Assembly (NCBI GenBank): GCA_903833275.1
Contig: CAILEP010000016.1
Coordinates: 62,001-126,000 of the forward strand
Direction: 5' to 3'
DNA: 64,000 nt
From: an uncultured Bdellovibrionales bacterium
GTDB taxonomy: Bacteria; Bdellovibrionota; Bdellovibrionia; Bdellovibrionales; UBA1609
Part shown: positions 1 through 64,000 of the stretch, piece by piece
Numbering within the stretch: position 1 is the stretch's first letter
How the letters are laid out: every line of letters starts with the position of its first letter
Translations under genes and position numbers: made by a program
The notes under the pieces: generated by a model
Told to the model about the DNA's origin: nothing
Database searches by the model: none
What the model saw: only the letters and a program-made list of their open reading frames with translations

Positions 1-130
1 TCAAGATTTAATTAAACCCGTTCTTTGCCATCGCATTCTGCTCACCGCCGACGCTCGCTTTTCGGGCGAAACCGCGTTCAATGTTTTGGATGAAGTGATG
101 CATTCTGTACCGGTGCCGGTCGGTTTATGA
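1..130 (+). CDS. MoxR-family AAA+ ATPase, C-terminal end only
   Basis: The window opens inside this gene; the open frame from base 2 gives the last 42 residues, including LCHRILLTADARF and VLDEVMHSVPVPV before the stop. That ending (HRI, then a short helix leading to VPVP) is typical of the lid domain of MoxR AAA+ ATPases. The stop overlaps the start of the DUF58 gene by the ATGA arrangement, and MoxR-DUF58-membrane protein is a well-known conserved operon in which MoxR is thought to act as a chaperone-like ATPase for envelope or metal-centre maturation. The Walker motifs lie outside the window, so the family call rests on the tail and the gene order. Confidence 0.8.
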   Translation, partial: QDLIKPVLCHRILLTADARFSGETAFNVLDEVMHSVPVPVGL

Positions 131-1467
131 AAACACCCGTCGCAGAATTTCTTGCCAACGAATATTCTGAAGAGTTTCGCTCGCACTTTCTCGAAGTGTC
201 GCAAACACCTTTGCAATTTTACAGTCGCGGCTATTGGATTATCGGGCTCAACCTCGCACTCTTTTTCTTCGGCCTCTGGTCTCAACCAATGCTCTGGAGC
301 GCACTCGCCCTTTCGACCGTTATCGCCTACCAATATTTTCGCTTGAAGAAAATCGCTCGGGGTTTGGTCATAAATCGCGAACTTGAGCAGTTTCGCTTTG
401 AACAGGGCGGAGAATTTAAGATTAATTACACGATTGAAAATAACTCCACGCAGCCTTGCCCGCCATTTTTAATTTCAGATCAAACTATGTATCTCGCGAC
501 GACACCGAACGTGCTCACCCGCACCGAAGGCCTGCCAGCGCACGAAAAAACAAAGTTGACGACCTACGCCCGAATTGAATCGCCGGCCGGCCGCACCACT
601 ATGGGCCCTTTTTCAATACGCGTACGCGACGAGCTTGGGCTATTTGAAGTCGTCGCTTTTGGCGAAAATGAAAACCCGCTAGAGGTCTATCAAGGGCTCA
701 AGCACCTCGGCAATCGTCATTTGATTCAACCTCTCGACAGCGCGATGCCGGGCGATTTAGAAATCGCAAAACGCGGCCAAGGCATCAACTTTCTGGGGCT
801 TCGCGAGTACAACGAAGGCGACCCGATGAGCCGCATCTCTTGGCCAAAATCGACACTCGAAGATGTGTTAATGGTGAAAGATCTTGAGCGCGATATCACT
901 CGCCGGGTTTCGTTGGTCATCGATATGAACCCACGGCTTCAAGTCGGCTATGGCGCCGGCAGCACGATAGAGGCGACCAAAACCATCGCCAATCAACTTG
1001 TAGACACTTATCTAAAAGCCAACTCGAGTGTTTCGCTTTTTGCGGCAAAAACCCACGTCAAAGAAATCACCGGTTCGCAAAATATTGAGTTTCTCAAGCG
1101 CACGATCTCCGAGTTGCGACCCGACACCAAGGGTGCGGCGTTTTCTCTGCAACGGGTGGCGCAACAAATGAACCCTCCGTGCCTTGTTATTCTCGTCACC
1201 ACCTATCACCCCGAAAACGAAGAGGGGCTCCTACGCGAGCTTGCGCTGCTAAAAGCAGAACAATTTGAGCCCTATGTCTATTTCGTAGACCCCGAATACT
1301 CAGCGAAACTTGTAATTAAAAAGTTCGGTTCGTTTCTTGAGTATTTTAAGCGCAGTGAAATCGCGCACCGAGCTATTGAACAAAGATTCTTGCGCGCTCA
1401 GGTCAATGTCACCTGGGTACAAGCGACCCAACTCACCGGCCAAATTGAGGTTCGACGCCATGGCTGA
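127..1467 (+). CDS. DUF58 domain-containing protein
   Basis: A 446-residue protein. Two hydrophobic segments lie near residues 38-68, followed by a beta-rich region and then the DUF58 core around residues 220-260 (REYNEGDPMSRISWPKST, the usual G-DP-R-I-W signature). A von Willebrand A-like region follows (SLVIDMNPRL), with the Asp retained but the classical DxSxS not intact. DUF58 proteins are membrane-anchored partners of MoxR ATPases; their molecular role is not settled. The start overlaps the stop of moxR and the stop overlaps the next start by 8 bases, so the three genes look translationally coupled. The length is normal for the family. Confidence 0.85.
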   Translation: MKTPVAEFLANEYSEEFRSHFLEVSQTPLQFYSRGYWIIGLNLALFFFGLWSQPMLWSALALSTVIAYQYFRLKKIARGLVINRELEQFRFEQGGEFKINYTIENNSTQPCPPFLISDQTMYLATTPNVLTRTEGLPAHEKTKLTTYARIESPAGRTTMGPFSIRVRDELGLFEVVAFGENENPLEVYQGLKHLGNRHLIQPLDSAMPGDLEIAKRGQGINFLGLREYNEGDPMSRISWPKSTLEDVLMVKDLERDITRRVSLVIDMNPRLQVGYGAGSTIEATKTIANQLVDTYLKANSSVSLFAAKTHVKEITGSQNIEFLKRTISELRPDTKGAAFSLQRVAQQMNPPCLVILVTTYHPENEEGLLRELALLKAEQFEPYVYFVDPEYSAKLVIKKFGSFLEYFKRSEIAHRAIEQRFLRAQVNVTWVQATQLTGQIEVRRHG

Positions 1468-3127
1468 TCGGGCGCGCGACCTTCGCCCTCAGTTGCGATC
1501 GATACTCGCGACCGTGCTCGGAATTCAAATATTTTGGTTCTACCTACTCGCAAGTCTCCGTACCAGCGGTGGTGTCGACGATGTTCTTTCAGGGGCCTCA
1601 ACCGACCGATCACGTCTGATATTGGTCGGCTGTGCTCAGCTTCTTTTTCTATTGCTTCACCCACGAATTATTAATAGTTTCGGCTTTTTTACTGAACTGG
1701 CCGACTTTGCCGATCGTGGCCCTTACCAAACCGTCGTTGCTCTTGGCGATTGGCTTGAGAAAAGAGTCGATCTTAAAATATTTCGAGATCGCTCGGCGTG
1801 GTCTGAGTCGCCTTGGCTGAGTGGCCTGGCTATTTTCTATTGGTTTGTTATAAATTTTCTAGCAATGCGTTTGTCGGGGCAATTCTCGACTCCACTCTTT
1901 GCGCTTTCTGCACTTTCAGTTTGGATGTGGTCGTCACCGCGCGCGCTCATGTGGGTTCCGATTTCATGCATCACTCTTTTTTTGACCATGTGGGTGGCGA
2001 AAACTCAGTTGCTACAAATTTCGAGCGCCGGGCTGTTTCTGTCTTTTCTTTCGATCTATTCTTATTGCTTTTTCAGTTACAGCTCGCGCGCCGCCGCAAT
2101 CGATCTCGGTGCGTGGGCCCGATCTCTCGTTCGCCCCATGTCGGTTTTCGTTGTGGCTTTTTTATTGGCGAATTACTTTCTTCCAGACGACAAAACCAAG
2201 GCCCACTTTGTTCAAGCCAAATCGTCGTTGGCCCAGAAAATTGCCCAACACACAGGCAAAAGTGCAGGCGCAAAGAAATCTAAAGGCGCACCTGGCCCAA
2301 AAAATAGCCAAGGCGGGCCGAACAGCAGCAGTGGCTCGGGTGGTGACGGTGACCCAAATGGCAAGGGTGACCCGAAAGGTCGCGGCAATACCGGCGAAGA
2401 AAACGGCGGCGACCCTAGTCAGAAAAATAGCAATGGTGCATTGGCCAACATGAACGGCCGAGACGGCGGAAATAAAAATGGCCCTCAAGCCAAGTCTGGT
2501 GGCCGAGCGGACAACTCAAGTGGCGGAAGTGGTGGCGAGGGCGGTGATGATGAGGCTTCTTCAGGGTCACAATCGGCCAATGGCGGCACCGAAAATCGCG
2601 CCGACAATGGCCGCGACGACGGCAACGAAAGTCGCCGAAACCAAGAGCGACCGGCCGACCTCGCCAAAAAAACTGAGAAAATACAAAAGCTACTAGACTG
2701 GCTTGAGTCAGCTGCAAAAGCGGTTCTCGCGCTTATTCTTTTGTTTATTGTGGCCCGCTTTCTTTTCAGCAGCCCACCGGCCACCAAGAAAATGGCTGAA
2801 CGCCGAGACCGAAAGAAAATGAAAAGCCTCCTAAATGAAATCGAGGCCCTGTATTCACAAAAATTCGCCAGCCAAAAAGATGAGATTATGGCGACTTACC
2901 ACACCTACCTCAATGCAATGACCACGATCGGGGTGAAAAAACTCGAATGGCAAACCCCCGAGCAATACTGCCAAGAGATTTCGAAATTTGGCTCGCAACA
3001 CTCCGAAATATCAAAGACGCTTACTAAGAGTTTTACTCGCGTTTATTATGGCGAGTCTGAAATTTCAGACACCGAATTTAAGGAATTTCGCCAGCGCGCC
3101 CGTCAGATAAAACGAATTGTCGCTTAA
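1460..3127 (+). CDS. Polytopic membrane protein with DUF4129-like C-terminus and Gly/Asn/Ser-rich insert (TgpA position)
   Basis: The start is taken as the ATG at 1460, overlapping the DUF58 stop; a longer in-frame start at 1337 would lie inside the DUF58 gene. The 555-residue product has about seven hydrophobic segments in the first 240 residues. A strongly biased region rich in Gly, Asn, Ser and Asp follows at about 265-410, then one more membrane helix near 425-440 and a charged C-terminal domain resembling DUF4129. In the usual operon this position holds TgpA/DUF3488, a transglutaminase-like membrane protein ending in DUF4129. Here no transglutaminase Cys-His-Asp region is visible between the membrane part and the last helix; the low-complexity stretch occupies that place. 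The role is inferred from operon position only. Confidence 0.65.
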   Translation: MADRARDLRPQLRSILATVLGIQIFWFYLLASLRTSGGVDDVLSGASTDRSRLILVGCAQLLFLLLHPRIINSFGFFTELADFADRGPYQTVVALGDWLEKRVDLKIFRDRSAWSESPWLSGLAIFYWFVINFLAMRLSGQFSTPLFALSALSVWMWSSPRALMWVPISCITLFLTMWVAKTQLLQISSAGLFLSFLSIYSYCFFSYSSRAAAIDLGAWARSLVRPMSVFVVAFLLANYFLPDDKTKAHFVQAKSSLAQKIAQHTGKSAGAKKSKGAPGPKNSQGGPNSSSGSGGDGDPNGKGDPKGRGNTGEENGGDPSQKNSNGALANMNGRDGGNKNGPQAKSGGRADNSSGGSGGEGGDDEASSGSQSANGGTENRADNGRDDGNESRRNQERPADLAKKTEKIQKLLDWLESAAKAVLALILLFIVARFLFSSPPATKKMAERRDRKKMKSLLNEIEALYSQKFASQKDEIMATYHTYLNAMTTIGVKKLEWQTPEQYCQEISKFGSQHSEISKTLTKSFTRVYYGESEISDTEFKEFRQRARQIKRIVA

Positions 3128-3178
3128 ATATTCGAGTTTTGCAAAAAACCCCGAACGTGCTACACTTCGTGGCACACC

Positions 3179-3754
3179 ATGAAACTATTATTGATTTTAC
3201 CGCCGCTTGCGCAAATGAACAGCCCGTACCCTTCAACGGCGTATCTCGCGGGCTATTTACGCCACCAAGGCTATGCCGTCGACCAAGTCGATCTCAGTCT
3301 AGAACTGACTTTAAAACTATTTAGTCGAGACGGCCTGTCACGAATAAATAAGAATCTTGCAGAGAAAAGCAAAAAAAACCCGGCCATTCGTTTTTTTGTC
3401 GAAGCTTTTGACGATTATCTGGCCACCATCGAACCCACCATAAGATTTCTACAAGGCAAAGACCCGACCCTTGCGCTCAGAATTTGTCAGCGCTCGTTGC
3501 TGCCCGAAGGCCCGCGTTTTTTGCCGCTGGCTGAGCACCCTGAACTTCTCGATGTTTTCGGCTCGATGGGCACGCAAGACCAAGCGAAATATCTCGCCAG
3601 CCTTTATCTCGACGATATTGCCGACGTCATACGCGACGGCATCGATTCTAATTTCGCATTTTCGCGCTACGCCGAATCTTTAGCCTCGTCGCAAGCGTCA
3701 TTTGAGCCGCTAAGGGCGAAACTCGAAGGCGACCCCCACTCGTTGATCAAATGA
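3179..3754 (+). CDS. B12-binding radical SAM protein, N-terminal half (split gene)
   Basis: A 191-residue product beginning MKLLLILPPLAQMNSPYPS and continuing AYLAGYLRHQGYAVDQVDLS, the first strand-helix unit of a cobalamin-binding (Rossmann-like) domain of the B12-binding radical SAM superfamily. The rest is helical and matches what normally lies between that unit and the continuation of the fold. The frame ends at TGA 3752-3754, overlapping the ATG of the next gene (ATGA at 3751). In related proteins both parts form one chain, so this is either a split gene made by translational coupling, a frameshift, or a sequencing error. No DxHxxG cobalamin ligand motif is visible. Confidence 0.7.
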   Translation: MKLLLILPPLAQMNSPYPSTAYLAGYLRHQGYAVDQVDLSLELTLKLFSRDGLSRINKNLAEKSKKNPAIRFFVEAFDDYLATIEPTIRFLQGKDPTLALRICQRSLLPEGPRFLPLAEHPELLDVFGSMGTQDQAKYLASLYLDDIADVIRDGIDSNFAFSRYAESLASSQASFEPLRAKLEGDPHSLIK

Positions 3755-5106
3755 TCGAAGAAGTTTTTACTGACTCTTTCGACAAAAGCCAGCCCGATGT
3801 GATTGGTCTAAGCGTGCCTTTTGCTGGCAATCTCTATGGCGCCCTCAAGATCGGAAAAGTCTGCGCTGAACTTTCGCGCAAACGCAAAATCTCTATTCGC
3901 CGTGTAATGGGCGGCGGTTACGTCAATACCGAATTGCGCGAGCTTTCTGATATTCGGCTGTTCGATTATATCGACGACCTCTGCTTTGATGATGGCGAGC
4001 GGCCGCTCGAACTTATTCTTGAAGACGAAACGAATAAAATTAAAAACCGTAGTGCAGCCACGTCGACCGCGAGTGCCGCCCCGACCGGGCGCCTGCGCAC
4101 CTGGCAGCGCGAACAGGGGCAAATCACTAAGCTGTCATCCGCCAATGAAAAAGACGTCGCTTTCAAAACACTGCCTGGCCCCGATTTTCGCGGTTTGCGC
4201 CTCAGCGATTATGTTTCGTTGCTCGAAATGCCCAACCCCATGCACCGGCTCTGGTCAGACCAACGCTGGAATAAAATGATTCTCGCCCATGGTTGCTACT
4301 GGAAGAAATGCACCTTTTGTGATGTGAGCCTCGACTATATCGGCCGCTTCGAACCAGCGCGAGTCGATCAATTGATTCAGCAAATTGAAGATGTCATCGA
4401 ACAGACCGGCACCACGGGCTTTCATTTTGTCGACGAAGCGGCACCTCCTGCCCTTTTGAAAAGTTTGTCGCAAGAGTTGATCAATAGAAAAATTAAAATC
4501 ACCTGGTGGGGCAACTTAAGGTTCGACAAACAGTTTACCCCTGAACTCGCGGCCTTGATGGCCGATGCCGGCTGCGTGGCTGTTACTGGTGGCCTCGAAG
4601 TGGCGTCACCGCGGGTTTTGAAATTGATCAACAAGGGCCTTGAAATCGAGCAAGCCGCGCGAGTAATGAAGGCTTTTACTGCTCACAATGTTTATGTTCA
4701 CGCCTATTTGATGTACGGCTTTCCGACCCAAACCGATCAAGAGACCATCGATTCGCTCGAGATCGTGCGCCAGCTTTTTGTCGAAAATTGTATGCATTCG
4801 GCATTTTGGCATCGCTTTTTAGCGACGGCCCACAGCCCCGTGGGGCTGGCCCCCAAGAAGTTTGGCATTAAAATCCCGCAACCCGCAAAGCCGGCCCCCG
4901 GGCTTTTTGCGCGTTATGAAACTCCTTTTGTTGACCCTACCGCCAAGGCCGAGGGGCACCAAACTGAACTCGGAGAAGGCCTTCGACGCGCACTCTACAA
5001 CTACATGCATGGATTGGGCTTCAAGACACCACTGAAAGAGTGGTTTGACATTCGCGTGCCAAAAACCAAAATTGCCCCGCAGCTCATTCGTAAAACACTT
5101 CGCTAA
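3751..5106 (+). CDS. B12-binding radical SAM protein, C-terminal half with the catalytic core
   Basis: A 451-residue product. It starts in the middle of the B12-binding fold (PDVIGLSVPFAGNLYGALKI, then VMGGGYVNTELRE and DDGERPLELI). A linker follows, then a radical SAM domain beginning about residue 175 with the cluster motif GCYWKKCTFCD near residue 185. Further on are FHFVDEAAP and ITGGLE-like segments typical of the barrel (seen as VTGGLEVASPRVLKLINKG). The cysteine spacing is CX4CX2C rather than the common CX3CX2C. The chain should bind a 4Fe-4S cluster and SAM and do radical chemistry; the substrate cannot be read. It overlaps the preceding half by ATGA and continues the same fold without loss of residues. 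Confidence 0.75.
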   Translation: MIEEVFTDSFDKSQPDVIGLSVPFAGNLYGALKIGKVCAELSRKRKISIRRVMGGGYVNTELRELSDIRLFDYIDDLCFDDGERPLELILEDETNKIKNRSAATSTASAAPTGRLRTWQREQGQITKLSSANEKDVAFKTLPGPDFRGLRLSDYVSLLEMPNPMHRLWSDQRWNKMILAHGCYWKKCTFCDVSLDYIGRFEPARVDQLIQQIEDVIEQTGTTGFHFVDEAAPPALLKSLSQELINRKIKITWWGNLRFDKQFTPELAALMADAGCVAVTGGLEVASPRVLKLINKGLEIEQAARVMKAFTAHNVYVHAYLMYGFPTQTDQETIDSLEIVRQLFVENCMHSAFWHRFLATAHSPVGLAPKKFGIKIPQPAKPAPGLFARYETPFVDPTAKAEGHQTELGEGLRRALYNYMHGLGFKTPLKEWFDIRVPKTKIAPQLIRKTLR

Positions 5107-5226
5107 CGCCCCTCGACGATAGTCTAGGTACGACCGGTAGCGGCAGCGTCGGCGGTGGCTTGCCACTTTGCACTTCGATCAGTAGCTTATTTCAATAGCA
5201 CTCCCCTTTTGAAAGGAACAAAAAAT

Positions 5227-6021
5227 ATGCTAAACACAAAACGATTCGGTTACTTAACCACACTTGCCTTGGCCATTTCGGCTTTATCGGCCTGTGCCCC
5301 CACAGAAAAACAAATTCAAGAAGTGATTGAGAAGAATCCATCGATTATTTTCTCAGCAATTGAAAAAAACCCTGATCAGTTTATGGAGGTCGTACAAAAG
5401 GCCGCCCAGACCGCGCAGAAAAAAGGCGCCGAGAACGCTGAGAAAAAAGAAAAAGATCGTATTGAAGCTGAAATGAAAACGCCGTTAGCACCAGAAATAC
5501 CGGCTGATCGCGCATTCAAGGGCCCAGATGGCGCACCAATCACAATTGTTGAATACTCTGATTTTCAGTGCCCCTATTGCGGTCGTGGCTTTAGCACCGT
5601 TCAAGAAGTTTTGAAAAATTACGACGGCAAAGTGAAGTTCATTTTCAAAAACTTGCCTTTGCCTATGCACCCCTTGGCGCTGCCGGCAGCGAAACGCTTT
5701 GAAGCCATCGCACTTCAAGATGCGAAAAAAGCATTCAAATATCACGATGAAGTTTTTCAAAACCAAGACAAACTTAACTCTGGTGGCGAAAAGTATCTTG
5801 ATACGGTCGCTAAAAAAGTGGGCGCCGACATGGCGAAACTAAAAGCTGACATGGAGTCAGATAAAGTTAAATCACGCATCGATGCCGATCAGAAGGAAGC
5901 TGAGAAATTTGGCATTTCTGGCACCCCGGGCTTTATCGTCAATGGCGTTTCAATTCGTGGCGCTTATCCGTTTGACACGTTCAAGACGATCATTGATCGC
6001 AAATTAGCCGAGAAGAAATAG
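5227..6021 (+). CDS. DsbA-family thiol:disulfide oxidoreductase, predicted lipoprotein
   Basis: The start at 5227 is chosen because GAAAGGAAC lies just upstream and it gives a clean signal peptide; an upstream in-frame ATG at 5155 would add a non-signal stretch. The 264-residue protein has a lipobox (LSAC at about residues 18-21), then helical repeats (EKNPSIIF, EKNPDQFM). A thioredoxin fold carries FQCPYCGRG (active site near residue 115), and the cis-proline loop SGTPGFIVNG lies near the end. This is the layout of DsbA/BdbD-like exported disulfide oxidoreductases with an N-terminal helical extension. It probably oxidises or isomerises cysteines of envelope proteins. No DsbB partner is adjacent. 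Confidence 0.88.
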   Translation: MLNTKRFGYLTTLALAISALSACAPTEKQIQEVIEKNPSIIFSAIEKNPDQFMEVVQKAAQTAQKKGAENAEKKEKDRIEAEMKTPLAPEIPADRAFKGPDGAPITIVEYSDFQCPYCGRGFSTVQEVLKNYDGKVKFIFKNLPLPMHPLALPAAKRFEAIALQDAKKAFKYHDEVFQNQDKLNSGGEKYLDTVAKKVGADMAKLKADMESDKVKSRIDADQKEAEKFGISGTPGFIVNGVSIRGAYPFDTFKTIIDRKLAEKK

Positions 6022-6095
6022 TCTCGAACCTAAACCTGAGGGGCGCACAATCACAATCTGTGAGACGCGCCTCTCTCATTTACCAGAAAATATAT

Positions 6096-6677
6096 ATGCA
6101 CAAAGGTCGCCTCGAAGCATTCAGTGACGGAGTTATCGCCATCATCATCACGATCATGGTGCTTGAGTTTAAAGTCCCCGAAAGTGGCGAACTCACCGCC
6201 CTCGCCGCAATGCTGCCGACCTTTTTAAGTTACGTTCTCAGTTTTGTTTTTGTCGGGATATATTGGAACAACCACCACCACCTACTTCAGACCGCCCAAC
6301 ACGTTAATGGCCGCATCTTGTGGGCCAATTTACATCTTCTCTTTTGGCTTTCTCTTATACCCTTCGCCACGGCCTGGATGGGCCACAACGGTAGATCACC
6401 CTGGCCCGTCGCTATTTATGGGATTGATCTGCTTCTATCTGGTGTTGCTTATTACGTGCTCTCGCAAAGCCTACTGCGACATCATGGGCAACAGTCGATC
6501 TTGGCTAAAGCCATCGGCAGCGATGTGAAAGGTAAAATTTCTTTGGTGCTTTATCTTTGTGCTATCCCGCTCGCGTTCGTAAATAGCTATCTTTCTTTTG
6601 CGATTTATATTTCAGTCGCCCTGACCTGGCTGATACCCGACAGGCGCCTCGAGCAAGCCGTCAGAAAAGAGCATTAA
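6096..6677 (+). CDS. TMEM175/DUF1211 family potassium channel-like membrane protein
   Basis: The start at 6096 is preferred because the product then begins MHKGRLEAFSDGVIAIIITI, the conserved opening of TMEM175 proteins; a start 12 codons earlier is possible. The 193-residue protein has about six hydrophobic segments. The first carries the FSDGVIAI motif, which in the family forms the selectivity-filter region of a potassium-permeable channel. NHHHLL follows the second helix, also typical. Bacterial members have one six-helix repeat, as here. It stands alone between dsbA and a convergent aldehyde dehydrogenase gene. Confidence 0.85.
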   Translation: MHKGRLEAFSDGVIAIIITIMVLEFKVPESGELTALAAMLPTFLSYVLSFVFVGIYWNNHHHLLQTAQHVNGRILWANLHLLFWLSLIPFATAWMGHNGRSPWPVAIYGIDLLLSGVAYYVLSQSLLRHHGQQSILAKAIGSDVKGKISLVLYLCAIPLAFVNSYLSFAIYISVALTWLIPDRRLEQAVRKEH

Positions 6678-7568
6678 CTACTGACCGACCGGGTGCCAAG
6701 CCGTTTTGTACTCAACGTAGCAAAGCAAATGTTCGAGTGAGAGCGGCGCTTTTACCCGACCCACGACACGCTTCATATTGTCGGCCGCCAAAGTAATAAG
6801 CTCTTTACGAACTTTTTCATCACGCCCTTGGTAGCTCAGTGATTGAACTTCCATATGCGCGCCAATTTGCTGTGCCAACTCACTGAGCTGCCCGGTCAAA
6901 AGATTAATGACCCCTTTTGGCAAATCAGACGTGGCAAAAACTTCGGCCAGCGGAGCCAGAACGGCGGCGCCCTCTTCGGCCATGAGCACTACGAGCACCG
7001 AACCCGTTGCAATAACGGCTGCGATTTGCGCCGCCAAATCAGCAAGGCTAAATTTTTCGTCGGCGATCAAAGTCACAACACCCACGCCTTCAGCAGTGGT
7101 AAAATTGTGGTGTGGCCCACTCACCGGGTTGACTGAACCCATGAGCTGCTGAAATTTATCGCAGAAACCAGAAAAATAAACCAAGGCATCAATGGCGCCA
7201 TTAACGGCGGCATCGGCCTCGCTCGCTGTTTGGCCAAGTGTTGACGAAAGAACATCGACGAACTCGTGTCGCTTGCCTTCCATCATTTCAGCCATTCGAT
7301 ACAGAATCTGACTTCGATTGTAAGCCGAACGATGAGCCCAGCCACCTGAGGCCTCGCGTGCGGCGGTCACCGCATTTCGGTAGTCTTTGCGCGAAGCCCG
7401 ACAAATGTGCGCGTAAAGATTTTGGCTGCCATCTTCAAAAACTGGCAGCGTACGACCTGATTCAGTTCGCGGAAATTCGCCACCAATAAATAATTTAATC
7501 GTCTTGGCAACTTTTGAGGCCGAGTTCGCTGCAACGGCTTTACCTGATGAAACTTTCTTGCGTGCCAT
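6678..7568 (-). CDS. Aldehyde dehydrogenase-like protein lacking the catalytic half (ALDH16 C-terminal part)
   Basis: A 296-residue product with the N-terminal coenzyme-binding part of the ALDH fold (FIGGEFPRTESGRTLPV at the start, then EGVGVVTLIADEKFS and LPKGVINLLTG). It lacks the catalytic cysteine and the Glu-Leu-Gly-Gly segment and ends with EYKTAWHPVGQ. It follows the full ALDH with a one-base TAATG overlap. ALDH16-type enzymes are single chains of about 800 residues made of an active ALDH domain followed by a truncated, non-catalytic ALDH-like domain. These two genes sum to 814 residues and match that layout, so this protein is probably the structural partner of the upstream enzyme. 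Likely cytoplasmic. Confidence 0.75.
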   Translation of the reverse strand: MARKKVSSGKAVAANSASKVAKTIKLFIGGEFPRTESGRTLPVFEDGSQNLYAHICRASRKDYRNAVTAAREASGGWAHRSAYNRSQILYRMAEMMEGKRHEFVDVLSSTLGQTASEADAAVNGAIDALVYFSGFCDKFQQLMGSVNPVSGPHHNFTTAEGVGVVTLIADEKFSLADLAAQIAAVIATGSVLVVLMAEEGAAVLAPLAEVFATSDLPKGVINLLTGQLSELAQQIGAHMEVQSLSYQGRDEKVRKELITLAADNMKRVVGRVKAPLSLEHLLCYVEYKTAWHPVGQ

Positions 7569-9124
7569 TATTTAACCTCCAAGTAAGAAAGCAGACCGTG
7601 TCGGCCGCCTTCACGACCAAAGCCGCTTTCGTTGTAGCCACCAAACGGCGAAGTCGGGTCAAATTTATTGTAAGTATTGGCCCAGATGACTCCGGCTTTT
7701 AGGCCTTGTGCCACTTTGTAAACCTTAGAACCTTTTTCTGACCAAATACCGGCTGCAAGACCGTATTGCGTGTCATTGGCTTTTGCGATGGCCTCTTGGG
7801 CCGTTCGAAAAGTCGAAATCGTCAATACCGGCCCGAAAACTTCGGTGCGGCTCAGAGTAAATGCGGCCGCCACATTATTGAAAAAACAAGGGCGATGATA
7901 ATAGCCCTTCTCAGGCAATCGAATATCGGTCGGTTCAAAAAACTCGCCACCTTCAGCTTGACCCGTGGCCACCAGACTACGAATTTTTTTAAGCTCGCCC
8001 TCTGAATTGATGGCCCCGATGTCGGTGTTTTTATCAAGAGGGTTGCCGACGCGAAGCTTTTGCATGCGGGCTTTTAATTTTTCGACAAAAACATTTGCGA
8101 TCGACTCTTCAACGAGAAGTCGCGAACCGGCACAGCAGACGTGGCCTTGGTTAAAATAAATACCATTGATCACACCCTCTACCGCCTGATCGAGCGCGGC
8201 GTCTTCGAAAATAATATGAGCCGATTTACCACCCAGCTCGAGAGTCAGGCGCTTGTTGGTGCCTGCGAGTGAGCGCATAATTATTTTGCCAACTTCAGTT
8301 GAGCCGGTGAATGCCACTTTTTTAACTTCAGAGTGATTGACCACGGCGGCACCTGTTGCCCCCGCGCCGGTAACAATATTAACAACCCCGTCTGGCAGGC
8401 CGGCTTCTTGAAAAATTTCGGCAAGCAAAAGTGCTGAAAGTGACGTGGTTTCGGCCGGCTTTAATACAACGGTATTGCCGCAGGCAAGAGCGGGGGCGAT
8501 CTTCCAGGCCGCCATTAGAAGCGGAAAGTTCCAGGGGATCACTTGGCCCACGACGCCGAGAGATGAAACCGTGCGACCCGGGGCCGCGTATTCAAGTTTA
8601 TCGGCCCAACCCGCGTGATAGAAAAAATGCGCCGCCACTAACGGCACATCGACATCGCGCGATTCGCGAATCGGCTTGCCGTTGTCGAGAGTTTCAAGCA
8701 CTGCGAGCTCGCGCGCGCGCTCTTGAATTATACGTGCAATACGAAACAGATATCGACCGCGTTCACGACCCGAAAGCTTCGACCATGTTTTGGTGTAGGC
8801 CCGGCTGGCCGCACTCATAGCCAAATCGACATCGGCACCATTGGCGTCGGCAATTTCAGCCAATTTCTCGCCCGTTGCGGGGTTCATCGTTGCAAAATAC
8901 TTTGCACTTTTTGGAGTCACAAATTTGCCATCGATAAACAATTTATTCTGCGGCTGAATTTTCACAATCTCAGTTGATTCAATTGACGGTGCGTAATCGA
9001 AATCAAAGGTGCGCCCGCTCGACTTGTCGCCGCCGGCGCCCACTTTTGTCGCAGCCGCGGCCTCGCCGTCAGCAGCCGTCTTGTCGCGCTTCACTTTGGT
9101 ATTTTCAGTTGAAGATGTGCTCAT
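7568..9124 (-). CDS. NAD(P)-dependent aldehyde dehydrogenase (catalytic subunit, ALDH16-like)
   Basis: A 518-residue full-length ALDH with a roughly 45-residue charged N-terminal extension. Visible motifs in order are IPWNFPLLM (cofactor site), FTGSTEVGK (Rossmann loop), LELGGKSAHIIF (general-base Glu) and FNQGHVCCAGSR (catalytic Cys). FGGYNESGFGREGG lies near the end. The start has AAAGGAAA just upstream. It sits between deoC and the truncated ALDH partner in one minus-strand operon. The context suggests oxidation of acetaldehyde released by deoxyribose-phosphate aldolase to acetate; this substrate is inferred, not visible in the protein. Confidence 0.9.
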   Translation of the reverse strand: MSTSSTENTKVKRDKTAADGEAAAATKVGAGGDKSSGRTFDFDYAPSIESTEIVKIQPQNKLFIDGKFVTPKSAKYFATMNPATGEKLAEIADANGADVDLAMSAASRAYTKTWSKLSGRERGRYLFRIARIIQERARELAVLETLDNGKPIRESRDVDVPLVAAHFFYHAGWADKLEYAAPGRTVSSLGVVGQVIPWNFPLLMAAWKIAPALACGNTVVLKPAETTSLSALLLAEIFQEAGLPDGVVNIVTGAGATGAAVVNHSEVKKVAFTGSTEVGKIIMRSLAGTNKRLTLELGGKSAHIIFEDAALDQAVEGVINGIYFNQGHVCCAGSRLLVEESIANVFVEKLKARMQKLRVGNPLDKNTDIGAINSEGELKKIRSLVATGQAEGGEFFEPTDIRLPEKGYYHRPCFFNNVAAAFTLSRTEVFGPVLTISTFRTAQEAIAKANDTQYGLAAGIWSEKGSKVYKVAQGLKAGVIWANTYNKFDPTSPFGGYNESGFGREGGRHGLLSYLEVK

Positions 9125-9139
9125 TTAATTTCCTTTTCT

Positions 9140-10129
9140 TTAATCGAGAGAAAAAACTTTATCGTAATAGTAACGGCCAGTGTGTTCTTTAAAAATCTGT
9201 TTCAACAAATCATTAACTAATACACTCGCGCCAAAACGAAAAAGATCGGGAGTCAACCATTCGGCCCCGACCGTTTCTTTCACCATGCAAAGATATTGAA
9301 TAGCTTGTTTTGCCGTGCGAATGCCGCCCGCGGGCTTCATGCCCACTTTCTTGCCGGTTTTCACGTAGTGATCTTGAATGGCCTGCAACATAACTAAGGT
9401 CACGGGCAAGGTCGCAGCTGGCGTCACTTTGCCTGTTGATGTTTTAATAAAATCGCCGCCAGCTTCAATGGCGATATCTGACGCCAAGCGAACGCGGTCA
9501 TACGACCCAAGTTCGCCGGTTTCAAGAATCACTTTAAGATGGGCCTCGCCACAGGCTTTTTTGATTTCAACGATCTCATCAAAAACTGTTTGATAGTCGC
9601 CCGACAGAAATGCTCCGCGATTGATCACCATATCGATCTCGTGCGCGCCTTGCTCAACAGCAAATTTGGTATCAATAATCTTTGCTTCAAGCGGGCCCTG
9701 CCCTGATGGGAAGGCCGTTGCCACGGATGCAATTTTAATATTTGTACCCTTCAACGCTTTGGCCGCCACGGCCACAAGTGACGGGTACACACAAACCGCC
9801 GCAACAGACGGAATCACCAACGCCTTGCCCGCTGCTTTATCAGTCAGCATCTCAGGTGTGGCCGGAAATCGCGCCTTACCACAAAGCTGAATCACCTTGC
9901 CGGGGGTGTCAGCGCCCTCAAGTGTCGTCAAATCACACATGCTGAGTGCGAGATTTAACACCGCAAGTTTCGATTGTTTTTTTACGCTGCGTTTGGTGAA
10001 AAAATCGGCGCGCTCGTTGGCACCCACTTCATCAATTTTGCGCGCCCCCGCGATGATCGCGGCGACGGCTGCCGAAACTGCACCGTCCGCTGGGGCTGCA
10101 TAGACCCCACCTGCGGGTTTAGATTTCAT
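9140..10129 (-). CDS. deoC: Deoxyribose-phosphate aldolase
   Basis: Class I aldolase that splits 2-deoxyribose 5-phosphate into glyceraldehyde 3-phosphate and acetaldehyde. The start at 10129 is chosen because AAAGGG lies just upstream; in-frame ATGs at 10150 and 10162 are possible but poorly spaced from any ribosome site. The 329-residue product belongs to the longer DERA type. It contains DMVINRGAFLSGDY, KVILETGEL and GGDFIKTSTGK (with the Schiff-base Lys), and later GMKPAGGIRT with the second active-site Lys. It is followed by two aldehyde dehydrogenase genes that could remove the acetaldehyde, and is preceded by a 450-base non-coding leader region. Confidence 0.9.
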   Translation of the reverse strand: MKSKPAGGVYAAPADGAVSAAVAAIIAGARKIDEVGANERADFFTKRSVKKQSKLAVLNLALSMCDLTTLEGADTPGKVIQLCGKARFPATPEMLTDKAAGKALVIPSVAAVCVYPSLVAVAAKALKGTNIKIASVATAFPSGQGPLEAKIIDTKFAVEQGAHEIDMVINRGAFLSGDYQTVFDEIVEIKKACGEAHLKVILETGELGSYDRVRLASDIAIEAGGDFIKTSTGKVTPAATLPVTLVMLQAIQDHYVKTGKKVGMKPAGGIRTAKQAIQYLCMVKETVGAEWLTPDLFRFGASVLVNDLLKQIFKEHTGRYYYDKVFSLD

Positions 10130-10289
10130 AGTCCCTTTTTCAGTAATCATTTTTAGTGCCATCCTGCTAATGAGTTTAGACAGTCCCTGCTGAAACTAAT
10201 GCCCTATTGGCACCCTCGCTGTCAGCAGCAGCAAACAGTAGGCGCCACAATAGCAGAAATACGAGTATTTTTCGCCTGTTAGTTTTGTG

Positions 10290-10515
10290 ACAAGGCGGTA
10301 AATTCTTCTGGTTTTTGGGGCTCATTGCCAGCCAGAACCGTGTAATTTCATTAGGAGGCTGTTTCCGTAGCGAAATACCCTATGGGTGGGTGGGTTCTTC
10401 TTTTCGTGGAATATTTGGGGATAATAACAGTTTCAGTTCACAGACGGCAGCCCACAGTAGCGGGACAGTTGCCGAAACCTGTTGCGGAGGCCGAGACCCG
10501 GTCTAATTAATTATT
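10290..10515 (-). ncRNA. Possible structured leader RNA upstream of deoC (unidentified)
   Basis: The 455-base gap between deoC and msrA has no convincing gene. Within it lie local hairpins: CCCGC/GUGGG at 10451-10464, closed by a G-U pair only if the minus strand is transcribed, and a 9-pair helix with a 3-base bulge joining 10444-10452 to 10357-10368. Minus-strand transcription would make this a 5' leader of deoC. A short stretch (CCCGCTACTGT on the minus strand) resembles the core of cobalamin riboswitches, but the rest of that consensus was not found. I cannot name the RNA family, and a plus-strand RNA is not excluded. The remaining 75 bases to msrA hold nothing recognisable. Confidence 0.3.
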
Positions 10516-10584
10516 CTCAAAAAGAAGAAAGGTGATCGAAGAGTTCGGCCCTTGCGGCGACTGCGCGAACCGCGCGTCTTAGAA

Positions 10585-11331
10585 TCACTCGTGATCGCTA
10601 TGACCCCAAACCTCTTTAAGCCGCGCATCGCGACCACAGCCATTTCGATAGTATTTGTAACGAATGGGGTTCTTCGAATAGTAGGCCTGATGATAGTCTT
10701 CGGCCGGGTAAAAATTCGTGAATGGCTTCGCGATAGTGGCCACTTCGCCCTTTACTTTTGCGGTATTTTTCACCACTTCGTTTAATGATTTTTCATACTC
10801 CACTTTTTCAGAGTTAGATTTATAGAAAACCGCGCTGGTGTATTGCTCAGCTTTGTCGCAAAACTGCCCGCGCGAGTCGAATGGGTCAACGTTATGCCAA
10901 AAAGTTTCGAGAAGTTTTCGGTAAGAAATCTTTTGCGGATTATAAGTGACTTCAATCGCCTCACGGTGACCTGTCCCTCCAGCCGAGGTTTCTTCGTAGG
11001 TGGGGTTTTCTTTGGTGCCGCCGGCATAGCCAACGCGGGTCGAGATAACGCCTTGGCTCTTCAGTTTATCAAATGGGGGCTGCATGCACCAAAAACAACC
11101 GCCGGCGAAAACGGCCGTCTCGACCGACGGCAGGGCCCCTGCAGTTTTGGGCGCGACCTTCGATGCTGTTGTCGCAGACGCCGCTTTTGTCGGCGATGTC
11201 ACGGCGCCTTTTTTACCTTTGGCGGCGTCAGTGGTAACCCCGACCACCTCGGCAGCATGACCTTGCGCTGACAATAGAATCGCCAAACTAAACGCGGCTG
11301 ATGTTAAAAACGACCAAATTAATTTACCCAT
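10585..11331 (-). CDS. msrA: Peptide-methionine (S)-S-oxide reductase, exported
   Basis: A 248-residue protein with an N-terminal hydrophobic signal (ending near AQGHAAE) and a Lys/Ala/Thr-rich linker, then the MsrA domain from about residue 72. The domain shows AVFAGGCFWCMQPPFD (catalytic Cys), VGYAGGTKENPTYE and GTGHREAIEVTYNP, with DSRGQFCDKAEQYTSAVF further on. It reduces methionine-S-sulfoxide in proteins; the signal sequence places it in the periplasm or envelope. No MsrB domain is fused. AGGGG precedes the start. The linker between signal and domain is longer than usual. Confidence 0.92.
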   Translation of the reverse strand: MGKLIWSFLTSAAFSLAILLSAQGHAAEVVGVTTDAAKGKKGAVTSPTKAASATTASKVAPKTAGALPSVETAVFAGGCFWCMQPPFDKLKSQGVISTRVGYAGGTKENPTYEETSAGGTGHREAIEVTYNPQKISYRKLLETFWHNVDPFDSRGQFCDKAEQYTSAVFYKSNSEKVEYEKSLNEVVKNTAKVKGEVATIAKPFTNFYPAEDYHQAYYSKNPIRYKYYRNGCGRDARLKEVWGHSDHE

Positions 11332-11480
11332 CGCAACCCCTTATTAGATAACACACCACGAAAGTTGATTAGCAAGACCTTCGCATTAGTCTCATTAAGG
11401 TTACCTCGACAGTCAATATTTGACCGATAAAATGATTGAACCTAGATTGGCCGTAGGCAGAGGGCCCAGCTACAAATATG

Positions 11481-11810
11481 TCAATTTTTTCGAATGTTTT
11501 GGTCTGACTTAGGGTCTAAACTTTGAAGATACAGTCTTCTCTTGAGGGCAACGTAGATATGCATCGGAAACAAAATAAAAGCCGCCGCCAAAAAGCAACT
11601 GGCCAAATACATTTTTTGAGTCGGGCTGATGTCATAGCCGACGCTGGCAATGACCATCGACAACAGTATGGTCCCCAAAAAGTGCAGGGGCAAAAATATC
11701 TTTCGCTGCCCGTCGGTGATGCGAGCCTCTTTAATTTCAACGACGCGCCAAAAGCCACCAATCAGAAAAAGTGCACCTGCGACGATACCCAATACTTGAT
11801 AAATCATCAC
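11481..11810 (-). CDS. Small membrane protein of unknown function
   Basis: A 109-residue product with three hydrophobic segments (about residues 4-22, 43-60 and 68-88), a basic loop RLYLQ after the last and a polar tail. No family is recognised. It is transcribed away from the RND genes; the 23 bases between its start and the first RND start would hold both promoters or a shared control region. The frame is open with acceptable codon use, but no homology-based support is available here. Confidence 0.5.
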   Translation of the reverse strand: MMIYQVLGIVAGALFLIGGFWRVVEIKEARITDGQRKIFLPLHFLGTILLSMVIASVGYDISPTQKMYLASCFLAAAFILFPMHIYVALKRRLYLQSLDPKSDQNIRKN

Positions 11811-11833
11811 TCACTCATACCAAAGGTTGCCGC

Positions 11834-14800
11834 ATGAGTCTCTCAGAAGTTTCGATACGCCGGCCGGTTTTCGCCTGGATGTTGATGTTCGCCCTGATTA
11901 TCTTTGGGTCCATATCCTTTATGCGACTCGGTATCAGCAACATGCCCGACGTTAATTTTCCGGTGGTGAATATCGCGCTGCAATTCGACAATGCGGCCCC
12001 TGAAGTGATGGAGACCGATGTTGTCGACATTATAGAAGACGCCGTGATGGGCATTGACGGCCTTAAAAGTATCTCTTCGAGCACGAGCGAAGGCACTGCG
12101 AATATCACCTGCGAGTTTAATACCAATCGCAATATCGACGTGGCCCTACAAGAAGTCCAAAACCGCATTTTGCAAGTTAACAACCACTTGCCCACTTTGC
12201 TCTACCCTCCGGTCATTACCAAAACCAACCCTGAAGATCAGCCAATTATGTGGGTGATGGTGAGCGCCGACGATTCTGTGCCGCTTTACCAACAAATGAT
12301 GTACGCCCGCAACACATTGAAAAACCAATTGTCGACACTCGACGGGGTCGGCAGCGTCGCCCTCGCTGGTTATGTTGACCCGAACCTTCGAGTCTGGGTC
12401 GATCGCGAAAAACTTTACGGCTACGAACTAACAGCTTCTGATGTTTTCAGCGCCATTCAGGCCGAGCAAAACGAACAACCCGCAGGCCGCATCGAGGCGC
12501 CCCTCAAAGAAATGAATGTTCGCGTTTTGGGCGAGGCTTCGAACCCAATTGATTTTTCGAAAATTCATATCAACGCGCGCGGGGGTGCCGCCAACTACAA
12601 CCCCATTTCACTCAACAAAGTCGCCAGAGTCGAAGAGGGCATTTCTGACCTGCGTGCTCTGTCGCGCTACAACGGCAAAGTCACCGTCGGCCTGGGAATC
12701 GTTAAGCAACACGGCTCGAATGCGGTGGCCGTCGGTCAAGGGGTTCATAAAAAGGTCGACCTGATGCGCGCCAATCTTCTACCGGGTTATCACCTCGACG
12801 TGCGCCTTGATACGACAAAGTTTATTAAAGAGTCGGTCAATGAACTCAATATGGCGCTATTAATCGCCGCCATCTTAACTTCAATCGTTTGTTATTTGTT
12901 TCTAGGCTCATGGTCATCAACGATTAATGTTTTGATGGCTATACCCACCTCAATTGTCGGGGCTTTCACGGCGCTTTACTTTATGGGCTTCACACTCAAC
13001 ACGTTTACTCTTTTGGGTTTAAGTCTCGCCATCGGTATTGTCGTCGATGATGCGATTATGATGCTTGAGAACATTGTTCGCCATCACGAGATGGGCAAGT
13101 CGCGGCGCCAGGCCTCGATAGACGGCTCTAACGAAATCACTTTTGCAGCTTTGGCCACGACCCTGGCCATCGCCGCGATATTTATACCGGTGATATTTAT
13201 GAAAGGCGTGGTCGGCGCGTTTTTCTATCAATACGGTATTACCGTGACGGTCGCGGTGTTTCTCTCATTGCTCGAGGCCCTGACCCTGACACCCATGCGC
13301 ACCGCACGCTTTTTACATTCGGCACACACCAACCCTACCAGGCTTATTCTTTTTATGGATCGGTTGATGGGTGATCTTTCAACCCGCTATCGCGCATCTC
13401 TCGAGTGGGCCCTTAATCACCGTGGTAAAATTGTGGGGATCTCGGTTCTGGTATTCGCGGCTTCGTTGATGTTTGTAACTACGCTCAATAAAGAGTTGAT
13501 ACCACCGCAAGATCAATCGATGTTCTTGCTCAATATCAAGACACCCGTCGGCACCTCAATCGTCGCCACCGACGAGGCTTTTAAAAAAGTCGAGACCTAT
13601 TTAAAATCTAAACCTGAAGTGCAAGACGTTTACTCGACGGTTGGCAATTACGTACACAATAACGTCGTCAATGCCGGCACCATCTATGTTATCTTGACCG
13701 AAGCCCGGCACCGAAAACTTAGCCAACGCGAAGTGATGGAACGCTCTCGCCTCGATATTAAAAAAATTCTTCCGAATGCTGAGGTGTTTGGCCAAGATTT
13801 ATCGTTGACTGGCTTCAGCGCTTCACGCGGTTTTCCGATTGAATTCACTGTCGAAGGCCCCGACTGGGCCAAATTGCGAGAATATTCAGACGAAATTGCG
13901 AAGCGCTTGCGAGCCACGGGCTTGGTTGATGACATTAACAGCGACTATCAAGATGGCATGCAAGAGCTACAAATTGTACCCGACCGAGCCAAAACCGCGA
14001 GTGAAGGAGTGGCGATTAGTTCTATCGGCCAAGAGATCTACACTTTGATTGGCGGCCAAATGTTCAATGCCAATACCCAGTATCCGAAAGATGGCCACCG
14101 CTATTACATTCGAGTGCGGTCTGAGCCCGATCAGCACTCCTCAGAAGCTGATCTCGAAAAAGTGAAAGTTCGAAATAACCGCGGCGAGATGACTCCACTC
14201 AAAAGTGTCGTGAACGTCAATAGCGTTAATGCCCCTGAGGTCATCACTCGTTTTGCGCGCCGACGAGCCGTGCCGATGTTTGCAAATGTGGCTTTTGATA
14301 AATCTCAACAAACGGCGCTCGATAAGGTTGAGCAGATCGGCAAAGAAGTCTTGCCGGCCGGCTATTTTGTGAGAATTCAGGGCAGCGGCAACGCGTTTCG
14401 CGAGGCCTTTGACGGCTTAATCTTTGCGATGCTGCTGGGGATTGCGATTGCCTATATGATTTTGGCCTCACAATTCAATAGCTTCATTCACCCCGTTACA
14501 GTTCTAATGGCACTGCCCTTTAGTTTGTCGGGCGCTTTGCTCGCACTGTGGATGGCGCACCAATCGTTGAGTCTTTTCAGCCTCATCGGCCTTGTGCTTC
14601 TAATGGGTATCGTGAAGAAGAATTCGATTCTACTGGTCGATTTCACAAATCAGCGCCGCGCCGAGGGCCTAAACGTTCAAGCGGCCCTGCTCGAAGCTTG
14701 CCCGATTCGACTGCGCCCAATTCTTATGACGTCAGTAGCAACAGTGGCCGGTGCGATACCTTCTGCTCTCGCTCTCGGCCCCGGTTCAGAGACAAGAATC

Positions 14801-14959
14801 CCGATGGCGATATCGATTATTGGCGGCGTCACACTCTCGACACTTCTCACTCTTTATGTCGTACCCTGTTTTTACAGTCTTGCTTCACGATTTGAAAAAC
14901 CAGAGGTCGAAGACGCGCCGAGCCCGCACGCGATCAAGATCGCAGGGGTCAAGGCGTGA
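11834..14959 (+). CDS. RND family efflux transporter permease (HAE1 type), first of a tandem pair
   Basis: The start at 11834 (MSLSEVSIRRPVFAWML) is the conserved opening of HAE1/AcrB-type pumps; a longer in-frame start at 11771 would overlap the divergent gene. The 1041-residue product has the full RND plan: helix 1, a large periplasmic loop, a helix bundle with IGIVVDDAIMMLENIVRH (proton-relay Asp pair), a second periplasmic loop (TLNKELIPPQDQSMF) and a last bundle (ILLMGIVKKNSILLVDFTN equivalent). It exports small molecules using proton motive force with a periplasmic adaptor and an outer-membrane channel. It is coupled to the next RND gene by GTGA overlap. No adaptor or TolC-like gene is nearby. 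Confidence 0.9.
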   Translation: MSLSEVSIRRPVFAWMLMFALIIFGSISFMRLGISNMPDVNFPVVNIALQFDNAAPEVMETDVVDIIEDAVMGIDGLKSISSSTSEGTANITCEFNTNRNIDVALQEVQNRILQVNNHLPTLLYPPVITKTNPEDQPIMWVMVSADDSVPLYQQMMYARNTLKNQLSTLDGVGSVALAGYVDPNLRVWVDREKLYGYELTASDVFSAIQAEQNEQPAGRIEAPLKEMNVRVLGEASNPIDFSKIHINARGGAANYNPISLNKVARVEEGISDLRALSRYNGKVTVGLGIVKQHGSNAVAVGQGVHKKVDLMRANLLPGYHLDVRLDTTKFIKESVNELNMALLIAAILTSIVCYLFLGSWSSTINVLMAIPTSIVGAFTALYFMGFTLNTFTLLGLSLAIGIVVDDAIMMLENIVRHHEMGKSRRQASIDGSNEITFAALATTLAIAAIFIPVIFMKGVVGAFFYQYGITVTVAVFLSLLEALTLTPMRTARFLHSAHTNPTRLILFMDRLMGDLSTRYRASLEWALNHRGKIVGISVLVFAASLMFVTTLNKELIPPQDQSMFLLNIKTPVGTSIVATDEAFKKVETYLKSKPEVQDVYSTVGNYVHNNVVNAGTIYVILTEARHRKLSQREVMERSRLDIKKILPNAEVFGQDLSLTGFSASRGFPIEFTVEGPDWAKLREYSDEIAKRLRATGLVDDINSDYQDGMQELQIVPDRAKTASEGVAISSIGQEIYTLIGGQMFNANTQYPKDGHRYYIRVRSEPDQHSSEADLEKVKVRNNRGEMTPLKSVVNVNSVNAPEVITRFARRRAVPMFANVAFDKSQQTALDKVEQIGKEVLPAGYFVRIQGSGNAFREAFDGLIFAMLLGIAIAYMILASQFNSFIHPVTVLMALPFSLSGALLALWMAHQSLSLFSLIGLVLLMGIVKKNSILLVDFTNQRRAEGLNVQAALLEACPIRLRPILMTSVATVAGAIPSALALGPGSETRIPMAISIIGGVTLSTLLTLYVVPCFYSLASRFEKPEVEDAPSPHAIKIAGVKA

Positions 14960-17900
14960 GTCAAATCACCGAAATATCAATTCGCCGACCCGTTTTTGCC
15001 TGGATGCTCATGGCGGCTATTATATTGTTTGGTGCGATTTCATTTATGAGACTCGGCATCAGTCAATTGCCCGACGTCGATATGCCAGTGGTCAGTGTCT
15101 CGCTAAGCCTACCGGGTGCCGCCCCTGAAGTTGTCGAGTCTCAGGTCATCGACCCACTAGAAGATGCGATCATGGAAATTGACGGCATTCAAAACGTCAA
15201 TTCGACGGCGCAACAATCTTCGGGCTCAATCAGCATCGAACTTGGCCTCGATCGCGATATCGACGAAGCGCTGCAAGAGGTTCAAAATAAGATAAATCAA
15301 ACACGCAATATTTTGCCAGTCAATCTGGTGCCCCCAACCGTTCGAAAACAAAACCCCGAAGACAGCCCTTTTATTTGGATGGCGCTAACGAGCAATGACC
15401 CTGACGAGAAGCCGATTGATCTTATGATCTATGCTCGAAACGTTCTGTTTGATCAGTTTGCGACCATCCCGGGTGTCGCCAACATCGCCCTGGGCGGTTA
15501 TGTCGACCCGTCGCTTCGAATTTGGGCGGATGTTCACAAAATGGATCGCTTGAATTTAACCTCTGACGATTTGCTGCAAGCGATTTACGACGGTCACGTC
15601 GAAAACCCCGTTGGCATTCTTAAAAACTCAACTCACGAACACAATGTGCGCATGATGGGCGAGGCGACCAGCGCCGAAGAATTTGGCAATATCACAATCA
15701 ATAGCCGCGGCGGCCTCGGCGCCAACTATCGCCTCACCCGCCTTTCTGAAATCGGCAAAGTTGAAGAAGGCCTCGCCGACGTTCGGCGTATTGCTAGGTT
15801 TAACAAGAAGCGAACCGTTGGTCTCGGCATTCTTAAACAACATGGCTCAAATATGGTTGAGGTCGGCAAACTAGTCCGAGCAAAACTTGCCGAAATATTA
15901 CCGACTCTACCGAGCAAATATCATCTCGACACTCGAACCGACAATACGCGCTTTGTGAAACAGTCGGTCGACCAATTGCTCTTTACTTTGTTTTTATCGG
16001 CCCTACTGACCTCGCTCGTCTGTTATCTTTTTCTTGGTTCATGGACCTCAACGATAAATGTCTTGATGGCTATCCCAACGTCGATAGTTGGAGCCTTTAC
16101 TGCCATCTATTTTCTACACTTTACGCTTAACACATTTACCTTGCTTGGCCTGAGCCTCGCCATCGGTATCGTCGTCGACGATGCCATTATGATGCTTGAA
16201 AATATTGTTCGCCATCGAGAAATGGGCCAGGGTAAACGCGAAGCCGCCCTCAACGGCGCCAACGAAATCACTTTTGCTGCCCTCGCGGCCACTATTGCAG
16301 TCGTCGCCATTTTCTTACCCGTTGTTTTCATGCAAGGGGTCATTGGCAAATACCTTTTGCAGTTTGGCATCACCGTCACGGTGGCTGTGTTGCTTTCGCT
16401 TCTTGAGGCACTCACTTTGACCCCCATGCGCTGTTCACGCTATTTGAACGTCGATCACAACCCAACGGGGTTCGCGGGTCGAGTGTCGGCCGCATTTGAG
16501 CGACTGGCCAGACTCTACAGCCGACTTCTCGAATTTTTGCTTAACCATAGAATAAAAACTGTGACTGTGGCTCTTTTGCTTTTCGTCGGTAGCTTTTCTA
16601 TTCTGAAACTTGTGCCTTCAGAAATGATGCCGCCCCAAGATCAATCGATGTTTATGCTTCGATTTAAATTACCAGTGGGCACCGCGCTGCCGGTCACCAA
16701 TGAAAAAATTGGCGAGATCGAAGAATTTATTTTAAAACAGCCCGAGGTTGAAGGTATTTTCAGTGCGGTTGGCGGCTTCGGTGGCGACTCGGTCAATCAA
16801 GGTATGGCCTTTGTCACTCTTGTCGAACCCAACAAACGTCAAATGACACAAGCCGAAGTGATCAAAAAATTACGTGGGCAGTTAAAAAAGCAATCAAAGG
16901 GCATCGAAGTCAATGTTCAGGATTTATCGCTTCGAGGCTTTGCTTCGGGCCGCGGCTTTCCGGTTGAATTTATCGTGCAAGGCCCAGATTGGCAGAAACT
17001 GACTGGCCTCACCAACACCGTTATCGATAATCTTCGCCAGAGCAAATACGTCGTCGACGTTAACACTGACATCCAAGCCACCATGCCTGAAGTTAAGATC
17101 ACTCCGAATCGATATAAGCTCGCACACGAAGGGGTTTCGCTTAACACAGTGACCGGAGTTATCAATGCTCTAGTCGGTGGCGCAATTCTCAACGGCAAAA
17201 CCATGTACCCAAAAGACAATCATCGCTATCAAATTGAACTTCGCCTAGTCGCCGACGAGCGTGACAAAGTGCCCGACCTTAAGTTGATAAAATTTCGTAA
17301 CAATCGCGGTGAAGTGATACCACTGACCGATCTGGTGGACATCGAAGTTGGGCCAAGCCTTATGTTAATCTCTCGCCTCAATCGCTCGCGCGCCATCACC
17401 GTTTATGCCAACCCGGCCCCTGGGGTTTCTCAGCAAGACGCCATGAAATTTACCGAGAAAACGGCGCGCTCAATATTGCCGCAAGGCTATGCTCTTAAAA
17501 TGACCGGCAGTTCGAAAAGCTTTCAAGACTCAAGCAAGAGTCTGTTATTTGCACTTCTGTTCGGCATTCTTGTTTCATATATGGTGCTGGCTTCTCAATT
17601 TAACAGTTTTATTCATCCAGTGACGGTATTGTTAGCCCTACCCTTTAGCGTTTCGGGTGCTTTTATTGCGCTTTTTCTCTTTCACCAAAGTTTTAATCTC
17701 TACAGTCAAATTGGTTTGATTTTGCTGATGGGTATCGTGAAAAAGAATTCAATACTGCTCGTCGATTTTACCAATCAAGTTCGGCGCGAAGACGGCCTTG
17801 ATATTCGCGCCGCACTTATCAAGGCCTGCCCGGTGCGCCTGCGCCCCATTTTGATGACGTCTCTCGCCGTTGTAGCAGGAGCGTTACCTGAGGCGCTTTC

Positions 17901-18048
17901 TCTCGGGCCCGGCAGTGAAACCAGCATACCGATGGCGATTGCCATTATCGGCGGAGTAATCGCGTCAACATTCTTAACTTTGTTCATCGTCCCCTGCGCC
18001 TATAGTTTATTTGGACGCTTTGAGCGCCCCGAAAAAGCCCTCGACTAA
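14956..18048 (+). CDS. RND family efflux transporter permease (HAE1 type), second of a tandem pair
   Basis: A GTG start overlaps the preceding stop (GTGA). The 1030-residue protein is paralogous to its neighbour: MSQITEISIRRPVFAWML at the start, LGLSLAIGIVVDDAIMMLEN in the helix bundle, VPSEMMPPQDQSMF opening the second loop, and LLMGIVKKNSILLVDFTN. Both copies keep the two aspartates of the proton relay, so either could be active. Tandem non-identical RND subunits that work as a heterotrimer are known from MdtBC/MuxBC systems, where an adaptor is encoded just upstream; that adaptor is absent here. Confidence 0.9.
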   Translation: MSQITEISIRRPVFAWMLMAAIILFGAISFMRLGISQLPDVDMPVVSVSLSLPGAAPEVVESQVIDPLEDAIMEIDGIQNVNSTAQQSSGSISIELGLDRDIDEALQEVQNKINQTRNILPVNLVPPTVRKQNPEDSPFIWMALTSNDPDEKPIDLMIYARNVLFDQFATIPGVANIALGGYVDPSLRIWADVHKMDRLNLTSDDLLQAIYDGHVENPVGILKNSTHEHNVRMMGEATSAEEFGNITINSRGGLGANYRLTRLSEIGKVEEGLADVRRIARFNKKRTVGLGILKQHGSNMVEVGKLVRAKLAEILPTLPSKYHLDTRTDNTRFVKQSVDQLLFTLFLSALLTSLVCYLFLGSWTSTINVLMAIPTSIVGAFTAIYFLHFTLNTFTLLGLSLAIGIVVDDAIMMLENIVRHREMGQGKREAALNGANEITFAALAATIAVVAIFLPVVFMQGVIGKYLLQFGITVTVAVLLSLLEALTLTPMRCSRYLNVDHNPTGFAGRVSAAFERLARLYSRLLEFLLNHRIKTVTVALLLFVGSFSILKLVPSEMMPPQDQSMFMLRFKLPVGTALPVTNEKIGEIEEFILKQPEVEGIFSAVGGFGGDSVNQGMAFVTLVEPNKRQMTQAEVIKKLRGQLKKQSKGIEVNVQDLSLRGFASGRGFPVEFIVQGPDWQKLTGLTNTVIDNLRQSKYVVDVNTDIQATMPEVKITPNRYKLAHEGVSLNTVTGVINALVGGAILNGKTMYPKDNHRYQIELRLVADERDKVPDLKLIKFRNNRGEVIPLTDLVDIEVGPSLMLISRLNRSRAITVYANPAPGVSQQDAMKFTEKTARSILPQGYALKMTGSSKSFQDSSKSLLFALLFGILVSYMVLASQFNSFIHPVTVLLALPFSVSGAFIALFLFHQSFNLYSQIGLILLMGIVKKNSILLVDFTNQVRREDGLDIRAALIKACPVRLRPILMTSLAVVAGALPEALSLGPGSETSIPMAIAIIGGVIASTFLTLFIVPCAYSLFGRFERPEKALD

Positions 18049-18111
18049 ATAGCCTTGACGAACCCCTCTGTTCTTATGACGCTACTATCATAATTTATAT
18101 GGAGGGGTTTA

Positions 18112-19674
18112 ATGATTAACAAAGCATTTGCCATTGAGGGCCTTAGTGCACGTCTCAAAACGATGATTGCCCTGTGTGTTGCTGGCGTCGCCGCGTTGAC
18201 TTTTATCATCGCATCACCGAAAGCGAGCGCCCATTTTAGTAACAAAATTGATTCTTACCTTGCGCAACGGCTGGCTTCGCAGTCGGCGGTTGACGTGATC
18301 GTTCAGGTGAGTGGCCATGCCGACCTCACTGGCGCTGAAAATATTGCCGATCGCAACGAACGCGTGCGCTTCGTATACGAAAAACTGCGCGACACGGCCG
18401 ATCGCACGCAAGCAGGCCTTGTGCAATTTCTTGATCAAAAGAAAGCCGACTATCAAGCATTTTACATCACCAATGCCGTGCTTGTGCGCAACGCAAACGC
18501 CCAGTTGCTAAATGAACTTGCCTCTCGCCCCGAAGTGGCTCGGCTAAAGTTCAATGTGCAATCTCGTTTGCAACTGCCAAAAGTGCCGCCGCATCTTAAA
18601 ATCAAAGATTCGCCGGGTGATATCCCGAGTAACATCATTGATATTCACGCCGATCGTGTATGGAACGAGTTGAATGTAAAAGGCAAAGGCGTTGTGATCG
18701 CCGGCCAAGACACGGGTTACAACTGGAAGCACACAGCGCTTCACCATCAGTATCGCGGCCTGACTGTAGATGCCAAGGGCATCGAATCGGCTAGCCATGA
18801 TTACAATTGGCACGACAGCATTCACCAAACGACGCAAACTCTTTGCCCGGCCAACATGACTGAGCCGTGCGATGATCACGACCATGGCACTCATACTATG
18901 GGCTCGATGGTCGGTGATGATGGTGGCACTAATCATATTGGAGTTGCGCCTGAAGCAAAATGGATGGGCTGCCGCAATATGAACGAAGGTGTCGGCACCG
19001 TGGCTTCTTACACTGAGTGCTTTGAATTCTTTTTGGCGCCCTACCCCGTTGGTGGCGACTCTCGTAAACAAGGCCGCCCTGAGATGGCCCCCAATATTAT
19101 CAATAACTCTTGGGGCTGCCCGACTGAAGAAGGCTGTCAAGGCAACGAGTTTGTCGAAGTGGTGCGCGCAGTAAAAGCCGCCGGGATTATGGTTGTGGTT
19201 GCACTCGGCAATGACGGCCCCGGTTGCAATACGGCGTTTAGCCCCCCAGGTTCATATTACGGCGAAGTTTTGACGGCTGGCGCCTATGATCATTACGGCA
19301 ACGACATTGCTTATTTCTCAAGCCGAGGCCCCTCAAGCTACAATGGTGGCGTCGGCCCCGACATCGTCGCACCTGGCAACCTTGTTCGCTCGTCAATTAA
19401 CAGCGGCAGCAACGGCGCGGAGAATTCGCGCTATGAAGAAATGAGCGGCACATCGATGGCAAGCCCACATACGGCTGGCGTTGTTGCGCTTTTGTGGTCG
19501 GCGCACCCTGAGCTCAAAGGTCAGATTCAGAAAACTGTTGAGTTGATTCATGCATCAGCAACGGCACGCACCAGCGATCAAACTTGCGGCGCCTTCGCTG
19601 GCTCGGCCATACCAAATGCGACTTTTGGATACGGTCTCATCGATTCTTACAATTTAATTAAGTCCGTTAAATAA
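18112..19674 (+). CDS. Secreted subtilisin-like serine protease (peptidase family S8)
   Basis: A 520-residue preproprotein. A signal segment spans about residues 18-40 (ending near SPKASA), an I9-type propeptide region 40-150, and then the catalytic domain. Catalytic Asp lies in AGQDTGYNW (about 200), His in DHDHGTHTMGSM (about 260), oxyanion Asn in NNSWG (about 330) and Ser in GTSMASPHTAGVVALL (about 447). Several cysteines (LCPANMTEPC, WGCPTEEGC) suggest disulfides. The start follows ATGGAGGGGTTTA. It is a single-gene unit ended by a clear terminator. It probably degrades proteins outside the cell. Confidence 0.93.
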   Translation: MINKAFAIEGLSARLKTMIALCVAGVAALTFIIASPKASAHFSNKIDSYLAQRLASQSAVDVIVQVSGHADLTGAENIADRNERVRFVYEKLRDTADRTQAGLVQFLDQKKADYQAFYITNAVLVRNANAQLLNELASRPEVARLKFNVQSRLQLPKVPPHLKIKDSPGDIPSNIIDIHADRVWNELNVKGKGVVIAGQDTGYNWKHTALHHQYRGLTVDAKGIESASHDYNWHDSIHQTTQTLCPANMTEPCDDHDHGTHTMGSMVGDDGGTNHIGVAPEAKWMGCRNMNEGVGTVASYTECFEFFLAPYPVGGDSRKQGRPEMAPNIINNSWGCPTEEGCQGNEFVEVVRAVKAAGIMVVVALGNDGPGCNTAFSPPGSYYGEVLTAGAYDHYGNDIAYFSSRGPSSYNGGVGPDIVAPGNLVRSSINSGSNGAENSRYEEMSGTSMASPHTAGVVALLWSAHPELKGQIQKTVELIHASATARTSDQTCGAFAGSAIPNATFGYGLIDSYNLIKSVK

Positions 19675-19684
19675 GGGCTCTGAA

Positions 19685-19717
19685 AAAGGCTCGCTGAAAT
19701 CAGCGGGCCTTTTTTTT
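19685..19717 (+). terminator. Rho-independent terminator after the subtilase gene
   Basis: AAGGCTCGCTGA pairs with TCAGCGGGCCTT (one G-U pair) and is followed by a run of eight T. It lies 11 bases after the subtilase stop. The stem resembles the terminator at 55236. Confidence 0.9.
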
Positions 19718-19730
19718 GACAATTTATATT

Positions 19731-20669
19731 CTAATAATTTCGCAAGATACTATGCTTGAGGCTATCCGCACCTGTCGAGGCGGCATCCTCACCGTATATA
19801 AACGAATTCGAGACGTGGGCGCCTTCGTTTAGGTCGTAAGCCGCGCCGAGAATCCACTTCCATGCACCAAAATAATGCAGCGGGGTCACGCCTTCGTGGC
19901 CACCAAAGAAAAATGAATGTGACAAAATAAAGAAGTGATCAGCTTTAGCCTCACCCTCGAAGCCTGAGTAGCTTGCTGCCTTAATAAATTGTTTCTTCTG
20001 CACAGTCAGCAAATCATAAATCGCGCGCACTTTATCTTGCTTGATGACACCGTCTTGGTCGCCCCAAACCAGCGTCACCGGTGTTGCGGGGTTCACTCGA
20101 CGCAAATATTCTTCGTCATAACCAGCCGGAGCAAACAATATCACTGCCGCCGGTTCAATTTCACGAGCCTCGGTCTCGAGCCCGGCCGCCATACCGGCGA
20201 TGTAAGCACCTTTTGAATGGCCCGCAAAAATAACTTTTTTTAAGTCGACAAGATTCGAAGTGTGTTTTGCTGCGGCGACGGCCAACTTCATATAATCGTG
20301 AGCCATTCGGCCCCAATCTTGATCAAAGAAACCATTGTCATATTCAACGAACGCAACAGCGACGCCTTTTTTGGCAAGATGCTCAAGCGTCTCAACGTAG
20401 CCATCAACAGGGGTCGCCTGACCGTGACCAAACACCACTAACGGAACATTATGCGCCCCTTGAGGAGCAAACAATTCAATCGAACGGCCGTTCGACTCAA
20501 ATGATTCATGCTGTAATTGATAACCGTAGGTTGCACTCCCCGGGTGATCAGCAGCAACAGGCTGTGCCGGTAAAGGCCCAAGTGAAGCTCGTGCCGGTGC
20601 TGCAATTGCCAGCGACGCGAATGCAATCGAGGCCGTTGTGTAGGCCACCAAAGCGAACATAGATTTCAT
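19731..20669 (-). CDS. Secreted alpha/beta hydrolase
   Basis: A 312-residue protein with a signal peptide (about residues 1-28, ending APARAS) and an alpha/beta-hydrolase fold. The oxyanion strand is VPLVVFGHGQATPVDGY, the nucleophile elbow FAGHSKGAYIAG, an acidic residue follows in LVWGDQDGVI, and a likely catalytic His lies near DHFFILSHSFFFGGHEG. The shape recalls chlorophyllase/dienelactone-type exported hydrolases acting on esters or lipids; the substrate is not identifiable. GGGAGGG precedes the start. The gene converges on the subtilase. Confidence 0.85.
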   Translation of the reverse strand: MKSMFALVAYTTASIAFASLAIAAPARASLGPLPAQPVAADHPGSATYGYQLQHESFESNGRSIELFAPQGAHNVPLVVFGHGQATPVDGYVETLEHLAKKGVAVAFVEYDNGFFDQDWGRMAHDYMKLAVAAAKHTSNLVDLKKVIFAGHSKGAYIAGMAAGLETEAREIEPAAVILFAPAGYDEEYLRRVNPATPVTLVWGDQDGVIKQDKVRAIYDLLTVQKKQFIKAASYSGFEGEAKADHFFILSHSFFFGGHEGVTPLHYFGAWKWILGAAYDLNEGAHVSNSFIYGEDAASTGADSLKHSILRNY

Positions 20670-20769
20670 AAATAACCCTCCCGTTATATAGGATATAATT
20701 TAATAAAAGGATCTTAGCTGAAATCTATTTAGAGCGAAAGTGGCCGTAGCTAAACATAACGCGTGCGGC

Positions 20770-22554
20770 TCAGAAGATCTTTTCGAGAACATCCAGTGGT
20801 AGGGCGCCGTGCTTCAGCACTTCATCATGAAATTTGCGCACATCAAATTTTTCACCAAGTTGAGCGCGAGATTTCTCTCGCAATTCTTGAAACTTAAGCT
20901 GCCCCACTTTGTAAGCAAGGGCCTGACCAGGCCAAGTGATGTAGCGATCGACTTCGACCTCGGCCTCTTTGCGAGTCTGCACGACGTTTTCTAAAAAATA
21001 ATTGATGGCCTTTTCGCGCGACCACCCGAGAGCATGAATGCCCGTATCAACGACTAAGCGCACGGCGCGCCAGATCTCCATACTATAGCGGCCGTACATC
21101 GAATACGGGTCTTTGTAAAAACCCATCTCAGCACCGAGGCTCTCAGCGTAAAGCCCCCAGCCCTCAACAAAAGCTGTGTACCCACCAAAACGGCGAACCT
21201 CTGGCAAGCCCTCGATTTCTTGGGCGAGCGAAATTTGCAAGTGATGACCGGGCACGGCTTCATGCAAAGTCAACGCCTGAACCGCCCACTTCGGGCGCGA
21301 ACGCAAATTCGAAGTGTTGGCCTCAAAAAACGCAGCTCGCCCAGCGGCCAGACTGCCGCCAATATAATAGGCCGCGGGTGATTCGTTCGCTTTGTAAGCC
21401 GGCATCGCATGCACCCCATAGGGCAAGCGCGGCAAGACACCGAAAAATCGCGGCAACTCAGCGTCAACTTCTTTGCCAAAGCTGCGATAGGCCGTCAGTA
21501 AATCCTCTTCGGTTTTAAAGAAAAATTTATCTTCCTTTAACAAGTACTGATTAAACTCAGCTCGCGTGCCGGTAAATTTAACTTGCTCTTTTATCTTCTG
21601 CATTTCGGCAGAAATTCGCGTCACCTCTTGCCGACCTAAATCGTGTAATTCTTGAGCTGTTTTTTTGGTGGTGGTGTGAAAACGCACCAAATAGTTGTAC
21701 CAGGCCTGACCGTTCGGCAGGGTCGAAAAACTGATCGCCTCGCGAGCACCTGGTATATAAGTCTCAACTAAATATTTTCTTAGGCCCTTCAACGCGGGGT
21801 AAACGGTGCCTTCGATAACCTCGTGTGCGTGGCGGCGCAGAATCGCTTTGTCTTCGTCAGAAATTTCGCCACCAATATCGACAAACGGGCTGTAGAGTGG
21901 GCTCTCTTCGACTTTCAGTGTCAGCACGCGATCGAATTGCCCTGGCACACGCTCTAAAAACATTTTGACCGGAGTGACCTTGCGCTTTAACCCCTCACCG
22001 AGAAGCACTTGGGTTTGGGCGATCAAACTTGGCACCTTTTCGAGACGCGCTAAAATGTTCTCAAAATCTCTTTTGTTACCCTTAGGCATTCGATCAAGCA
22101 AGCCAGGCAAATCGATATGAATACCCGAGATGTGACTGAGCACGAGAAACTCTCCGCCGAATTGACTGCCCTCATCGTCCATCGCGAGATTTCGCAATAC
22201 GAGATCATAAGTGATGCGATCTTCGCCCGCGAGTTCGTTTCGATTTAGTTTTTTTAAACTGACGATCTGGCATTTTGTATCAAAGCGGCGTCGTTCGATC
22301 GCCGACAGAGAAAGATCAGACCAACGATCATTGAGGCCGGGGTAGCCAATGTGAGTCGCCGACTCCGGCGACTCGTGCATTTCGTACTCCCACTGATCGC
22401 GCAGAACATTTTTAAATTTCTGAGTCGTTGGGCCACTGGCTGAAATATCATTGTCGAGTCGCTGACAAAGAGGCATCTGCCTCGCCGCCAGCGCCAAATT
22501 TGAAATGCCAAGCGTCAATACAAAAAACCACAAGCCGTAAGTTGCCCTTGTCAT
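20770..22554 (-). CDS. DUF885 family exported metallopeptidase-like protein
   Basis: A 594-residue protein with an N-terminal signal (residues 1-23, LGISNLALAARQ) and the DUF885 fold. The zinc motif is LHEAVPGHHLQ near residue 440, followed by EGWGLYAESLGAEMGFY with the third ligand Glu region. DUF885 proteins are related to gluzincin carboxypeptidases, and some members cleave peptides or peptidoglycan-derived peptides. GAGAGG precedes the start. The gene ends 100 bases before the alpha/beta hydrolase start, so the two may or may not be co-transcribed. Confidence 0.85.
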   Translation of the reverse strand: MTRATYGLWFFVLTLGISNLALAARQMPLCQRLDNDISASGPTTQKFKNVLRDQWEYEMHESPESATHIGYPGLNDRWSDLSLSAIERRRFDTKCQIVSLKKLNRNELAGEDRITYDLVLRNLAMDDEGSQFGGEFLVLSHISGIHIDLPGLLDRMPKGNKRDFENILARLEKVPSLIAQTQVLLGEGLKRKVTPVKMFLERVPGQFDRVLTLKVEESPLYSPFVDIGGEISDEDKAILRRHAHEVIEGTVYPALKGLRKYLVETYIPGAREAISFSTLPNGQAWYNYLVRFHTTTKKTAQELHDLGRQEVTRISAEMQKIKEQVKFTGTRAEFNQYLLKEDKFFFKTEEDLLTAYRSFGKEVDAELPRFFGVLPRLPYGVHAMPAYKANESPAAYYIGGSLAAGRAAFFEANTSNLRSRPKWAVQALTLHEAVPGHHLQISLAQEIEGLPEVRRFGGYTAFVEGWGLYAESLGAEMGFYKDPYSMYGRYSMEIWRAVRLVVDTGIHALGWSREKAINYFLENVVQTRKEAEVEVDRYITWPGQALAYKVGQLKFQELREKSRAQLGEKFDVRKFHDEVLKHGALPLDVLEKIF

Positions 22555-22576
22555 CTCAGAAACCTCTCGCTGTAAA

Positions 22577-23587
22577 TTACTTCAAAAACGATCTAACTGT
22601 CGTGCGCAAACCGTCATCAATGCTCACTTTGGGAGCAAATTTCAAATCGACCTTTGCTCTCGAAATATCAGCATGAGAATGCAAAATATCGCCTTTTCGA
22701 AATGGCGCAAACTCAAGCGCGCGGTCTTTTACGGTTTTGCCCGCCGCTTCGAGTTCGCCCACAATCTTGCTGTGCAACTCGACAAGAGACATCCGTGTGC
22801 CCATTGCAATATTATAAACTTTGCCCGATACACGTGTGTGCTCAGCCGTCGCCGCCAACAAATTAGCATCCACAACATTGGCCACTGCACAAAAATCACG
22901 CGTCGCTGAACCGTCGCCATAAACCACAGCCTTTTGCCCCGACGCCAACCTTAAAATCCATTGCGGGATCACGGCCGCATAGGCACCGTTTGGGCTTTGT
23001 CGCGGGCCAAAAACATTAAAATAGCGCAACCCCACCACAGAAAAGTTCGAAGGTGCCGACCCATAGCAACGGTGATAAACCTCGGCCGTCAGTTCGTTCA
23101 TCTTTTTGCCAGCAGCATAGGGTGACAAAACATGGCCAACAGTCTCTTCTTTTTTCGGCAACGTTGGGTCGTCACCATAAACCGCGCTCGATGATGAGTA
23201 CACCACTCGCTTGACTTGAGCTTTACGGGCCGCCTCAATCACAATGTTAAAACCTTGCGCATTGATTTCGAGCGACGACAGCGGCTCTTCAATCGAAAGC
23301 GGCACACTGCCCTGCGCCGCCAAATGTAAAACATAATCCACGCCTAAGCAGGCTTGCTCACAAACCCCCGTATCGCGAATATCGCCCTCTATCATCTGCA
23401 AATTCGCAGCGCGGTCATCGCCAACGAGCCTCTGCACTTCAAGCAAATTGCTTTTTGGCCCAGTTGAATAATTGTCGAGTGTTATAACTTTGTGATCACT
23501 TTTCAAAAGCTCTTCGACGATATGCGAGCCAATAAACCCGGCGCCACCGGTCACTAGCCAAATTTTAGATTTGTTTGCGGTCGCCAA
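22577..23587 (-). CDS. NAD-dependent epimerase/dehydratase (UDP-glucose 4-epimerase-like)
   Basis: An extended short-chain dehydrogenase of 336 residues. VTGGAGFIGSHIVEEL (NAD-binding Gly motif) is at the start, then LHLAAQGSVPLSIEEPL, VYSSSSAVYGDDPTLP and SPYAAGKKMNELTAEVY with the Tyr-x3-Lys pair. RYFNVFGPRQSPNGAYAAV follows. The motif set is that of sugar-nucleotide 4-epimerases of the GalE/WbpP type, used in surface polysaccharide synthesis. The start is TTG at 23587 with AGGGG at a good distance. It lies 22 bases upstream of the DUF885 gene on the same strand, but no other polysaccharide genes are nearby. Confidence 0.88.
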   Translation of the reverse strand: MATANKSKIWLVTGGAGFIGSHIVEELLKSDHKVITLDNYSTGPKSNLLEVQRLVGDDRAANLQMIEGDIRDTGVCEQACLGVDYVLHLAAQGSVPLSIEEPLSSLEINAQGFNIVIEAARKAQVKRVVYSSSSAVYGDDPTLPKKEETVGHVLSPYAAGKKMNELTAEVYHRCYGSAPSNFSVVGLRYFNVFGPRQSPNGAYAAVIPQWILRLASGQKAVVYGDGSATRDFCAVANVVDANLLAATAEHTRVSGKVYNIAMGTRMSLVELHSKIVGELEAAGKTVKDRALEFAPFRKGDILHSHADISRAKVDLKFAPKVSIDDGLRTTVRSFLK

Positions 23588-23796
23588 TCTTTGCCCCTAT
23601 CAAATGGGGCAAGCCATATAGCCGAGCCCGATGACAGATAATATGCGCTTCGTCATTAAAGGCATCTCAAAACAGATGCTTTAACCATCAAAGGTTAATT
23701 ATATCAGCCGCTTAAACACTAAAGGCAAGCCGTGATTAGAGATTGACGCCCCTCGAATATAAAAACACAATTTAGGTAAATTTACGAGGGGGGATA

Positions 23797-24453
23797 ATGG
23801 CCGTAAAAGCCGCACTTAATTTAGCAATTCTGTCGCCGAAACGACTCATGCTCATACTCATTTTGCTAGCGACCTTATTTTTCATCGACCTTTTTCTCAA
23901 TACCCCCGCCGCACAAGCTGCTGTGACCCCTGTGGTGGTCAGCTTGGTGCCACCAGTGCAGTTTCCGGCAGAAGATTTTGCGGTGACTGGCGCTCGCCTC
24001 AGTTTGCTCTGGGGCCATCAACGCAATATATACGGGCTTGATCTCGGCGTGATAGGCAACGTCACCGACCAAGATTTTGCCGGTATTGCGGTTTCAGGCC
24101 TTGCGAACATCACCCACGGCACTACAACAGTTCTGGGGCTTCAGCTCGCGGGTCTTACTAACTACAACACGAATAAAACAAATGTGATCGGATTACAGGC
24201 CGCTCTTGGTGCCAACATCAATACGGCCGAAGCTTCGGTCTACGGGCTGCAATTGGCCGCCGTCAATTTTTGTGAACACACCGATATCAACGGCTTTCAA
24301 GTCGGCCTTTACAACAAAGCCCAAACCGTTCGAGGTTTACAAATCGGCATTGTGAACATGGCGAATTCTCTGCACGGAATACAAATTGGCCTTGTGAATT
24401 TTAACCATACGGGCTTGATTTCAGTTTCACCAGTAATTAACATTGGGTTTTAA
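23797..24453 (+). CDS. LA_2272-like surface repeat-containing protein
   Basis: A 218-residue protein with a long hydrophobic signal (about residues 18-45, ending AAQAA). From about residue 65 it is a run of degenerate repeats of the form G-hydrophobic-Q-hydrophobic-G/A-hydrophobic-x-N (VIGLQAALGANI, VYGLQLAAVNF, INGFQVGLYNK, VRGLQIGIVNM, LHGIQIGLVNF). This is the pattern of the LA_2272 surface-repeat family described in Leptospira and other bacteria; the function is unknown. GAGGGGGGATA precedes the ATG. The next gene follows after 12 bases, so it heads a three-gene unit. Confidence 0.75.
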   Translation: MAVKAALNLAILSPKRLMLILILLATLFFIDLFLNTPAAQAAVTPVVVSLVPPVQFPAEDFAVTGARLSLLWGHQRNIYGLDLGVIGNVTDQDFAGIAVSGLANITHGTTTVLGLQLAGLTNYNTNKTNVIGLQAALGANINTAEASVYGLQLAAVNFCEHTDINGFQVGLYNKAQTVRGLQIGIVNMANSLHGIQIGLVNFNHTGLISVSPVINIGF

Positions 24454-24465
24454 ATAGGAGGATTT

Positions 24466-24837
24466 ATGGCACACTATTTACTTTGGATGGATCACGAGCA
24501 CGGTACACTCTTTAAATACAGCCCCGGCAAACAAGAGGTTCTTCACCTCAAGAATAAGCACCATAAAAACCATCACACCAGCAATCAAGAGGGTGAAAAA
24601 GACGAGAATCTAAAAAAGTTCTGGGCCGATATTGAGAAATCAATTGCGGATGCTAGCCATATTCTTCTCGTGGGCCCCGGGCTGGCCAAAACTGAATTTA
24701 AAAAGTACCTCGAGACTCACCACGCAAAAGGTCTTGCCAAAAAAATTATCGGTGTTGAGACCATGGGCAAAGCGAGCGACGGTGAAATTCAAAACATGGC
24801 TCGAAAGTATTTTCACGAATTCAATTTGTTTCACTAA
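24466..24837 (+). CDS. Translational-machinery-type small protein (eRF1 domain-3-like)
   Basis: A 123-residue cytoplasmic protein: LLWMDHEHGTLFKYSPG (short beta start), a His/Lys/Asn-rich middle (about residues 30-50), then ASHILLVGPGLAKTEFKKYL and IIGVETMGKASDGEIQNMAR. The second half matches the small bacterial proteins annotated as translational machinery protein, whose fold resembles domain 3 of archaeo-eukaryotic release factor eRF1/Pelota; this comes from memory of the family. A strong AGGAGG precedes the start. The beta-CASP RNA hydrolase gene follows after 15 bases, which suggests a shared task in RNA or ribosome metabolism. Confidence 0.65.
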   Translation: MAHYLLWMDHEHGTLFKYSPGKQEVLHLKNKHHKNHHTSNQEGEKDENLKKFWADIEKSIADASHILLVGPGLAKTEFKKYLETHHAKGLAKKIIGVETMGKASDGEIQNMARKYFHEFNLFH

Positions 24838-24852
24838 CATCGAGGCCTCCTA

Positions 24853-26232
24853 ATGAAACTGACATTTTGGGGGGCCGCCGAAACGGTGACCGGCAGCCGC
24901 ATCTTATTCGAGCACAATCACTTTCGAGGCTTGGTGGATTGCGGCTTGTTTCAGGGCCCTCGCCCTCAGCGCGATATGAACTGGAGCGATCAGCCCGCGC
25001 TCATGACTGCCGATTGTGTAATACTCACTCACGTTCACATCGATCATTGCGGTTATTTACCGCGACTCTTTAGGCAAGGCTTTCGCAAGCCCATCTATTG
25101 CTCTCGCGCATCAGCTGATCTTTTACCCATCATGTTGCTTGATGCGGCAAAACTTCAAGAAGAAGACGCGCGCTTCGCCAACCGAGTGAAACACTCTCAT
25201 TACGACCCAGCGCTGCCGCTTTTTGACGAGGGCGATGCGCTCAAATGTATCGAGCAGATTCGCGGTGTCGACTGGGATCACTGGGCTCAGCTTTCGCCCG
25301 ATGTCAGCTTTCGCTTTATTCGATCCGGCCATATTCTTGGCTCAGGCTACGCCCAGTTGGGCTTTAAAGATGGGGGCCAACCACAAACACTGACCTTCTC
25401 TGGTGATATTGGCGGCCCTTCACCACTTCTTTTGCGCGAGCCCGTCGCTGTAACTGAAACCGATTATTTAGTTGTCGAATCAACTTATGGTGATCGAAAT
25501 ATTAATCGCGAAAGCATCGACGTCGCATTCGCCGAAATAATAAACAAAGTGATCGGGCGCGGCGGCACCTTAATTATACCTTCGTTTGCTGTCGGGCGAA
25601 CTCAAGACTTAGTATATCTTATTGCTAAACTGCAGCGTGAGAAAAAGATCGGCCACGTTCCGCTCTACCTCGACAGCCCAATGGCCCATCGAGTGAGTGA
25701 AGTTTATCTAAAAAATCTCGACGAAGTTAAAGACGGCCTTGGCCATGACTACATTCGAGATTCACTCTCAGAGTCGGTGCAAAAACCGATATTGACCCCT
25801 GACGAGTCAATGCTACTTTGCATGTCAACTGAACCCAAAATTGTTATTTCAGCCTCAGGCATGCTACAAGGCGGCCGCGTTCTTCACCACCTGAGCGCCA
25901 AACTGCCGGACCCAAAAAGCGGGGTGCTCTTTGTTGGCTACCAATCGGCCGGGACAAAGGGTCGCCTTCTTAGAGGCGGCCTCCTTTCAATTAGAATTCA
26001 CCACCAAGAAATCACTGTTGAAGCCGAGATCTTTGCACTCGACGGCCTCTCGGCCCACGCCGATAGCGACGAGCTGATTCGCTGGTGCTCAACCATAAAG
26101 ACCGCACCAAAAATGACATTGGTTGATCACGGCGAACCACCCTCGATTACGGCACTCAAGGCACGAATCGAAAATGAACTGCACTGGCCTAACGTCGTGG
26201 TGCCTAAACTCGGCGAAACGATCACGCTTTAG
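24853..26232 (+). CDS. MBL-fold beta-CASP RNA-specificity metallo-hydrolase (CPSF-like)
   Basis: A 459-residue protein with a metallo-beta-lactamase fold (LTHVHIDHCGYLPRL, the HxHxDH zinc site near residue 60; SGHILGSGYAQLG; FSGDIGG). A beta-CASP insert follows (VVESTYGDRN, IIPSFAVGRTQDLVY, YLDSPMA, ISASGMLQGGRVLHHL). The C-terminal part is RMMBL-like, with LDGLSAHADSDELIRW and LVDHGEPPS. This is the layout of the bacterial and archaeal CPSF-73-like nucleases with a C-terminal RNA-specificity domain. It probably processes RNA in the cytoplasm. The length is normal for the family. Confidence 0.9.
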   Translation: MKLTFWGAAETVTGSRILFEHNHFRGLVDCGLFQGPRPQRDMNWSDQPALMTADCVILTHVHIDHCGYLPRLFRQGFRKPIYCSRASADLLPIMLLDAAKLQEEDARFANRVKHSHYDPALPLFDEGDALKCIEQIRGVDWDHWAQLSPDVSFRFIRSGHILGSGYAQLGFKDGGQPQTLTFSGDIGGPSPLLLREPVAVTETDYLVVESTYGDRNINRESIDVAFAEIINKVIGRGGTLIIPSFAVGRTQDLVYLIAKLQREKKIGHVPLYLDSPMAHRVSEVYLKNLDEVKDGLGHDYIRDSLSESVQKPILTPDESMLLCMSTEPKIVISASGMLQGGRVLHHLSAKLPDPKSGVLFVGYQSAGTKGRLLRGGLLSIRIHHQEITVEAEIFALDGLSAHADSDELIRWCSTIKTAPKMTLVDHGEPPSITALKARIENELHWPNVVVPKLGETITL

Positions 26233-26242
26233 TGCACAGCCC

Positions 26243-26293
26243 AATATCAGTTGCTCTTCCTAATATCAGTTGCTCTTCCTAATATCAGTTGCC
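26243..26293. repeat. 19-bp tandem repeat across the stop of the HD-domain gene
   Basis: AATATCAGTTGCTCTTCCT occurs at 26243-26261 and 26262-26280, and a third, partial copy (12 bases) starts at 26281. The stop codon of the minus-strand HD gene (26285-26287) lies in the third copy, so copies one and two look like outward duplications of the gene's last bases. Confidence 0.9.
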
Positions 26294-27217
26294 CTGCAAT
26301 ATCGTCTTAATGGCGTTAAAATGGCTCAGGGGGTAGCGGCCGAGGTATTCGCTTGAGAACAGGCGCTTCACGACATCGGCTCGCGGCACGCGCTCAAACG
26401 TGACCAGGCGATCGAACAAATTGGCTGAGCCCACATAAACCGAAAGTGGATTTAATTTAGCCTCGACCTTTTTATCCGGAAAGCCGCTGCCGTTAATATT
26501 TTCTTCGTGCTCTAAAATAATCTGCACAACGTGTTGATCCATATGCTTTAAGTCTTTAAATTTCTTGGCCCCTTCGGCGGGGTGCTGCTTGTAAAGCTCT
26601 AACTCTTGCGGGCTAAAATCTTTTATCGGCCGAGTAATATTTTGGCCCGAAATATAATGCCCCAAATCATGAATCAAGCCGCCCATCGCAAGCAACGGCA
26701 GATTCTTTGGCGAGTCGTAGCCCGTTTCTTTAGCGATTCTCACAGCTAAACTTGCCACCGTGACCCCGTGATGCGAGAGGCTTTGATCCGCATTTTCGAG
26801 CGCCAACAGATTCTTAATGGCTTTATCTTCGGCCATAAGAAAATCGGTAAACCGTTGCGAGCCTTCTTTGGCCGCGGCATAAGCGACTTCGTCAGCGGGG
26901 TTCTCAAAAACCGCTTCAGTGTTGGATTGCTGCAGCCCCTGCACGATGTTAGCGCGGTTCTCAAGCGACTGGCTCGAGTTCTTGTCATAGGCCATATCGA
27001 TATTGCGAGCCATATAATCGCGATAGAGCTGCTCGTCTTCTTCGCGTATTAGCATTTTTTTAACTTTCTTCTCTTTGAGTTTCGCTAAACGCGCCCCCTC
27101 AAAACTGTCGCCCTTACGAAGGTAGAGCAATTGCTTGCCGGCAACCTCAATATAGCAATCAAAGCCAATCTTTTGATCTCCACGTAATACGCTGATTCGA
27201 ATCGGTGCAAAGCCCAT
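26285..27217 (-). CDS. HD-GYP-like phosphohydrolase with altered GYP motif
   Basis: A 310-residue cytoplasmic protein. A small beta-rich N-terminal region (about residues 1-60) is followed by a helical linker and an HD domain (HHGVTVASLAVRIAKE, LIHDLGHYISGQ, EHEENINGSGFPDKK, YVGSANLFDRLVTF). The HD motif (HDLGH) is intact. HD-GYP enzymes, which cleave cyclic di-GMP, normally have HHExxDGxGYP; here the first His is Glu and GYP is GFP. It may therefore have changed activity or act as a sensor. It is divergent from the HPt-like gene 58 bases away. Confidence 0.8.
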   Translation of the reverse strand: MGFAPIRISVLRGDQKIGFDCYIEVAGKQLLYLRKGDSFEGARLAKLKEKKVKKMLIREEDEQLYRDYMARNIDMAYDKNSSQSLENRANIVQGLQQSNTEAVFENPADEVAYAAAKEGSQRFTDFLMAEDKAIKNLLALENADQSLSHHGVTVASLAVRIAKETGYDSPKNLPLLAMGGLIHDLGHYISGQNITRPIKDFSPQELELYKQHPAEGAKKFKDLKHMDQHVVQIILEHEENINGSGFPDKKVEAKLNPLSVYVGSANLFDRLVTFERVPRADVVKRLFSSEYLGRYPLSHFNAIKTILQGN

Positions 27218-27275
27218 TGTCAGATCTTACCTTGGCTTGTAAGCTATTTCGAGCTCTACAAATAAAGAGGTCACG

Positions 27276-27779
27276 TTGGACGAATTTCTCATTGATTTTC
27301 AATCTGAATCTAAAACTTTGGTTGGTCAACTTCTAGAAATCCTAGAGGCCATCGAATCGGACTATTCACAGTACAAAAGGCTTGAAGAGTACGGCAATAT
27401 TGTTGACCGAATCATGGGCACAGCCAAAACTCTGGCCGAAGCCGTACCCGAGCTCAAAGTCGTGATGGATTCGATTGGTAGCTATGGCGAACTGTGCAAA
27501 GCCGTTTCGTACAAAGCCTCACAGATTGCCGATAATAGAAATTTACACACAGTCATGGTCGCCCTTTTGCTCGATGCCACCGAAATGCTGCAATCGATGA
27601 TTGATCACATTCGCGACAGCAAAGAACTTGATCTTAAGAAAGTGCTCTCGAAAACATTTCTTGATCGTTTGCGTTGGGCCTCTCAGCAATTCGATTCGAG
27701 CGTAAGAGCGACACTCGACTACGGTGACCAAAATACCCAAGCCACTATTAATGATTTATTAAAAGCCCTTGGGGTGTAG
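27276..27779 (+). CDS. HPt/CheA-N-like helical protein without the phospho-accepting histidine
   Basis: A 167-residue all-helical protein beginning DEFLIDFQSESKTLVGQLLEILEAIE, which resembles the first helix of histidine phosphotransfer domains. The second helix, where HPt domains carry HxxKG, reads IVDRIMGTAKTLAEAVP, so the His position is occupied by Asp or Arg. The start is TTG at 27276, supported by AAAGAGGT seven bases upstream. No other domain is seen. It is divergent from the HD-GYP-like gene and overlaps nothing upstream; SCO1 starts 4 bases after its stop. The HPt call is tentative. Confidence 0.5.
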   Translation: MDEFLIDFQSESKTLVGQLLEILEAIESDYSQYKRLEEYGNIVDRIMGTAKTLAEAVPELKVVMDSIGSYGELCKAVSYKASQIADNRNLHTVMVALLLDATEMLQSMIDHIRDSKELDLKKVLSKTFLDRLRWASQQFDSSVRATLDYGDQNTQATINDLLKALGV

Positions 27780-27783
27780 CCTT

Positions 27784-28332
27784 ATGAACACTTCGAACTT
27801 GCGCCCTGTGCTTTTCGGCATTTTTTTAGCAGTTAGCACCTTCGCGGCGCTGACCCCGAGTTGGGCCGGCGACTCAACCAATTTTTTTGAAAAGCCCTAT
27901 GTCTTCGAAAATGAAGAAAGTGCAAAAATTAAATTGAGCCAGTGGCAAAATGAAGACGTCGTCGTCGCATTTGCCTTCACAACTTGTCGAATCACCTGCC
28001 CGCAAGTCATGCGGCAGCTTTCGAAAATTCAAAAAATTATGGATCAAAAATCCGTAAAGGGTGAGATTCTATTTATCTCTATCGACCCAGAGAATGACTC
28101 CCCGGCCCGGCTTGCGATCTTTAAGAAAGACCATAAAATCACCTCGAGCCGCTGGCATTTTCTTCGCGGCAATTTAGACGAAACCAAAAAATTGGCACAA
28201 TTACTTAATTTCGGTTTTAACACTTCTGATGAACATATCTGGCATGACCGCAAGGTTTTCGTCGTTGGCAAAGACGGCCAGGTGCGCGCAACCCTCAAGG
28301 GGTTTGATGCCGACCTCAGCCGACTATTTTAG
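27784..28332 (+). CDS. SCO1/SenC family copper-binding thioredoxin-like protein
   Basis: The start at 27784 (MNTSNLRPVLFG) gives a signal peptide ending near LTPSWAGD. The 182-residue protein has the thioredoxin fold with AFTTCRITCPQVMRQL (the CxxxC copper site), ISIDPENDSPARL and HDRKVFVVGKDG, where the His that completes the copper site is expected. SCO proteins deliver copper to cytochrome oxidase or act as periplasmic thiol reductases; no oxidase gene is present here. The stop overlaps the stop of the convergent PstS-like gene by 4 bases. Confidence 0.88.
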   Translation: MNTSNLRPVLFGIFLAVSTFAALTPSWAGDSTNFFEKPYVFENEESAKIKLSQWQNEDVVVAFAFTTCRITCPQVMRQLSKIQKIMDQKSVKGEILFISIDPENDSPARLAIFKKDHKITSSRWHFLRGNLDETKKLAQLLNFGFNTSDEHIWHDRKVFVVGKDGQVRATLKGFDADLSRLF

Positions 28333-28760
28333 GGCGTTTCGCTCAGAACTTTCGCTTTGCCGACTTTTGTTGCTTTAGGCACAATCGCAATTGCGCCCTT
28401 GGTAGCCAAAACTTTCTCAATGGCTTCGTCGGCCGTGTCGACCACGATCGGTAGCGAAGGCAACACTCCATTAAAAACTTTAATCAACCAATATTTCTTA
28501 GCCTGAATCGCGGACATCGACATGTACTCTCTAGTTAAATCATCGGCGCCTGCCCCCTCGGGGCTTAGCACGACAATTGTGATTTTCTCACCGTTCTTCC
28601 AATTCGTTTGATTGATCATATAGATATGTTTCAGCTCGCTCTTTGAAACTGAATCTTCAGCGACCTTAGGGTTGGCGACCACCACAAAATCAGCGGCAAA
28701 ACTGCTCGCGCTCGCGAGCCCAAAAATTAAACAGAAAACTATAAAACGAAATCGCTTCAT
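28329..28760 (-). CDS. Small PstS-like periplasmic phosphate-binding domain protein
   Basis: The start at 28760 (MKRFRFIVFCLIFGLAS) is chosen for its signal peptide and the GAGAG just upstream; a longer frame reaches 28805 into the porin gene. The 143-residue protein has the first lobe of a PBP-like phosphate-binding fold (DFVVVANPKVAEDSVSKSEL, IYMINQTNWKNGEKITIVVL) and ends without the second lobe. Short proteins of this kind are common next to porin genes in many Proteobacteria. It follows the porin by 8 bases and is probably co-transcribed. Whether it binds phosphate is unknown. Confidence 0.75.
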   Translation of the reverse strand: MKRFRFIVFCLIFGLASASSFAADFVVVANPKVAEDSVSKSELKHIYMINQTNWKNGEKITIVVLSPEGAGADDLTREYMSMSAIQAKKYWLIKVFNGVLPSLPIVVDTADEAIEKVLATKGAIAIVPKATKVGKAKVLSETP

Positions 28761-28768
28761 CGACTCTC

Positions 28769-29977
28769 TTACCAACCGTATGACCAATTTAAATTCGTCG
28801 ACCAATCGCTATGTCTCGCTGGGTCGGCGCCCGCAATTTTAAGCTGCTCAAGAATCGACGCGCGCGAATCGACATAGGTGGCCTCGAACTTCAGTGCGCT
28901 CGCCGGGCTTAATTCGTATCGCATCCCGGCCACGTAATAGCGGGTCGTACCCAATAGACCCGGTATTTCGCCGTCTGCCGTTGGCGCATTGAGATAGGCG
29001 TCAACATTGTCTGTTTCATTTAATTCAAACCGCATATACGGAGTATACTGCCCCAAATGATAACCCAACTGACTGTACAATAAATCGATGTGCGTTGATT
29101 GTGCGGGGCCAACAACAGTCGCAGTGCTACTGCCCACGCTCATCAATGACAGCTGCGCATTGTTTTTATAAGTGTGCTCCATATGTTGGTATTCAGTTAA
29201 CCACTCGATCGCTGCCGTTTGATAAACTGCGTGCGCGCCGTAGATAGATTCGCCGCCGGCCGGCCCCACAATCGTCGCACTCGGAATACCGTCAGGTCCG
29301 CGCGAACCGCCACCTGGCAAATCACTGTGATAATAGTTAACGCCTGTGCGCAGCCCATTGTTAAACTCATAGTAGGCCAAAGCGGCCAGTGATTTTGATT
29401 TATTATAGTCGTAATAAAACGCCGGCGGGTCTTTTACAGGCCCCCGACCGTTACCGACACTTACTATATAACCAAAAATGCCGTTGCTCATCGGCCCATT
29501 GCCTCGAAGCTCAACCCCGGTCGTGTGAGTGGGCAATAGGCCGCCCGCGTCTTCAAATCGCTCCATCACGGGGCGAGTCGCGGCGGTTTGCAAATAGCCA
29601 CCGTGGTGAAAAGTGTCATTCCAATACCCAAGAGAGGTGTGAAAACGGCCGCCAGAAATTTTGAGCCAATTGCTATTCACCCGGTATTGAACATATGTAC
29701 GCTCAAGATCAGCGCCAACCCCATCGAACGATGGTTGAAAGCACAACTCGATCAGAAAGCTCACCGTATCATCAATTTGCTTTGCGACAAAAAAATCAAC
29801 TTCGTGCAACTGAAAAGAATCGCTATCATCAGCCGCCTCATGAATCACACTGAAATCAGCGAAGCCTCGTAACGGAACACCTTCCGTGACATCGGCGCGG
29901 GCGCCAAGTGCTGCAAAAATAAAAATGCTCAGAAGACTAAATGCTTTTGCTCGATGACCGCGTTGAAATGAGGGCAC
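28769..29977 (-). CDS. Outer-membrane porin-like beta-barrel protein
   Basis: A 402-residue protein with a signal peptide (ending near LGARAD), then alternating amphipathic segments with many aromatic residues (GRFHTSLGYWNDTFHHGGY, YYVAGMRYELSPASALKFEA) and a terminal Trp (NLNWSYGW), the usual end of an outer-membrane barrel. The start is GTG at 29977 with GGGAGGGG upstream. It resembles the porin/phosphate-selective or carbohydrate porin families. The downstream PstS-like gene suggests transport of a small anion or solute; the substrate is inferred only from that neighbour. Confidence 0.8.
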   Translation of the reverse strand: MPSFQRGHRAKAFSLLSIFIFAALGARADVTEGVPLRGFADFSVIHEAADDSDSFQLHEVDFFVAKQIDDTVSFLIELCFQPSFDGVGADLERTYVQYRVNSNWLKISGGRFHTSLGYWNDTFHHGGYLQTAATRPVMERFEDAGGLLPTHTTGVELRGNGPMSNGIFGYIVSVGNGRGPVKDPPAFYYDYNKSKSLAALAYYEFNNGLRTGVNYYHSDLPGGGSRGPDGIPSATIVGPAGGESIYGAHAVYQTAAIEWLTEYQHMEHTYKNNAQLSLMSVGSSTATVVGPAQSTHIDLLYSQLGYHLGQYTPYMRFELNETDNVDAYLNAPTADGEIPGLLGTTRYYVAGMRYELSPASALKFEATYVDSRASILEQLKIAGADPARHSDWSTNLNWSYGW

Positions 29978-30065
29978 TGCCCCTCCCTAAAACTAAATTT
30001 TTGCTGGTTTTACTCTGGCCATTACGATAGCTGGGCCAGTTTTAATGTCAACGCTTTGTGAAGGC

Positions 30066-30728
30066 TCAATCGATCACAATCGCGCCATCGACAAGCTTTA
30101 TCTGACGGTCAGCCTGTTCGGCAAAATCAGAGTCATGGGTAACGAGAACCACAGTGGTCCTATTTTCTCTATTGGCATCGCGTATCATTTTCATTACTAG
30201 GTCACCATTTAGAGTGTCGAGGCTGCCAGTCGGTTCGTCGGCGAAAAGATACTTCGGTGACATTATTAAGGATCGCACAATGGCAACGCGCTGCTGCTCG
30301 CCGCCCGAAAGTTGGCGCGGGTGACGACCAAGCTTTTCTTTCAAGCCGCACTGCTCAAGCAAAAACTCGGCGCGACCCCGAAACTTTTCAGCCTGTTCGA
30401 ATTTCATTGCCGGCATCAAAACATTTTCAATGGTCGTCAACTCAGCAATGAGATAGTGAAATTGAAAGACAAAGCCCATCTTTTGATTTCTAAAATTGTG
30501 TAACTCTTCAGAGGTCATCTTGGTAACATCTTGCCCACCAATAATCACCTGACCCTGAGATGGGTTATCAAGACTACTCAGCAAATAGAGCAATGTACTT
30601 TTACCTGAACCCGATCGACCTGTTAAGGCAACGAATTCACCGTCCTCAATCTTCAAGTTAATATCGGTCAAGACTCTCGTCGCCGGAGTGCCAAACGATT
30701 TAAATACATGATTCGCCGCGACCCCCAT
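30066..30728 (-). CDS. ABC transporter ATP-binding protein (LolD/MacB type)
   Basis: A 220-residue ATPase with Walker A (GRSGSGKSTLLYLLS), the Q-loop (FVFQFHYLI), signature LSGGEQQRV, Walker B (YLFADEPTGSLD) and the H-loop (VTHDSDFA). The ADEPTGSLD sequence is typical of the LolD/MacB/FtsE group. It forms an operon with the permease (3 bases upstream) and the adaptor. It drives export or an envelope mechanotransmission process through the FtsX-type permease. Confidence 0.93.
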   Translation of the reverse strand: MGVAANHVFKSFGTPATRVLTDINLKIEDGEFVALTGRSGSGKSTLLYLLSSLDNPSQGQVIIGGQDVTKMTSEELHNFRNQKMGFVFQFHYLIAELTTIENVLMPAMKFEQAEKFRGRAEFLLEQCGLKEKLGRHPRQLSGGEQQRVAIVRSLIMSPKYLFADEPTGSLDTLNGDLVMKMIRDANRENRTTVVLVTHDSDFAEQADRQIKLVDGAIVID

Positions 30729-30731
30729 CGC

Positions 30732-31982
30732 TCAGCCCCCCTGCCGTATAATATCGATAGGCGTTAATTTACCGGCCGCTCGCGCGGGCAAAATGCTAGC
30801 AATACTCGCCGAGAGCAGTGCCATCGTTGCGGCCTGCAAGTAGATATAGGGGTCGAGAGAAATGTGCAGAAAGCCCTGACGCCCACCCATAGGCCCGCCC
30901 ATAAACTGTATCGTCTGTAGATATCGGCATAAAAAATAGCCCGCGATCAAACCACAAATGGCACCGATTACCCCTAAAATTATGCCTTGAGAAAAAAACA
31001 AAATAACGATTTCGAAAGTGTCATAGCCCATCGAGCGTAGTATCGCGATGTCTTGCCGCTTTTGGTTTACGGTCATATTCAAAACATTATAAATGCCGAA
31101 GCCCGCCACAATAAGAACCGTCAAAATCATCGAAAACCGCAGCGAATCTTGAATTCGAAATACTGAAAAAATATTTGGGTTCTGCTGATCCCAACTTTCA
31201 GTTCGCTCGGGCATCAAAGCGGCCCAATCACTCGCCACTTCAGCCGACAAATGATAATCTTTAAGCCTGACGCCAATTTCATTCACCCGATTGGGCGTAC
31301 CGTTGAGGCGCTGCACATCGGTGATTGCACTGTAGGCCATCAAATCGGCACCTCGACTGCCTGTATAAAATCGCCCAACAACCTTAAACGGCACCGGGGC
31401 CCCAGCCCCGACAGTGACAGTCACAAACCGATCCATCGCAGCGCCAAGCCTTTTCATCAATTCGTCGCCGAGAATGACTCGATTGCCGCCCGCGGCGATA
31501 TCAGTAAATTGGCCCTCGGTCATGTAGCTCGCGACACTTGTCACGCGCGAGAGTTGGTACGGGTCACACCCAATCAAGCTCGCTGATACTGAAATTTTCG
31601 ATTGAGTAAATAAGGCCGGGGCTGTCATAGAAGGCGAAAAGGCTTCAACCCGCGGGTCAGCCCTGAGTCGTGCATACCATTCTTGCGGGTTCTGAACACC
31701 CATGTAACCCAATACTCCAGCGGGTGGGGTTCGCCAAAAAACATGTGCAAAAACTTTCTCGTAAAAATCCGAATCCAACTGATGTTCTGTCAAATAATCT
31801 TGCCGCGCTTGAATATGAATTTGCGGAGTATTGTTAACGAGCTGCTCAATGAGATAACCACGAAACCCAAGAAAAAAACCCGAAACTCCGACGTAAGCAA
31901 GAGTGCCAAAAAATACCCCGAGCAACGTAAGAATTGTTTGTCGGCGCCGTTCGAGCAAATAACGAATGGCCAAGAATATCAT
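30732..31982 (-). CDS. FtsX/MacB-type ABC transporter permease
   Basis: A 416-residue membrane protein with an N-terminal helix (about residues 15-37, LTLLGVFFGTLAYVGVSGFFLGFR). A large periplasmic domain follows, and three C-terminal helices (MILTVLIVAGFGIYNVLNMTVNQKRQDIAILRSMG begins the first). The segment RQDIAILRSMGY is the conserved FtsX cytoplasmic loop that contacts the ATPase. The start overlaps the adaptor stop by one base. It belongs to the type VII ABC superfamily, which moves substrates from the periplasm or extracts lipoproteins. Confidence 0.9.
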   Translation of the reverse strand: MIFLAIRYLLERRRQTILTLLGVFFGTLAYVGVSGFFLGFRGYLIEQLVNNTPQIHIQARQDYLTEHQLDSDFYEKVFAHVFWRTPPAGVLGYMGVQNPQEWYARLRADPRVEAFSPSMTAPALFTQSKISVSASLIGCDPYQLSRVTSVASYMTEGQFTDIAAGGNRVILGDELMKRLGAAMDRFVTVTVGAGAPVPFKVVGRFYTGSRGADLMAYSAITDVQRLNGTPNRVNEIGVRLKDYHLSAEVASDWAALMPERTESWDQQNPNIFSVFRIQDSLRFSMILTVLIVAGFGIYNVLNMTVNQKRQDIAILRSMGYDTFEIVILFFSQGIILGVIGAICGLIAGYFLCRYLQTIQFMGGPMGGRQGFLHISLDPYIYLQAATMALLSASIASILPARAAGKLTPIDIIRQGG

Positions 31983-32800
31983 TATGGCCGCCCTTGACGG
32001 ATGAGCAGTCGATCACCCGCAGCAATATCGCCGCTAACGACTTCAGCCCACTCTTTATCAACAATGCCGCGAGTGATTTCAATTCGCGTCGGTAAATTGC
32101 CACCACGCTTGCGCCAAACGTATTTGCCGCCCTCAATCGCCGAGGCCGGCACCAACAACACGCCGTCTCGTTCGCGAATACTTATCGCCACGTCGGCGGT
32201 CATCCCGGGCAAAATCGCTGGCGGCAATGCCCCAATATCAATGCGCGCTAAATAATTCGTCTCGTTCGAGTAGACGGCAACAACGACACCGTCATAACTG
32301 CTCTCGCGAAGTGTATCAAAACTCATCTTTACTTTTTGGTCGCGCCTCAACCGCAAGGCCGCCTGCTGTTCGACGGAAACCACCAAATAACGGTCTGCTA
32401 AATCGACAAGAGTCAGCACCGCGACTTGCGTAAAAGTATTTTCGCCCACTTTGTACGGCAAAGAAGTCACTGTACCGGCAAACGGCGCTCGCCAGATTGA
32501 CGCTTCATTTGAAAAAAGTTTCGCGCCCTTTTCAACTGCGTCGCCTTCTTTAACCCAGATTTGAGAGATGGTATTGGCGACCCCGGGGTTTACTCGCCAA
32601 ATTTTATTGGCCATCACGGTGCCGATACCATAGACAGATTCGGTGATTTTGCCTTTTTCGATTGGCGCTGTCAGCTCGCCATCAGATCGCGATTTGACAA
32701 AAGAAATTGTCAACCAGATCGCAATTATTGAGACGGCGACAATAGAACTTAAAATCTGATGCGATAAAACCCAGGTAAACAATCGGCGTAGTTGGCTCAT
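31982..32800 (-). CDS. HlyD/MacA-type periplasmic adaptor protein
   Basis: The start at 32800 (MSQLRRLFTWVL) has GAGG eight bases upstream; a GTG three codons earlier is possible. The 272-residue protein has one N-terminal membrane anchor (about residues 18-36). Then come a lipoyl/barrel-sandwich part (AFAGTVTSLPYKVGENTFTQ) and a beta-barrel (LPGMTADVAISIRERDGVLL). The coiled-coil hairpin is very short compared with MacA, so contact with a TolC-type channel may be limited. It heads the adaptor-permease-ATPase operon. Confidence 0.85.
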   Translation of the reverse strand: MSQLRRLFTWVLSHQILSSIVAVSIIAIWLTISFVKSRSDGELTAPIEKGKITESVYGIGTVMANKIWRVNPGVANTISQIWVKEGDAVEKGAKLFSNEASIWRAPFAGTVTSLPYKVGENTFTQVAVLTLVDLADRYLVVSVEQQAALRLRRDQKVKMSFDTLRESSYDGVVVAVYSNETNYLARIDIGALPPAILPGMTADVAISIRERDGVLLVPASAIEGGKYVWRKRGGNLPTRIEITRGIVDKEWAEVVSGDIAAGDRLLIRQGRP

Positions 32801-33040
32801 TGCGCGCACCTCACGTTTCTATCTAATATTATTACCCCTTGCCGCTGACACTGGGTAATACTTCTGCGCTCGAAAACTTTTCAGATTAAAACTGAGACAA
32901 ATTGTCACGCGCGCGATCAGCGAAAATGTGACGTCTTGACTCACTTTCTTTGCTATCAAGAATAGTTTCATGAGGCACAAGTCTTGCTTAACAATTTTAT
33001 AGATCGGCTTTACCATCACATCATAGAAAAGGGGCCAACA

Positions 33041-33451
33041 ATGAGAGCCATACCCGCGGTTGAAAAATATATGACAATGTTGCCTCACACTATCGGGGCC
33101 GAGCAGACACTCGCTAGCGCCGATCGGATGATGCGTGAATATCGCATTCGTCATTTGCCGGTTGTAAAAGCCGGCCAACTCGTGGGGGTTATTTCTGACC
33201 GTGATCTGCGTGTGGTTGAGGGCTTCAAAGATGTCGACCCAAACGTCATGACTATTGAAGACGCCTATTGCAAAGACGCGTATCGGGTCTCGCCGAAAGC
33301 GCCGATCTCAGAAGTTTGCGCCGAAATGACCAATCACAAATACGGCTGCGTACTCGTTGTTGATAATCACAAACTTGTCGGGATTTTTACCTGGGTCGAT
33401 GCATTGAGGGCCTTTACCTCATTGCTCGAAACGCGCCTCACGGCGCACTAG
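33041..33451 (+). CDS. CBS-domain pair protein
   Basis: The start at 33041 (MRAIPAVEKYMT) follows GGGGCCAACA; a longer frame upstream lacks support. The 136-residue protein is two CBS motifs: MTMLPHTIGAEQTLASADRM, IRHLPVVKAGQLVGVISDRDL, then AYRVSPKAPISEVCAEM and YGCVLVVDNHKLVGIFTWVD. Such stand-alone pairs bind adenine nucleotides and regulate partners. The end overlaps the convergent kinase gene by 14 bases. The partner is unknown. Confidence 0.88.
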   Translation: MRAIPAVEKYMTMLPHTIGAEQTLASADRMMREYRIRHLPVVKAGQLVGVISDRDLRVVEGFKDVDPNVMTIEDAYCKDAYRVSPKAPISEVCAEMTNHKYGCVLVVDNHKLVGIFTWVDALRAFTSLLETRLTAH

Positions 33452-34871
33452 CCCTTAGCTCGAGAGTGAACTCAGCGTATTCGCTCGGCTCACTTTTAAC
33501 AGTGATGCGCCCGCCCCAACTCTGAACTATTTTAAGTGCGGTTGCCAAGCCCAAGCCTGTGCCTTTGCCGACTGGCTTTGTGGTGAAAAATGGTACGAAA
33601 AGTTTCGATTGATTGGCTTTCTCGATACCGACACCATTGTCGCGTACGCTCAGTCGCGTTTGCCCAGCTTGGGTCTTTGCCGTCAGCCAAATTTGGCCCG
33701 AAAACGCGGGGTTCTTTTCTTTTTTCTCGCAGAGAGAATGGACGCTGTTGACGACCAGATTCAGCAAGACCTGAAAAAAAGCATGCGGGGTCGTCATCGC
33801 CTTTGCACTCAAATCTAAATCTAACTCGACCTGAATTTGATTTTTGCTAAACTCGACAACCATTAACTCTAAGACGTCGCGAATCAAAGGCTCAATGCTA
33901 ACCAACGAGATCTGGGCGTTTGATTGGGTTCGAGTTAAATTTAGCATTGATTGAATTAATTTTGTAATCCGGTCAATTTGCTGAACAATAACTTCCATCG
34001 AGGTTTTAATTTGCGGGCTCGGCGATTTTTCGCTTTCAAGTGCCATCATCACCATTTCGGCGCGACCGCGAACGACCCCCATGGGTGAGCCAATTTCGTG
34101 AGCTAAACTTGAGGCTACGAAACCGGCTGTCGCCAGCCGATCTTGTTGCAAAATAAGCGCCTCGAGACTTCTCTTTTCCGTGACGTCCACGAGACCAATA
34201 AGAAAGGCCCGAGAGCCCAAATGGATGTAAGGCTTAACTGAAACATCAAAATGCTGCGATTTGGTGCCCCCGTCTAAAGATAACATGATGTTACGGGGGC
34301 CTATTTCAAATGGTTGCAAAGCGCCCGTAAAGAGCTCTTCAACAGACGCACCAATCACTCGCTCGCGAGCCTGCCCTAAAAGATCGAGAGCTGTGCGATT
34401 GGCCTCAATAACTTGCCCCTCAACATTGTAAATCATCAGACCTTCGAAAGTTGAATCGAGCAGACTTTGAAGTTTAAGCTCAACCTCTTTTTTCTCTGTC
34501 ACTTCGTAGCGAATCGCCACATACTGGTAGGGCTTTTTTTGAGCATCAAGAAACGGCACAATCACTGTGTCGACCCAATAATGCTGGCCCGCTTTGGCCC
34601 GATTGCAAATTTGACCGGTCCAAACCTTACCGGCGCTAATTGTTTGCCATAGGTTTTGAAAGAATTGCCGAGGGTGATGGTCCGATCGTACTATTTGGTG
34701 GGTCTGGCCAATAAGCTCAGCTTTCGAATAACCCGAAATCTTACAAAACCGATCGTTAACGTAGGTTATGACGCCCTTCGAGTCAGTGACCGCCAGAATC
34801 GCCGCCTCGTTAATAGCGAACATTAGATTCTCAATGTCAATTTGGGTTTCGACGGGCAGTTGCGTATCCAC
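33438..34871 (-). CDS. PAS-containing sensor histidine kinase (NtrB-like)
   Basis: A 477-residue soluble kinase without membrane helices. PAS 1 spans about residues 15-125 (ITYVNDRFCKISGYSKAEL), PAS 2 about 130-235 (GLMIYNVEGQVIEANRTALD), then a HisKA domain (SLAHEIGSPMGVVRGRAEMV, phospho-His near 262) and HATPase (NLVVNSVHSL, DNGVGIE, GKGTGLGLATALKIVQSWGG). It phosphorylates a response regulator, almost certainly the sigma-54 activator encoded divergently 77 bases away. The ligand sensed is not evident. The start is an ordinary ATG at 34871. Confidence 0.92.
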   Translation of the reverse strand: MDTQLPVETQIDIENLMFAINEAAILAVTDSKGVITYVNDRFCKISGYSKAELIGQTHQIVRSDHHPRQFFQNLWQTISAGKVWTGQICNRAKAGQHYWVDTVIVPFLDAQKKPYQYVAIRYEVTEKKEVELKLQSLLDSTFEGLMIYNVEGQVIEANRTALDLLGQARERVIGASVEELFTGALQPFEIGPRNIMLSLDGGTKSQHFDVSVKPYIHLGSRAFLIGLVDVTEKRSLEALILQQDRLATAGFVASSLAHEIGSPMGVVRGRAEMVMMALESEKSPSPQIKTSMEVIVQQIDRITKLIQSMLNLTRTQSNAQISLVSIEPLIRDVLELMVVEFSKNQIQVELDLDLSAKAMTTPHAFFQVLLNLVVNSVHSLCEKKEKNPAFSGQIWLTAKTQAGQTRLSVRDNGVGIEKANQSKLFVPFFTTKPVGKGTGLGLATALKIVQSWGGRITVKSEPSEYAEFTLELRASAP

Positions 34872-34948
34872 TAAGGCTCCGAAATTATACGTTGTCTACG
34901 GGCATATATTGCGCAAATTAGCGAGGCGCGGTAAAGGTATAGCACTAT

Positions 34949-36340
34949 ATGAAAACAAAGTCACAAATTATAGTTATTGATGATGACGCTGAAATGCGTT
35001 CAATGCTGAGCGATTTTCTGGTTTCAGAAAATCACGTGGTCAAAACCTATGGGCTTGCGCAGAGCGCTCTAGACGATTTGAGTACGGGGGCGATGAAGCC
35101 ACAGAATGTGGACCTCATTATTACCGACCTTCGCATGCCTGGCATGGATGGCATGATGTTTATCGAGCGCTGTAAGACGCTCTACCCGACCATCCCGATT
35201 ATTTTGATTACCGCCTTTGGCTCGATCGAGTCCGCCATTACCGCCATTCAACAGGGCGCCTTCGATTATTTGGTTAAACCCTTTAAGCTCACCGAGATCT
35301 CTGTACAGATTGACCGCGCACTTAATTATCGACGATTGCACCGAGAGAATTTAATTCTTCGCAAAGAATATCAACATGGCCATGCCTTCGCCGGCATCAT
35401 CGGCAAGAGCGCCGCCATGCAATCTGTTTTTGATCTGATTCAACGCGTGTCGAATTCAACTTCGAATGTTTTGATACAGGGCGAGAGCGGCACCGGCAAA
35501 GAATTGGTTGCAAAAGCGATTCACTCTCTCGGGCCGCGCGCCGGCAAGCCTTTTGTTGCCATCAATGTCACGGCGATACCAGACACTTTGCTTGAGTCAG
35601 AACTTTTTGGTCACGAGAAGGGTTCATTTACCGGCGCCATTCATAAAAAACGCGGGCTCTTCGAAGAGGCCGACGGCGGCACACTTTTTCTGGATGAGAT
35701 TGGCGATATGGATTTACTGTTGCAAAGTAAACTTTTACGCGCCATCCAAGAGAAAAAAATTCGCCCGGTCGGCGGCAATGTCGACGTGCCGTTTTCGGCT
35801 CGTATCATAGCGGCCACTCACAAAGACTTAAAAGCTTCGATACGCGAAAATCACTTTCGCGAAGATCTTTATTATCGCCTAAGTGTTATCCCTATTGTGA
35901 TACCGCCGCTGCGTCACCGCACCGATGACATCCCGATTTTGGCCCAATACTTTCTCGAGAAATACAACTCGCTCAACGGTTTGAGTATTCATAGCTTCAG
36001 CCAAGACGCAATAGAACGTTTAATTGCCACTCCGTGGGAAGGCAACGTTCGCGAGCTTGAAAACATCATCGAACGCGCGGTCGTACTTTGCCGCGATAAC
36101 GAAATCACCCTTAAAGATTTGCCGCAGGCCGAGTCGACGTCGGTTGAAACCGTCATCGCACAATTCAATGAAGAGCTTCCGACCCTTGAGGGCCTAGAAA
36201 AACGCTATATCCGTTTTGTGCTCGACAAAACGGGTGGTCGCAAAGAGAAGGCCTCTCAAATTCTGGGCATCAACCGCCGAACTCTTTATCGCAAAGAACG
36301 CGAGTACGGCTGGGTCTCTGAAGACGAAAGTTATGAATAG
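34949..36340 (+). CDS. Sigma-54-dependent response regulator (NtrC family)
   Basis: A 463-residue protein: a receiver domain (IIVIDDDAEMRSMLS, phospho-Asp in LIITDLRMPGMDG, Lys in YLVKPFK), an AAA+ domain (GESGTGKELVAKAIHS, Walker B TLFLDEIGDMD) and a Fis-type helix-turn-helix at the end (ASQILGINRRTLYRKEREY). The loop that contacts sigma-54 reads GSFTGA instead of GAFTGA, a known tolerated variant. It would activate sigma-54 promoters after phosphorylation by the divergent kinase. The target genes are unknown. Confidence 0.93.
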   Translation: MKTKSQIIVIDDDAEMRSMLSDFLVSENHVVKTYGLAQSALDDLSTGAMKPQNVDLIITDLRMPGMDGMMFIERCKTLYPTIPIILITAFGSIESAITAIQQGAFDYLVKPFKLTEISVQIDRALNYRRLHRENLILRKEYQHGHAFAGIIGKSAAMQSVFDLIQRVSNSTSNVLIQGESGTGKELVAKAIHSLGPRAGKPFVAINVTAIPDTLLESELFGHEKGSFTGAIHKKRGLFEEADGGTLFLDEIGDMDLLLQSKLLRAIQEKKIRPVGGNVDVPFSARIIAATHKDLKASIRENHFREDLYYRLSVIPIVIPPLRHRTDDIPILAQYFLEKYNSLNGLSIHSFSQDAIERLIATPWEGNVRELENIIERAVVLCRDNEITLKDLPQAESTSVETVIAQFNEELPTLEGLEKRYIRFVLDKTGGRKEKASQILGINRRTLYRKEREYGWVSEDESYE

Positions 36341-36552
36341 CCGTTAAATCGCGGGGCGGGCCAAAATGTCGCGTCGCCACGCTTCAAGCCCCCCAATTTT
36401 GTCTCGAAAATATTCTCACTCTATTCGCAACCGTCGGTAAGTCACGGCCATATCAATTGAGCCGCGCGATGATCGCCCTCCGCGAAAGCCGCCGCTTTGG
36501 CATAGCTCTTGCCTCTCTACACTGTAGTTACAAAAGAAAAGGAGCATTAAAA

Positions 36553-37326
36553 ATGAAAACCACCACCACCTACAATTTCAATTCAAATGTCGCGCTCGTG
36601 ACGGGGGGCTCATCAGGCATAGGGCGCGCGACAGCACTTGCCTTTGGCGCATCTGGCGCACAGGTGGTGGTGGCCGATATCAACGAAGATGAAGGCGGCA
36701 AGACCGCGTACATGATTAAAGAGGCTGGCGGTAAATCTCTATTCGTAAAGTGTGATGTTTCAAAAAGTTCAGATGTTAAAGCGTTAATCGATAAAACAAT
36801 TTCAACCTTTGGTCGTCTCGACTATGCATTTAACAATGCCGGTATCGAAGGCGCCCAAGGTGGCGTCATCGATTGCACAGAAGAGAACTGGGGCCGTGTC
36901 ATTGATACGAATTTGAAAAGTGTTTGGCTGTGTATGAAGCATGAGATACCACAAATGCTGAAGCAAGGGTCAGGCGCCATAATTAACTGCTCATCAATAG
37001 CGGGTTTGGTCGGGTTTCCGGGCATACCGGCGTACGATGCCAGCAAACATGGTGTCATTGGGCTCTCACAGACGGCAGCACTCGAATTTTCGAAAATGAA
37101 CATTCGAGTTAATGCAGTATGCCCGGGCGTAATTCAAACGCCGATGATCGAACGATTCACCCACGGTGAGGCTCAAGTACAAAAGCAGCTCGTCGAAGGT
37201 GAACCCGTTGGTCGTGTCGGTCGCCCAGAAGAAATTGCAGCTGCGGTTTTGTGGTTGTCTTCAGATGAGGCGTCTTTTGTGACTGGGCACGCGCTCGTGG
37301 TGGACGGCGGCTGGGTCGCGCAGTAA
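36553..37326 (+). CDS. Short-chain dehydrogenase/reductase (classical SDR)
   Basis: The start at 36553 follows AAAAGGAGCATTAAAA, a strong ribosome site; an in-frame ATG 32 codons upstream is rejected. The 257-residue protein has VTGGSSGIGRATALAFG (cofactor Gly motif), the NNAGIEGAQGG loop, INCSSIAGLVG (catalytic Ser), PAYDASKHGVIGL (Tyr-x3-Lys) and a C-terminal GHALVVDGGW. It is a typical NAD(P)-dependent oxidoreductase of the FabG-like group; the substrate is not determinable. It ends 75 bases before a strong terminator that lies inside the convergent gene. Confidence 0.92.
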   Translation: MKTTTTYNFNSNVALVTGGSSGIGRATALAFGASGAQVVVADINEDEGGKTAYMIKEAGGKSLFVKCDVSKSSDVKALIDKTISTFGRLDYAFNNAGIEGAQGGVIDCTEENWGRVIDTNLKSVWLCMKHEIPQMLKQGSGAIINCSSIAGLVGFPGIPAYDASKHGVIGLSQTAALEFSKMNIRVNAVCPGVIQTPMIERFTHGEAQVQKQLVEGEPVGRVGRPEEIAAAVLWLSSDEASFVTGHALVVDGGWVAQ

Positions 37327-37382
37327 CGATGCGCCAGCCGCAAGTGCCTTCGCCTGTAGCCTCAACTCTACAGGCGAATTGG

Positions 37383-38018
37383 TCACTCTAGACCCAAAAG
37401 CCCCTTACGGAATTCTTCCGTAGGGGGTTTTTTACTATTGATAAACATCGACAAAAGATTGTGGCTAAGCGCCCCAGCCAACTCAGCCGGAGCCGCAAGC
37501 ATTGCTGTTTTAGCATTCGGCCCATTCGATGAAATCTCGAGTTTGTCCTTGAAAAATGTAAACCGAATTTCGTTATCCTGCCGCATTGAAACAATATTAG
37601 ACGAAATCAAACCCCACTGCGCACTGTGCTTTTCACAATTGATGTAACAGCCATTTTCCAAACCCACTTGAAAGGCTTCAACCAACTGGTTGCGATCAAG
37701 GCTAACAAGAAAATGCATAATGAGAACTTTAACCCCATCACTTTTTAAAATAGCGTCTGAGTCTTTTGATTTCTGCTCAGTGTAAAGCTCGCCAACATAA
37801 ACTTTTATCGGAAAGCCGAACTTTGAAACCTTTCTTACGCCCATGCCATTAAGCACAAGTTTTTTGCCGTCAACAGTGAACTCGTCGGCAGCTTTGACGC
37901 CGTTCAATTCGGCAGCGATCGAGGCGTCGAGACCAACTAGCGTCATCGCTGCCGTTGCTGTGGCGATCGCCAAAACCATCGGCGCGAGAAATCTTTTGGC
38001 TATTATTTTTGTTTTCAT
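37383..38018 (-). CDS. Exported chalcone isomerase-like (CHI-fold) protein
   Basis: A 211-residue protein with a signal peptide (about residues 1-36, ending SIAAE) and a chalcone-isomerase-like domain (LVLNGMGVRKVSKFGFPIKV, YVGELYTEQKS, KVLIMHFLVSLDRNQLVEAF). Bacterial members of this family are mostly periplasmic and probably bind fatty acids rather than isomerise flavonoids. A plus-strand terminator hairpin is embedded in its last codons, so the 3' end has a double function. Monocistronic as far as can be seen. Confidence 0.82.
   Translation of the reverse strand: MKTKIIAKRFLAPMVLAIATATAAMTLVGLDASIAAELNGVKAADEFTVDGKKLVLNGMGVRKVSKFGFPIKVYVGELYTEQKSKDSDAILKSDGVKVLIMHFLVSLDRNQLVEAFQVGLENGCYINCEKHSAQWGLISSNIVSMRQDNEIRFTFFKDKLEISSNGPNAKTAMLAAPAELAGALSHNLLSMFINSKKPPTEEFRKGLLGLE
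37401..37433 (+). terminator. Intrinsic terminator of the SDR gene, lying within the convergent CHI-like coding region
   Basis: CCCCTTACGGAA pairs with TTCCGTAGGGG (one bulged T) and is followed by GTTTTTT. It faces the plus strand and thus ends SDR transcripts. The bases also encode part of the last 20 codons of the minus-strand gene that ends at 37383. Confidence 0.85.
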
Positions 38019-38053
38019 GAGAACCTCGTTGTAGTGGGCCCAAAAATCTAACG

Positions 38054-39055
38054 CTACTTTTGCGAGTCGCCGTTCAAAATCAACATGGCAATTCTATTTC
38101 GAGTGTCGACCCGCCCCTCGGCTTTTAGCAGAGCATCTGAGCCGACAATTGATTTACAGTCGCTGCATGTGGCGACTTCTAGGTCGTGGACGGTGACCTC
38201 GCCGATACGCAATTGGCTTATGCGAGCGCGATCGTCACCAACACGCACGAATTTGATTTGCCACTGCGACAGATCGGCCAAATTAAATTTCGATTTCTTT
38301 TGATCGGGGTCGGCCGAAACGAAACTCACATTTCGCTCACCGACTGACACTGGCAGCACAAAGGTTCGGCCATCTAGAGACGGAAAATAAATTTCATTGT
38401 CAGTTAAACGTTCGAGCGCATGGATATTCGCCTTTGCTTGAGCTTTGTCGGCCACCGACGCTTCTTCTGAAAGGCTCGCTACATTTCGGCTAACGACGGC
38501 GAGGGGGCTCAAATGCCCTAGGCTCGCTAACTGCTGGCGCAAACTGAGCGCCTCGGTGACGCGCCCGATTCGCTGCAACTGACCCAATAGCTCGGCGGCC
38601 AACTCGCGATTCGAGGGCTCGGCCGCAAGAGTTTCGTAATACCAAGGTATCGACTCTTCGAGCTGCCCCAACTTGGCAAGCGTTGAAGCATAAGACCGGG
38701 TCGTTTCGTGGTCCGCCCCGCCGCCGGCAAAATAAACTCGAAAATATTGGGCGGCCTCAGCGAATTGATTCGAGTTTGCATAGGCCATCGCCAGACGCGC
38801 AATGGCCTCGAGATTGCCTGGCTCTTTCTCAACCCAGATTTTAGCCGCGTTGAGCGCACAATTTGATCGCCCGAGCGAACGGCAAATGGCACCGAGTTTT
38901 TTCTCATCTTGTAACGAACTAATGCGAATTGCTTTGCGCAAATAGAGCCACGTCACCGAAACTGCATGTTCGTGAAAAAGACATAGCTGAATCACCAACA
39001 AAATTGAAAGTGAGGCTGAAGCCGCCAGGGCGGCAAAACGCAGAATTGAGTTCAT
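38054..39055 (-). CDS. TPR-repeat protein with N-terminal membrane anchor
   Basis: A 333-residue protein with a single hydrophobic segment at about residues 5-27, a short helical region and four to five TPR units from about residue 80 to 190 (GNLEAIARLAMAYANSNQFA, LGQLEESIPWYYETLAAEPS). A separate beta-rich C-terminal domain without a recognised family spans about 230-330 and contains CSDCKS (two Cys). It may be a scaffold on the periplasmic face. It stands alone, 35 bases upstream of the CHI-like gene on the same strand. Confidence 0.65.
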   Translation of the reverse strand: MNSILRFAALAASASLSILLVIQLCLFHEHAVSVTWLYLRKAIRISSLQDEKKLGAICRSLGRSNCALNAAKIWVEKEPGNLEAIARLAMAYANSNQFAEAAQYFRVYFAGGGADHETTRSYASTLAKLGQLEESIPWYYETLAAEPSNRELAAELLGQLQRIGRVTEALSLRQQLASLGHLSPLAVVSRNVASLSEEASVADKAQAKANIHALERLTDNEIYFPSLDGRTFVLPVSVGERNVSFVSADPDQKKSKFNLADLSQWQIKFVRVGDDRARISQLRIGEVTVHDLEVATCSDCKSIVGSDALLKAEGRVDTRNRIAMLILNGDSQK

Positions 39056-39206
39056 CTCTCTAATTTTGGCTGAGTTTGTGTTCGACCGCTACGGGCGAAG
39101 GTCTCGGCTGTAGGTTTATAAGCCGCATTTGGCCTAACGGTTTAGACACCCTTTTTGCATAGCTCTAGTTTGCAACCAGCTATTTACGAAAAAAAAGAGG
39201 GCGAAC

Positions 39207-39416
39207 ATGGGGTCAAAGGTCAGTGCACGGCGCGACAAAAATAAACTCAGCGACGCACAAATGAATTTCATCGAAAACCAAAACCACTGCGCACTCTGCA
39301 ATAGTGTTCTCAACATAAATGTCGAATCGTATCTTGAAGATTACTACCTACGCGAAGAGGCCGAGTGCCCCAAATGCCACATCAAGACACGTGTCAAAAA
39401 TCATAAGCTACAATAG
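39207..39416 (+). CDS. Small zinc-ribbon protein
   Basis: A 69-residue protein with two cysteine pairs, HCALCNS and CPKCH, 28 residues apart, giving a likely zinc ribbon. Basic residues lie at the start (SARRDKNK) and end. GAGGGCGAAC precedes the ATG, and the frame is clean. It is transcribed alone between two minus-strand genes. The family cannot be named; nucleic-acid or protein binding is a guess. Confidence 0.7.
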   Translation: MGSKVSARRDKNKLSDAQMNFIENQNHCALCNSVLNINVESYLEDYYLREEAECPKCHIKTRVKNHKLQ

Positions 39417-39467
39417 CTTTTCTGGGTCAAGACTTTGACGCAATTTTAATCGCGCACGACCTGTAGT

Positions 39468-40691
39468 CTAATTTTTGACTGCTAGTGACGGTTTTCTAGC
39501 GGTCGCACGATGAGCTCTGTTTACTTTTAGCAACGCGACACTAGCAATCAGCAAATAGAGTGGCCCTAACGCTAGCGCTTTACCGATGCCGATCGCATCG
39601 CTCAGAACACCTGTTAGTAAATGCATAGTCACTATAAATAAACCACTCTTCGCAATCATGTACGAAACGGCTTCGTGTGCGGCATTCGGGTGCAGCTCTG
39701 CAATGTGATCGAGGCAAAGGCCGAAAATGGGGCCCAACGTGACTCCGCATAAAAGCAGAAACCCGACATGAAATTTCAGGCCCAGGCTAAAGAGAATTAA
39801 CGAGAGCACGAGGCTGACCAAAATAATTTGATTGGTTCGCCAGTGAAAGTGAAAAATCAGAAAAACAACTCGCCCAAATAGCATCGCGACGAAAAAATAA
39901 GCAAGCCAATTGGCGGCATCGGCTGGAGCAAACCCTTTTTCTATGCGCAGAAAAAGCGAAAGCCGCGTCGTGAGTGCGATCTCGGCCAGGGTGTAAAACG
40001 AAATTAGAATTAACAACCAAAAATATTTTTTAAGCATCGATGGCTCGAGCTCGCTTCGGGTCGAGATATCGGTCAAGATATCGGTCGAGACTTCGGGCGA
40101 TATCTGCTTCGGTAGTTTGTGATTTTTAGCAATAAAACTGAGCCCAAACGCAATAATCAGGGTGCTCGCGAAGGCGATAAAGCCAAAGCGCCAGTCTCGA
40201 CCGCCGCGAAAAAGTTCGGCGCAAATAAGCGGAGCAATCAATGAAGCGAAGGCATACATCCCATGCAAGCCCGAGAAAAGCCTTCGGCGCAAGGCCCCCG
40301 ATGCCGATTCTAAAATAAGAAAATTTTGGGCGACGTTAATAAGCCCGAACCCACTGCCGAAGGCCGCGCAAAAAATCAAAAGTGTTGGCAAACTGTGGGC
40401 GGTGGCAATGGCCGCAAAACCGAACCCCATTGAAACTTGACCCATTCGCAAAACATTTATTGTACCGAAGCGATGGGCCCAATGGGCGACGCGAACGCCG
40501 GTAAAATAGGCCAGCATCGACGAAACCGCGTAGAACAACGAGCCTTGCCAGTTGTTCAATTGCAAATCGCGCATGATATCGGCAAAGAAAGGGCCGCGGG
40601 CGTTATCCAGAAGTCCCAAACAAAAAAGGGTCACATAGGCAGTAATAACATAAGCAAACTGCGATGATTTTAGTTTGAATGCCATTTTCAT
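39468..40691 (-). CDS. MFS transporter (NNP/fucose-permease-like)
   Basis: A 407-residue protein with about 12 hydrophobic segments and the loop motif VRVAHWAHRFGTINVLRMGQ after helix 2, which takes the place of the usual MFS GxxxDRxGRR sequence. A hydrophilic loop carries a short duplicated stretch (STDILTDIST) in the middle, between the two six-helix halves. The start overlaps the MutM stop by four bases (ATGA) and both genes are probably co-transcribed. The substrate is unknown. Confidence 0.82.
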   Translation of the reverse strand: MKMAFKLKSSQFAYVITAYVTLFCLGLLDNARGPFFADIMRDLQLNNWQGSLFYAVSSMLAYFTGVRVAHWAHRFGTINVLRMGQVSMGFGFAAIATAHSLPTLLIFCAAFGSGFGLINVAQNFLILESASGALRRRLFSGLHGMYAFASLIAPLICAELFRGGRDWRFGFIAFASTLIIAFGLSFIAKNHKLPKQISPEVSTDILTDISTRSELEPSMLKKYFWLLILISFYTLAEIALTTRLSLFLRIEKGFAPADAANWLAYFFVAMLFGRVVFLIFHFHWRTNQIILVSLVLSLILFSLGLKFHVGFLLLCGVTLGPIFGLCLDHIAELHPNAAHEAVSYMIAKSGLFIVTMHLLTGVLSDAIGIGKALALGPLYLLIASVALLKVNRAHRATARKPSLAVKN

Positions 40692-41509
40692 TTTTGACAG
40701 ACTTTGCAGAAGTAAGACGAGCGACCTGTTTGCTTAAGCCATTTGATGGGGCTACCACAGGTTTTGCAATTTTCGTTTTCGCGCCCATAGACAAAGAGTT
40801 CAGCTTGAAATTCGCCAAGCTCGCCGCGGGCATTTCGATAATCGCGCAACGTCGTGCCGCCGTGCTTGATCGCATCACCAAGTACATTTTGAATCGCCGC
40901 AATCAGCCGCTGCCAACTGGCGAGGTCAACACGGCTTGCCAATTTCTGCGGGCGAATGCCGGCATGAAAAAGCGCTTCGGCGGCGTAAATATTACCGACC
41001 CCGACGACAATTTTTTGATCCATTATAAAATTCTTAATCGCCACCGACTTGCGCTTGGCCTTTTGCAACATGTAAGCGGCGGTAAAATCAACCGACAGTG
41101 GCTCGAGGCCAAGACTCTTAAGCCACTTTGATTTTTGTTCGGCGCCGAGTTCGGCGAGCAAAAGTAGACCAAAGCGACGAGGGTCGTGATAAATCAACGA
41201 ACGGCCGTCGGCAAAATTAATGCGGCAGTGATCATGCTTTTGCGCAGCTTCATCGGTCGCGGCCATTCGCCACGAGCCACTCATACCGAGATGAGAAATG
41301 ACGGTGGCATTTTCGGTGTCGAGCAAAAGATATTTGGCGCGCCGTCGAACCGCAATAAACGCTTGGCCCGACAATTTTGCGGCCAAAGACTTCGGCATCG
41401 GCTCACGCAGTTTTTTACGGCTAAGCGCCACCGAAACCACTTCTGATTTGGCACTCAACTGCTCTCTGAGTCCGCGACAAACGGTTTCAACTTCGGGTAG
41501 TTCGGGCAT
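40688..41509 (-). CDS. mutM: Formamidopyrimidine-DNA glycosylase
   Basis: Base-excision repair enzyme that removes oxidised purines and nicks the DNA. The 273-residue product begins MPELPEVETVCRGL, in which Pro and Glu after the removed Met form the active site. It continues with the HhH/H2TH region (NIYAAEALFHAGIRPQ) and ends in the zinc finger CKTCGSPIKWLKQTGRSSYF...CKVC. All expected elements are present at the normal length. The MFS transporter gene overlaps its stop. Confidence 0.96.
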   Translation of the reverse strand: MPELPEVETVCRGLREQLSAKSEVVSVALSRKKLREPMPKSLAAKLSGQAFIAVRRRAKYLLLDTENATVISHLGMSGSWRMAATDEAAQKHDHCRINFADGRSLIYHDPRRFGLLLLAELGAEQKSKWLKSLGLEPLSVDFTAAYMLQKAKRKSVAIKNFIMDQKIVVGVGNIYAAEALFHAGIRPQKLASRVDLASWQRLIAAIQNVLGDAIKHGGTTLRDYRNARGELGEFQAELFVYGRENENCKTCGSPIKWLKQTGRSSYFCKVCQK

Positions 41510-41585
41510 TTCTAGTTTAACCTCTTGAGATCACTCATGTTCAGATTTGCTGTTCAAACCCAATATCACCCTAGCCCGCGCGAAT

Positions 41586-42008
41586 TCAAACGACTTTTCG
41601 ATGTAAAGTCATTACAGGCTCGACGCTAGCGTCTATAGCATTCAAAAGTTCAGTAAACTTGTCGATTGAAAGTGCGGTTTGCCCGCTTTCATATCGAGAA
41701 TAAGCTGTTGGCGATTTTGAACCGAGACGGCTAGCCACTTCGCGTATCGATAGATCACGCGAGCCTCTTTGTTGCTTGAGTATAGTTGCAAAAAGGGGCT
41801 GATCATCGTTCGCGCCAATCACGAAGCGACTGTCATCGACGAGTTGGGCCTCGGCCTTAAAGCCAGCCGTATCTACGATAGTTTCAACCGCATCTTCAGC
41901 CATTCTGAGGGCCTCTTTTTTTGAGCGCCCTTGCGTATGCACCAAAAGAAGCGGCACTTCTACCGCCCAGAACTTACCTATTTTATGCAGTCTGCCCTCG
42001 ATTTTCAT
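41586..42008 (-). CDS. hicB: HicB-type antitoxin with C-terminal XRE helix-turn-helix
   Basis: A 140-residue protein with a HicB RNase-H-like N-terminal part (KIGKFWAVEVPLLLVHTQGRSKKEALRMAEDA) and an XRE-type DNA-binding region (SIREVASRLGSKSPTAYSRYESG). It would neutralise HicA and repress its own operon. It follows hicA by 7 bases, the normal order. The operator at 42253-42274 is the probable binding site. Short proteins of this build are common in HicAB modules. Confidence 0.85.
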   Translation of the reverse strand: MKIEGRLHKIGKFWAVEVPLLLVHTQGRSKKEALRMAEDAVETIVDTAGFKAEAQLVDDSRFVIGANDDQPLFATILKQQRGSRDLSIREVASRLGSKSPTAYSRYESGQTALSIDKFTELLNAIDASVEPVMTLHRKVV

Positions 42009-42015
42009 ACGCCTC

Positions 42016-42198
42016 TCATTTCTTTACTGGGTGTGCACGAGCCGTTTTAATAATCCCTCGAGCTGTGAACTCGTTGATTTCGTTATTTCTCGGTACGGCG
42101 GTGGCAATCTTACCGTTGGTCCATTTATCATGCTTACCACCCCCGACCGGCCACCAACCACAATCACGAAGGGCTCTCTCAACGTCACGCTTCTTCAT
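42016..42198 (-). CDS. hicA: HicA-type mRNA interferase toxin
   Basis: A 60-residue protein with the HicA double-stranded-RNA-binding-like fold: MKKRDVERALRDCGW, then VGGGKHDKWTNG, in which the active-site His is kept (usual form GGSHHKW), and AVPRNNEINEFTARGIIKTA. It cleaves mRNA in a ribosome-independent way in known systems and halts growth. HicB follows in the same operon. The promoter/operator lies about 55 bases upstream. Confidence 0.88.
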   Translation of the reverse strand: MKKRDVERALRDCGWWPVGGGKHDKWTNGKIATAVPRNNEINEFTARGIIKTARAHPVKK

Positions 42199-42251
42199 TT
42201 ATCAGTAAGCCTAATCGCCGGCCGTGTACGCACAACTACCTGCTTAATTTT

Positions 42252-42280
42252 AATGTACACATATTTGAGTACATTGTCAA
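42252..42280 (-). promoter_or_regulatory. hicAB promoter with operator palindrome
   Basis: Read on the minus strand: TTGACA (42280-42275), 17 bases, TACATT (42257-42252), close to the sigma-70 consensus. The spacer is bordered by ATGTAC and GTACAT (42253-42258 and 42269-42274), an inverted repeat with a 10-base centre that would place a repressor across the -10 box and spacer. Position and palindrome fit autoregulation by the HicB helix-turn-helix. Confidence 0.75.
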
Positions 42281-42329
42281 GTTCACCCTGAATTTAGGTC
42301 AAAAACGAAATCAGCTAAAGTCCATTTTC

Positions 42330-42590
42330 CTACGCTTTTGATTTTATCCGATTTAGTCGATTGCGCTCGCCCATTTTATATTCTTTAGTTTCACCAGCCA
42401 CAACCTGTGACATACCCAGCAATCGTCTTTGCAACGAAACCAGTTCTTCTTGAAGTGATTGGTAAGCATCTTCTTTTAAAAGAATAAAATTCTCACCCGA
42501 CCGGCGTTGAATTCGAATCGGTTCCTTTGCCGCCAAATCGAGATAGTCTTTAAGCTCGGCTCTGAATTGTTTCGGACTCGTATTCTTCAT
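42330..42590 (-). CDS. Phd/YefM-like antitoxin, no toxin partner seen
   Basis: An 86-residue protein starting MKNTSPKQFRAELKDYLDLA with IRIQRRSGENFILLKEDAY following, the pattern of the Phd/YefM DNA-binding fold; a charged C-terminal helix (residues 60-86) would be the toxin-binding part. CAGGAG lies upstream at a good distance. No Doc, RelE or YoeB-like gene is adjacent: downstream are 130 bases and then hicA. It is thus an orphan antitoxin or repressor. Confidence 0.7.
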   Translation of the reverse strand: MKNTSPKQFRAELKDYLDLAAKEPIRIQRRSGENFILLKEDAYQSLQEELVSLQRRLLGMSQVVAGETKEYKMGERNRLNRIKSKA

Positions 42591-42622
42591 TTAAATGCTC
42601 CTGAAATTACTGATCCAACAAA

Positions 42623-42651
42623 AGAGTACCACAAGCTGTACACCTTGTAAA
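42623..42651 (-). promoter_or_regulatory. Promoter and 18-bp operator of the Phd-like gene
   Basis: On the minus strand: TTTACA (42651-42646), 17 bases, TACTCT (42628-42623). Between them, at 42631-42648, is ACAAGCTGTACACCTTGT, a palindrome with one mismatch per half, placed exactly between -35 and -10. The TGTACA centre resembles the half sites of the hicAB operator 360 bases away. Probably bound by the Phd-like protein. Confidence 0.7.
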
Positions 42652-42830
42652 GTGCCAAAAGGTGATACAAAACTCATATCATCATTATCACCCTAAAACG
42701 TGATTTCGAGTGAAATCGAATGAAAACCGCGTGAGATAGAATGATTCCGAACGAAAAGAGAATAGCGCGAAAAGACTCTTGAATTTCTATAACCCCTCGA
42801 AAACGCAATGTTTATGTTTTGCTTCGGCAG

Positions 42831-42851
42831 AAAAGTAATGCCGTACCTTTT
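42831..42851. repeat. Degenerate half copy of the palindromic intergenic element
   Basis: Aligned without gaps, AAAAGTAATGCCGTACCTTT (42831-42850) and the following T match 18 of 21 bases of the right arm of the element found at 44118, 50786, 51876 and 59659. No opposing arm is seen upstream, so this is a remnant or precursor. It lies 22 bases upstream of the glycosidase start. Confidence 0.6.
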
Positions 42852-42872
42852 AGTTTGATTTAAGATTTACCC

Positions 42873-44063
42873 ATGCACCCAATTGCCCGTACATCGCTTG
42901 AAATGAATATTGTGCAGACCACTTCGGGCCCTTACCTATCGGCGGGCCAGAATCAGTTTCGTTCACTGTGGACGCGCGATTTCTGTTTTTCGATTCGAGC
43001 GCTTTTCGAAATTAATCGCGCTGATGTGGTTAAGAATCACCTCACCCGGCTGATTGAATCGCGTCGAGAGATAGATGGGTTAGTCCCGCGGGTGCTTGAT
43101 TCGATTCAACCGCGCCTTCGTGTGTTGGCGGCTTGCGCTTTGCCGAATGCCGTTCGCGAAACTATTGCCCGCCCATTTATAAAACCGATCGCCGAGCCAA
43201 TATTGGCAGAGTACGTCGACGAGCATGGTTCTGAAGCCATCGATTCGAATCTGCTCGTTTTGCGCGGGGCCTTTCAATATTTTAGACAAACAGGTGACGA
43301 GCTTTGGTTGAGTCGCATGCGGCCGGCCCTCGAAGAGATTTGGGGCTACTATCGCCGCCGCCGTCGCGGGGTCAACGGGCCCATTCTTCAAGGGCCCTTT
43401 ACAGACTGGCAAGACAGCCTGAACCGTAGCGGGGCAACTCTCTACACCAACGTTTTGCTCTACAGCGTTTTGAAATCGGCCGCCGAGCTTCAACTCTTCG
43501 ATATGCGCCCGATCGACCCCGAAAACTTTCGCGCCCAAACGCTGGCCGAATTCTATTGGCCTGAGAAAAAACTCTGGCGGTCTGAAATCGATGTTGGGGG
43601 CAAGGCGCTCGATCGCCTGAGTCTCGATTATCACTTGCTCGGGCTTGAATGCGGATTCTTCGGCGAAACCCGCTCGTCCAAAAACAAAAAGAACGAAATT
43701 CAAGACGATGCGAAGTCGGTGTATGCGGCTCTTAAAAATTCTGAACTTTGGCTCAAAAGCCCACGCGGAGTGCCCGGCTTTAACTCTTCAGCCCACTACC
43801 CCGCTCGCGAGAAAACTTGGGCGGTGCGCCTGGCCGGCCTCGAGCGCTATCACGAAGATCTTTATTGGTCGTGGCTGATGTCATTCGCCGCCCGCATTGC
43901 CCTTCAAATGGGTGACACCGAAGAATCGGGCCGTATCTACGCCCAACTGCATTCGCTCTTCGAACGCGATCAATCTGTTTATGAAATCTACGACCCCAAA
44001 GATCTTCGGCCTTTCGCCAGCCGCCTTTACAACTCTGAGCACCCCTTCAGTTGGGGATGCTAA
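42873..44063 (+). CDS. Six-hairpin glycosidase (GH100/amylo-glucosidase-like)
   Basis: A 396-residue cytoplasmic-type protein (no signal peptide). SLWTRDFCFSIRALFE near residue 30 carries the WTRD segment of (alpha/alpha)6-barrel glycosidases such as GH100 invertases and glycogen-debranching glucosidases. AIDSNLLVLRGAFQYFRQTG, PILQGPFTDWQDSLNRSG and RYHEDLYWSWLMSFAA follow. It probably hydrolyses an alpha-glucoside or similar sugar; the specificity is uncertain. The last codon (Cys) and the stop abut the palindromic element, which extends from 44059. No ribosome site is clear at the start. Confidence 0.7.
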   Translation: MHPIARTSLEMNIVQTTSGPYLSAGQNQFRSLWTRDFCFSIRALFEINRADVVKNHLTRLIESRREIDGLVPRVLDSIQPRLRVLAACALPNAVRETIARPFIKPIAEPILAEYVDEHGSEAIDSNLLVLRGAFQYFRQTGDELWLSRMRPALEEIWGYYRRRRRGVNGPILQGPFTDWQDSLNRSGATLYTNVLLYSVLKSAAELQLFDMRPIDPENFRAQTLAEFYWPEKKLWRSEIDVGGKALDRLSLDYHLLGLECGFFGETRSSKNKKNEIQDDAKSVYAALKNSELWLKSPRGVPGFNSSAHYPAREKTWAVRLAGLERYHEDLYWSWLMSFAARIALQMGDTEESGRIYAQLHSLFERDQSVYEIYDPKDLRPFASRLYNSEHPFSWGC

Positions 44064-44147
44064 AAGGTACGCCGTAACTTTTTTCCACGGACGATGGGCT
44101 GCGAGGCCACAAAAACGGTGGAAAAAAGTTACGGCGTACCTTTTAGC
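44059..44147. repeat. Palindromic intergenic element, copy A
   Basis: Two 30-base arms (44059-44088 and 44118-44147), perfect reverse complements, are separated by a 29-base loop. The arm core is GGTACGCCGTAAC followed by TTTTTTCCAC. The left arm contains the glycosidase stop TAA; the right arm, read on the minus strand, encodes the last residues LKGTP and stop of the DUF3307 gene. It should act as a bidirectional terminator. Confidence 0.92.
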
Positions 44148-44518
44148 AAAACCCAGATTATATAAAAGCTGGTAAAGTGGTGGGCCATTTGATCGAAGCC
44201 GAGGGCATTCCAGTAGCTAGATTTGTTTCGGTCGTTGAAGCGGCCGAGATATTTGCGGCCGGCTTTAAGACGATCTAAGAAGAAGTGTATGACCATGTCG
44301 ACCCCGGCCAGCCACCAAAGGTGAGGGTTTACGACAAGCACGATCAGAAGTGTCATGGCGCCGTGAACCGAACAGTGACAGGCTAAGGGCAGAAAGAACT
44401 CCCACCCGTCGGCGATCTTGTTGAGCATCCATCGCACTTGCAACGGAAAGTCGCCCAGGTAGTGTTTTACCTGAAAGACCACGAGTAGAATGAAAACATG
44501 CTGTAAATCGGTCGTCAT
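44129..44518 (-). CDS. DUF3307 family membrane protein
   Basis: A 129-residue protein with three to four hydrophobic segments. Family-typical sequence includes KHYLGDFPLQVRWMLN (H-x-x-x-D), HCSVHGAMTLLIVL, HFFLDRLKAGRKYL and NALGFDQMAHH. DUF3307 proteins are small integral membrane proteins of unknown role with conserved His and Asp. The final residues LKGTP are encoded by the palindromic element, so the native C-terminus was probably altered when the element arrived. Confidence 0.8.
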   Translation of the reverse strand: MTTDLQHVFILLVVFQVKHYLGDFPLQVRWMLNKIADGWEFFLPLACHCSVHGAMTLLIVLVVNPHLWWLAGVDMVIHFFLDRLKAGRKYLGRFNDRNKSSYWNALGFDQMAHHFTSFYIIWVLLKGTP

Positions 44519-44646
44519 ATATCTACAAAATTATAGACACGGCGCGAACGAAACAATAAAGATAAACCATTGCGAGTGACAATTTACGATCAAAGGCTAG
44601 ATAGACCAAAGTAACCTTGCCCGCCACCAACATAGAGAACCCTTCA

Positions 44647-45441
44647 GTGACCACGAAAAAAAACAACGAAAACCCGCTGATTGTTCTACTCTGCAACATC
44701 GTTTTGCCCGTCATGATCTTGCATCAAGGTGCCAAACGACTCGGTGAAAACGGCCCGATCATTGCACTCTTATGCGCACTCGCCATCCCCCTCGCCTACG
44801 GCCTCTACGATTATCGCCGGCGCCACAAACCGAACTTCGTCTCAATTGTCGGCCTGCTCAACGTTTCAATCACGGGCAGTTTCGCGGTCATGCATCTCGA
44901 GGGCGACTGGTTCTCGTACAAAGAAGCCTGTTTTCCGTTTCTCATCGGGGCCGCCATCGCGTTAATGAATCGCTATGGCCAGCCGTTTCTCTTCACGCTC
45001 TTCTGGAATGACAACCTCTTTCAAATCGAAAAAATCGAAGCCCGCCTCGCCGAACGCCAGAACCGGCACGAGTTGCACCACCTTTTCAAACGAGCCTCTG
45101 ACCTTTTCTCACTGTCTTTTTTCTTTAGCGGAGTCGGCAATTTCACCCTCGCCCGCCGCATCTTTTTACCCATCGATATGGCGCTCGATAAGTCAGCCCA
45201 CGCCCAAGCCCTCAACGCCCAAATCGCCCGCATGACTTGGCAGGGTTATACGATGATTGCCATACCCATGATGGTTTTCATGGGCTTTGTGCTTTGGTAT
45301 TTGATCAATGGGCTTAAAAAGTGCACCGGCTTTACGACCGACGATTTGCTGTCGGCGGATGCAAAAACAACGGACGCCAAAGCCGCAGATGCGAAAGCCG
45401 CCGGCGTTAAATCAACCACCAAACACGACCCAAAAGCCTAA
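44647..45441 (+). CDS. VC0807-type polytopic membrane protein
   Basis: The start is uncertain: GTG at 44647 (product begins MTTKKNNENPLIVLLCNIV) is preferred to TTG at 44617. The protein has about six hydrophobic segments with the VC0807-family pattern ENPLIVLLCNIVLPVMIL, AYGLYDYRRRHKPNFVSIVG, GSFAVMHLEGDWFSYKEA and FPFLIGAAIALMN. The tail carries short Ala/Lys/Asp repeats (TTDAKAADAKAAG). The function of the family is unknown; some members are called intracellular septation-like. It stands alone between convergent minus genes. Confidence 0.75.
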   Translation: MTTKKNNENPLIVLLCNIVLPVMILHQGAKRLGENGPIIALLCALAIPLAYGLYDYRRRHKPNFVSIVGLLNVSITGSFAVMHLEGDWFSYKEACFPFLIGAAIALMNRYGQPFLFTLFWNDNLFQIEKIEARLAERQNRHELHHLFKRASDLFSLSFFFSGVGNFTLARRIFLPIDMALDKSAHAQALNAQIARMTWQGYTMIAIPMMVFMGFVLWYLINGLKKCTGFTTDDLLSADAKTTDAKAADAKAAGVKSTTKHDPKA

Positions 45442-45479
45442 GACCAACTGGTGGCCTAGAGCCAACGCCGAGCTCGAGC

Positions 45480-46556
45480 TTAGAGCTTCGGCGGGGTTTG
45501 CGCGCGCTCAACAATTTTAGTAAATGCCGACACCGCTGCTCGTGACATCACTTCGCTGATTTTTTCAGCGAACGTTTTCTTCGGTTCAATTTTAAGTGAA
45601 AACATACGCGCAGTTTCGTGGCGGCTCATTAGATACTCATCACTTGTCATCAATTCATCAACCAGATTCAATTCTTTCGCGCGCACGCCAAACCAATATT
45701 CGCCAGTGGCGACATTAGAAAGCTGTACCTGCGGGCGATTTTGCAAAACAAAATCTTTAAACAATGTGTGCGTGTCTTCGATTTGCTCGCGAAATTTGGC
45801 GCGGCCTTTTTCGGTGATTTCACCAAGCACGCTCACAGTGCGCTTGTATTCTCCCGCTGAAATCTCTTCGTAATCAACGTCATACTTTTTCAACAGCCGA
45901 TTGAAGTTTGGCACCTGGGCAATAACCCCAATCGAGCCAATAATCGCAAAAGGCGCCGATAGTATTTTATCGGCCGTGCAGGCCATCATATAGCCGCCAC
46001 TTGCTGCCACTTTATCTACAGAGGCGACGACGCGCACTCCGGCTTTTTTCAATCGCAATAATTGCGCCGCAGCCAAACCATAACCGTGCACAGTGCCGCC
46101 GGGGCTTTCAATGACCACCAAAACTTCATCGCCCGCTTTCGCCACGGTCAAAACAGCCGTGATTTCATCGCGCAACTGCTCAACTTGCGACGCTTCAACA
46201 TCGCCTTCAAACCGCAAAACAAAAATTTGCGGAGTCACGACCGCCGCCACTTTGCCGTCACCTTTGTCGGCAGCCTCTTCTGCGGCCTTTTCGGCTGCTT
46301 TTTCTGCCGCTTTTTTGGCGGCGTCTTTCTCTTTATTTTTCTTCTCGAGTTCTTTGAGCGCTTTTTTGTCGAGAACGACACCTGAAAGCATGTCGCCAAG
46401 ATCATCAAGTTTGGCGTTGATGTCGTCGATTTGAAAATCAGGCTTAAGTTTGTTGCGAGCGGCAAGGGCCACCAGCAAAATCGCGAGGCCCGCGATAAAT
46501 ACGAAAACCACCACCACTTTGCCGAAGAAAACACCGAATTCGATCAAATGTTCCAT
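45480..46556 (-). CDS. sohB: Inner-membrane protease SohB (peptidase family S49)
   Basis: The start at 46556 (MEHLIEFGVFFGKVVVV) is chosen because the upstream residues of a longer frame are not membrane-like. The 358-residue protein has a membrane helix at about residues 10-35. A charged Lys/Glu/Ala-rich coiled region spans about 65-110 (KEKDAAKKAAEKAAEK), and the S49 domain follows. The catalytic Ser is in DKVAASGGYMMACTADKI (about 195) and the Lys in ISAGEYKRTVSVLGE (about 250). SohB-type signal-peptide-peptidase relatives degrade membrane or signal peptides. The Ala/Lys region is longer than usual. Confidence 0.92.
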   Translation of the reverse strand: MEHLIEFGVFFGKVVVVFVFIAGLAILLVALAARNKLKPDFQIDDINAKLDDLGDMLSGVVLDKKALKELEKKNKEKDAAKKAAEKAAEKAAEEAADKGDGKVAAVVTPQIFVLRFEGDVEASQVEQLRDEITAVLTVAKAGDEVLVVIESPGGTVHGYGLAAAQLLRLKKAGVRVVASVDKVAASGGYMMACTADKILSAPFAIIGSIGVIAQVPNFNRLLKKYDVDYEEISAGEYKRTVSVLGEITEKGRAKFREQIEDTHTLFKDFVLQNRPQVQLSNVATGEYWFGVRAKELNLVDELMTSDEYLMSRHETARMFSLKIEPKKTFAEKISEVMSRAAVSAFTKIVERAQTPPKL

Positions 46557-46654
46557 ATAATACACCCCAAATGTAACCTTGAAGGTGCGCAGTGTAGGAT
46601 CAAGGTCGAGGCAAATCAAGCGCGATTTGGCGCCCTCACCCTTCTGGGGGCATA

Positions 46655-47158
46655 ATGAGAGAACATATGCGCATCACGACAATATCGATTCGCCATAACC
46701 ATTTTCGCATTGCCCTTAGCGCCATCGCGCTTTTGGTTTTTCTGTTATGCAGTTTCTTTTCGCGTACGGGCCGTGCGGACACCAATTCAACAAGCGACGA
46801 ATTCAGCATCAAGCGCGATTATATGCATAAACGCGTCAATGATTTCTACGACCGCCAAGATGCGCTGGATAAGCAAGATCGCGATCGCGAGTCGGCAGCG
46901 GACGAAATACGTGATCAGAGAGTAGAACAGGCCAAAAAAAATGAGCTCGCTCGTCAACAATTTTCAAAAGAGCGACGAGAAAAGCCGCCAGAAGACCTCA
47001 AGAACTGGCAAAGAGAATTGGATGCGCGTCTCGCGCAACGAGAGCTCGAGCGCCAAGAGTTCGTCAAACGCCGCGACGAATACAATCGCGAAAGTCGCAA
47101 TTTCGATACAATCCCGCCTGAAGAAGAACTTGGGCTCGAATCAGAAGACAATCACTGA
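46655..47158 (+). CDS. Exported charged coiled-coil protein of unknown function
   Basis: A 167-residue protein with a signal or anchor at about residues 18-38 (LSAIALLVFLLCSFF). The rest is dense in Arg, Lys, Glu, Gln and Asp (RQDALDKQDRDRESAADEIR, ELARQQFSKERREK), probably long helices or a coiled coil in the periplasm. No family is recognised. It is transcribed divergently from sohB; its stop overlaps the stop of the convergent AsmA-like gene by 7 bases. Confidence 0.6.
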   Translation: MREHMRITTISIRHNHFRIALSAIALLVFLLCSFFSRTGRADTNSTSDEFSIKRDYMHKRVNDFYDRQDALDKQDRDRESAADEIRDQRVEQAKKNELARQQFSKERREKPPEDLKNWQRELDARLAQRELERQEFVKRRDEYNRESRNFDTIPPEEELGLESEDNH

Positions 47159-49050
47159 ACTTCGAGCTGAGGCTCTACGAAGTTGCCGGTAAGACCCCAT
47201 GTTAGATGTGAATTTTTATTATAATCGGCCGAAACCGAGCCGGTCAGATGCATTTTTGAATCCCACTCGCCCTCTGAAACTATAAATGTTTTCGAGTCAG
47301 GTACGCTGGCGCGAAATTTTTGCCAACGACCGGTGCCGTCCGTCCATATCGATTCGGCACTCAGATGGCGAAAAACAATTTCACGAGGGTGCGGCTCAAT
47401 AGGGGCACCAATTGTATTCACCATCCGCAACCATTTGCTTTCGGGCCTGACCGCAAAACGTTCGGCTGTTGGTTGAAACGACCAGGAGTGATTTTCAAAC
47501 TGCACGGCAGAGGCGATATTTTGCATCTCCCAATAATGAGTTTCAAGGCCCGAGAGTTTTACGTGGCCATTGAACTTTACAAGCTCCGTGGCCAGCATAT
47601 TGCCATCGCCGACAAGTGACGCCTCGGGCACCAGCCCACCCCAAACCACACGCTGCACGGGCGAGGCTAAAATAATTTTTGAGAAATCGAGATGAAAGTG
47701 ACCTTCGCCACTCAGGTTCATAGCGAGACTCAGGCCGCCCTGCACTTCGCCATTGTCGATCGTGATTCGCTTGGCTTCGCCGGTAAATTGATCATTCGAA
47801 AACTTAAGGTCAAGGGTCGCGGCTTTAATTCGCTGTTTAATTCGGTCGCGTGAACTGACCAGATAAACTTCGAGATCGTGCAATTGCCCGCGCAACGAAA
47901 AATCATTGGGTGCTTGCAAAATAAAATCGCCGCTGAAGCGACCAAATTGCGAAACAACCCCCCAGGTTGAAGCCCAACCAAAACTTTGCAGCCAACCCAA
48001 AACATCGACATCCACCATTGATAAAGTGACCGGTAAGGGTTGCTCCAGTTTGATAGAGCTTGTGCGAACTTCCCACCGGCCGAGGTCACCGTAGAGTTTG
48101 CAGCCGTTTATATTAATCGGCAATTTTGCGACCGAGCGGATGTCACCTTTGTATTGTAATGCGCAGGTCATCCACTCGTCTTTCAATTTTGGCTCAAACG
48201 CGGCGAAAGCCCCCCAATGTCGGGCCAGAGCCAGAGCACTTTGCACCGGGACATCGGTCATATTTGTGTCGACCGTAAGCTGGCCGGTGTTGACATGCCA
48301 ATCGGCCCCAAACGAAAGCTGCCCCTCTTTAACGTGGCTGTGAGCTTTTAAATCTAAACTGTCGGCATTAACGCGCCCAATGAAATCAAACGCAGCCACG
48401 TCAACTGGCCCCAACCATTTGGTGCCCAAGTAAAATCGCCCGCTTAAATTACTGCGCTTTTTATCGCCCTCAAAATTCATTTCGAAATCTTCGACACGAA
48501 ACCATTCTTCAGAACCCTTGACGATCTCGAGACGATCGACAGTGAGGGCCTCGAGATAGTTGGCGGTGCGTACGACCTCAATACTCCAACGTTGCTGAAA
48601 AAATCTTTCAAGCGGAGCAATCTCATCAACTAGCGCATCTTCATGCGCCGCCTCGGGCGACTCGCAAGTCGCGTCTCGCCAAAGCCACTTCACACGCTCA
48701 GCATGAATATCGCCGAATAGAACTTTGCGACCCAAAAATGGCAAAATCTGTAGCGGGACCACCATATGATCGGCCTCAATAACCGAATTGGTGACGCAGG
48801 GATTTTTGGCTTTGATAACAAGATTATTAAGCTCAACCGCGAGAATCGGCCTCAACCCGTCTGCCATACGCAATCGCGCCGACGAAAAGGTGATCGAAAA
48901 TTTAGGTTGATTTTGTTCGAGGAGACTTTCGACAAATTCAGTCACACGTTCAGGTGAGAACAGAACGCGAATGGCCCCGCCCAAAAAAGAACTAATCAAA
49001 ACGCCAATTAAAACAAATAACCAGCCGCGATTAGGGGCCACGTGCCTCAC
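47152..49050 (-). CDS. AsmA-like large periplasmic protein
   Basis: A 632-residue protein with an N-terminal hydrophobic helix (about residues 10-30, WLFVLIGVLISSFLGGAI) followed by a long repetitive beta-rich region (FSITFSSARLRMADGLRPIL, FGDIHAERVKWLWRD, GRFSGDFILQAPNDFSLRG). This layout resembles AsmA/TamB-type proteins that bridge the envelope and move lipids; the identification is by overall pattern only. The start is GTG at 49050; a GTG four codons on is an alternative. GreA ends 45 bases upstream, with a tandem repeat between the two genes. Confidence 0.6.
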   Translation of the reverse strand: MRHVAPNRGWLFVLIGVLISSFLGGAIRVLFSPERVTEFVESLLEQNQPKFSITFSSARLRMADGLRPILAVELNNLVIKAKNPCVTNSVIEADHMVVPLQILPFLGRKVLFGDIHAERVKWLWRDATCESPEAAHEDALVDEIAPLERFFQQRWSIEVVRTANYLEALTVDRLEIVKGSEEWFRVEDFEMNFEGDKKRSNLSGRFYLGTKWLGPVDVAAFDFIGRVNADSLDLKAHSHVKEGQLSFGADWHVNTGQLTVDTNMTDVPVQSALALARHWGAFAAFEPKLKDEWMTCALQYKGDIRSVAKLPININGCKLYGDLGRWEVRTSSIKLEQPLPVTLSMVDVDVLGWLQSFGWASTWGVVSQFGRFSGDFILQAPNDFSLRGQLHDLEVYLVSSRDRIKQRIKAATLDLKFSNDQFTGEAKRITIDNGEVQGGLSLAMNLSGEGHFHLDFSKIILASPVQRVVWGGLVPEASLVGDGNMLATELVKFNGHVKLSGLETHYWEMQNIASAVQFENHSWSFQPTAERFAVRPESKWLRMVNTIGAPIEPHPREIVFRHLSAESIWTDGTGRWQKFRASVPDSKTFIVSEGEWDSKMHLTGSVSADYNKNSHLTWGLTGNFVEPQLEVQ

Positions 49051-49054
49051 CTGT

Positions 49055-49102
49055 CGAGTCAGCGATCACTCGCTTGCTTAACTTCGAGTCAGCGATCACT
49101 CG
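49055..49102. repeat. 30-bp-period tandem repeat around the greA stop
   Basis: CGAGTCAGCGATCACTCG occurs at 49055-49072 and 49085-49102, followed both times by a sequence ending in TTAACTT. Each unit is itself an inverted repeat (CGAGT/ACTCG). The greA stop (49096-49098) lies in the second copy, so the outer copy looks like a duplication of the end of the gene; it may also form a hairpin at the end of the greA transcript. Confidence 0.85.
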
Positions 49103-49575
49103 AAGCTAATTTGTTTAACTTCGTATTCTTTCTCGCCCTTTGGGCTTTTGAACTCGATCAAGTCGCCTTTTTTCTTACCGATCATGGCTCGCGCAAGAGG
49201 CGAAAAAACCGAGATGCGCCCTGATAATACATCAGATTCGTCTTCACCGACAATCTGGTAACTAACTTCATCATCAGATTCTAAATCAAGCAGCACAACT
49301 TTGGCGCCGAACACGACTCGATCTGATTTTAGTCGAGTGATGTCGATAACCTCAGCATTGGCAATTTTGGATTGGATGTCGTTGATACGCGCCTCACAAA
49401 AACCCTGACGCTCTTTTGCTGCATCATAGTCCGCATTTTCTGATAGGTCGCCGTTGGCGCGGGCCTCTTCTATGGCCTTGATGATCGCCGGGCGCTCAAC
49501 TGAGAGCAGATGGTGAAGCTCTTTCTCAAGCTTCAACTTACCCTGGGTCGTCATTGGTTGTCGTTCACTAGTCAT
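49096..49575 (-). CDS. greA: Transcription elongation factor GreA
   Basis: Rescues arrested RNA polymerase by stimulating transcript cleavage. A 159-residue protein. The N-terminal coiled coil carries EARANGDLSENADYDAAKERQ, whose acidic tip residues (D, E) drive cleavage. The C-terminal domain shows VVFGAKVVLLDLESDDE, YQIVGEDES and SPLARAMIGKKKGD. GAGAGGTGACC precedes the ATG, which supports the longest start. The length is normal. Confidence 0.95.
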   Translation of the reverse strand: MTSERQPMTTQGKLKLEKELHHLLSVERPAIIKAIEEARANGDLSENADYDAAKERQGFCEARINDIQSKIANAEVIDITRLKSDRVVFGAKVVLLDLESDDEVSYQIVGEDESDVLSGRISVFSPLARAMIGKKKGDLIEFKSPKGEKEYEVKQISFE

Positions 49576-49716
49576 TGGTCACCTCTCACAGTCTCTTCAA
49601 AGAATCTAACGCTACAAAACGGAAGCGTGACATTATAGTGAAACAGCTAGCCCAGACAACAATTAAATAAAAATACCTTAACCCCTTAATATAATTGGCC
49701 GATTATAAATGCTGAT

Positions 49717-50727
49717 ATGGTATCAACTGCACGATTTAACAACTTAAACGTCTCGGGCATCGCCAAAAAGATTCAGAATGCCAAGTCGATCATCCTTAGC
49801 ACGCATAAACAGTGTGATGGGGACGGCCTTGGCGCGATGCTTGGTCTCTACCACGCGCTGAAGAAATTCGGTCGTCAGGTGCGGGTTATTGCGGTTGATG
49901 AGGTGCCGAAAAAGTACAAATTTCTCGAACCCCATGTTTACCTCGAAACCTTCGACAAGTTGCATACTCCCCTTGCGGCCACCGATCTATGCATGATTTT
50001 CGACACCAATGATCGCCGACTTGTTGAACCGCTTTACTCCGAATTAGAGAAGAACTGCCGCGAAATTCTGTTCGTCGACCATCACCCCATACTCAATCAG
50101 GGCCCCGAACCGACCCCCGGCTCGTTTATCGACACCTCCGCCGCGAGCACCGGCGAAATCGCCTATTTTTTGATTAAGCAATTGGGCATTCGCCTCGACG
50201 AGAAAATCGCGCGCGCACTCTACACATCGTTGGCGTTTGACACTCAGATTTTTCGCTTCGTGAAGAACTCGGGCAATACCCATTTAATTTGCGCCGAACT
50301 GCTGGAGTACGAGCGTCAGGCCGATCGAATTCACCGCTCGTTATTTGCCAATTACACTCGCAAAAAGGTCACTTATTTGGGCAAGGTTTTAAGCGAAGTC
50401 GAATACCTCGCCGAAGACCGCATCGCGCTTTTGAGTCTATCGCTCAAAGATCTTCAAGATCACGGCCTCGATATGGATGATTCGCGCGACGTTATCGACA
50501 TGGTGATGAGCATTGAGACTGTGGTGGCGGCGGCGATTTTTCGCGAAGACGGCCCCGATCTTTACAAGATGAGCCTGCGCTCTAAGGGTTCACTCGAAAT
50601 TCTCAGTATTGCCGAAAACTTCGGCGGCGGCGGGCACATGTTCGCTGCAGGCGCCTTGATCCGCGGCACCTACAAAGACATCCGCGAGCGCGTCGTCGAA
50701 CAAATTCTCGCCCGCCTCGATAAATAA
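49717..50727 (+). CDS. DHH-family phosphoesterase (NrnA-like oligoribonuclease/pAp phosphatase)
   Basis: A 336-residue cytoplasmic protein with the DHH motif set: HKQCDGDGLGAMLGLYHAL (first metal motif in the form CDGDG), CMIFDTNDRRLVEPL, EILFVDHHPILN (DHH) and SIAENFGGGGHMFAAGA (DHHA1 substrate loop). NrnA-like enzymes degrade nanoRNA and 3'-phosphoadenosine phosphate with Mn. The stop TAA lies at the left end of palindromic copy B. No clear ribosome site at the ATG; the start is tentative. Confidence 0.88.
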   Translation: MVSTARFNNLNVSGIAKKIQNAKSIILSTHKQCDGDGLGAMLGLYHALKKFGRQVRVIAVDEVPKKYKFLEPHVYLETFDKLHTPLAATDLCMIFDTNDRRLVEPLYSELEKNCREILFVDHHPILNQGPEPTPGSFIDTSAASTGEIAYFLIKQLGIRLDEKIARALYTSLAFDTQIFRFVKNSGNTHLICAELLEYERQADRIHRSLFANYTRKKVTYLGKVLSEVEYLAEDRIALLSLSLKDLQDHGLDMDDSRDVIDMVMSIETVVAAAIFREDGPDLYKMSLRSKGSLEILSIAENFGGGGHMFAAGALIRGTYKDIRERVVEQILARLDK

Positions 50728-50813
50728 AAGGTACGCCGTAACTTTTTTCCACCACCAATAGAAATGGCGCAGCCCCACCTTTATCGTGGAAAAAAGTTAC
50801 GGCGTACCTTTTA
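50725..50813. repeat. Palindromic intergenic element, copy B
   Basis: Two 28-base arms (50725-50752, 50786-50813), perfect reverse complements, flank a 33-base loop of unique sequence. The left arm begins with the DHH stop codon. The right arm carries, on the minus strand, the codons for LKGTP and stop of the [2Fe-2S] protein. It separates two convergent genes as a bidirectional terminator. Confidence 0.92.
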
Positions 50814-51231
50814 ACCGGTAATTAATCATGGCTTCGACATCGGGGCGGCAGGTGCCGCAGGCCGTGCTGGCGGCGGTTAAATCGCTGACTTCGCGGGGCG
50901 TGTGCGCGCCGGTGCAGATCGCCAGATCGACAACTTGGGTGGGCACCGCCCGGCAATGGCAGATTTCGTCGTCTTTGTAGGGCGGAGACCACTCCCCCTT
51001 GAGCCTGAGAACGAGTTCGCGCAGCATAATGGCCTGCGCGCTCACCCCTTGCGGCAGAGGCAGAGCACTCAGTGGGCCGCGCAACTTCATTCGAAATTCG
51101 CTGACAGCCTGAATAAAATCGGGCCCGCCGATACCAAGCAGCTCGGCGCGAACGATATTATTTTTCTGATCAAGCTCAACGCGCGCCTTGAGTTCTTCGC
51201 GGCCGGGCCAGGCGATATGGACTTCCATCAA
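50797..51231 (-). CDS. [2Fe-2S]-binding BFD-like domain protein
   Basis: A 144-residue protein. The first 75 residues (EVHIAWPGREELKARVELDQ...) resemble an iron-sulfur scaffold or NifU-like region; a BFD-type [2Fe-2S] domain follows, with EICHCRAV and, 30 residues on, STACGTCRPDVEAMINY (CxC then CxxC). BFD domains bind a [2Fe-2S] cluster and often help iron storage or Fe-S assembly. The C-terminus LKGTP is encoded by the palindromic element, so the native end is probably replaced. No operon partner. Confidence 0.75.
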   Translation of the reverse strand: MMEVHIAWPGREELKARVELDQKNNIVRAELLGIGGPDFIQAVSEFRMKLRGPLSALPLPQGVSAQAIMLRELVLRLKGEWSPPYKDDEICHCRAVPTQVVDLAICTGAHTPREVSDLTAASTACGTCRPDVEAMINYRLKGTP

Positions 51232-51420
51232 CGGCTTATCGGCATAGCCATCGCGGCAGTAAAACCGGTGGCAGTAAAACGGGGCCTCTAATCGAAGGTG
51301 GGCCGGCGGAATGAGGGCCGACGTTAGACCAGTTGCCCAACTTCGGCAGCCCCCTTTTCATTTTTTCAAACTGCCCCAGGCTCTATTTTAGAGCCCCATC
51401 GAGTCGTATATACTGCCCAA

Positions 51421-51876
51421 ATGAACACCCAAATTACCGCCTTGGCGCTTTTGCTCACGATCATTTTTTCGGCCAACCCAGCGCACGCCCGAACGCGTGG
51501 CAGCGAACCCACTGAAGCCGTGCCTTTTGCCTCAAGCGCCGACGGCAATATACTTATGTCCTTCACTACCGACGGTTGCTCTGATTTTGACGAAGACCTT
51601 TTCAAGGCCGGTGACCTCATTCATTTATGCTGCGTGCAACACGATTCGCGCTACTTGCTTGGCGGAACAGCTTCAGACCGCCTCGATGCCGACCGACAAT
51701 TGCGCGCCTGCGTTTCGAAAGTACAAGGCCCAGTCGTCGCGGCTGCGATGTACCGAGCCGTGCGAATATTCGGCCGCCCCGGCACCGGAAAGTCTTATCA
51801 ATGGGGATACGGCTGGCAAACCAACCCCGGATATAAAAGGTACGCCGTAACTTTTTTCCACTTCCGACCGAGTTAG
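51421..51876 (+). CDS. Exported phospholipase A2-like protein with element-derived tail
   Basis: A 151-residue protein with a signal peptide (about residues 1-23, ending NPAHAR). A compact domain follows with TDGCSDFDEDLF, LIHLCCVQHDSRYLLGGT (the CCxxHDxxY phospholipase A2 signature with catalytic His-Asp) and YQWGYGWQTNPGY. This is a bacterial PLA2-like family, probably lipid-hydrolysing outside the cytoplasm. The final KRYAVTFFHFRPS is read through palindromic copy C; the domain proper ends near NPGY. Without the element the gene would have ended elsewhere. Confidence 0.7.
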   Translation: MNTQITALALLLTIIFSANPAHARTRGSEPTEAVPFASSADGNILMSFTTDGCSDFDEDLFKAGDLIHLCCVQHDSRYLLGGTASDRLDADRQLRACVSKVQGPVVAAAMYRAVRIFGRPGTGKSYQWGYGWQTNPGYKRYAVTFFHFRPS

Positions 51877-51902
51877 TGGAAAAAAGTTACGGCGTACCTT
51901 TA
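51835..51902. repeat. Palindromic intergenic element, copy C
   Basis: Arms 51836-51861 and 51876-51901 (26 bases, perfect complement) with a 14-base loop. The PLA2-like gene reads through the left arm and loop and stops at 51874-51876. The convergent EEP gene ends 4 bases beyond the right arm. Same core as copies A, B and D. Confidence 0.92.
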
Positions 51903-51905
51903 ATC

Positions 51906-52748
51906 TTAGAGGAGTTCGAGCTCTGCCCACAGGGGTAGGTGATCTGAACCTTCGAGGTCGACCATGACGCGGGCTTCGTGCGGCCGCAAGCCGCGAACTA
52001 AGATTTGGTCTAGCGGCAGACCCCGGTGATCATCAGTCAGCGGCACATAGTCGAGACCGACACGCTTGGCGAGGGTGTGCACCATGATGGCGCGATCTAT
52101 AGACCAGAGATTAAAATCACCGGCCAAAACGATGGGCCCGGCGTGGCTCTTCAACACGGCCTCGAGTTGTATTAACTGCGAAGCGTAGTCGCCGTTGCCG
52201 ACAAAATTAATGCCGTGAATGTTCACGACCATCAAAGTGTTTGCCACCCCTTCAATCGGGATTTCGGTCACAACAAACATTTTTGGAGTTTTCAAAATCG
52301 GCTCGCGCGCGTTGCTGCGGACCCCGTAAGAATTGGCAACCGCAAATCGCGTGCCGGTGGTGACCCCAGTAAATTCACTTTGGCCTTTTGAAAAACTCTG
52401 CGCGCTCAACCATTGCATGGTGCCGAGGTTTTTAAAAAAGCGCTCGTAACGACCGCCAACCATAGACTCTTCGATAAAAACAAAATCAGCGACGTGCGAA
52501 AAATAATCGACGGTGCGAAGAGCGAGGTCGTCGGTGAATTTATGAACATTCCAGATCGCAAATTTCAAGCGATCGCCGATGCGCACTTTTGCGGTGCGCG
52601 CTTGGTTGTAGCGCACGATTTCAACGCGCTCTGAAACGGTCGACACTTGCGCTGCATTGAATTTACCCATTGCCGCCAAAACCTTAGGCGAATGCGACGC
52701 TGACAACAAAGCCGCACACGAAAGAATTTTGGTAATAGCCGACACCAT
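51906..52748 (-). CDS. Endonuclease/exonuclease/phosphatase family protein, exported
   Basis: The start at 52748 (MVSAITKILSCAALLSAS) gives a signal peptide and has GGGGGG upstream; a longer frame reaches 52838. The 280-residue protein has the EEP fold: LKFAIWNVHKFTDD (Asn of the metal site), FVFIEESM (Glu), VVNIHGINFV, VLAGDFNLWSIDR (Asp-x-Asn) and GSDHLPLWAELEL (Asp-His). EEP enzymes hydrolyse phosphodiesters (DNA, RNA, phospholipids or inositol phosphates). The signal suggests nuclease or sphingomyelinase-type action outside the cytoplasm. Confidence 0.85.
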   Translation of the reverse strand: MVSAITKILSCAALLSASHSPKVLAAMGKFNAAQVSTVSERVEIVRYNQARTAKVRIGDRLKFAIWNVHKFTDDLALRTVDYFSHVADFVFIEESMVGGRYERFFKNLGTMQWLSAQSFSKGQSEFTGVTTGTRFAVANSYGVRSNAREPILKTPKMFVVTEIPIEGVANTLMVVNIHGINFVGNGDYASQLIQLEAVLKSHAGPIVLAGDFNLWSIDRAIMVHTLAKRVGLDYVPLTDDHRGLPLDQILVRGLRPHEARVMVDLEGSDHLPLWAELELL

Positions 52749-52846
52749 CAGGCCCCCCTTGGCGTAGGCCTGCAATATCGAGGTTCGCGCAAAAAGTCGC
52801 AACCCACTTGCCGCCCCCGCCAATAATGTGTAAATCATTCAGCCTA

Positions 52847-53644
52847 ATGAAGAGGCAATCCCCAAAAAAATGCAAACTCAGCGTCAACGTGAACAAGATC
52901 GCAACCCTGCGCAATTCACGCGGCGGCAATGTACCTGATGTGATTGCGGTGTGCCGCGATCTGATATCTTTCGGAGCAGAGGGCATCACCATCCACCCCC
53001 GCCCCGATGGGCGCCACATTCGGGTCAATGATGTTTACCAAATCTCTAAGTTGTTGAAAAAAATTAACCAAGCGCGCAGCAAGGCTTCGAAAATTGAATT
53101 CAATATTGAGGGCTACCCGAACGCCGAGTTCTTTAAATTTCTCAAAGACACGCGGCCTGACCAAGCGACGCTGGTGCCTGACCCGCCCGATGTTTTGACT
53201 TCAAACGCCGGTTGGAAGCTCGCTGAAAACGAAAATAAATTGCGCTCGGTGCTTCGAAAAGTTCACGGTTTCGGAGTGCGCTCGTCAATATTTGTCGATG
53301 TTTTTAAATTTAACACCGCTGAAGAGCGAGCGCTCGCTCGGCTGAAACCGAATCGCATCGAGCTTTACACTGAACGTTACGCTCAAGATTATGACAGCTC
53401 AGCTCGTGAGCGAAAAAACAGTGCTACAGCCTACGCGCGCGTGGCCACCATCGCTGAAAACCTCGGCATCGAAGTGAACGCGGGCCACGATCTCACCTCT
53501 GAAAATGTCGGCTATCTACTCAAAGAAACCCCGCAAATTTTAGAGTGCTCGATTGGCCACGCGCTCGTCGCCGAAGCGCTTTATCTTGGGTTCAAAAAGA
53601 CGATCGAAAAATACAAAAAAGCCATGCGGTCGGCGCGTGTTTGA
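52847..53644 (+). CDS. pdxJ: Pyridoxine 5'-phosphate synthase
   Basis: Condenses 1-deoxyxylulose 5-phosphate with 3-amino-2-oxopropyl phosphate in vitamin B6 synthesis. The start at 52847 (MKRQSPKKCKLSVNVNKIAT) is tentative; frames upstream are open to 52808. The 265-residue product has LSVNVNKIATLRNSRGGN, GITIHPRPDGRHIRVNDV, FNIEGYPNAEFF, ATLVPDPPDVLTSNAGW and ELYTERYA, then AGHDLTSENV and SIGHALVAEAL near the end, matching the PdxJ barrel. The next gene overlaps by 8 bases. PdxA is not present. Confidence 0.93.
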   Translation: MKRQSPKKCKLSVNVNKIATLRNSRGGNVPDVIAVCRDLISFGAEGITIHPRPDGRHIRVNDVYQISKLLKKINQARSKASKIEFNIEGYPNAEFFKFLKDTRPDQATLVPDPPDVLTSNAGWKLAENENKLRSVLRKVHGFGVRSSIFVDVFKFNTAEERALARLKPNRIELYTERYAQDYDSSARERKNSATAYARVATIAENLGIEVNAGHDLTSENVGYLLKETPQILECSIGHALVAEALYLGFKKTIEKYKKAMRSARV

Positions 53645-54500
53645 CTATAATTGTGGGCCACTCAAAATCACTCAACTTCGCGCGCTCAAAGATAATTATA
53701 TTTACCTAGTCGCAGCCAGCAAAGGCACACGGGCCGGCGTCGCCGTAACGGCTGAAAGTCGCGCGGGCACCGCCGCTGGCAACGATGTCGTCGTCATTGA
53801 CCCAAGCGAAGCTGGGCCGGTGATCAAATATCTTGATCAGAAAAAATTGCGCCTGACCAAAATTCTCAACACCCACCACCACCCCGATCACGTGGGCGGC
53901 AATCTCGAGCTCAAAGAGCGCTACAAATGCGAGATTTACTGCTCAGCCCATGATTTTAATCGTACACCGGGCGCCGATCACAAACTGCAGAGACGTGATC
54001 GCCTCGAGTTGTTCAACGTGCCCTTTGAGGTTTACGCCGTGCCTGGCCACACTTTGGGGGCGATCGTATTTTACTCCCCAGAGGCGAAAGTGGCTTTTAC
54101 TGGCGACACGCTGTTTACTTTGGGCTGTGGCCGGCTGTTTGAGGGCACTTCCGAACAAATGTTCAATAGCCTCAAGCTGATGAGGGCTTGGCCCGATGAC
54201 ACTCAGCTGTTTTGTGGTCACGAGTACACCCTTCAAAATGGCGCATTCGCTCTGAGCATTGCAAAAGGGGTCGGCCGAGCGACGCAAGAATCTGATAACT
54301 CTGCGCTAATTGAAAAACTTCAAAATAAGTTAGAGGCCACCAAAGCGAGGCTGGCTAAGGGTCTTCCGACCGTACCTAGCAGCTGGAGTGAAGAAAAAGC
54401 CCTCAATCCGTTTCTAACGGCGCAAAATCTCGTGCTTTTTACCCGTTTACGCCAATTAAAAGATGAATTTAAACTTGAGGCTCAGGGCGGCATGCGGTAA
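53637..54500 (+). CDS. gloB: Hydroxyacylglutathione hydrolase (glyoxalase II)
   Basis: The start at 53637 (GTG) overlaps the pdxJ stop; frames further upstream lie inside pdxJ. The 287-residue protein has an MBL fold with ILNTHHHPDHVGGN (zinc motif), AVPGHTLGAIVFY, FTGDTLFTLGCGRLFEGT and FCGHEYTLQNGAF, then the glyoxalase-II C-terminal helices. Near residue 30 an insertion of about 15 residues (GTRAGVAVTAESRAG) is absent in most family members. It hydrolyses S-lactoylglutathione in methylglyoxal detoxification. Confidence 0.9.
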   Translation: MFDYNCGPLKITQLRALKDNYIYLVAASKGTRAGVAVTAESRAGTAAGNDVVVIDPSEAGPVIKYLDQKKLRLTKILNTHHHPDHVGGNLELKERYKCEIYCSAHDFNRTPGADHKLQRRDRLELFNVPFEVYAVPGHTLGAIVFYSPEAKVAFTGDTLFTLGCGRLFEGTSEQMFNSLKLMRAWPDDTQLFCGHEYTLQNGAFALSIAKGVGRATQESDNSALIEKLQNKLEATKARLAKGLPTVPSSWSEEKALNPFLTAQNLVLFTRLRQLKDEFKLEAQGGMR

Positions 54501-54547
54501 GTAATCTGGCTCAAATGAAATGATGAATGACCTGACGGAGGGTTGTT

Positions 54548-54727
54548 ATGGCTAAAAAAGGTAAAGTTCGAATCGTAACTCTTGAGTGCACCGAAGCGCG
54601 CGCGCTTGGTCAGTCACCCTCACGTTACACAACTCGCAAAAATTTTCAGACGCACCCAGAGCGTTTAGAAAAGAAAAAATATAACCCCAACATGCGCAAA
54701 CACACGCTCCACAAGGAAATCAAATAA
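54548..54727 (+). CDS. rpmG: 50S ribosomal protein bL33, zinc-free form
   Basis: A 59-residue ribosomal protein: [20 protein letters not shown], then [20 protein letters not shown] and [14 protein letters not shown]. The Arg/Lys-rich pattern and the KxYNPxxxKHTxHKE end are diagnostic of bL33. The cysteine pairs of the zinc-binding form are absent (one lone Cys), so this is the C-minus type. GGAGGG lies just before the ATG. It is too short to be found by simple length filters. The next gene begins on its stop (TAATG). Confidence 0.96.
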
Positions 54728-55167
54728 TGCTTCGCACATCGCTCGTATTACTTACTTCAGTTTTAGCATTATCTCTTGGCGCTTGTTCTTCAAAATCTAA
54801 AAAAGCAGATGCTCCGGCTGCGAAGCCTGCGGCCGCTGCAGCAACAACGGCACCTGCCGCTGTAACTGCGAAAAAAGGCGGCAAAGCTGTTTCGAAAAAA
54901 GCAGCGGCGAAAACTGAAGCGGCGACAGCTCAGCCTGCGGCTAAAGAAGCTGCGGCAAAAGAAAGTGGTTCAACAGTGACCTGCAAATCAGGTTCAACTG
55001 TTCGCGAACTTACTGTCGTAACCAAAGACGGCCATTGCGCTGTTAATTACACTAAAGACGGAGCCACCACCGAGATCGCAACGGGCGCTCTAACGTCAAA
55101 CCATTGCAAAGAAACCCAAGAAAAAGTGAAAGAAAATCTGGTTAAGGCTGGATATAGCTGCGAATAG
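54727..55167 (+). CDS. Ala/Lys-rich lipoprotein of unknown function
   Basis: A 146-residue protein with lipobox LSLGACSSK (Cys near residue 20). A low-complexity Ala/Lys/Pro/Thr stretch follows (about residues 25-75, KKADAPAAKPAAAAATTAPA), then a small domain with four Cys (VTCKSGSTVRELTV, DGHCAVNYT, NHCKETQ, and the final SCE). The Ala/Lys linker probably spans the periplasm or peptidoglycan. No family is recognised. The ATG overlaps the rpmG stop; a terminator follows at 55236. Confidence 0.7.
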   Translation: MLRTSLVLLTSVLALSLGACSSKSKKADAPAAKPAAAAATTAPAAVTAKKGGKAVSKKAAAKTEAATAQPAAKEAAAKESGSTVTCKSGSTVRELTVVTKDGHCAVNYTKDGATTEIATGALTSNHCKETQEKVKENLVKAGYSCE

Positions 55168-55235
55168 ATTTTCGCGTCATAGAGTTGCGCACTATTAGAC
55201 TCGCGCAACATCAAGAAACGCAACATTCACGATCG

Positions 55236-55263
55236 AAGGCTCGCCTAACAGCGGGCCTTTTTT
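55236..55263 (+). terminator. Rho-independent terminator after the bL33-lipoprotein unit
   Basis: AAGGCTCGC pairs with GCGGGCCTT (one G-U pair; loop CTAACA), followed by a T run. The stem closely matches the one at 19685. Confidence 0.9.
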
Positions 55264-55302
55264 ATTGGTTCTCACTCGCGGCCCGTGCTAGCCTTTTCGT
55301 CT

Positions 55303-55881
55303 ATGTGGTGGCGCATTTTTATACCTTCATGGCGTTTTTTCGATCGAGTGGGGTTGGCCCCTCGCCTTTTCGTCAAAGTGGCTAGTCGCACGAAGTCGGC
55401 CAATGCTGGGCGCACCACCAATGCCGAAGGCACTGCCAATGCCGAAGGCACTGCCAATGCCGAAGGCACCGCCAATACCGTAGGCTCCGCCAATATTGCC
55501 GGCACCGCCCCTAGCGATTGGCGACAAATCAAACTACCCGTGCGCGGCTCTTGGTTTTCTTTGATATTTAACCCGACCGGCAATTTGGCGCACGCTCGAA
55601 ATAATTTGTACGAACGCTTGTTGCTCGAGGCCCAAAGCACAGAAGACGTCGAAGCCCTCACCTCTTATAAATTAACCGAACATATTAGCCGCGAACATAT
55701 TTTGAGAAACAACTGGGCCCGCGCCGGCACGAAGTTTCAGTTTAAATTAGTCGCGACGAGTGGCGTAGCCACCAATATTGGCGTAGCCACCAACATTGGC
55801 GAAGCCACCAACATTGGTGGCCCCGCCGCAGCCGGCGCCGTGGCCGCGCAAGAATTCGTTAGCGAAGTGAGCTCGGTGTGA
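55303..55881 (+). CDS. Unknown protein with two tandem-repeat inserts, upstream of HTTM gene
   Basis: The start at 55303 (MWWRIFIPSWRFFDRVG) is tentative; an upstream ATG at 55285 lies in frame and no ribosome site is clear. The 192-residue product has a conserved-looking core (WRFFDRVGLAPRLF at the start; WFSLIFNPTGNLAHARNNLYERLL in the middle; FQFKLV near the end). Two Gly/Ala-rich repeat stretches, NAEGTA-type and NIGVAT-type, lie before and after that core, each of period six residues (18 bp). The two arrays look like insertions. The gene is coupled to the HTTM gene by GTGA overlap. No function can be assigned. Confidence 0.55.
   Translation: MWWRIFIPSWRFFDRVGLAPRLFVKVASRTKSANAGRTTNAEGTANAEGTANAEGTANTVGSANIAGTAPSDWRQIKLPVRGSWFSLIFNPTGNLAHARNNLYERLLLEAQSTEDVEALTSYKLTEHISREHILRNNWARAGTKFQFKLVATSGVATNIGVATNIGEATNIGGPAAAGAVAAQEFVSEVSSV
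55402..55509. repeat. 18-bp tandem array (six units) inside the coding region
   Basis: Six consecutive 18-bp units. Three are near-identical (AATGCCGAAGGCACTGCC); the outer ones are degenerate. In frame they encode NAGRTT, NAEGTA three times, NTVGSA and NIAGTA. Because the period is a multiple of three, copy-number change would keep the frame. Confidence 0.92.
55762..55815. repeat. 18-bp tandem array (three units) near the C-terminal coding region
   Basis: Three units of GGCGTAGCCACCAATATT with one or two base differences, encoding GVATNI, GVATNI and GEATNI. Same period and similar word content as the array at 55402, but a different register. Confidence 0.9.
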
Positions 55882-56576
55882 GTCTGCTTTGGGTCGAGCG
55901 CTTAATTTCAATCGCGGTCGTTTTGCAAACGCTTGAGAGTTTTGCCGTCGCCCCCTGGCCATGGGCGATTGTCGAAGGCGAAACAGCGCGAAGCTTACGA
56001 CCCTTTCTCAAACACTATCGGGTGCTGCTCGCGATTCGTCTTATCGCGGCGCTGGCGACGCTGGTCGGCGCGCCTGAGTTTTTATCACTGTCGTTGTACG
56101 CCCAGCTTTTTACCACGTGGCTAATCGCGGTGCGCTGGAGGGGTACATTTAACGGCGGCAGCGATTGCATGACCTTTCAAATTTTGGCAGCGTGCTTTGT
56201 GGCCTCGATATTTAACGGCCATGCTCAGGTGCAGACTGCGGCGTTATTTTATATCGGCGCTCAAGTGCTGCTGTCCTATTTCGTGGCCGGAGTTGCAAAG
56301 TTGCGCGAACCCGAATGGCGAAATGGGCACTCACTCGCGCAGTTTTTGGGCCGCTCTCGACCGCTTCGATTGCTGTCGTGGCTGACCATCGGCTTCGAGT
56401 GCGCGGCACCGCTTTGCCTGCTGAGCCCGGCGATTTGCGCGGCTTATCTGGCGACGGCTCTCGCTTTTCACGTCTTAAATTTTTATTTCTTTGGCTTAAA
56501 CAGATTTGTCTTTGTCTGGGCCGCGGGCTACCCGGCTTTATTGATAACGACGATCGCGTTGCACGCAAGGCATTAG
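55878..56576 (+). CDS. HTTM-domain (vitamin K carboxylase-like) membrane protein
   Basis: A 232-residue protein with about six hydrophobic segments. Motifs include FNGGSDCMTFQILAACF and VAGVAKLREPEWRNGHSL, the patterns of the HTTM domain shared with gamma-carboxylases and related bacterial membrane proteins. GTG start overlapping the preceding stop. The substrate is unknown; the upstream repeat-bearing protein is probably the partner because of tight coupling. Compared with full gamma-carboxylases it lacks the C-terminal lumenal domain. Confidence 0.65.
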   Translation: MSLLWVERLISIAVVLQTLESFAVAPWPWAIVEGETARSLRPFLKHYRVLLAIRLIAALATLVGAPEFLSLSLYAQLFTTWLIAVRWRGTFNGGSDCMTFQILAACFVASIFNGHAQVQTAALFYIGAQVLLSYFVAGVAKLREPEWRNGHSLAQFLGRSRPLRLLSWLTIGFECAAPLCLLSPAICAAYLATALAFHVLNFYFFGLNRFVFVWAAGYPALLITTIALHARH

Positions 56577-56580
56577 GGCG

Positions 56581-56661
56581 CAGACGCGTCTTGAGGACAG
56601 TCGCGTCTTGAGGACAGTCGCGTCTTGAGCACAGTCGCGCCTTGAGCACAGTCGCGCTCGG
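56581..56661. repeat. 17-bp tandem array, 4.8 units, intergenic
   Basis: Unit CAGTCGCGTCTTGAGGA; copies start at 56581, 56598, 56615, 56632 and 56649 (last partial). It begins 4 bases after the HTTM stop. The period is not a multiple of three and it lies outside coding sequence. Confidence 0.92.
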
Positions 56662-56686
56662 CCCGCCGACTCAACTTTCTCCGTTA

Positions 56687-56725
56687 GACTATTTCTCTGT
56701 GAGACTATTTTTCTGTGAGACTATA
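56687..56725. repeat. 16-bp tandem repeat across the phoU stop
   Basis: GACTATTTCTCTGTGA at 56687-56702, a copy with one change at 56703-56718, and GACTATA at 56719-56725. The stop codon of phoU (56705-56707) lies in the second copy, so the outer copy duplicates the last codons of phoU. Confidence 0.88.
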
Positions 56726-57391
56726 AGTGATGAATTTTTCGGGCGAGTGCCGAACGATTTTGCCTTCGATCATGTAGATCACATCCTCACTAATATTAGT
56801 GGCGTAATCGGCGACGCGTTCAAGGTGACGCGAGATCGAAAGATAATGAATAAGTGACTCGACATGGTCGGGGTTGTCGCGAATGCCTTGGTACACACGG
56901 GCGTACATCGTCTTATTGATTTCATCGACCGCGTCGTCATCTTCGCAGACTTTTTTGGCAAGTATGACATCGCCGCGAACCATGGCGTCGAGGGCGTTCT
57001 TGACCATTTCGAGCGAGAGCTTCCACATATTTTCGAAATCAAACGGGATCGGCGTCGGTGGGTTTTTGCCCAAGTAAACAACACGTTCGGCAATGTTGAC
57101 TCCGAGATCGCCAATGCGCTCGATGTCGCTATTGATTTTCAAAATTGAAACCACAAACCGCAGATCCTGAGCAAGTGGTTGATGAAGCGCCAAAATCTTT
57201 AAGCAGTCTTCTTCAATTTCAACTTCTTTAAGATCAATTTGGTGATCGCTATCGATCACTTCTTGAGCCAAACGAGCATCGAGTTTTTGCAATGAAGAGC
57301 CGGCTTTACGAATGCTTTGTTCGGCTAATCCGCCAAGAAAGAGAATCTTGCTTTTGAGTGCGTCGAGTTCGTGTGCGAGGTGAGCTGACAT
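56705..57391 (-). CDS. phoU: Phosphate signalling regulator PhoU
   Basis: A 228-residue all-helical protein made of two PhoU repeats. AHLAHELDALKSKILFLGGL opens it, EVIDSDHQIDLKEVEIEEDC and LRFVVSILKINSDIERIGDL (the conserved E-R-I-G-D metal site) follow, and the second half has SIHLERVADYATNISEDVIY in the form SRHLERVADY. PhoU couples phosphate transport to PhoR activity and keeps PhoR inhibited in phosphate excess. It follows phoR by 37 bases. The gene end carries a 16-bp tandem duplication. Confidence 0.93.
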   Translation of the reverse strand: MSAHLAHELDALKSKILFLGGLAEQSIRKAGSSLQKLDARLAQEVIDSDHQIDLKEVEIEEDCLKILALHQPLAQDLRFVVSILKINSDIERIGDLGVNIAERVVYLGKNPPTPIPFDFENMWKLSLEMVKNALDAMVRGDVILAKKVCEDDDAVDEINKTMYARVYQGIRDNPDHVESLIHYLSISRHLERVADYATNISEDVIYMIEGKIVRHSPEKFITYSLTEK

Positions 57392-57428
57392 AACGGCCTC
57401 TGTTTTTTGAGGCCAATATTGGCCTCGA

Positions 57429-58709
57429 TTAGGCGGGCAAATGGATCGTAAACGTGCTGCCGCGACCTACCTGACTTTGTACCTCGACGTGGCCGCGGTG
57501 AGCAATTGAAATGTGTTTTACAATCGACAGCCCGAGGCCGGTGCCGCCCAGTTCGCGACTGCGGGCTTTGTCGACGCGATAAAAACGTTCAAAAATTCGC
57601 GCCAATTGTTTTTCGGCGATACCGATGCCCTCATCTGAAACGCGAATGTGAATCTCAAAACCAACGGGCTCGGCGGTGACCTTGATTGCCTTGCCCTCAT
57701 CGCTGTATCGAATCGCATTGTCGATTAAATTAATCACCGCTTGCTCGATCAAAAAAGGGTCGATGGCGGCTTTTAAATCGCCAGAGCAAAACATCTCAAG
57801 ACGAATCTGTTTTTGTTCGGCTTTCGGCATACACATCTCGAGCGCCGAAGCGATGACCGGCTGCAGGCGCTCAAATTTGAGTTCAATTTGATTAGTCGTT
57901 TGATCGCGCTCGATACGCGAGAGCATCAGAATGTCTTCAATAATGCGGCCAAGCCGTGCGGCGTGACGCTGTATAATGTTGAGAAACTTTTTGATCTCTA
58001 AGGGGTCGGTGACCGCCGGGTTCAACAGGGTTTCGGCAAAACCTTGAATCGAGGTCAACGGGGTTCTCAGCTCGTGCGAAACATTGGCGACAAAATTTCG
58101 ACGCATGCCTTCGAGCTCGCGAATGTGGGTGACGTCGGAGAACACCATGACGACTCCAGATTGCGCGGTGCCGGCGATGCGCAAAGGGCTGACGTTAAAT
58201 TGCAAGAACTGCGTTTTGGCGCCCTCGATTTCGATTTCACGCGAGAGCAATTCGCCGCTGGCCGAGAGCCCGTCGATCATTTCGAGTACTTCAGCGATGC
58301 GCAGAACTTCATTGAGCGATCGCCCGACGGCGTCTTGGGGCTGCACTTCGAGAATTTGGCCGGCGGCGCGATTGAGGTAAAGCACGCGGCGCTGGTGGTC
58401 GACAGCGACGACCCCTTCGGTCATGCTAAAAAGCAGGGCATCTTGCTCGTTTTTTTGCGCCGTGATGGTGTGAATTCGATGGCGCAGTTGTGAACGAATC
58501 TTTTTGAGGGCGGCCCGCAACGTGTCGGCGGCCCGCGTGAGGCGTGAGGTTACCGCCATACCGAATATCAGATCGATCGCGAGAGTCATTAGGGCCGAGG
58601 CGAACGGGGTTACTCCTGCATTTACCAACAAAAGCGCAAGCAAAACGCTCAAAGTTGTGAAAACAATGAGACTTAGAAAGACCTGCCAAAACAGTTTTTT
58701 TGAATTCAT
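57429..58709 (-). CDS. phoR: Phosphate-type sensor histidine kinase PhoR
   Basis: A 426-residue kinase with two membrane helices close together (about residues 5-28 and 38-55), as in PhoR. A charged linker and a PAS domain follow (LLFSMTEGVVAVDHQRRVLY), then HisKA (NVSHELRTPLTSIQGFAETL, phospho-His near 213) and HATPase (NLIDNAIRYSDEG, SDEGIGIAEKQLARIFERFY, GGTGLGLSIVKHI). It lacks a periplasmic sensor domain, which fits signalling through a transport complex. It lies between phoB and phoU in the same operon. Confidence 0.9.
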   Translation of the reverse strand: MNSKKLFWQVFLSLIVFTTLSVLLALLLVNAGVTPFASALMTLAIDLIFGMAVTSRLTRAADTLRAALKKIRSQLRHRIHTITAQKNEQDALLFSMTEGVVAVDHQRRVLYLNRAAGQILEVQPQDAVGRSLNEVLRIAEVLEMIDGLSASGELLSREIEIEGAKTQFLQFNVSPLRIAGTAQSGVVMVFSDVTHIRELEGMRRNFVANVSHELRTPLTSIQGFAETLLNPAVTDPLEIKKFLNIIQRHAARLGRIIEDILMLSRIERDQTTNQIELKFERLQPVIASALEMCMPKAEQKQIRLEMFCSGDLKAAIDPFLIEQAVINLIDNAIRYSDEGKAIKVTAEPVGFEIHIRVSDEGIGIAEKQLARIFERFYRVDKARSRELGGTGLGLSIVKHISIAHRGHVEVQSQVGRGSTFTIHLPA

Positions 58710-58727
58710 AAGCTTTTGGGATATCGA

Positions 58728-59525
58728 TCAGACGATATCTTTAAAGCGATACCCTACACCACGAACGGTTTCAATCAAATGACCATGGTCGCCGAGCTTT
58801 TTTCGGAGGCCCACCATCTGAAAATCGATGGTGCGGTCGGTAACGGCGTAGTTTTCACCTCGAATGGCTTCAACAATCTGGGTGCGGGTGTAAACCCAAC
58901 CCGGTCGCTGCGCAAGAAATTGTAAAATTCTGAATTCTGACTGAGTTAAATCGAGGCGCTCGCCATTTGCGGCGGCCTCTACGCGACCGATGTTGATTTC
59001 GATGGCCCCGTGTCTGATGACGTCTTGCGATGCTGCGGTGCTCGACTTCTGCGCACGCCGTAAAACCGCCTCAACGCGAGCACTGAGCACCTTCGGGCTG
59101 AAGGGCTTAGTCACGTAATCGTCAGCGCCAAGCTCAAGGCCTCTAACGATATCTGACTCTTCGCCTCTGGCCGTAACCATTATTATCGGAGTCGCCTTGG
59201 TCTTGGCGTTCTCTTTTGCGCGTTTGCAGATTTCGAGGCCGCTCATCCCCGGGAGCATTATGTCGAGTAGCACCAAGTCGGGTTGCTTAAGCTCAAGGGC
59301 GCGAAAGCCCTCTTCTCCGGTGCCGAAGGTTTCAACACTGTAACCCTCAAGCGCGAGGTTAAAACGCATAAGCTCAGAGATATCTTGCTCGTCTTCGATG
59401 ATATAGATTCTTTTGGCCTTCTTATCGATCATAGTGTGGTCCGGCGTGAGCGGTTTCGGCTGCTGTTGCGGCATCTGCTGCGCTGATGGTTGCAGTTTCG
59501 GCGACTGAGTCGGGAGCGTCAACAT
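58728..59525 (-). CDS. phoB: Phosphate-type response regulator PhoB, with Pro/Gln-rich N-terminal extension
   Basis: The start at 59525 has AGGAGG eight bases upstream, so the N-terminal stretch MLTLPTQSPKLQPSAQQ, rich in Pro and Gln, is probably translated; PhoB proteins normally begin near residue 40 here. The 265-residue product then has a receiver domain (RIYIIEDEQDISEL, phospho-Asp in LVLLDIMLPGMSG, Lys in YVTKPFSPK) and an OmpR-type winged helix (RLDLTQSEFRILQFLAQRPG, TDRTIDFQMVGLRKKLG). It regulates the pho regulon. First gene of phoB-phoR-phoU. Confidence 0.92.
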   Translation of the reverse strand: MLTLPTQSPKLQPSAQQMPQQQPKPLTPDHTMIDKKAKRIYIIEDEQDISELMRFNLALEGYSVETFGTGEEGFRALELKQPDLVLLDIMLPGMSGLEICKRAKENAKTKATPIIMVTARGEESDIVRGLELGADDYVTKPFSPKVLSARVEAVLRRAQKSSTAASQDVIRHGAIEINIGRVEAAANGERLDLTQSEFRILQFLAQRPGWVYTRTQIVEAIRGENYAVTDRTIDFQMVGLRKKLGDHGHLIETVRGVGYRFKDIV

Positions 59526-59626
59526 CGAAAAGACCTCCTGTAAGTGCATTCGGCGGTACTGCTGTTGTTTTACCCACTCTGGGCACCCCGGTGAAGCGGT
59601 TTAGGGCGGCCTAACGGAGATCAAAC

Positions 59627-59684
59627 AAAAAGGTACGCCGTAACTTTTTTCCGCCCGTGGAAAAAAGTTACGGCGTACCTTTTT
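59627..59684. repeat. Palindromic intergenic element, copy D
   Basis: Two 26-base arms (59627-59652, 59659-59684), perfect complements with a 6-base loop, the most hairpin-like copy. It sits 5 bases after the stop of the upstream-oriented kinase gene (ends 59689) and about 100 bases upstream of phoB, so it can end the kinase transcript before the pho operon. Confidence 0.92.
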
Positions 59685-59688
59685 GAGA

Positions 59689-61062
59689 TTAGGCTTCGGC
59701 CTTCAGCAGCGGCAAGGTCATTGTTACGAGCGTGAAGCGCTCGGGCTTTGACTCGAGTTCGATTTGCCCGCCTGCGGCCTGGACCACATTATAGGCATAG
59801 GCAAGCCCCAAGCCCGAGCCCTCGGGCTTACCATAGGTGAACCCATAACGACCGACGTTGCCAATTATCTCAGCCGGGATACCGCGACCGTTATCGCGAA
59901 GGGTGATAAGAACGGCATCGGCTAATACTTCAACTTTGACTTCGATTTCGCCCTCGCGGGCCGGGCCGCTCTCGATTGCATCGAGGCTATTTTGCAGCAA
60001 ATTCGAAACGGCGCGAGAAAAATCGGCTTCAAAAACCCGCGCTCGCAAAACAGCGTTCGGGGTCTCTATTTTAAATTGCACCGTCTTGCCACCCGAGCCA
60101 TCGTTAGCGACGAGACGCTTCTCTTCGACTATTGCGCGCAATACTCCACCGAGATCGGCAATGTAGAGCCGGTCTTGGGCCGCCAAATCAACGCGCGATT
60201 TCTTCAACATCGTATCGGCGATGTCATTGATGCGCTTGCTACTCGCTTCGATTAATTGCGCGATCTCATCTGAAGAGCCTGCTAATTTTCGGGTCGCCAG
60301 GTTCAGGGCCGAGATCGGAGAGCGAATGTCATGGGCCACCTGCCGCGCCATCTTAAAGGCATCTTCTTTTTTAGCGAAATCAGATTGCTTCAACTTGAGC
60401 GTGCTAACCTCACCCACCAGTTGGTTAATCTCGGCGTCACGCTCTTTCAAAATATTATTAAGCGCCTGCCTCGAGTCGAATTCATTGCGCTGAAAGCGAT
60501 TGAAGTTTCGATTGGCGAGAGAAAATATTACGATAATGCAAATTACGTTGCAAACATTCGTCCACATGATATCGGCGCCAATGTGGTTAAAAAAACGGTA
60601 GCTTGCCACTAGGGCAAACGGAGTATAGCAAATTGCACAAATCGAGTAATAATACGATCGAGGCATCGAAATAAATGCAAAAGCGCCAGTCACAACAACA
60701 AGCATCGCTGCCGGATAGACATTGATCTCATCAAGAATTAAATAAGCAAGAAGATAAATGTTGAATGAAAACCACGCAACAACCACAAGGTACCGATTTA
60801 GAAATTGCCGTTTATTTTTCGCCGATGTAATGTACTTAACCAATCCAAAAACTGAGACCGCCAATATCGTGCGAATGCCCAGCAAGAGCCAGATCTTCTC
60901 TTTGGCGTAAATGTAATCACTAATCACAAAAAAATAGAGCAACGGCGCGACGAACTTCTGTAGGCCCTCTCGCAGGGCAACTCTCGAGTTTTCGAGCCAT
61001 TCTTGATCTAAACTTTGCGAAGGTCGTTGCACAGAGATTCCAACCCTTTCTAATTGGTCCAA
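59689..61062 (-). CDS. Membrane sensor histidine kinase
   Basis: A 457-residue kinase with about six hydrophobic segments in residues 35-190 (VAPLLYFFVISDYIYAKEKI and so on) and no recognisable sensor domain. A coiled linker (DAEINQLVGEVSTLKLKQSD) and HisKA (ARQVAHDIRSPISALNLATR, phospho-His about 243) follow, with an HATPase at the end (NLLQNSLDAIESG, DNGRGIPAEI, SGLGLAYAYNVVQAAGGQ). The start is probably TTG at 61062, with GTG at 61032 as an alternative. No response regulator is adjacent except PhoB, which has its own kinase. A stand-alone sensor; the target is unknown. Confidence 0.85.
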   Translation of the reverse strand: MDQLERVGISVQRPSQSLDQEWLENSRVALREGLQKFVAPLLYFFVISDYIYAKEKIWLLLGIRTILAVSVFGLVKYITSAKNKRQFLNRYLVVVAWFSFNIYLLAYLILDEINVYPAAMLVVVTGAFAFISMPRSYYYSICAICYTPFALVASYRFFNHIGADIMWTNVCNVICIIVIFSLANRNFNRFQRNEFDSRQALNNILKERDAEINQLVGEVSTLKLKQSDFAKKEDAFKMARQVAHDIRSPISALNLATRKLAGSSDEIAQLIEASSKRINDIADTMLKKSRVDLAAQDRLYIADLGGVLRAIVEEKRLVANDGSGGKTVQFKIETPNAVLRARVFEADFSRAVSNLLQNSLDAIESGPAREGEIEVKVEVLADAVLITLRDNGRGIPAEIIGNVGRYGFTYGKPEGSGLGLAYAYNVVQAAGGQIELESKPERFTLVTMTLPLLKAEA

Positions 61063-61567
61063 AACTAGACCGCATTGGCGTCAATGCGCTAATATGATTG
61101 GGCCCAACAAACACTGAGCCCATCGGTGCCCGTCGAAATTGAGTTTAATATAGTATTTCAAGATAAAAATTGGACCTTGGTGAATAAGCCGTAAGGCAAG
61201 AGGTCTTTTGAGGCCAAATATACAAGTGGGCGACCCATGACCCAGCAAGCTAATTTTGCTGCCATTGCCAGCGCTGATGGTGTGTGAGTGAAGGTAAACC
61301 CAAGCCAAATTTCCATCTAGACCAAAGTGAGCCCGGTCATTAATAAGTTTGGCAGCCATGGCACAAAAGGCCTGAAACTAATTGCAGGTGGCTAGCAGGT
61401 TTTGCCAAAACTAACGTTAAAACCAAAAAACAACTCGGTTAAACTGTACCATCCCAACATTCTAAGTTTTGCCCCCTAGAGAATTGTCTAGTTATTCGCC
61501 GCGACATTTGAATTCACGTGTTTTATTCCGATGTTAAATAGGTAGTGGTCCGCTTTGAGGAGGCAAC
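61063..61567. other. 505-base intergenic region, no gene recognised
   Basis: A region that becomes AT-richer towards the right. Open stretches on the minus strand here lack a ribosome site, membrane or motif features and are not accepted as genes. It must hold the promoter of the FAAL-type gene; CTAGAGAATTGTCTAG at 61480-61495 is an interrupted inverted repeat of CTAGA/TCTAG. Nothing else is recognisable. Confidence 0.6.
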
Positions 61568-64000
61568 ATGAGTTCGTCGGCGCTTAATAATCTTTATCGA
61601 AAGAAAACACTTAATGAAGTGTTGCATGCGCATTCGGATGAAATTTCTGATAAAATTGCAGTCACTGTTTTTGACGCAGAAACCTCAACAGACTTATCTT
61701 ATGCTGAAATAATTCGCTCGGGCCTAAGGGCCGCAGAACTAATAAATAAATTTACAAAACCTGGTGATCGCGTTCTTATCGTAATGCCAACAAGTGTTGA
61801 TTTTATTTCAGCATTTTTTGGTTGTCTTTTTTCTGGTCGAATCGCTGTACCGTTGCCGGTTGAAAAGCCCCGAAATGGTATCTCGCGATCAGAAAATGTA
61901 ATTTCAGACTGTTCACCAGTGCTTGCAATTTTCAAAAGCGCTGAAGATCTTGAGAAAATGAAATCGGGTTTTTCTAAAGTAAAATCAATTATCTTAGACG
62001 AGCAAATTAAAGAGATACCTCAAGTGCCAAGTGACTTAGATTACTTAAATATATCCGAGAATCAAATTGCATTTATTCAATATACTTCTGGCTCTACAAG
62101 CGCGCCAAAAGGAGTGGCATTAACTCACAAAAATTTAATCGCCAATATAAAGATGATTCAGCAGGCGATGAAAATATCTAGTGAAGAGCGAGTGGTTTCT
62201 TGGTTGCCGTTGCATCACGATATGGGCCTCATAGGTAACTTATTAAGCTTTCTGTGTTGCGGCGCTTTTACAGCATTGTACCCATACCAAGAATTTGCCC
62301 GGTCTCCAATGTCATGGCTTTTAGCAATGTCAAAATATAGAGCAACTCTATCTGGTGCACCGACATTTGCATTTGAGCTAATTAACAAAAAGCTAGATTT
62401 GCAAAGACTAAAGGATGTCGACCTAAAACCAATGAGACTTCTATATTGCGGCAGTGAAAGACTGGTGCCGGCGACTATATCTAAATTTTATAGTGCATTG
62501 GCGCCTATTGGCCTTTCGACTAAATCTTTCTTCCCCTGCTATGGGATGGCCGAGGCGTCTTTATTTGTGTCTGGACGATTCTGCGAACCGCAAATTTTGC
62601 AATTGCCAGTCGAATCTGGCGCCGAGTACCCGACCTGTGGCAATCTTGCAAACAATCTGTCGTTATCCGTAGCAGACGAAGAAGGTCAAGAGTGCTTTCC
62701 TGGCAAAGTTGGTGAAATTCAAATTAAAGGCACCTCTGTTACTAATGGATACTGGCGAGAAATTAAAAATAAGGTCTCTGAAAATGGTGAGGTCAAATCG
62801 GCAGAAAGCTGGTTAAAGACTGGGGATCTTGGCGCTTTAGTTGGCAATGAAATTATTATCGTGGGTAGAAAAAAGGATATCATAAAAAGCAATGGTAGAA
62901 CTCTCTATCCCGAAGACATTGAAATTCAGATTGAGCAAAATAGCCCCTGGTTATCGCCAAATTCAGTGGTTATCTTTTCGGAGGGCGATGATAACAGTCG
63001 CATTTCAGTAGTAATTGAAGTTGAAAGAACAAAAAAAGATATCCCATTTGCAGAGATATGTGGCGAAGTAAATGTTCTCGTGTCTGAATTTGGTTTGCAA
63101 AAGCCAAATATACTGTTTTTGGCACCACTAAATTTGCCAAAAACAACGAGTGGCAAAAAACAGCGTAAATTGACGGCCAAGTTACTTTCTGAAAATACTT
63201 TAAAAATAATTTGGCATGATCAACTTAATTTGGCGCCAAATGTAACTAGTGAAGATTCGGAAAGTTTGAGCAAAATTAATTTAAAATCGCTAATTGCCTA
63301 TGTTTCTAAAACTAATTTTGATCTAGCAGAAGAGCGACGTGCGATGCCTGCAGATATGCTTCTTGTAGTCAAAAACGCTGGCCTTCTTGATTTGCTTGTA
63401 AATAAAGAGTTTGGCGGCAAAGGCCTCAATTCTTTTCAATTTTCAGAAATTGGTGTGACACTGGGCCAACTTAACCTTTCGCTGGCCGCCGTGCTGGGTA
63501 TACATAATACCCTTGGTGTTCTGAGTATTCAAAATTCCAAAAATATCGAGCTGAAAAAGACCGTTCTCAGAGAGGTTGTGCAAAAGGGCTCGCTTGTTTC
63601 TTTTGCGATAAGTGAACCTGCGGCGGGTTCGAATCCGCATAAAATTGAAGCTACGGCGAAAGTGTCGGGCTCGAAGATAATTTTAAATGGTACAAAAGTT
63701 TGGATCGGCAACGCCCAATTCGCTGAGTATTTCGTTGTATTCGCAAATGAAACTTCGGCAGACAATTCATCAAAAGGCATTTCTGGGTTTTTAGTCAAAA
63801 GTGGCCAACCCGGCCTACAAGTTGGCGAAGAGCAATTGACTTTGGGCATGCGCTCTATGCCACAGTGCATGCTTCAGCTGACAAATGTTGAGGTGACAGA
63901 GGCCGACCGCTTAACAGCCCCAGGCAAGGGCCTCGAGCTTGCCTTTGAATCAATGGAGTACGCACGATTCGGGCTTGCCGCGGTAGCTTGTGGTGTGATG
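61568..64000 (+). CDS. Fatty acyl-AMP ligase / acyl-CoA dehydrogenase fusion (3' end outside the window)
   Basis: The start at 61568 has GAGGAGG upstream. The window contains the first 811 codons. Residues about 1-550 form a fatty acyl-AMP ligase (FAAL): QYTSGSTSAPKGVALTHKNL (ATP site), VVSWLPLHHDMGLIGNL, LLYCGSERLVPATI, FFPCYGMAEASLF, RKKDIIKSNGRTLYPEDIE and TTSGKKQRK. From about residue 600 an acyl-CoA dehydrogenase begins (VKNAGLLDLLVNKEFGGKGL, ISEPAAGSNPHKIEAT, LNGTKVWIGNAQFAEYFVVF). No carrier domain lies between the two. FAAL enzymes load long fatty acids on carrier proteins for lipids and lipopeptides. Codons are AT-rich compared with genes at the left, suggesting acquisition. Product and downstream genes are unknown. 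Confidence 0.88.
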   Translation, partial: MSSSALNNLYRKKTLNEVLHAHSDEISDKIAVTVFDAETSTDLSYAEIIRSGLRAAELINKFTKPGDRVLIVMPTSVDFISAFFGCLFSGRIAVPLPVEKPRNGISRSENVISDCSPVLAIFKSAEDLEKMKSGFSKVKSIILDEQIKEIPQVPSDLDYLNISENQIAFIQYTSGSTSAPKGVALTHKNLIANIKMIQQAMKISSEERVVSWLPLHHDMGLIGNLLSFLCCGAFTALYPYQEFARSPMSWLLAMSKYRATLSGAPTFAFELINKKLDLQRLKDVDLKPMRLLYCGSERLVPATISKFYSALAPIGLSTKSFFPCYGMAEASLFVSGRFCEPQILQLPVESGAEYPTCGNLANNLSLSVADEEGQECFPGKVGEIQIKGTSVTNGYWREIKNKVSENGEVKSAESWLKTGDLGALVGNEIIIVGRKKDIIKSNGRTLYPEDIEIQIEQNSPWLSPNSVVIFSEGDDNSRISVVIEVERTKKDIPFAEICGEVNVLVSEFGLQKPNILFLAPLNLPKTTSGKKQRKLTAKLLSENTLKIIWHDQLNLAPNVTSEDSESLSKINLKSLIAYVSKTNFDLAEERRAMPADMLLVVKNAGLLDLLVNKEFGGKGLNSFQFSEIGVTLGQLNLSLAAVLGIHNTLGVLSIQNSKNIELKKTVLREVVQKGSLVSFAISEPAAGSNPHKIEATAKVSGSKIILNGTKVWIGNAQFAEYFVVFANETSADNSSKGISGFLVKSGQPGLQVGEEQLTLGMRSMPQCMLQLTNVEVTEADRLTAPGKGLELAFESMEYARFGLAAVACGVM

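Follow-up and report, generated by a model that had tools for sequence, protein, structure and literature searches.

Among the signalling systems described so far, the closest to the locus presented here is Phc of Ralstonia, composed of PhcB, PhcS, PhcR and PhcQ, in which PhcS is the sensor of the methyl 3-hydroxy fatty-acid signal that PhcB produces (PMC8578825). The histidine of PhcS has been reported at residue 230 (PMC11960443), and the arginine changed in PhcB R22C is described as conserved in Paraburkholderia (PMC6989110). Within the Pseudomonadota surveyed, the phc cluster has been reported to be restricted to Betaproteobacteria, with Hydrogenophaga named among the phc-bearing genera (PMC10653808). 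A second relevant system is the CqsS-Rv1625c chimera, in which a quorum receptor with six transmembrane helices (six-TM) drives a class III cyclase (PMC4821796). Ligand control of a cyclase through a quorum-sensor domain has been obtained in artificial chimeras (PMC4821796, PMC12414865), and the role of the six-TM domains in adenylyl cyclases is an acknowledged open question.

The locus lies at the end of the window, that is, the whole stretch of 64,000 nucleotides that was analysed (C16:62001-126000), in a source genome of 3.08 Mb from an uncultured Bdellovibrionales bacterium. It is a three-gene operon, A-B-C, with gene A first, and gene D is divergent from it. We consider it moderately probable that A-B-C was acquired horizontally and encodes both the production of a fatty-acyl methyl-ester signal and a cyclase that serves as its receptor. 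The features are as follows, with positions beyond 64000 given as window equivalents.

59689..61062, minus strand: gene D, a histidine kinase, divergently oriented, with a membrane part that the sensor profile of gene C recognizes
61063..61567, no strand: AT-rich, divergent intergenic region of 505 bases, the presumed promoter region of the A-B-C operon
61568-65104 (in-window part 61568..64000), plus strand: gene A, FAAL-ACAD-ACP, 1178 aa
65117-66658 (L002:5117-6658), plus strand: gene B, PilZ-like domain and PhcB-superfamily SAM methyltransferase, 513 aa
66651-68084 (L002:6651-8084), plus strand: gene C, six-TM sensor and class III cyclase, 477 aa

Genes B and C lie beyond the end of the window, and the contig sequence past 64000 gives a gap of 12 bp from A to B and an overlap of 8 bases between B and C. 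On the opposite strand, gene D and then phoB-phoR-phoU-like genes lie 5' of the operon, while 3' of gene C are a histidine kinase, a periplasmic receptor, an alcohol dehydrogenase and a receiver with a cyclic-nucleotide-binding domain, all unrelated to A-B-C. Promoter and terminator scans returned counts about equal to those from shuffled sequence.

The protein encoded by gene B matches PilZ and Methyltransf_31 in Pfam, both below their cut-offs. Its AlphaFold model (pLDDT 82) has a six-stranded N-domain (42-119), followed by helices and a class I methyltransferase, and the nearest solved structures to the model are largely O-methyltransferases; a sequence search of the PDB gave no significant match. 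Compared with PhcB-like proteins, it is 25-27% identical over ~360 aa (E=6e-35 for Hydrogenophaga, 2e-36 for Paraburkholderia), which places it by sequence in the PhcB superfamily of SAM methyltransferases. In several loci, homologs of gene B are followed by a six-TM histidine kinase and then by response regulators. The loci of Hydrogenophaga (L117) and Paraburkholderia (L033) can be tied to the Phc system, because the former has the order methyltransferase, kinase, receiver-kinase, receiver, which is that of phcBSRQ, with the kinase histidine at residue 230, and the latter has a methyltransferase with Arg at position 22, as read from the sequence. Other members of the superfamily have other settings. 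Second PhcB-like copies lacking a sensor gene occur in a conserved neighbourhood in Bdellovibrio-like genomes (L147, L148, L149), and related methyltransferase domains lie inside or beside large multidomain genes on an Enterobacter ludwigii plasmid (L145 9628-12765), where the large gene is a type I PKS, and in G276 (L152), a hint that other pathways may also form methyl esters.

In gene C, the cyclase domain scores 41.8 bits against PF00211, with a cut-off of 21.9, and both the metal-binding residues (D245, D289) and the transition-state residues (N366, R370) are present, as expected from the sequence of a class III nucleotide cyclase. At the substrate-specifying sites, the Thr is present and the Lys, retained in most relatives, is replaced by Asn285, so the product and the activity of the enzyme are uncertain. 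The model, in which six membrane helices lead into a class III cyclase, matches CyaC well and full-length Rv1625c/Cya and human AC9 more loosely. Cyclases of the Bdellovibrio bacteriovorus type (L028, L022, L029) may be weak or altered, because their transition-state Asn is replaced by Pro (Leu in one). As for a reader of the gene C product, a possible candidate is the receiver fused to a cyclic-nucleotide-binding domain at L002:14635-15447 (window-equivalent 74635-75447, minus strand), ~6.5 kb 3' of the cyclase.

The membrane part of gene C was followed with a sensor profile built from five Bdellovibrionales cyclases, using their membrane parts and no kinase, and run on 916 ORFs from 80 named loci. 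This cyclase-only profile matched all 46 kinases encoded directly after a methyltransferase and 5 of the 57 other kinases. As these five and one further match sit in loci where the ORF caller had missed the methyltransferase, no match is clearly independent of a methyltransferase. The sensor therefore travels with the methyltransferase whatever the output domain, and the sensor of gene C is, on these matches, homologous to that of PhcS-like kinases. Matches also include the Paraburkholderia kinase (4e-11) and gene D (3e-13), and a YYAG-like motif, sought with a loose pattern, is common in the sensors (51/66). Gene D, which has a weak MASE8 match and no full-length match in 60 relatives, is possibly a second receptor; its membership of the system is uncertain.

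The pairing of methyltransferase and sensor is near-obligate. Among order-level relatives that possess gene B, a homolog of gene C, or of its membrane part, lies directly downstream, and across 369 Bdellovibrionota genomes the methyltransferase gave 47 matches in 44 genomes, 40 of them with a sensor-cyclase within 200 bp downstream. The remainder includes one match with a sensor-cyclase below threshold and one with a convergent sensor gene; the cases that break the pattern are, in four Bdellovibrio-like genomes (three of them read), a second copy of the methyltransferase and, in G276, a pair next to a large gene. Some sensor-cyclases have no methyltransferase, and loci of Verrucomicrobia, Myxococcales and Burkholderiales mostly have kinases in place of cyclases. 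These distributions bear on the strongest competitor of the signal reading, that genes B and C do not serve quorum sensing at all, gene B modifying a membrane lipid or another acid and gene C responding to membrane state or to an endogenous lipid. It draws on the methyltransferase family being far wider than the proven Phc systems, on the existence of both sensor-cyclases without methyltransferase and methyltransferases without sensor, and on the sensorless second copies in Bdellovibrio. However, the methyltransferase is tightly linked to one sensor family across several phyla and with two output domains, and the linked loci include the phcBSRQ order, which makes this explanation unlikely.

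With regard to origin, the sequence-only reading had described gene A and the 505 bases upstream of it as AT-richer than the rest of the window, and this proved correct. The in-window part of gene A has 41.3% GC, the lowest 2.4-kb window elsewhere in the window being 46.3%, and the upstream gap has 44.4%, at the 3.6th percentile of the window. For the complete genes, GC is 41.8% in A, 42.0% in B and 41.1% in C versus 49.8 +/- 2.9% in the 91 other genes within 140 kb (z of -2.7 to -3.0), and in codon-use deviance A, B and C rank 4th, 1st and 3rd, respectively, of 46 long genes. Since gene D is native in composition (48.7% GC), the AT-rich island consists of A-B-C without the upstream gene, and gene D was ruled out as part of the import. 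In the trees of both B and C, this genome groups with G048, of another family, and G014, of another genus, apart from its same-genus relatives. The search for mobile-element borders at the island found no tRNA and no informative repeats; phoR, on one side, is conserved in the genus, in which the gene picked on the opposite side has no match. Horizontal gain, at which the same reading had hinted and for which it proposed comparing GC content and codon use, is well supported by both measures, with the 91 neighbouring genes as the GC reference, by the placement of B and C in their trees and by the absence of gene A from the 140 other genomes of the order (no match at E<=1e-60). The fusion in gene A is not a core gene conserved in the relatives.

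The fusion itself was correctly recognized from the window, in which the ORF from 61568 is open through 64000, as a FAAL-type adenylating enzyme joined to a dehydrogenase. Pfam places the FAAL at aa 27-548, as an AMP-binding domain (203.6 bits) with a FAAL-type C-terminal domain, and the acyl-CoA dehydrogenase (ACAD) at 587-927. Fatty-acyl-AMP ligases make up most of the best NCBIfam models (PRK09192, FadD32 and other FAALs), all below curated cut-offs, and as far as sequence can tell this part of gene A is an AMP-binding fold of the FAAL type. The accompanying claim that no carrier is present did not hold; the window edge had cut the gene, which in the extended contig reaches a stop at 65104 and ends in a phosphopantetheine carrier (ACP, 1102-1159). 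The ACAD retains the FEG motif with the catalytic Glu, and the ACP the DSL serine motif.

This architecture is not new, as it is found in single proteins of Burkholderia, Gloeocapsa and another Bdellovibrionota genome. At E<=1e-80, the 369 genomes of the phylum hold one other FAAL-ACAD-ACP protein (37% identical to A) and one FAAL-only match. The proteins of Burkholderia stagnalis, Gloeocapsa and G317 have the domain order of gene A and 31-37% identity over FAAL-ACAD; they adjoin KAS III genes, a type I PKS, and a hexapeptide-repeat membrane protein with a membrane cyclase-like gene, respectively, and none has a PhcB-type methyltransferase beside it. Downstream of the 1256-aa protein of G317 (L143 10303-17093) come a hypothetical protein, the hexapeptide-repeat membrane protein and another membrane protein; the last matches a cyclase weakly, and the sensor profile does not recognize its membrane part. 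In Acinetobacter (L038), which we take to be the acinetin 505 cluster, tblastn found FAAL and then ACAD in the order of gene A, in two pieces rather than one protein, where they presumably serve an NRPS. No FAAL or ACAD adjoins the other PhcB-like methyltransferases in 13 relatives and the named loci.

The sequence-only reading had further proposed that gene A starts a lipid, polyene or lipopeptide assembly line, for which there was no support, as the carrier is already fused and what follows is a methyltransferase, a sensor-cyclase and unrelated genes. Extension downstream gave the carrier, inside gene A, and no ketosynthase or condensation module on the contig; the ORF list holds no giant modular protein over 78 kb past the start of gene A. 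Genome-wide, the ketosynthase matches comprise one clear gene and two weak, partial cases, and a single protein has a condensation domain; as the matches to PF00668 and PF00109 all lie on contigs C12, C21 and C28 and none on C16, a FAAL-led assembly line beside gene A was rejected. The expectation that the part then out of view would be the interesting one was met by genes B and C, and the stop at 65104 is followed by these two operon genes instead of housekeeping genes. A smaller version of the idea is that gene A starts a short lipopeptide or polyketide pathway with its partner elsewhere, for example the adenylation-carrier-condensation protein encoded by an unlinked, AT-rich gene of contig C21, with gene B methylating the product and gene C being incidental. 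FAAL, ACAD and ACP often start such pathways, the FAAL-ACAD-ACP of Gloeocapsa does adjoin a type I PKS, and an A-PCP-C protein is encoded once in this genome, in AT-rich DNA (40.6% GC). Against this, the contig of gene A is devoid of ketosynthase and condensation domains, and the pairing of B and C is established in relatives with neither A nor such a cluster around the pair; we regard this pathway as decidedly improbable.

The C21 locus just mentioned (L170, G000:C21:50000-68000) is a second small biosynthetic island, unlinked to A-B-C. Its adenylation-carrier-condensation protein (ORF 8211-11381, 1056 aa, DNA of 40.6% GC) lies beside transposase-like genes, and its neighbours include one FkbH-type HAD-like protein and one membrane acyltransferase-like protein.

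In the lipid-signal reading that we prefer, a chain from signal to response can be proposed from homology and gene order. Gene A would activate a free fatty acid to acyl-AMP and pass it to the fused ACP, where the dehydrogenase domain of the protein would introduce a 2,3 double bond into the acyl chain. Gene B, perhaps gated by its own PilZ-like domain, would then methylate the carboxylate of the released acid with SAM to yield a diffusible methyl ester. The six-TM domain of gene C would bind the ester and alter the output of the cyclase, so that the signal becomes an intracellular cyclic nucleotide. By analogy with PhcB and PhcS, it is thus gene B that would make the fatty-acyl methyl ester and gene C that would sense it and produce the cyclic nucleotide, and gene A would be an accessory that tailors the acyl chain, giving a different ester in this lineage. 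The role of gene A is the least certain step, because the operon contains no thioesterase to free the acid from the ACP and because other methyltransferase-cyclase pairs have no gene A nearby; both findings also count against the signal reading as a whole, as do the low identity of gene B to the PhcB-like proteins and the Asn of gene C at the Lys site. That gene A instead destroys or recycles the signal, by re-activating and oxidising the acid released from the ester, would agree with ACADs being the first enzymes of beta-oxidation and with other pairs managing without A, but is very improbable, as a dedicated fused ACP fits biosynthesis better than CoA-based oxidation and A opens the operon.

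More tentatively, and with rather less confidence than for the operon itself, lipid-autoinducer-gated cyclases, each beside its own synthase, may form a natural family widespread in predatory and related Bdellovibrionota, of which one lineage recruited a FAAL-desaturase-carrier protein for an unsaturated signal. A methyltransferase-cyclase pair is carried by B. bacteriovorus strain kdesi (L055) and, at 2.98 Mb, by G062, which we take to be B. bacteriovorus HD100. The HD100 pair is probably Bd3071-Bd3072. The annotated cyclases of HD100 include bd3072 (PMC6717892), and the 'regulatory protein' Bd3071 is substantially down-regulated in periplasmic predation (PMC12546842). Since HD100 probably has the pair, the system can be tested in culture. 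If the reading is true, Bdellovibrio-type predators own a lipid signal that feeds a cyclic nucleotide pathway, and Phc-like signalling extends well beyond Betaproteobacteria. Gene A would in addition offer a testable idea of how signal chemistry changes within one lineage. In a limited literature search, which is not proof of absence, no Phc-like or cyclase-linked quorum system turned up for Bdellovibrio, and the pairing of methyltransferase and sensor-cyclase, common to many relatives, has, as far as we found, apparently not been described previously as a signalling system.

Set against the known systems, A-B-C shares with Phc a methyltransferase that belongs to the PhcB superfamily, has a PilZ-like N-domain and is encoded directly upstream of a homologous six-TM sensor gene. 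It differs in that the output of gene C is a class III cyclase and that of Phc a histidine kinase, in that a FAAL-ACAD-ACP precedes the methyltransferase, and in its occurrence in Bdellovibrionota, whereas the phc cluster has been reported from Betaproteobacteria. The operon contains no response regulator of the PhcR/PhcQ kind, and the kinase with a related sensor that adjoins it, gene D, is of native GC. As A-B-C, having neither kinase nor response regulator, falls outside the strict definition of Phc, what we propose is a Phc-like mode of action and not membership of Phc. With the CqsS-Rv1625c chimera, gene C shares a six-TM receptor for a lipophilic autoinducer, predicted in gene C, joined to a class III cyclase. 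The chimera is artificial and carries the CqsS sensor, whereas gene C is natural, has a PhcS-like sensor and adjoins the predicted synthase of its ligand, a combination that would provide a direct test of the role of six-TM domains in cyclases.
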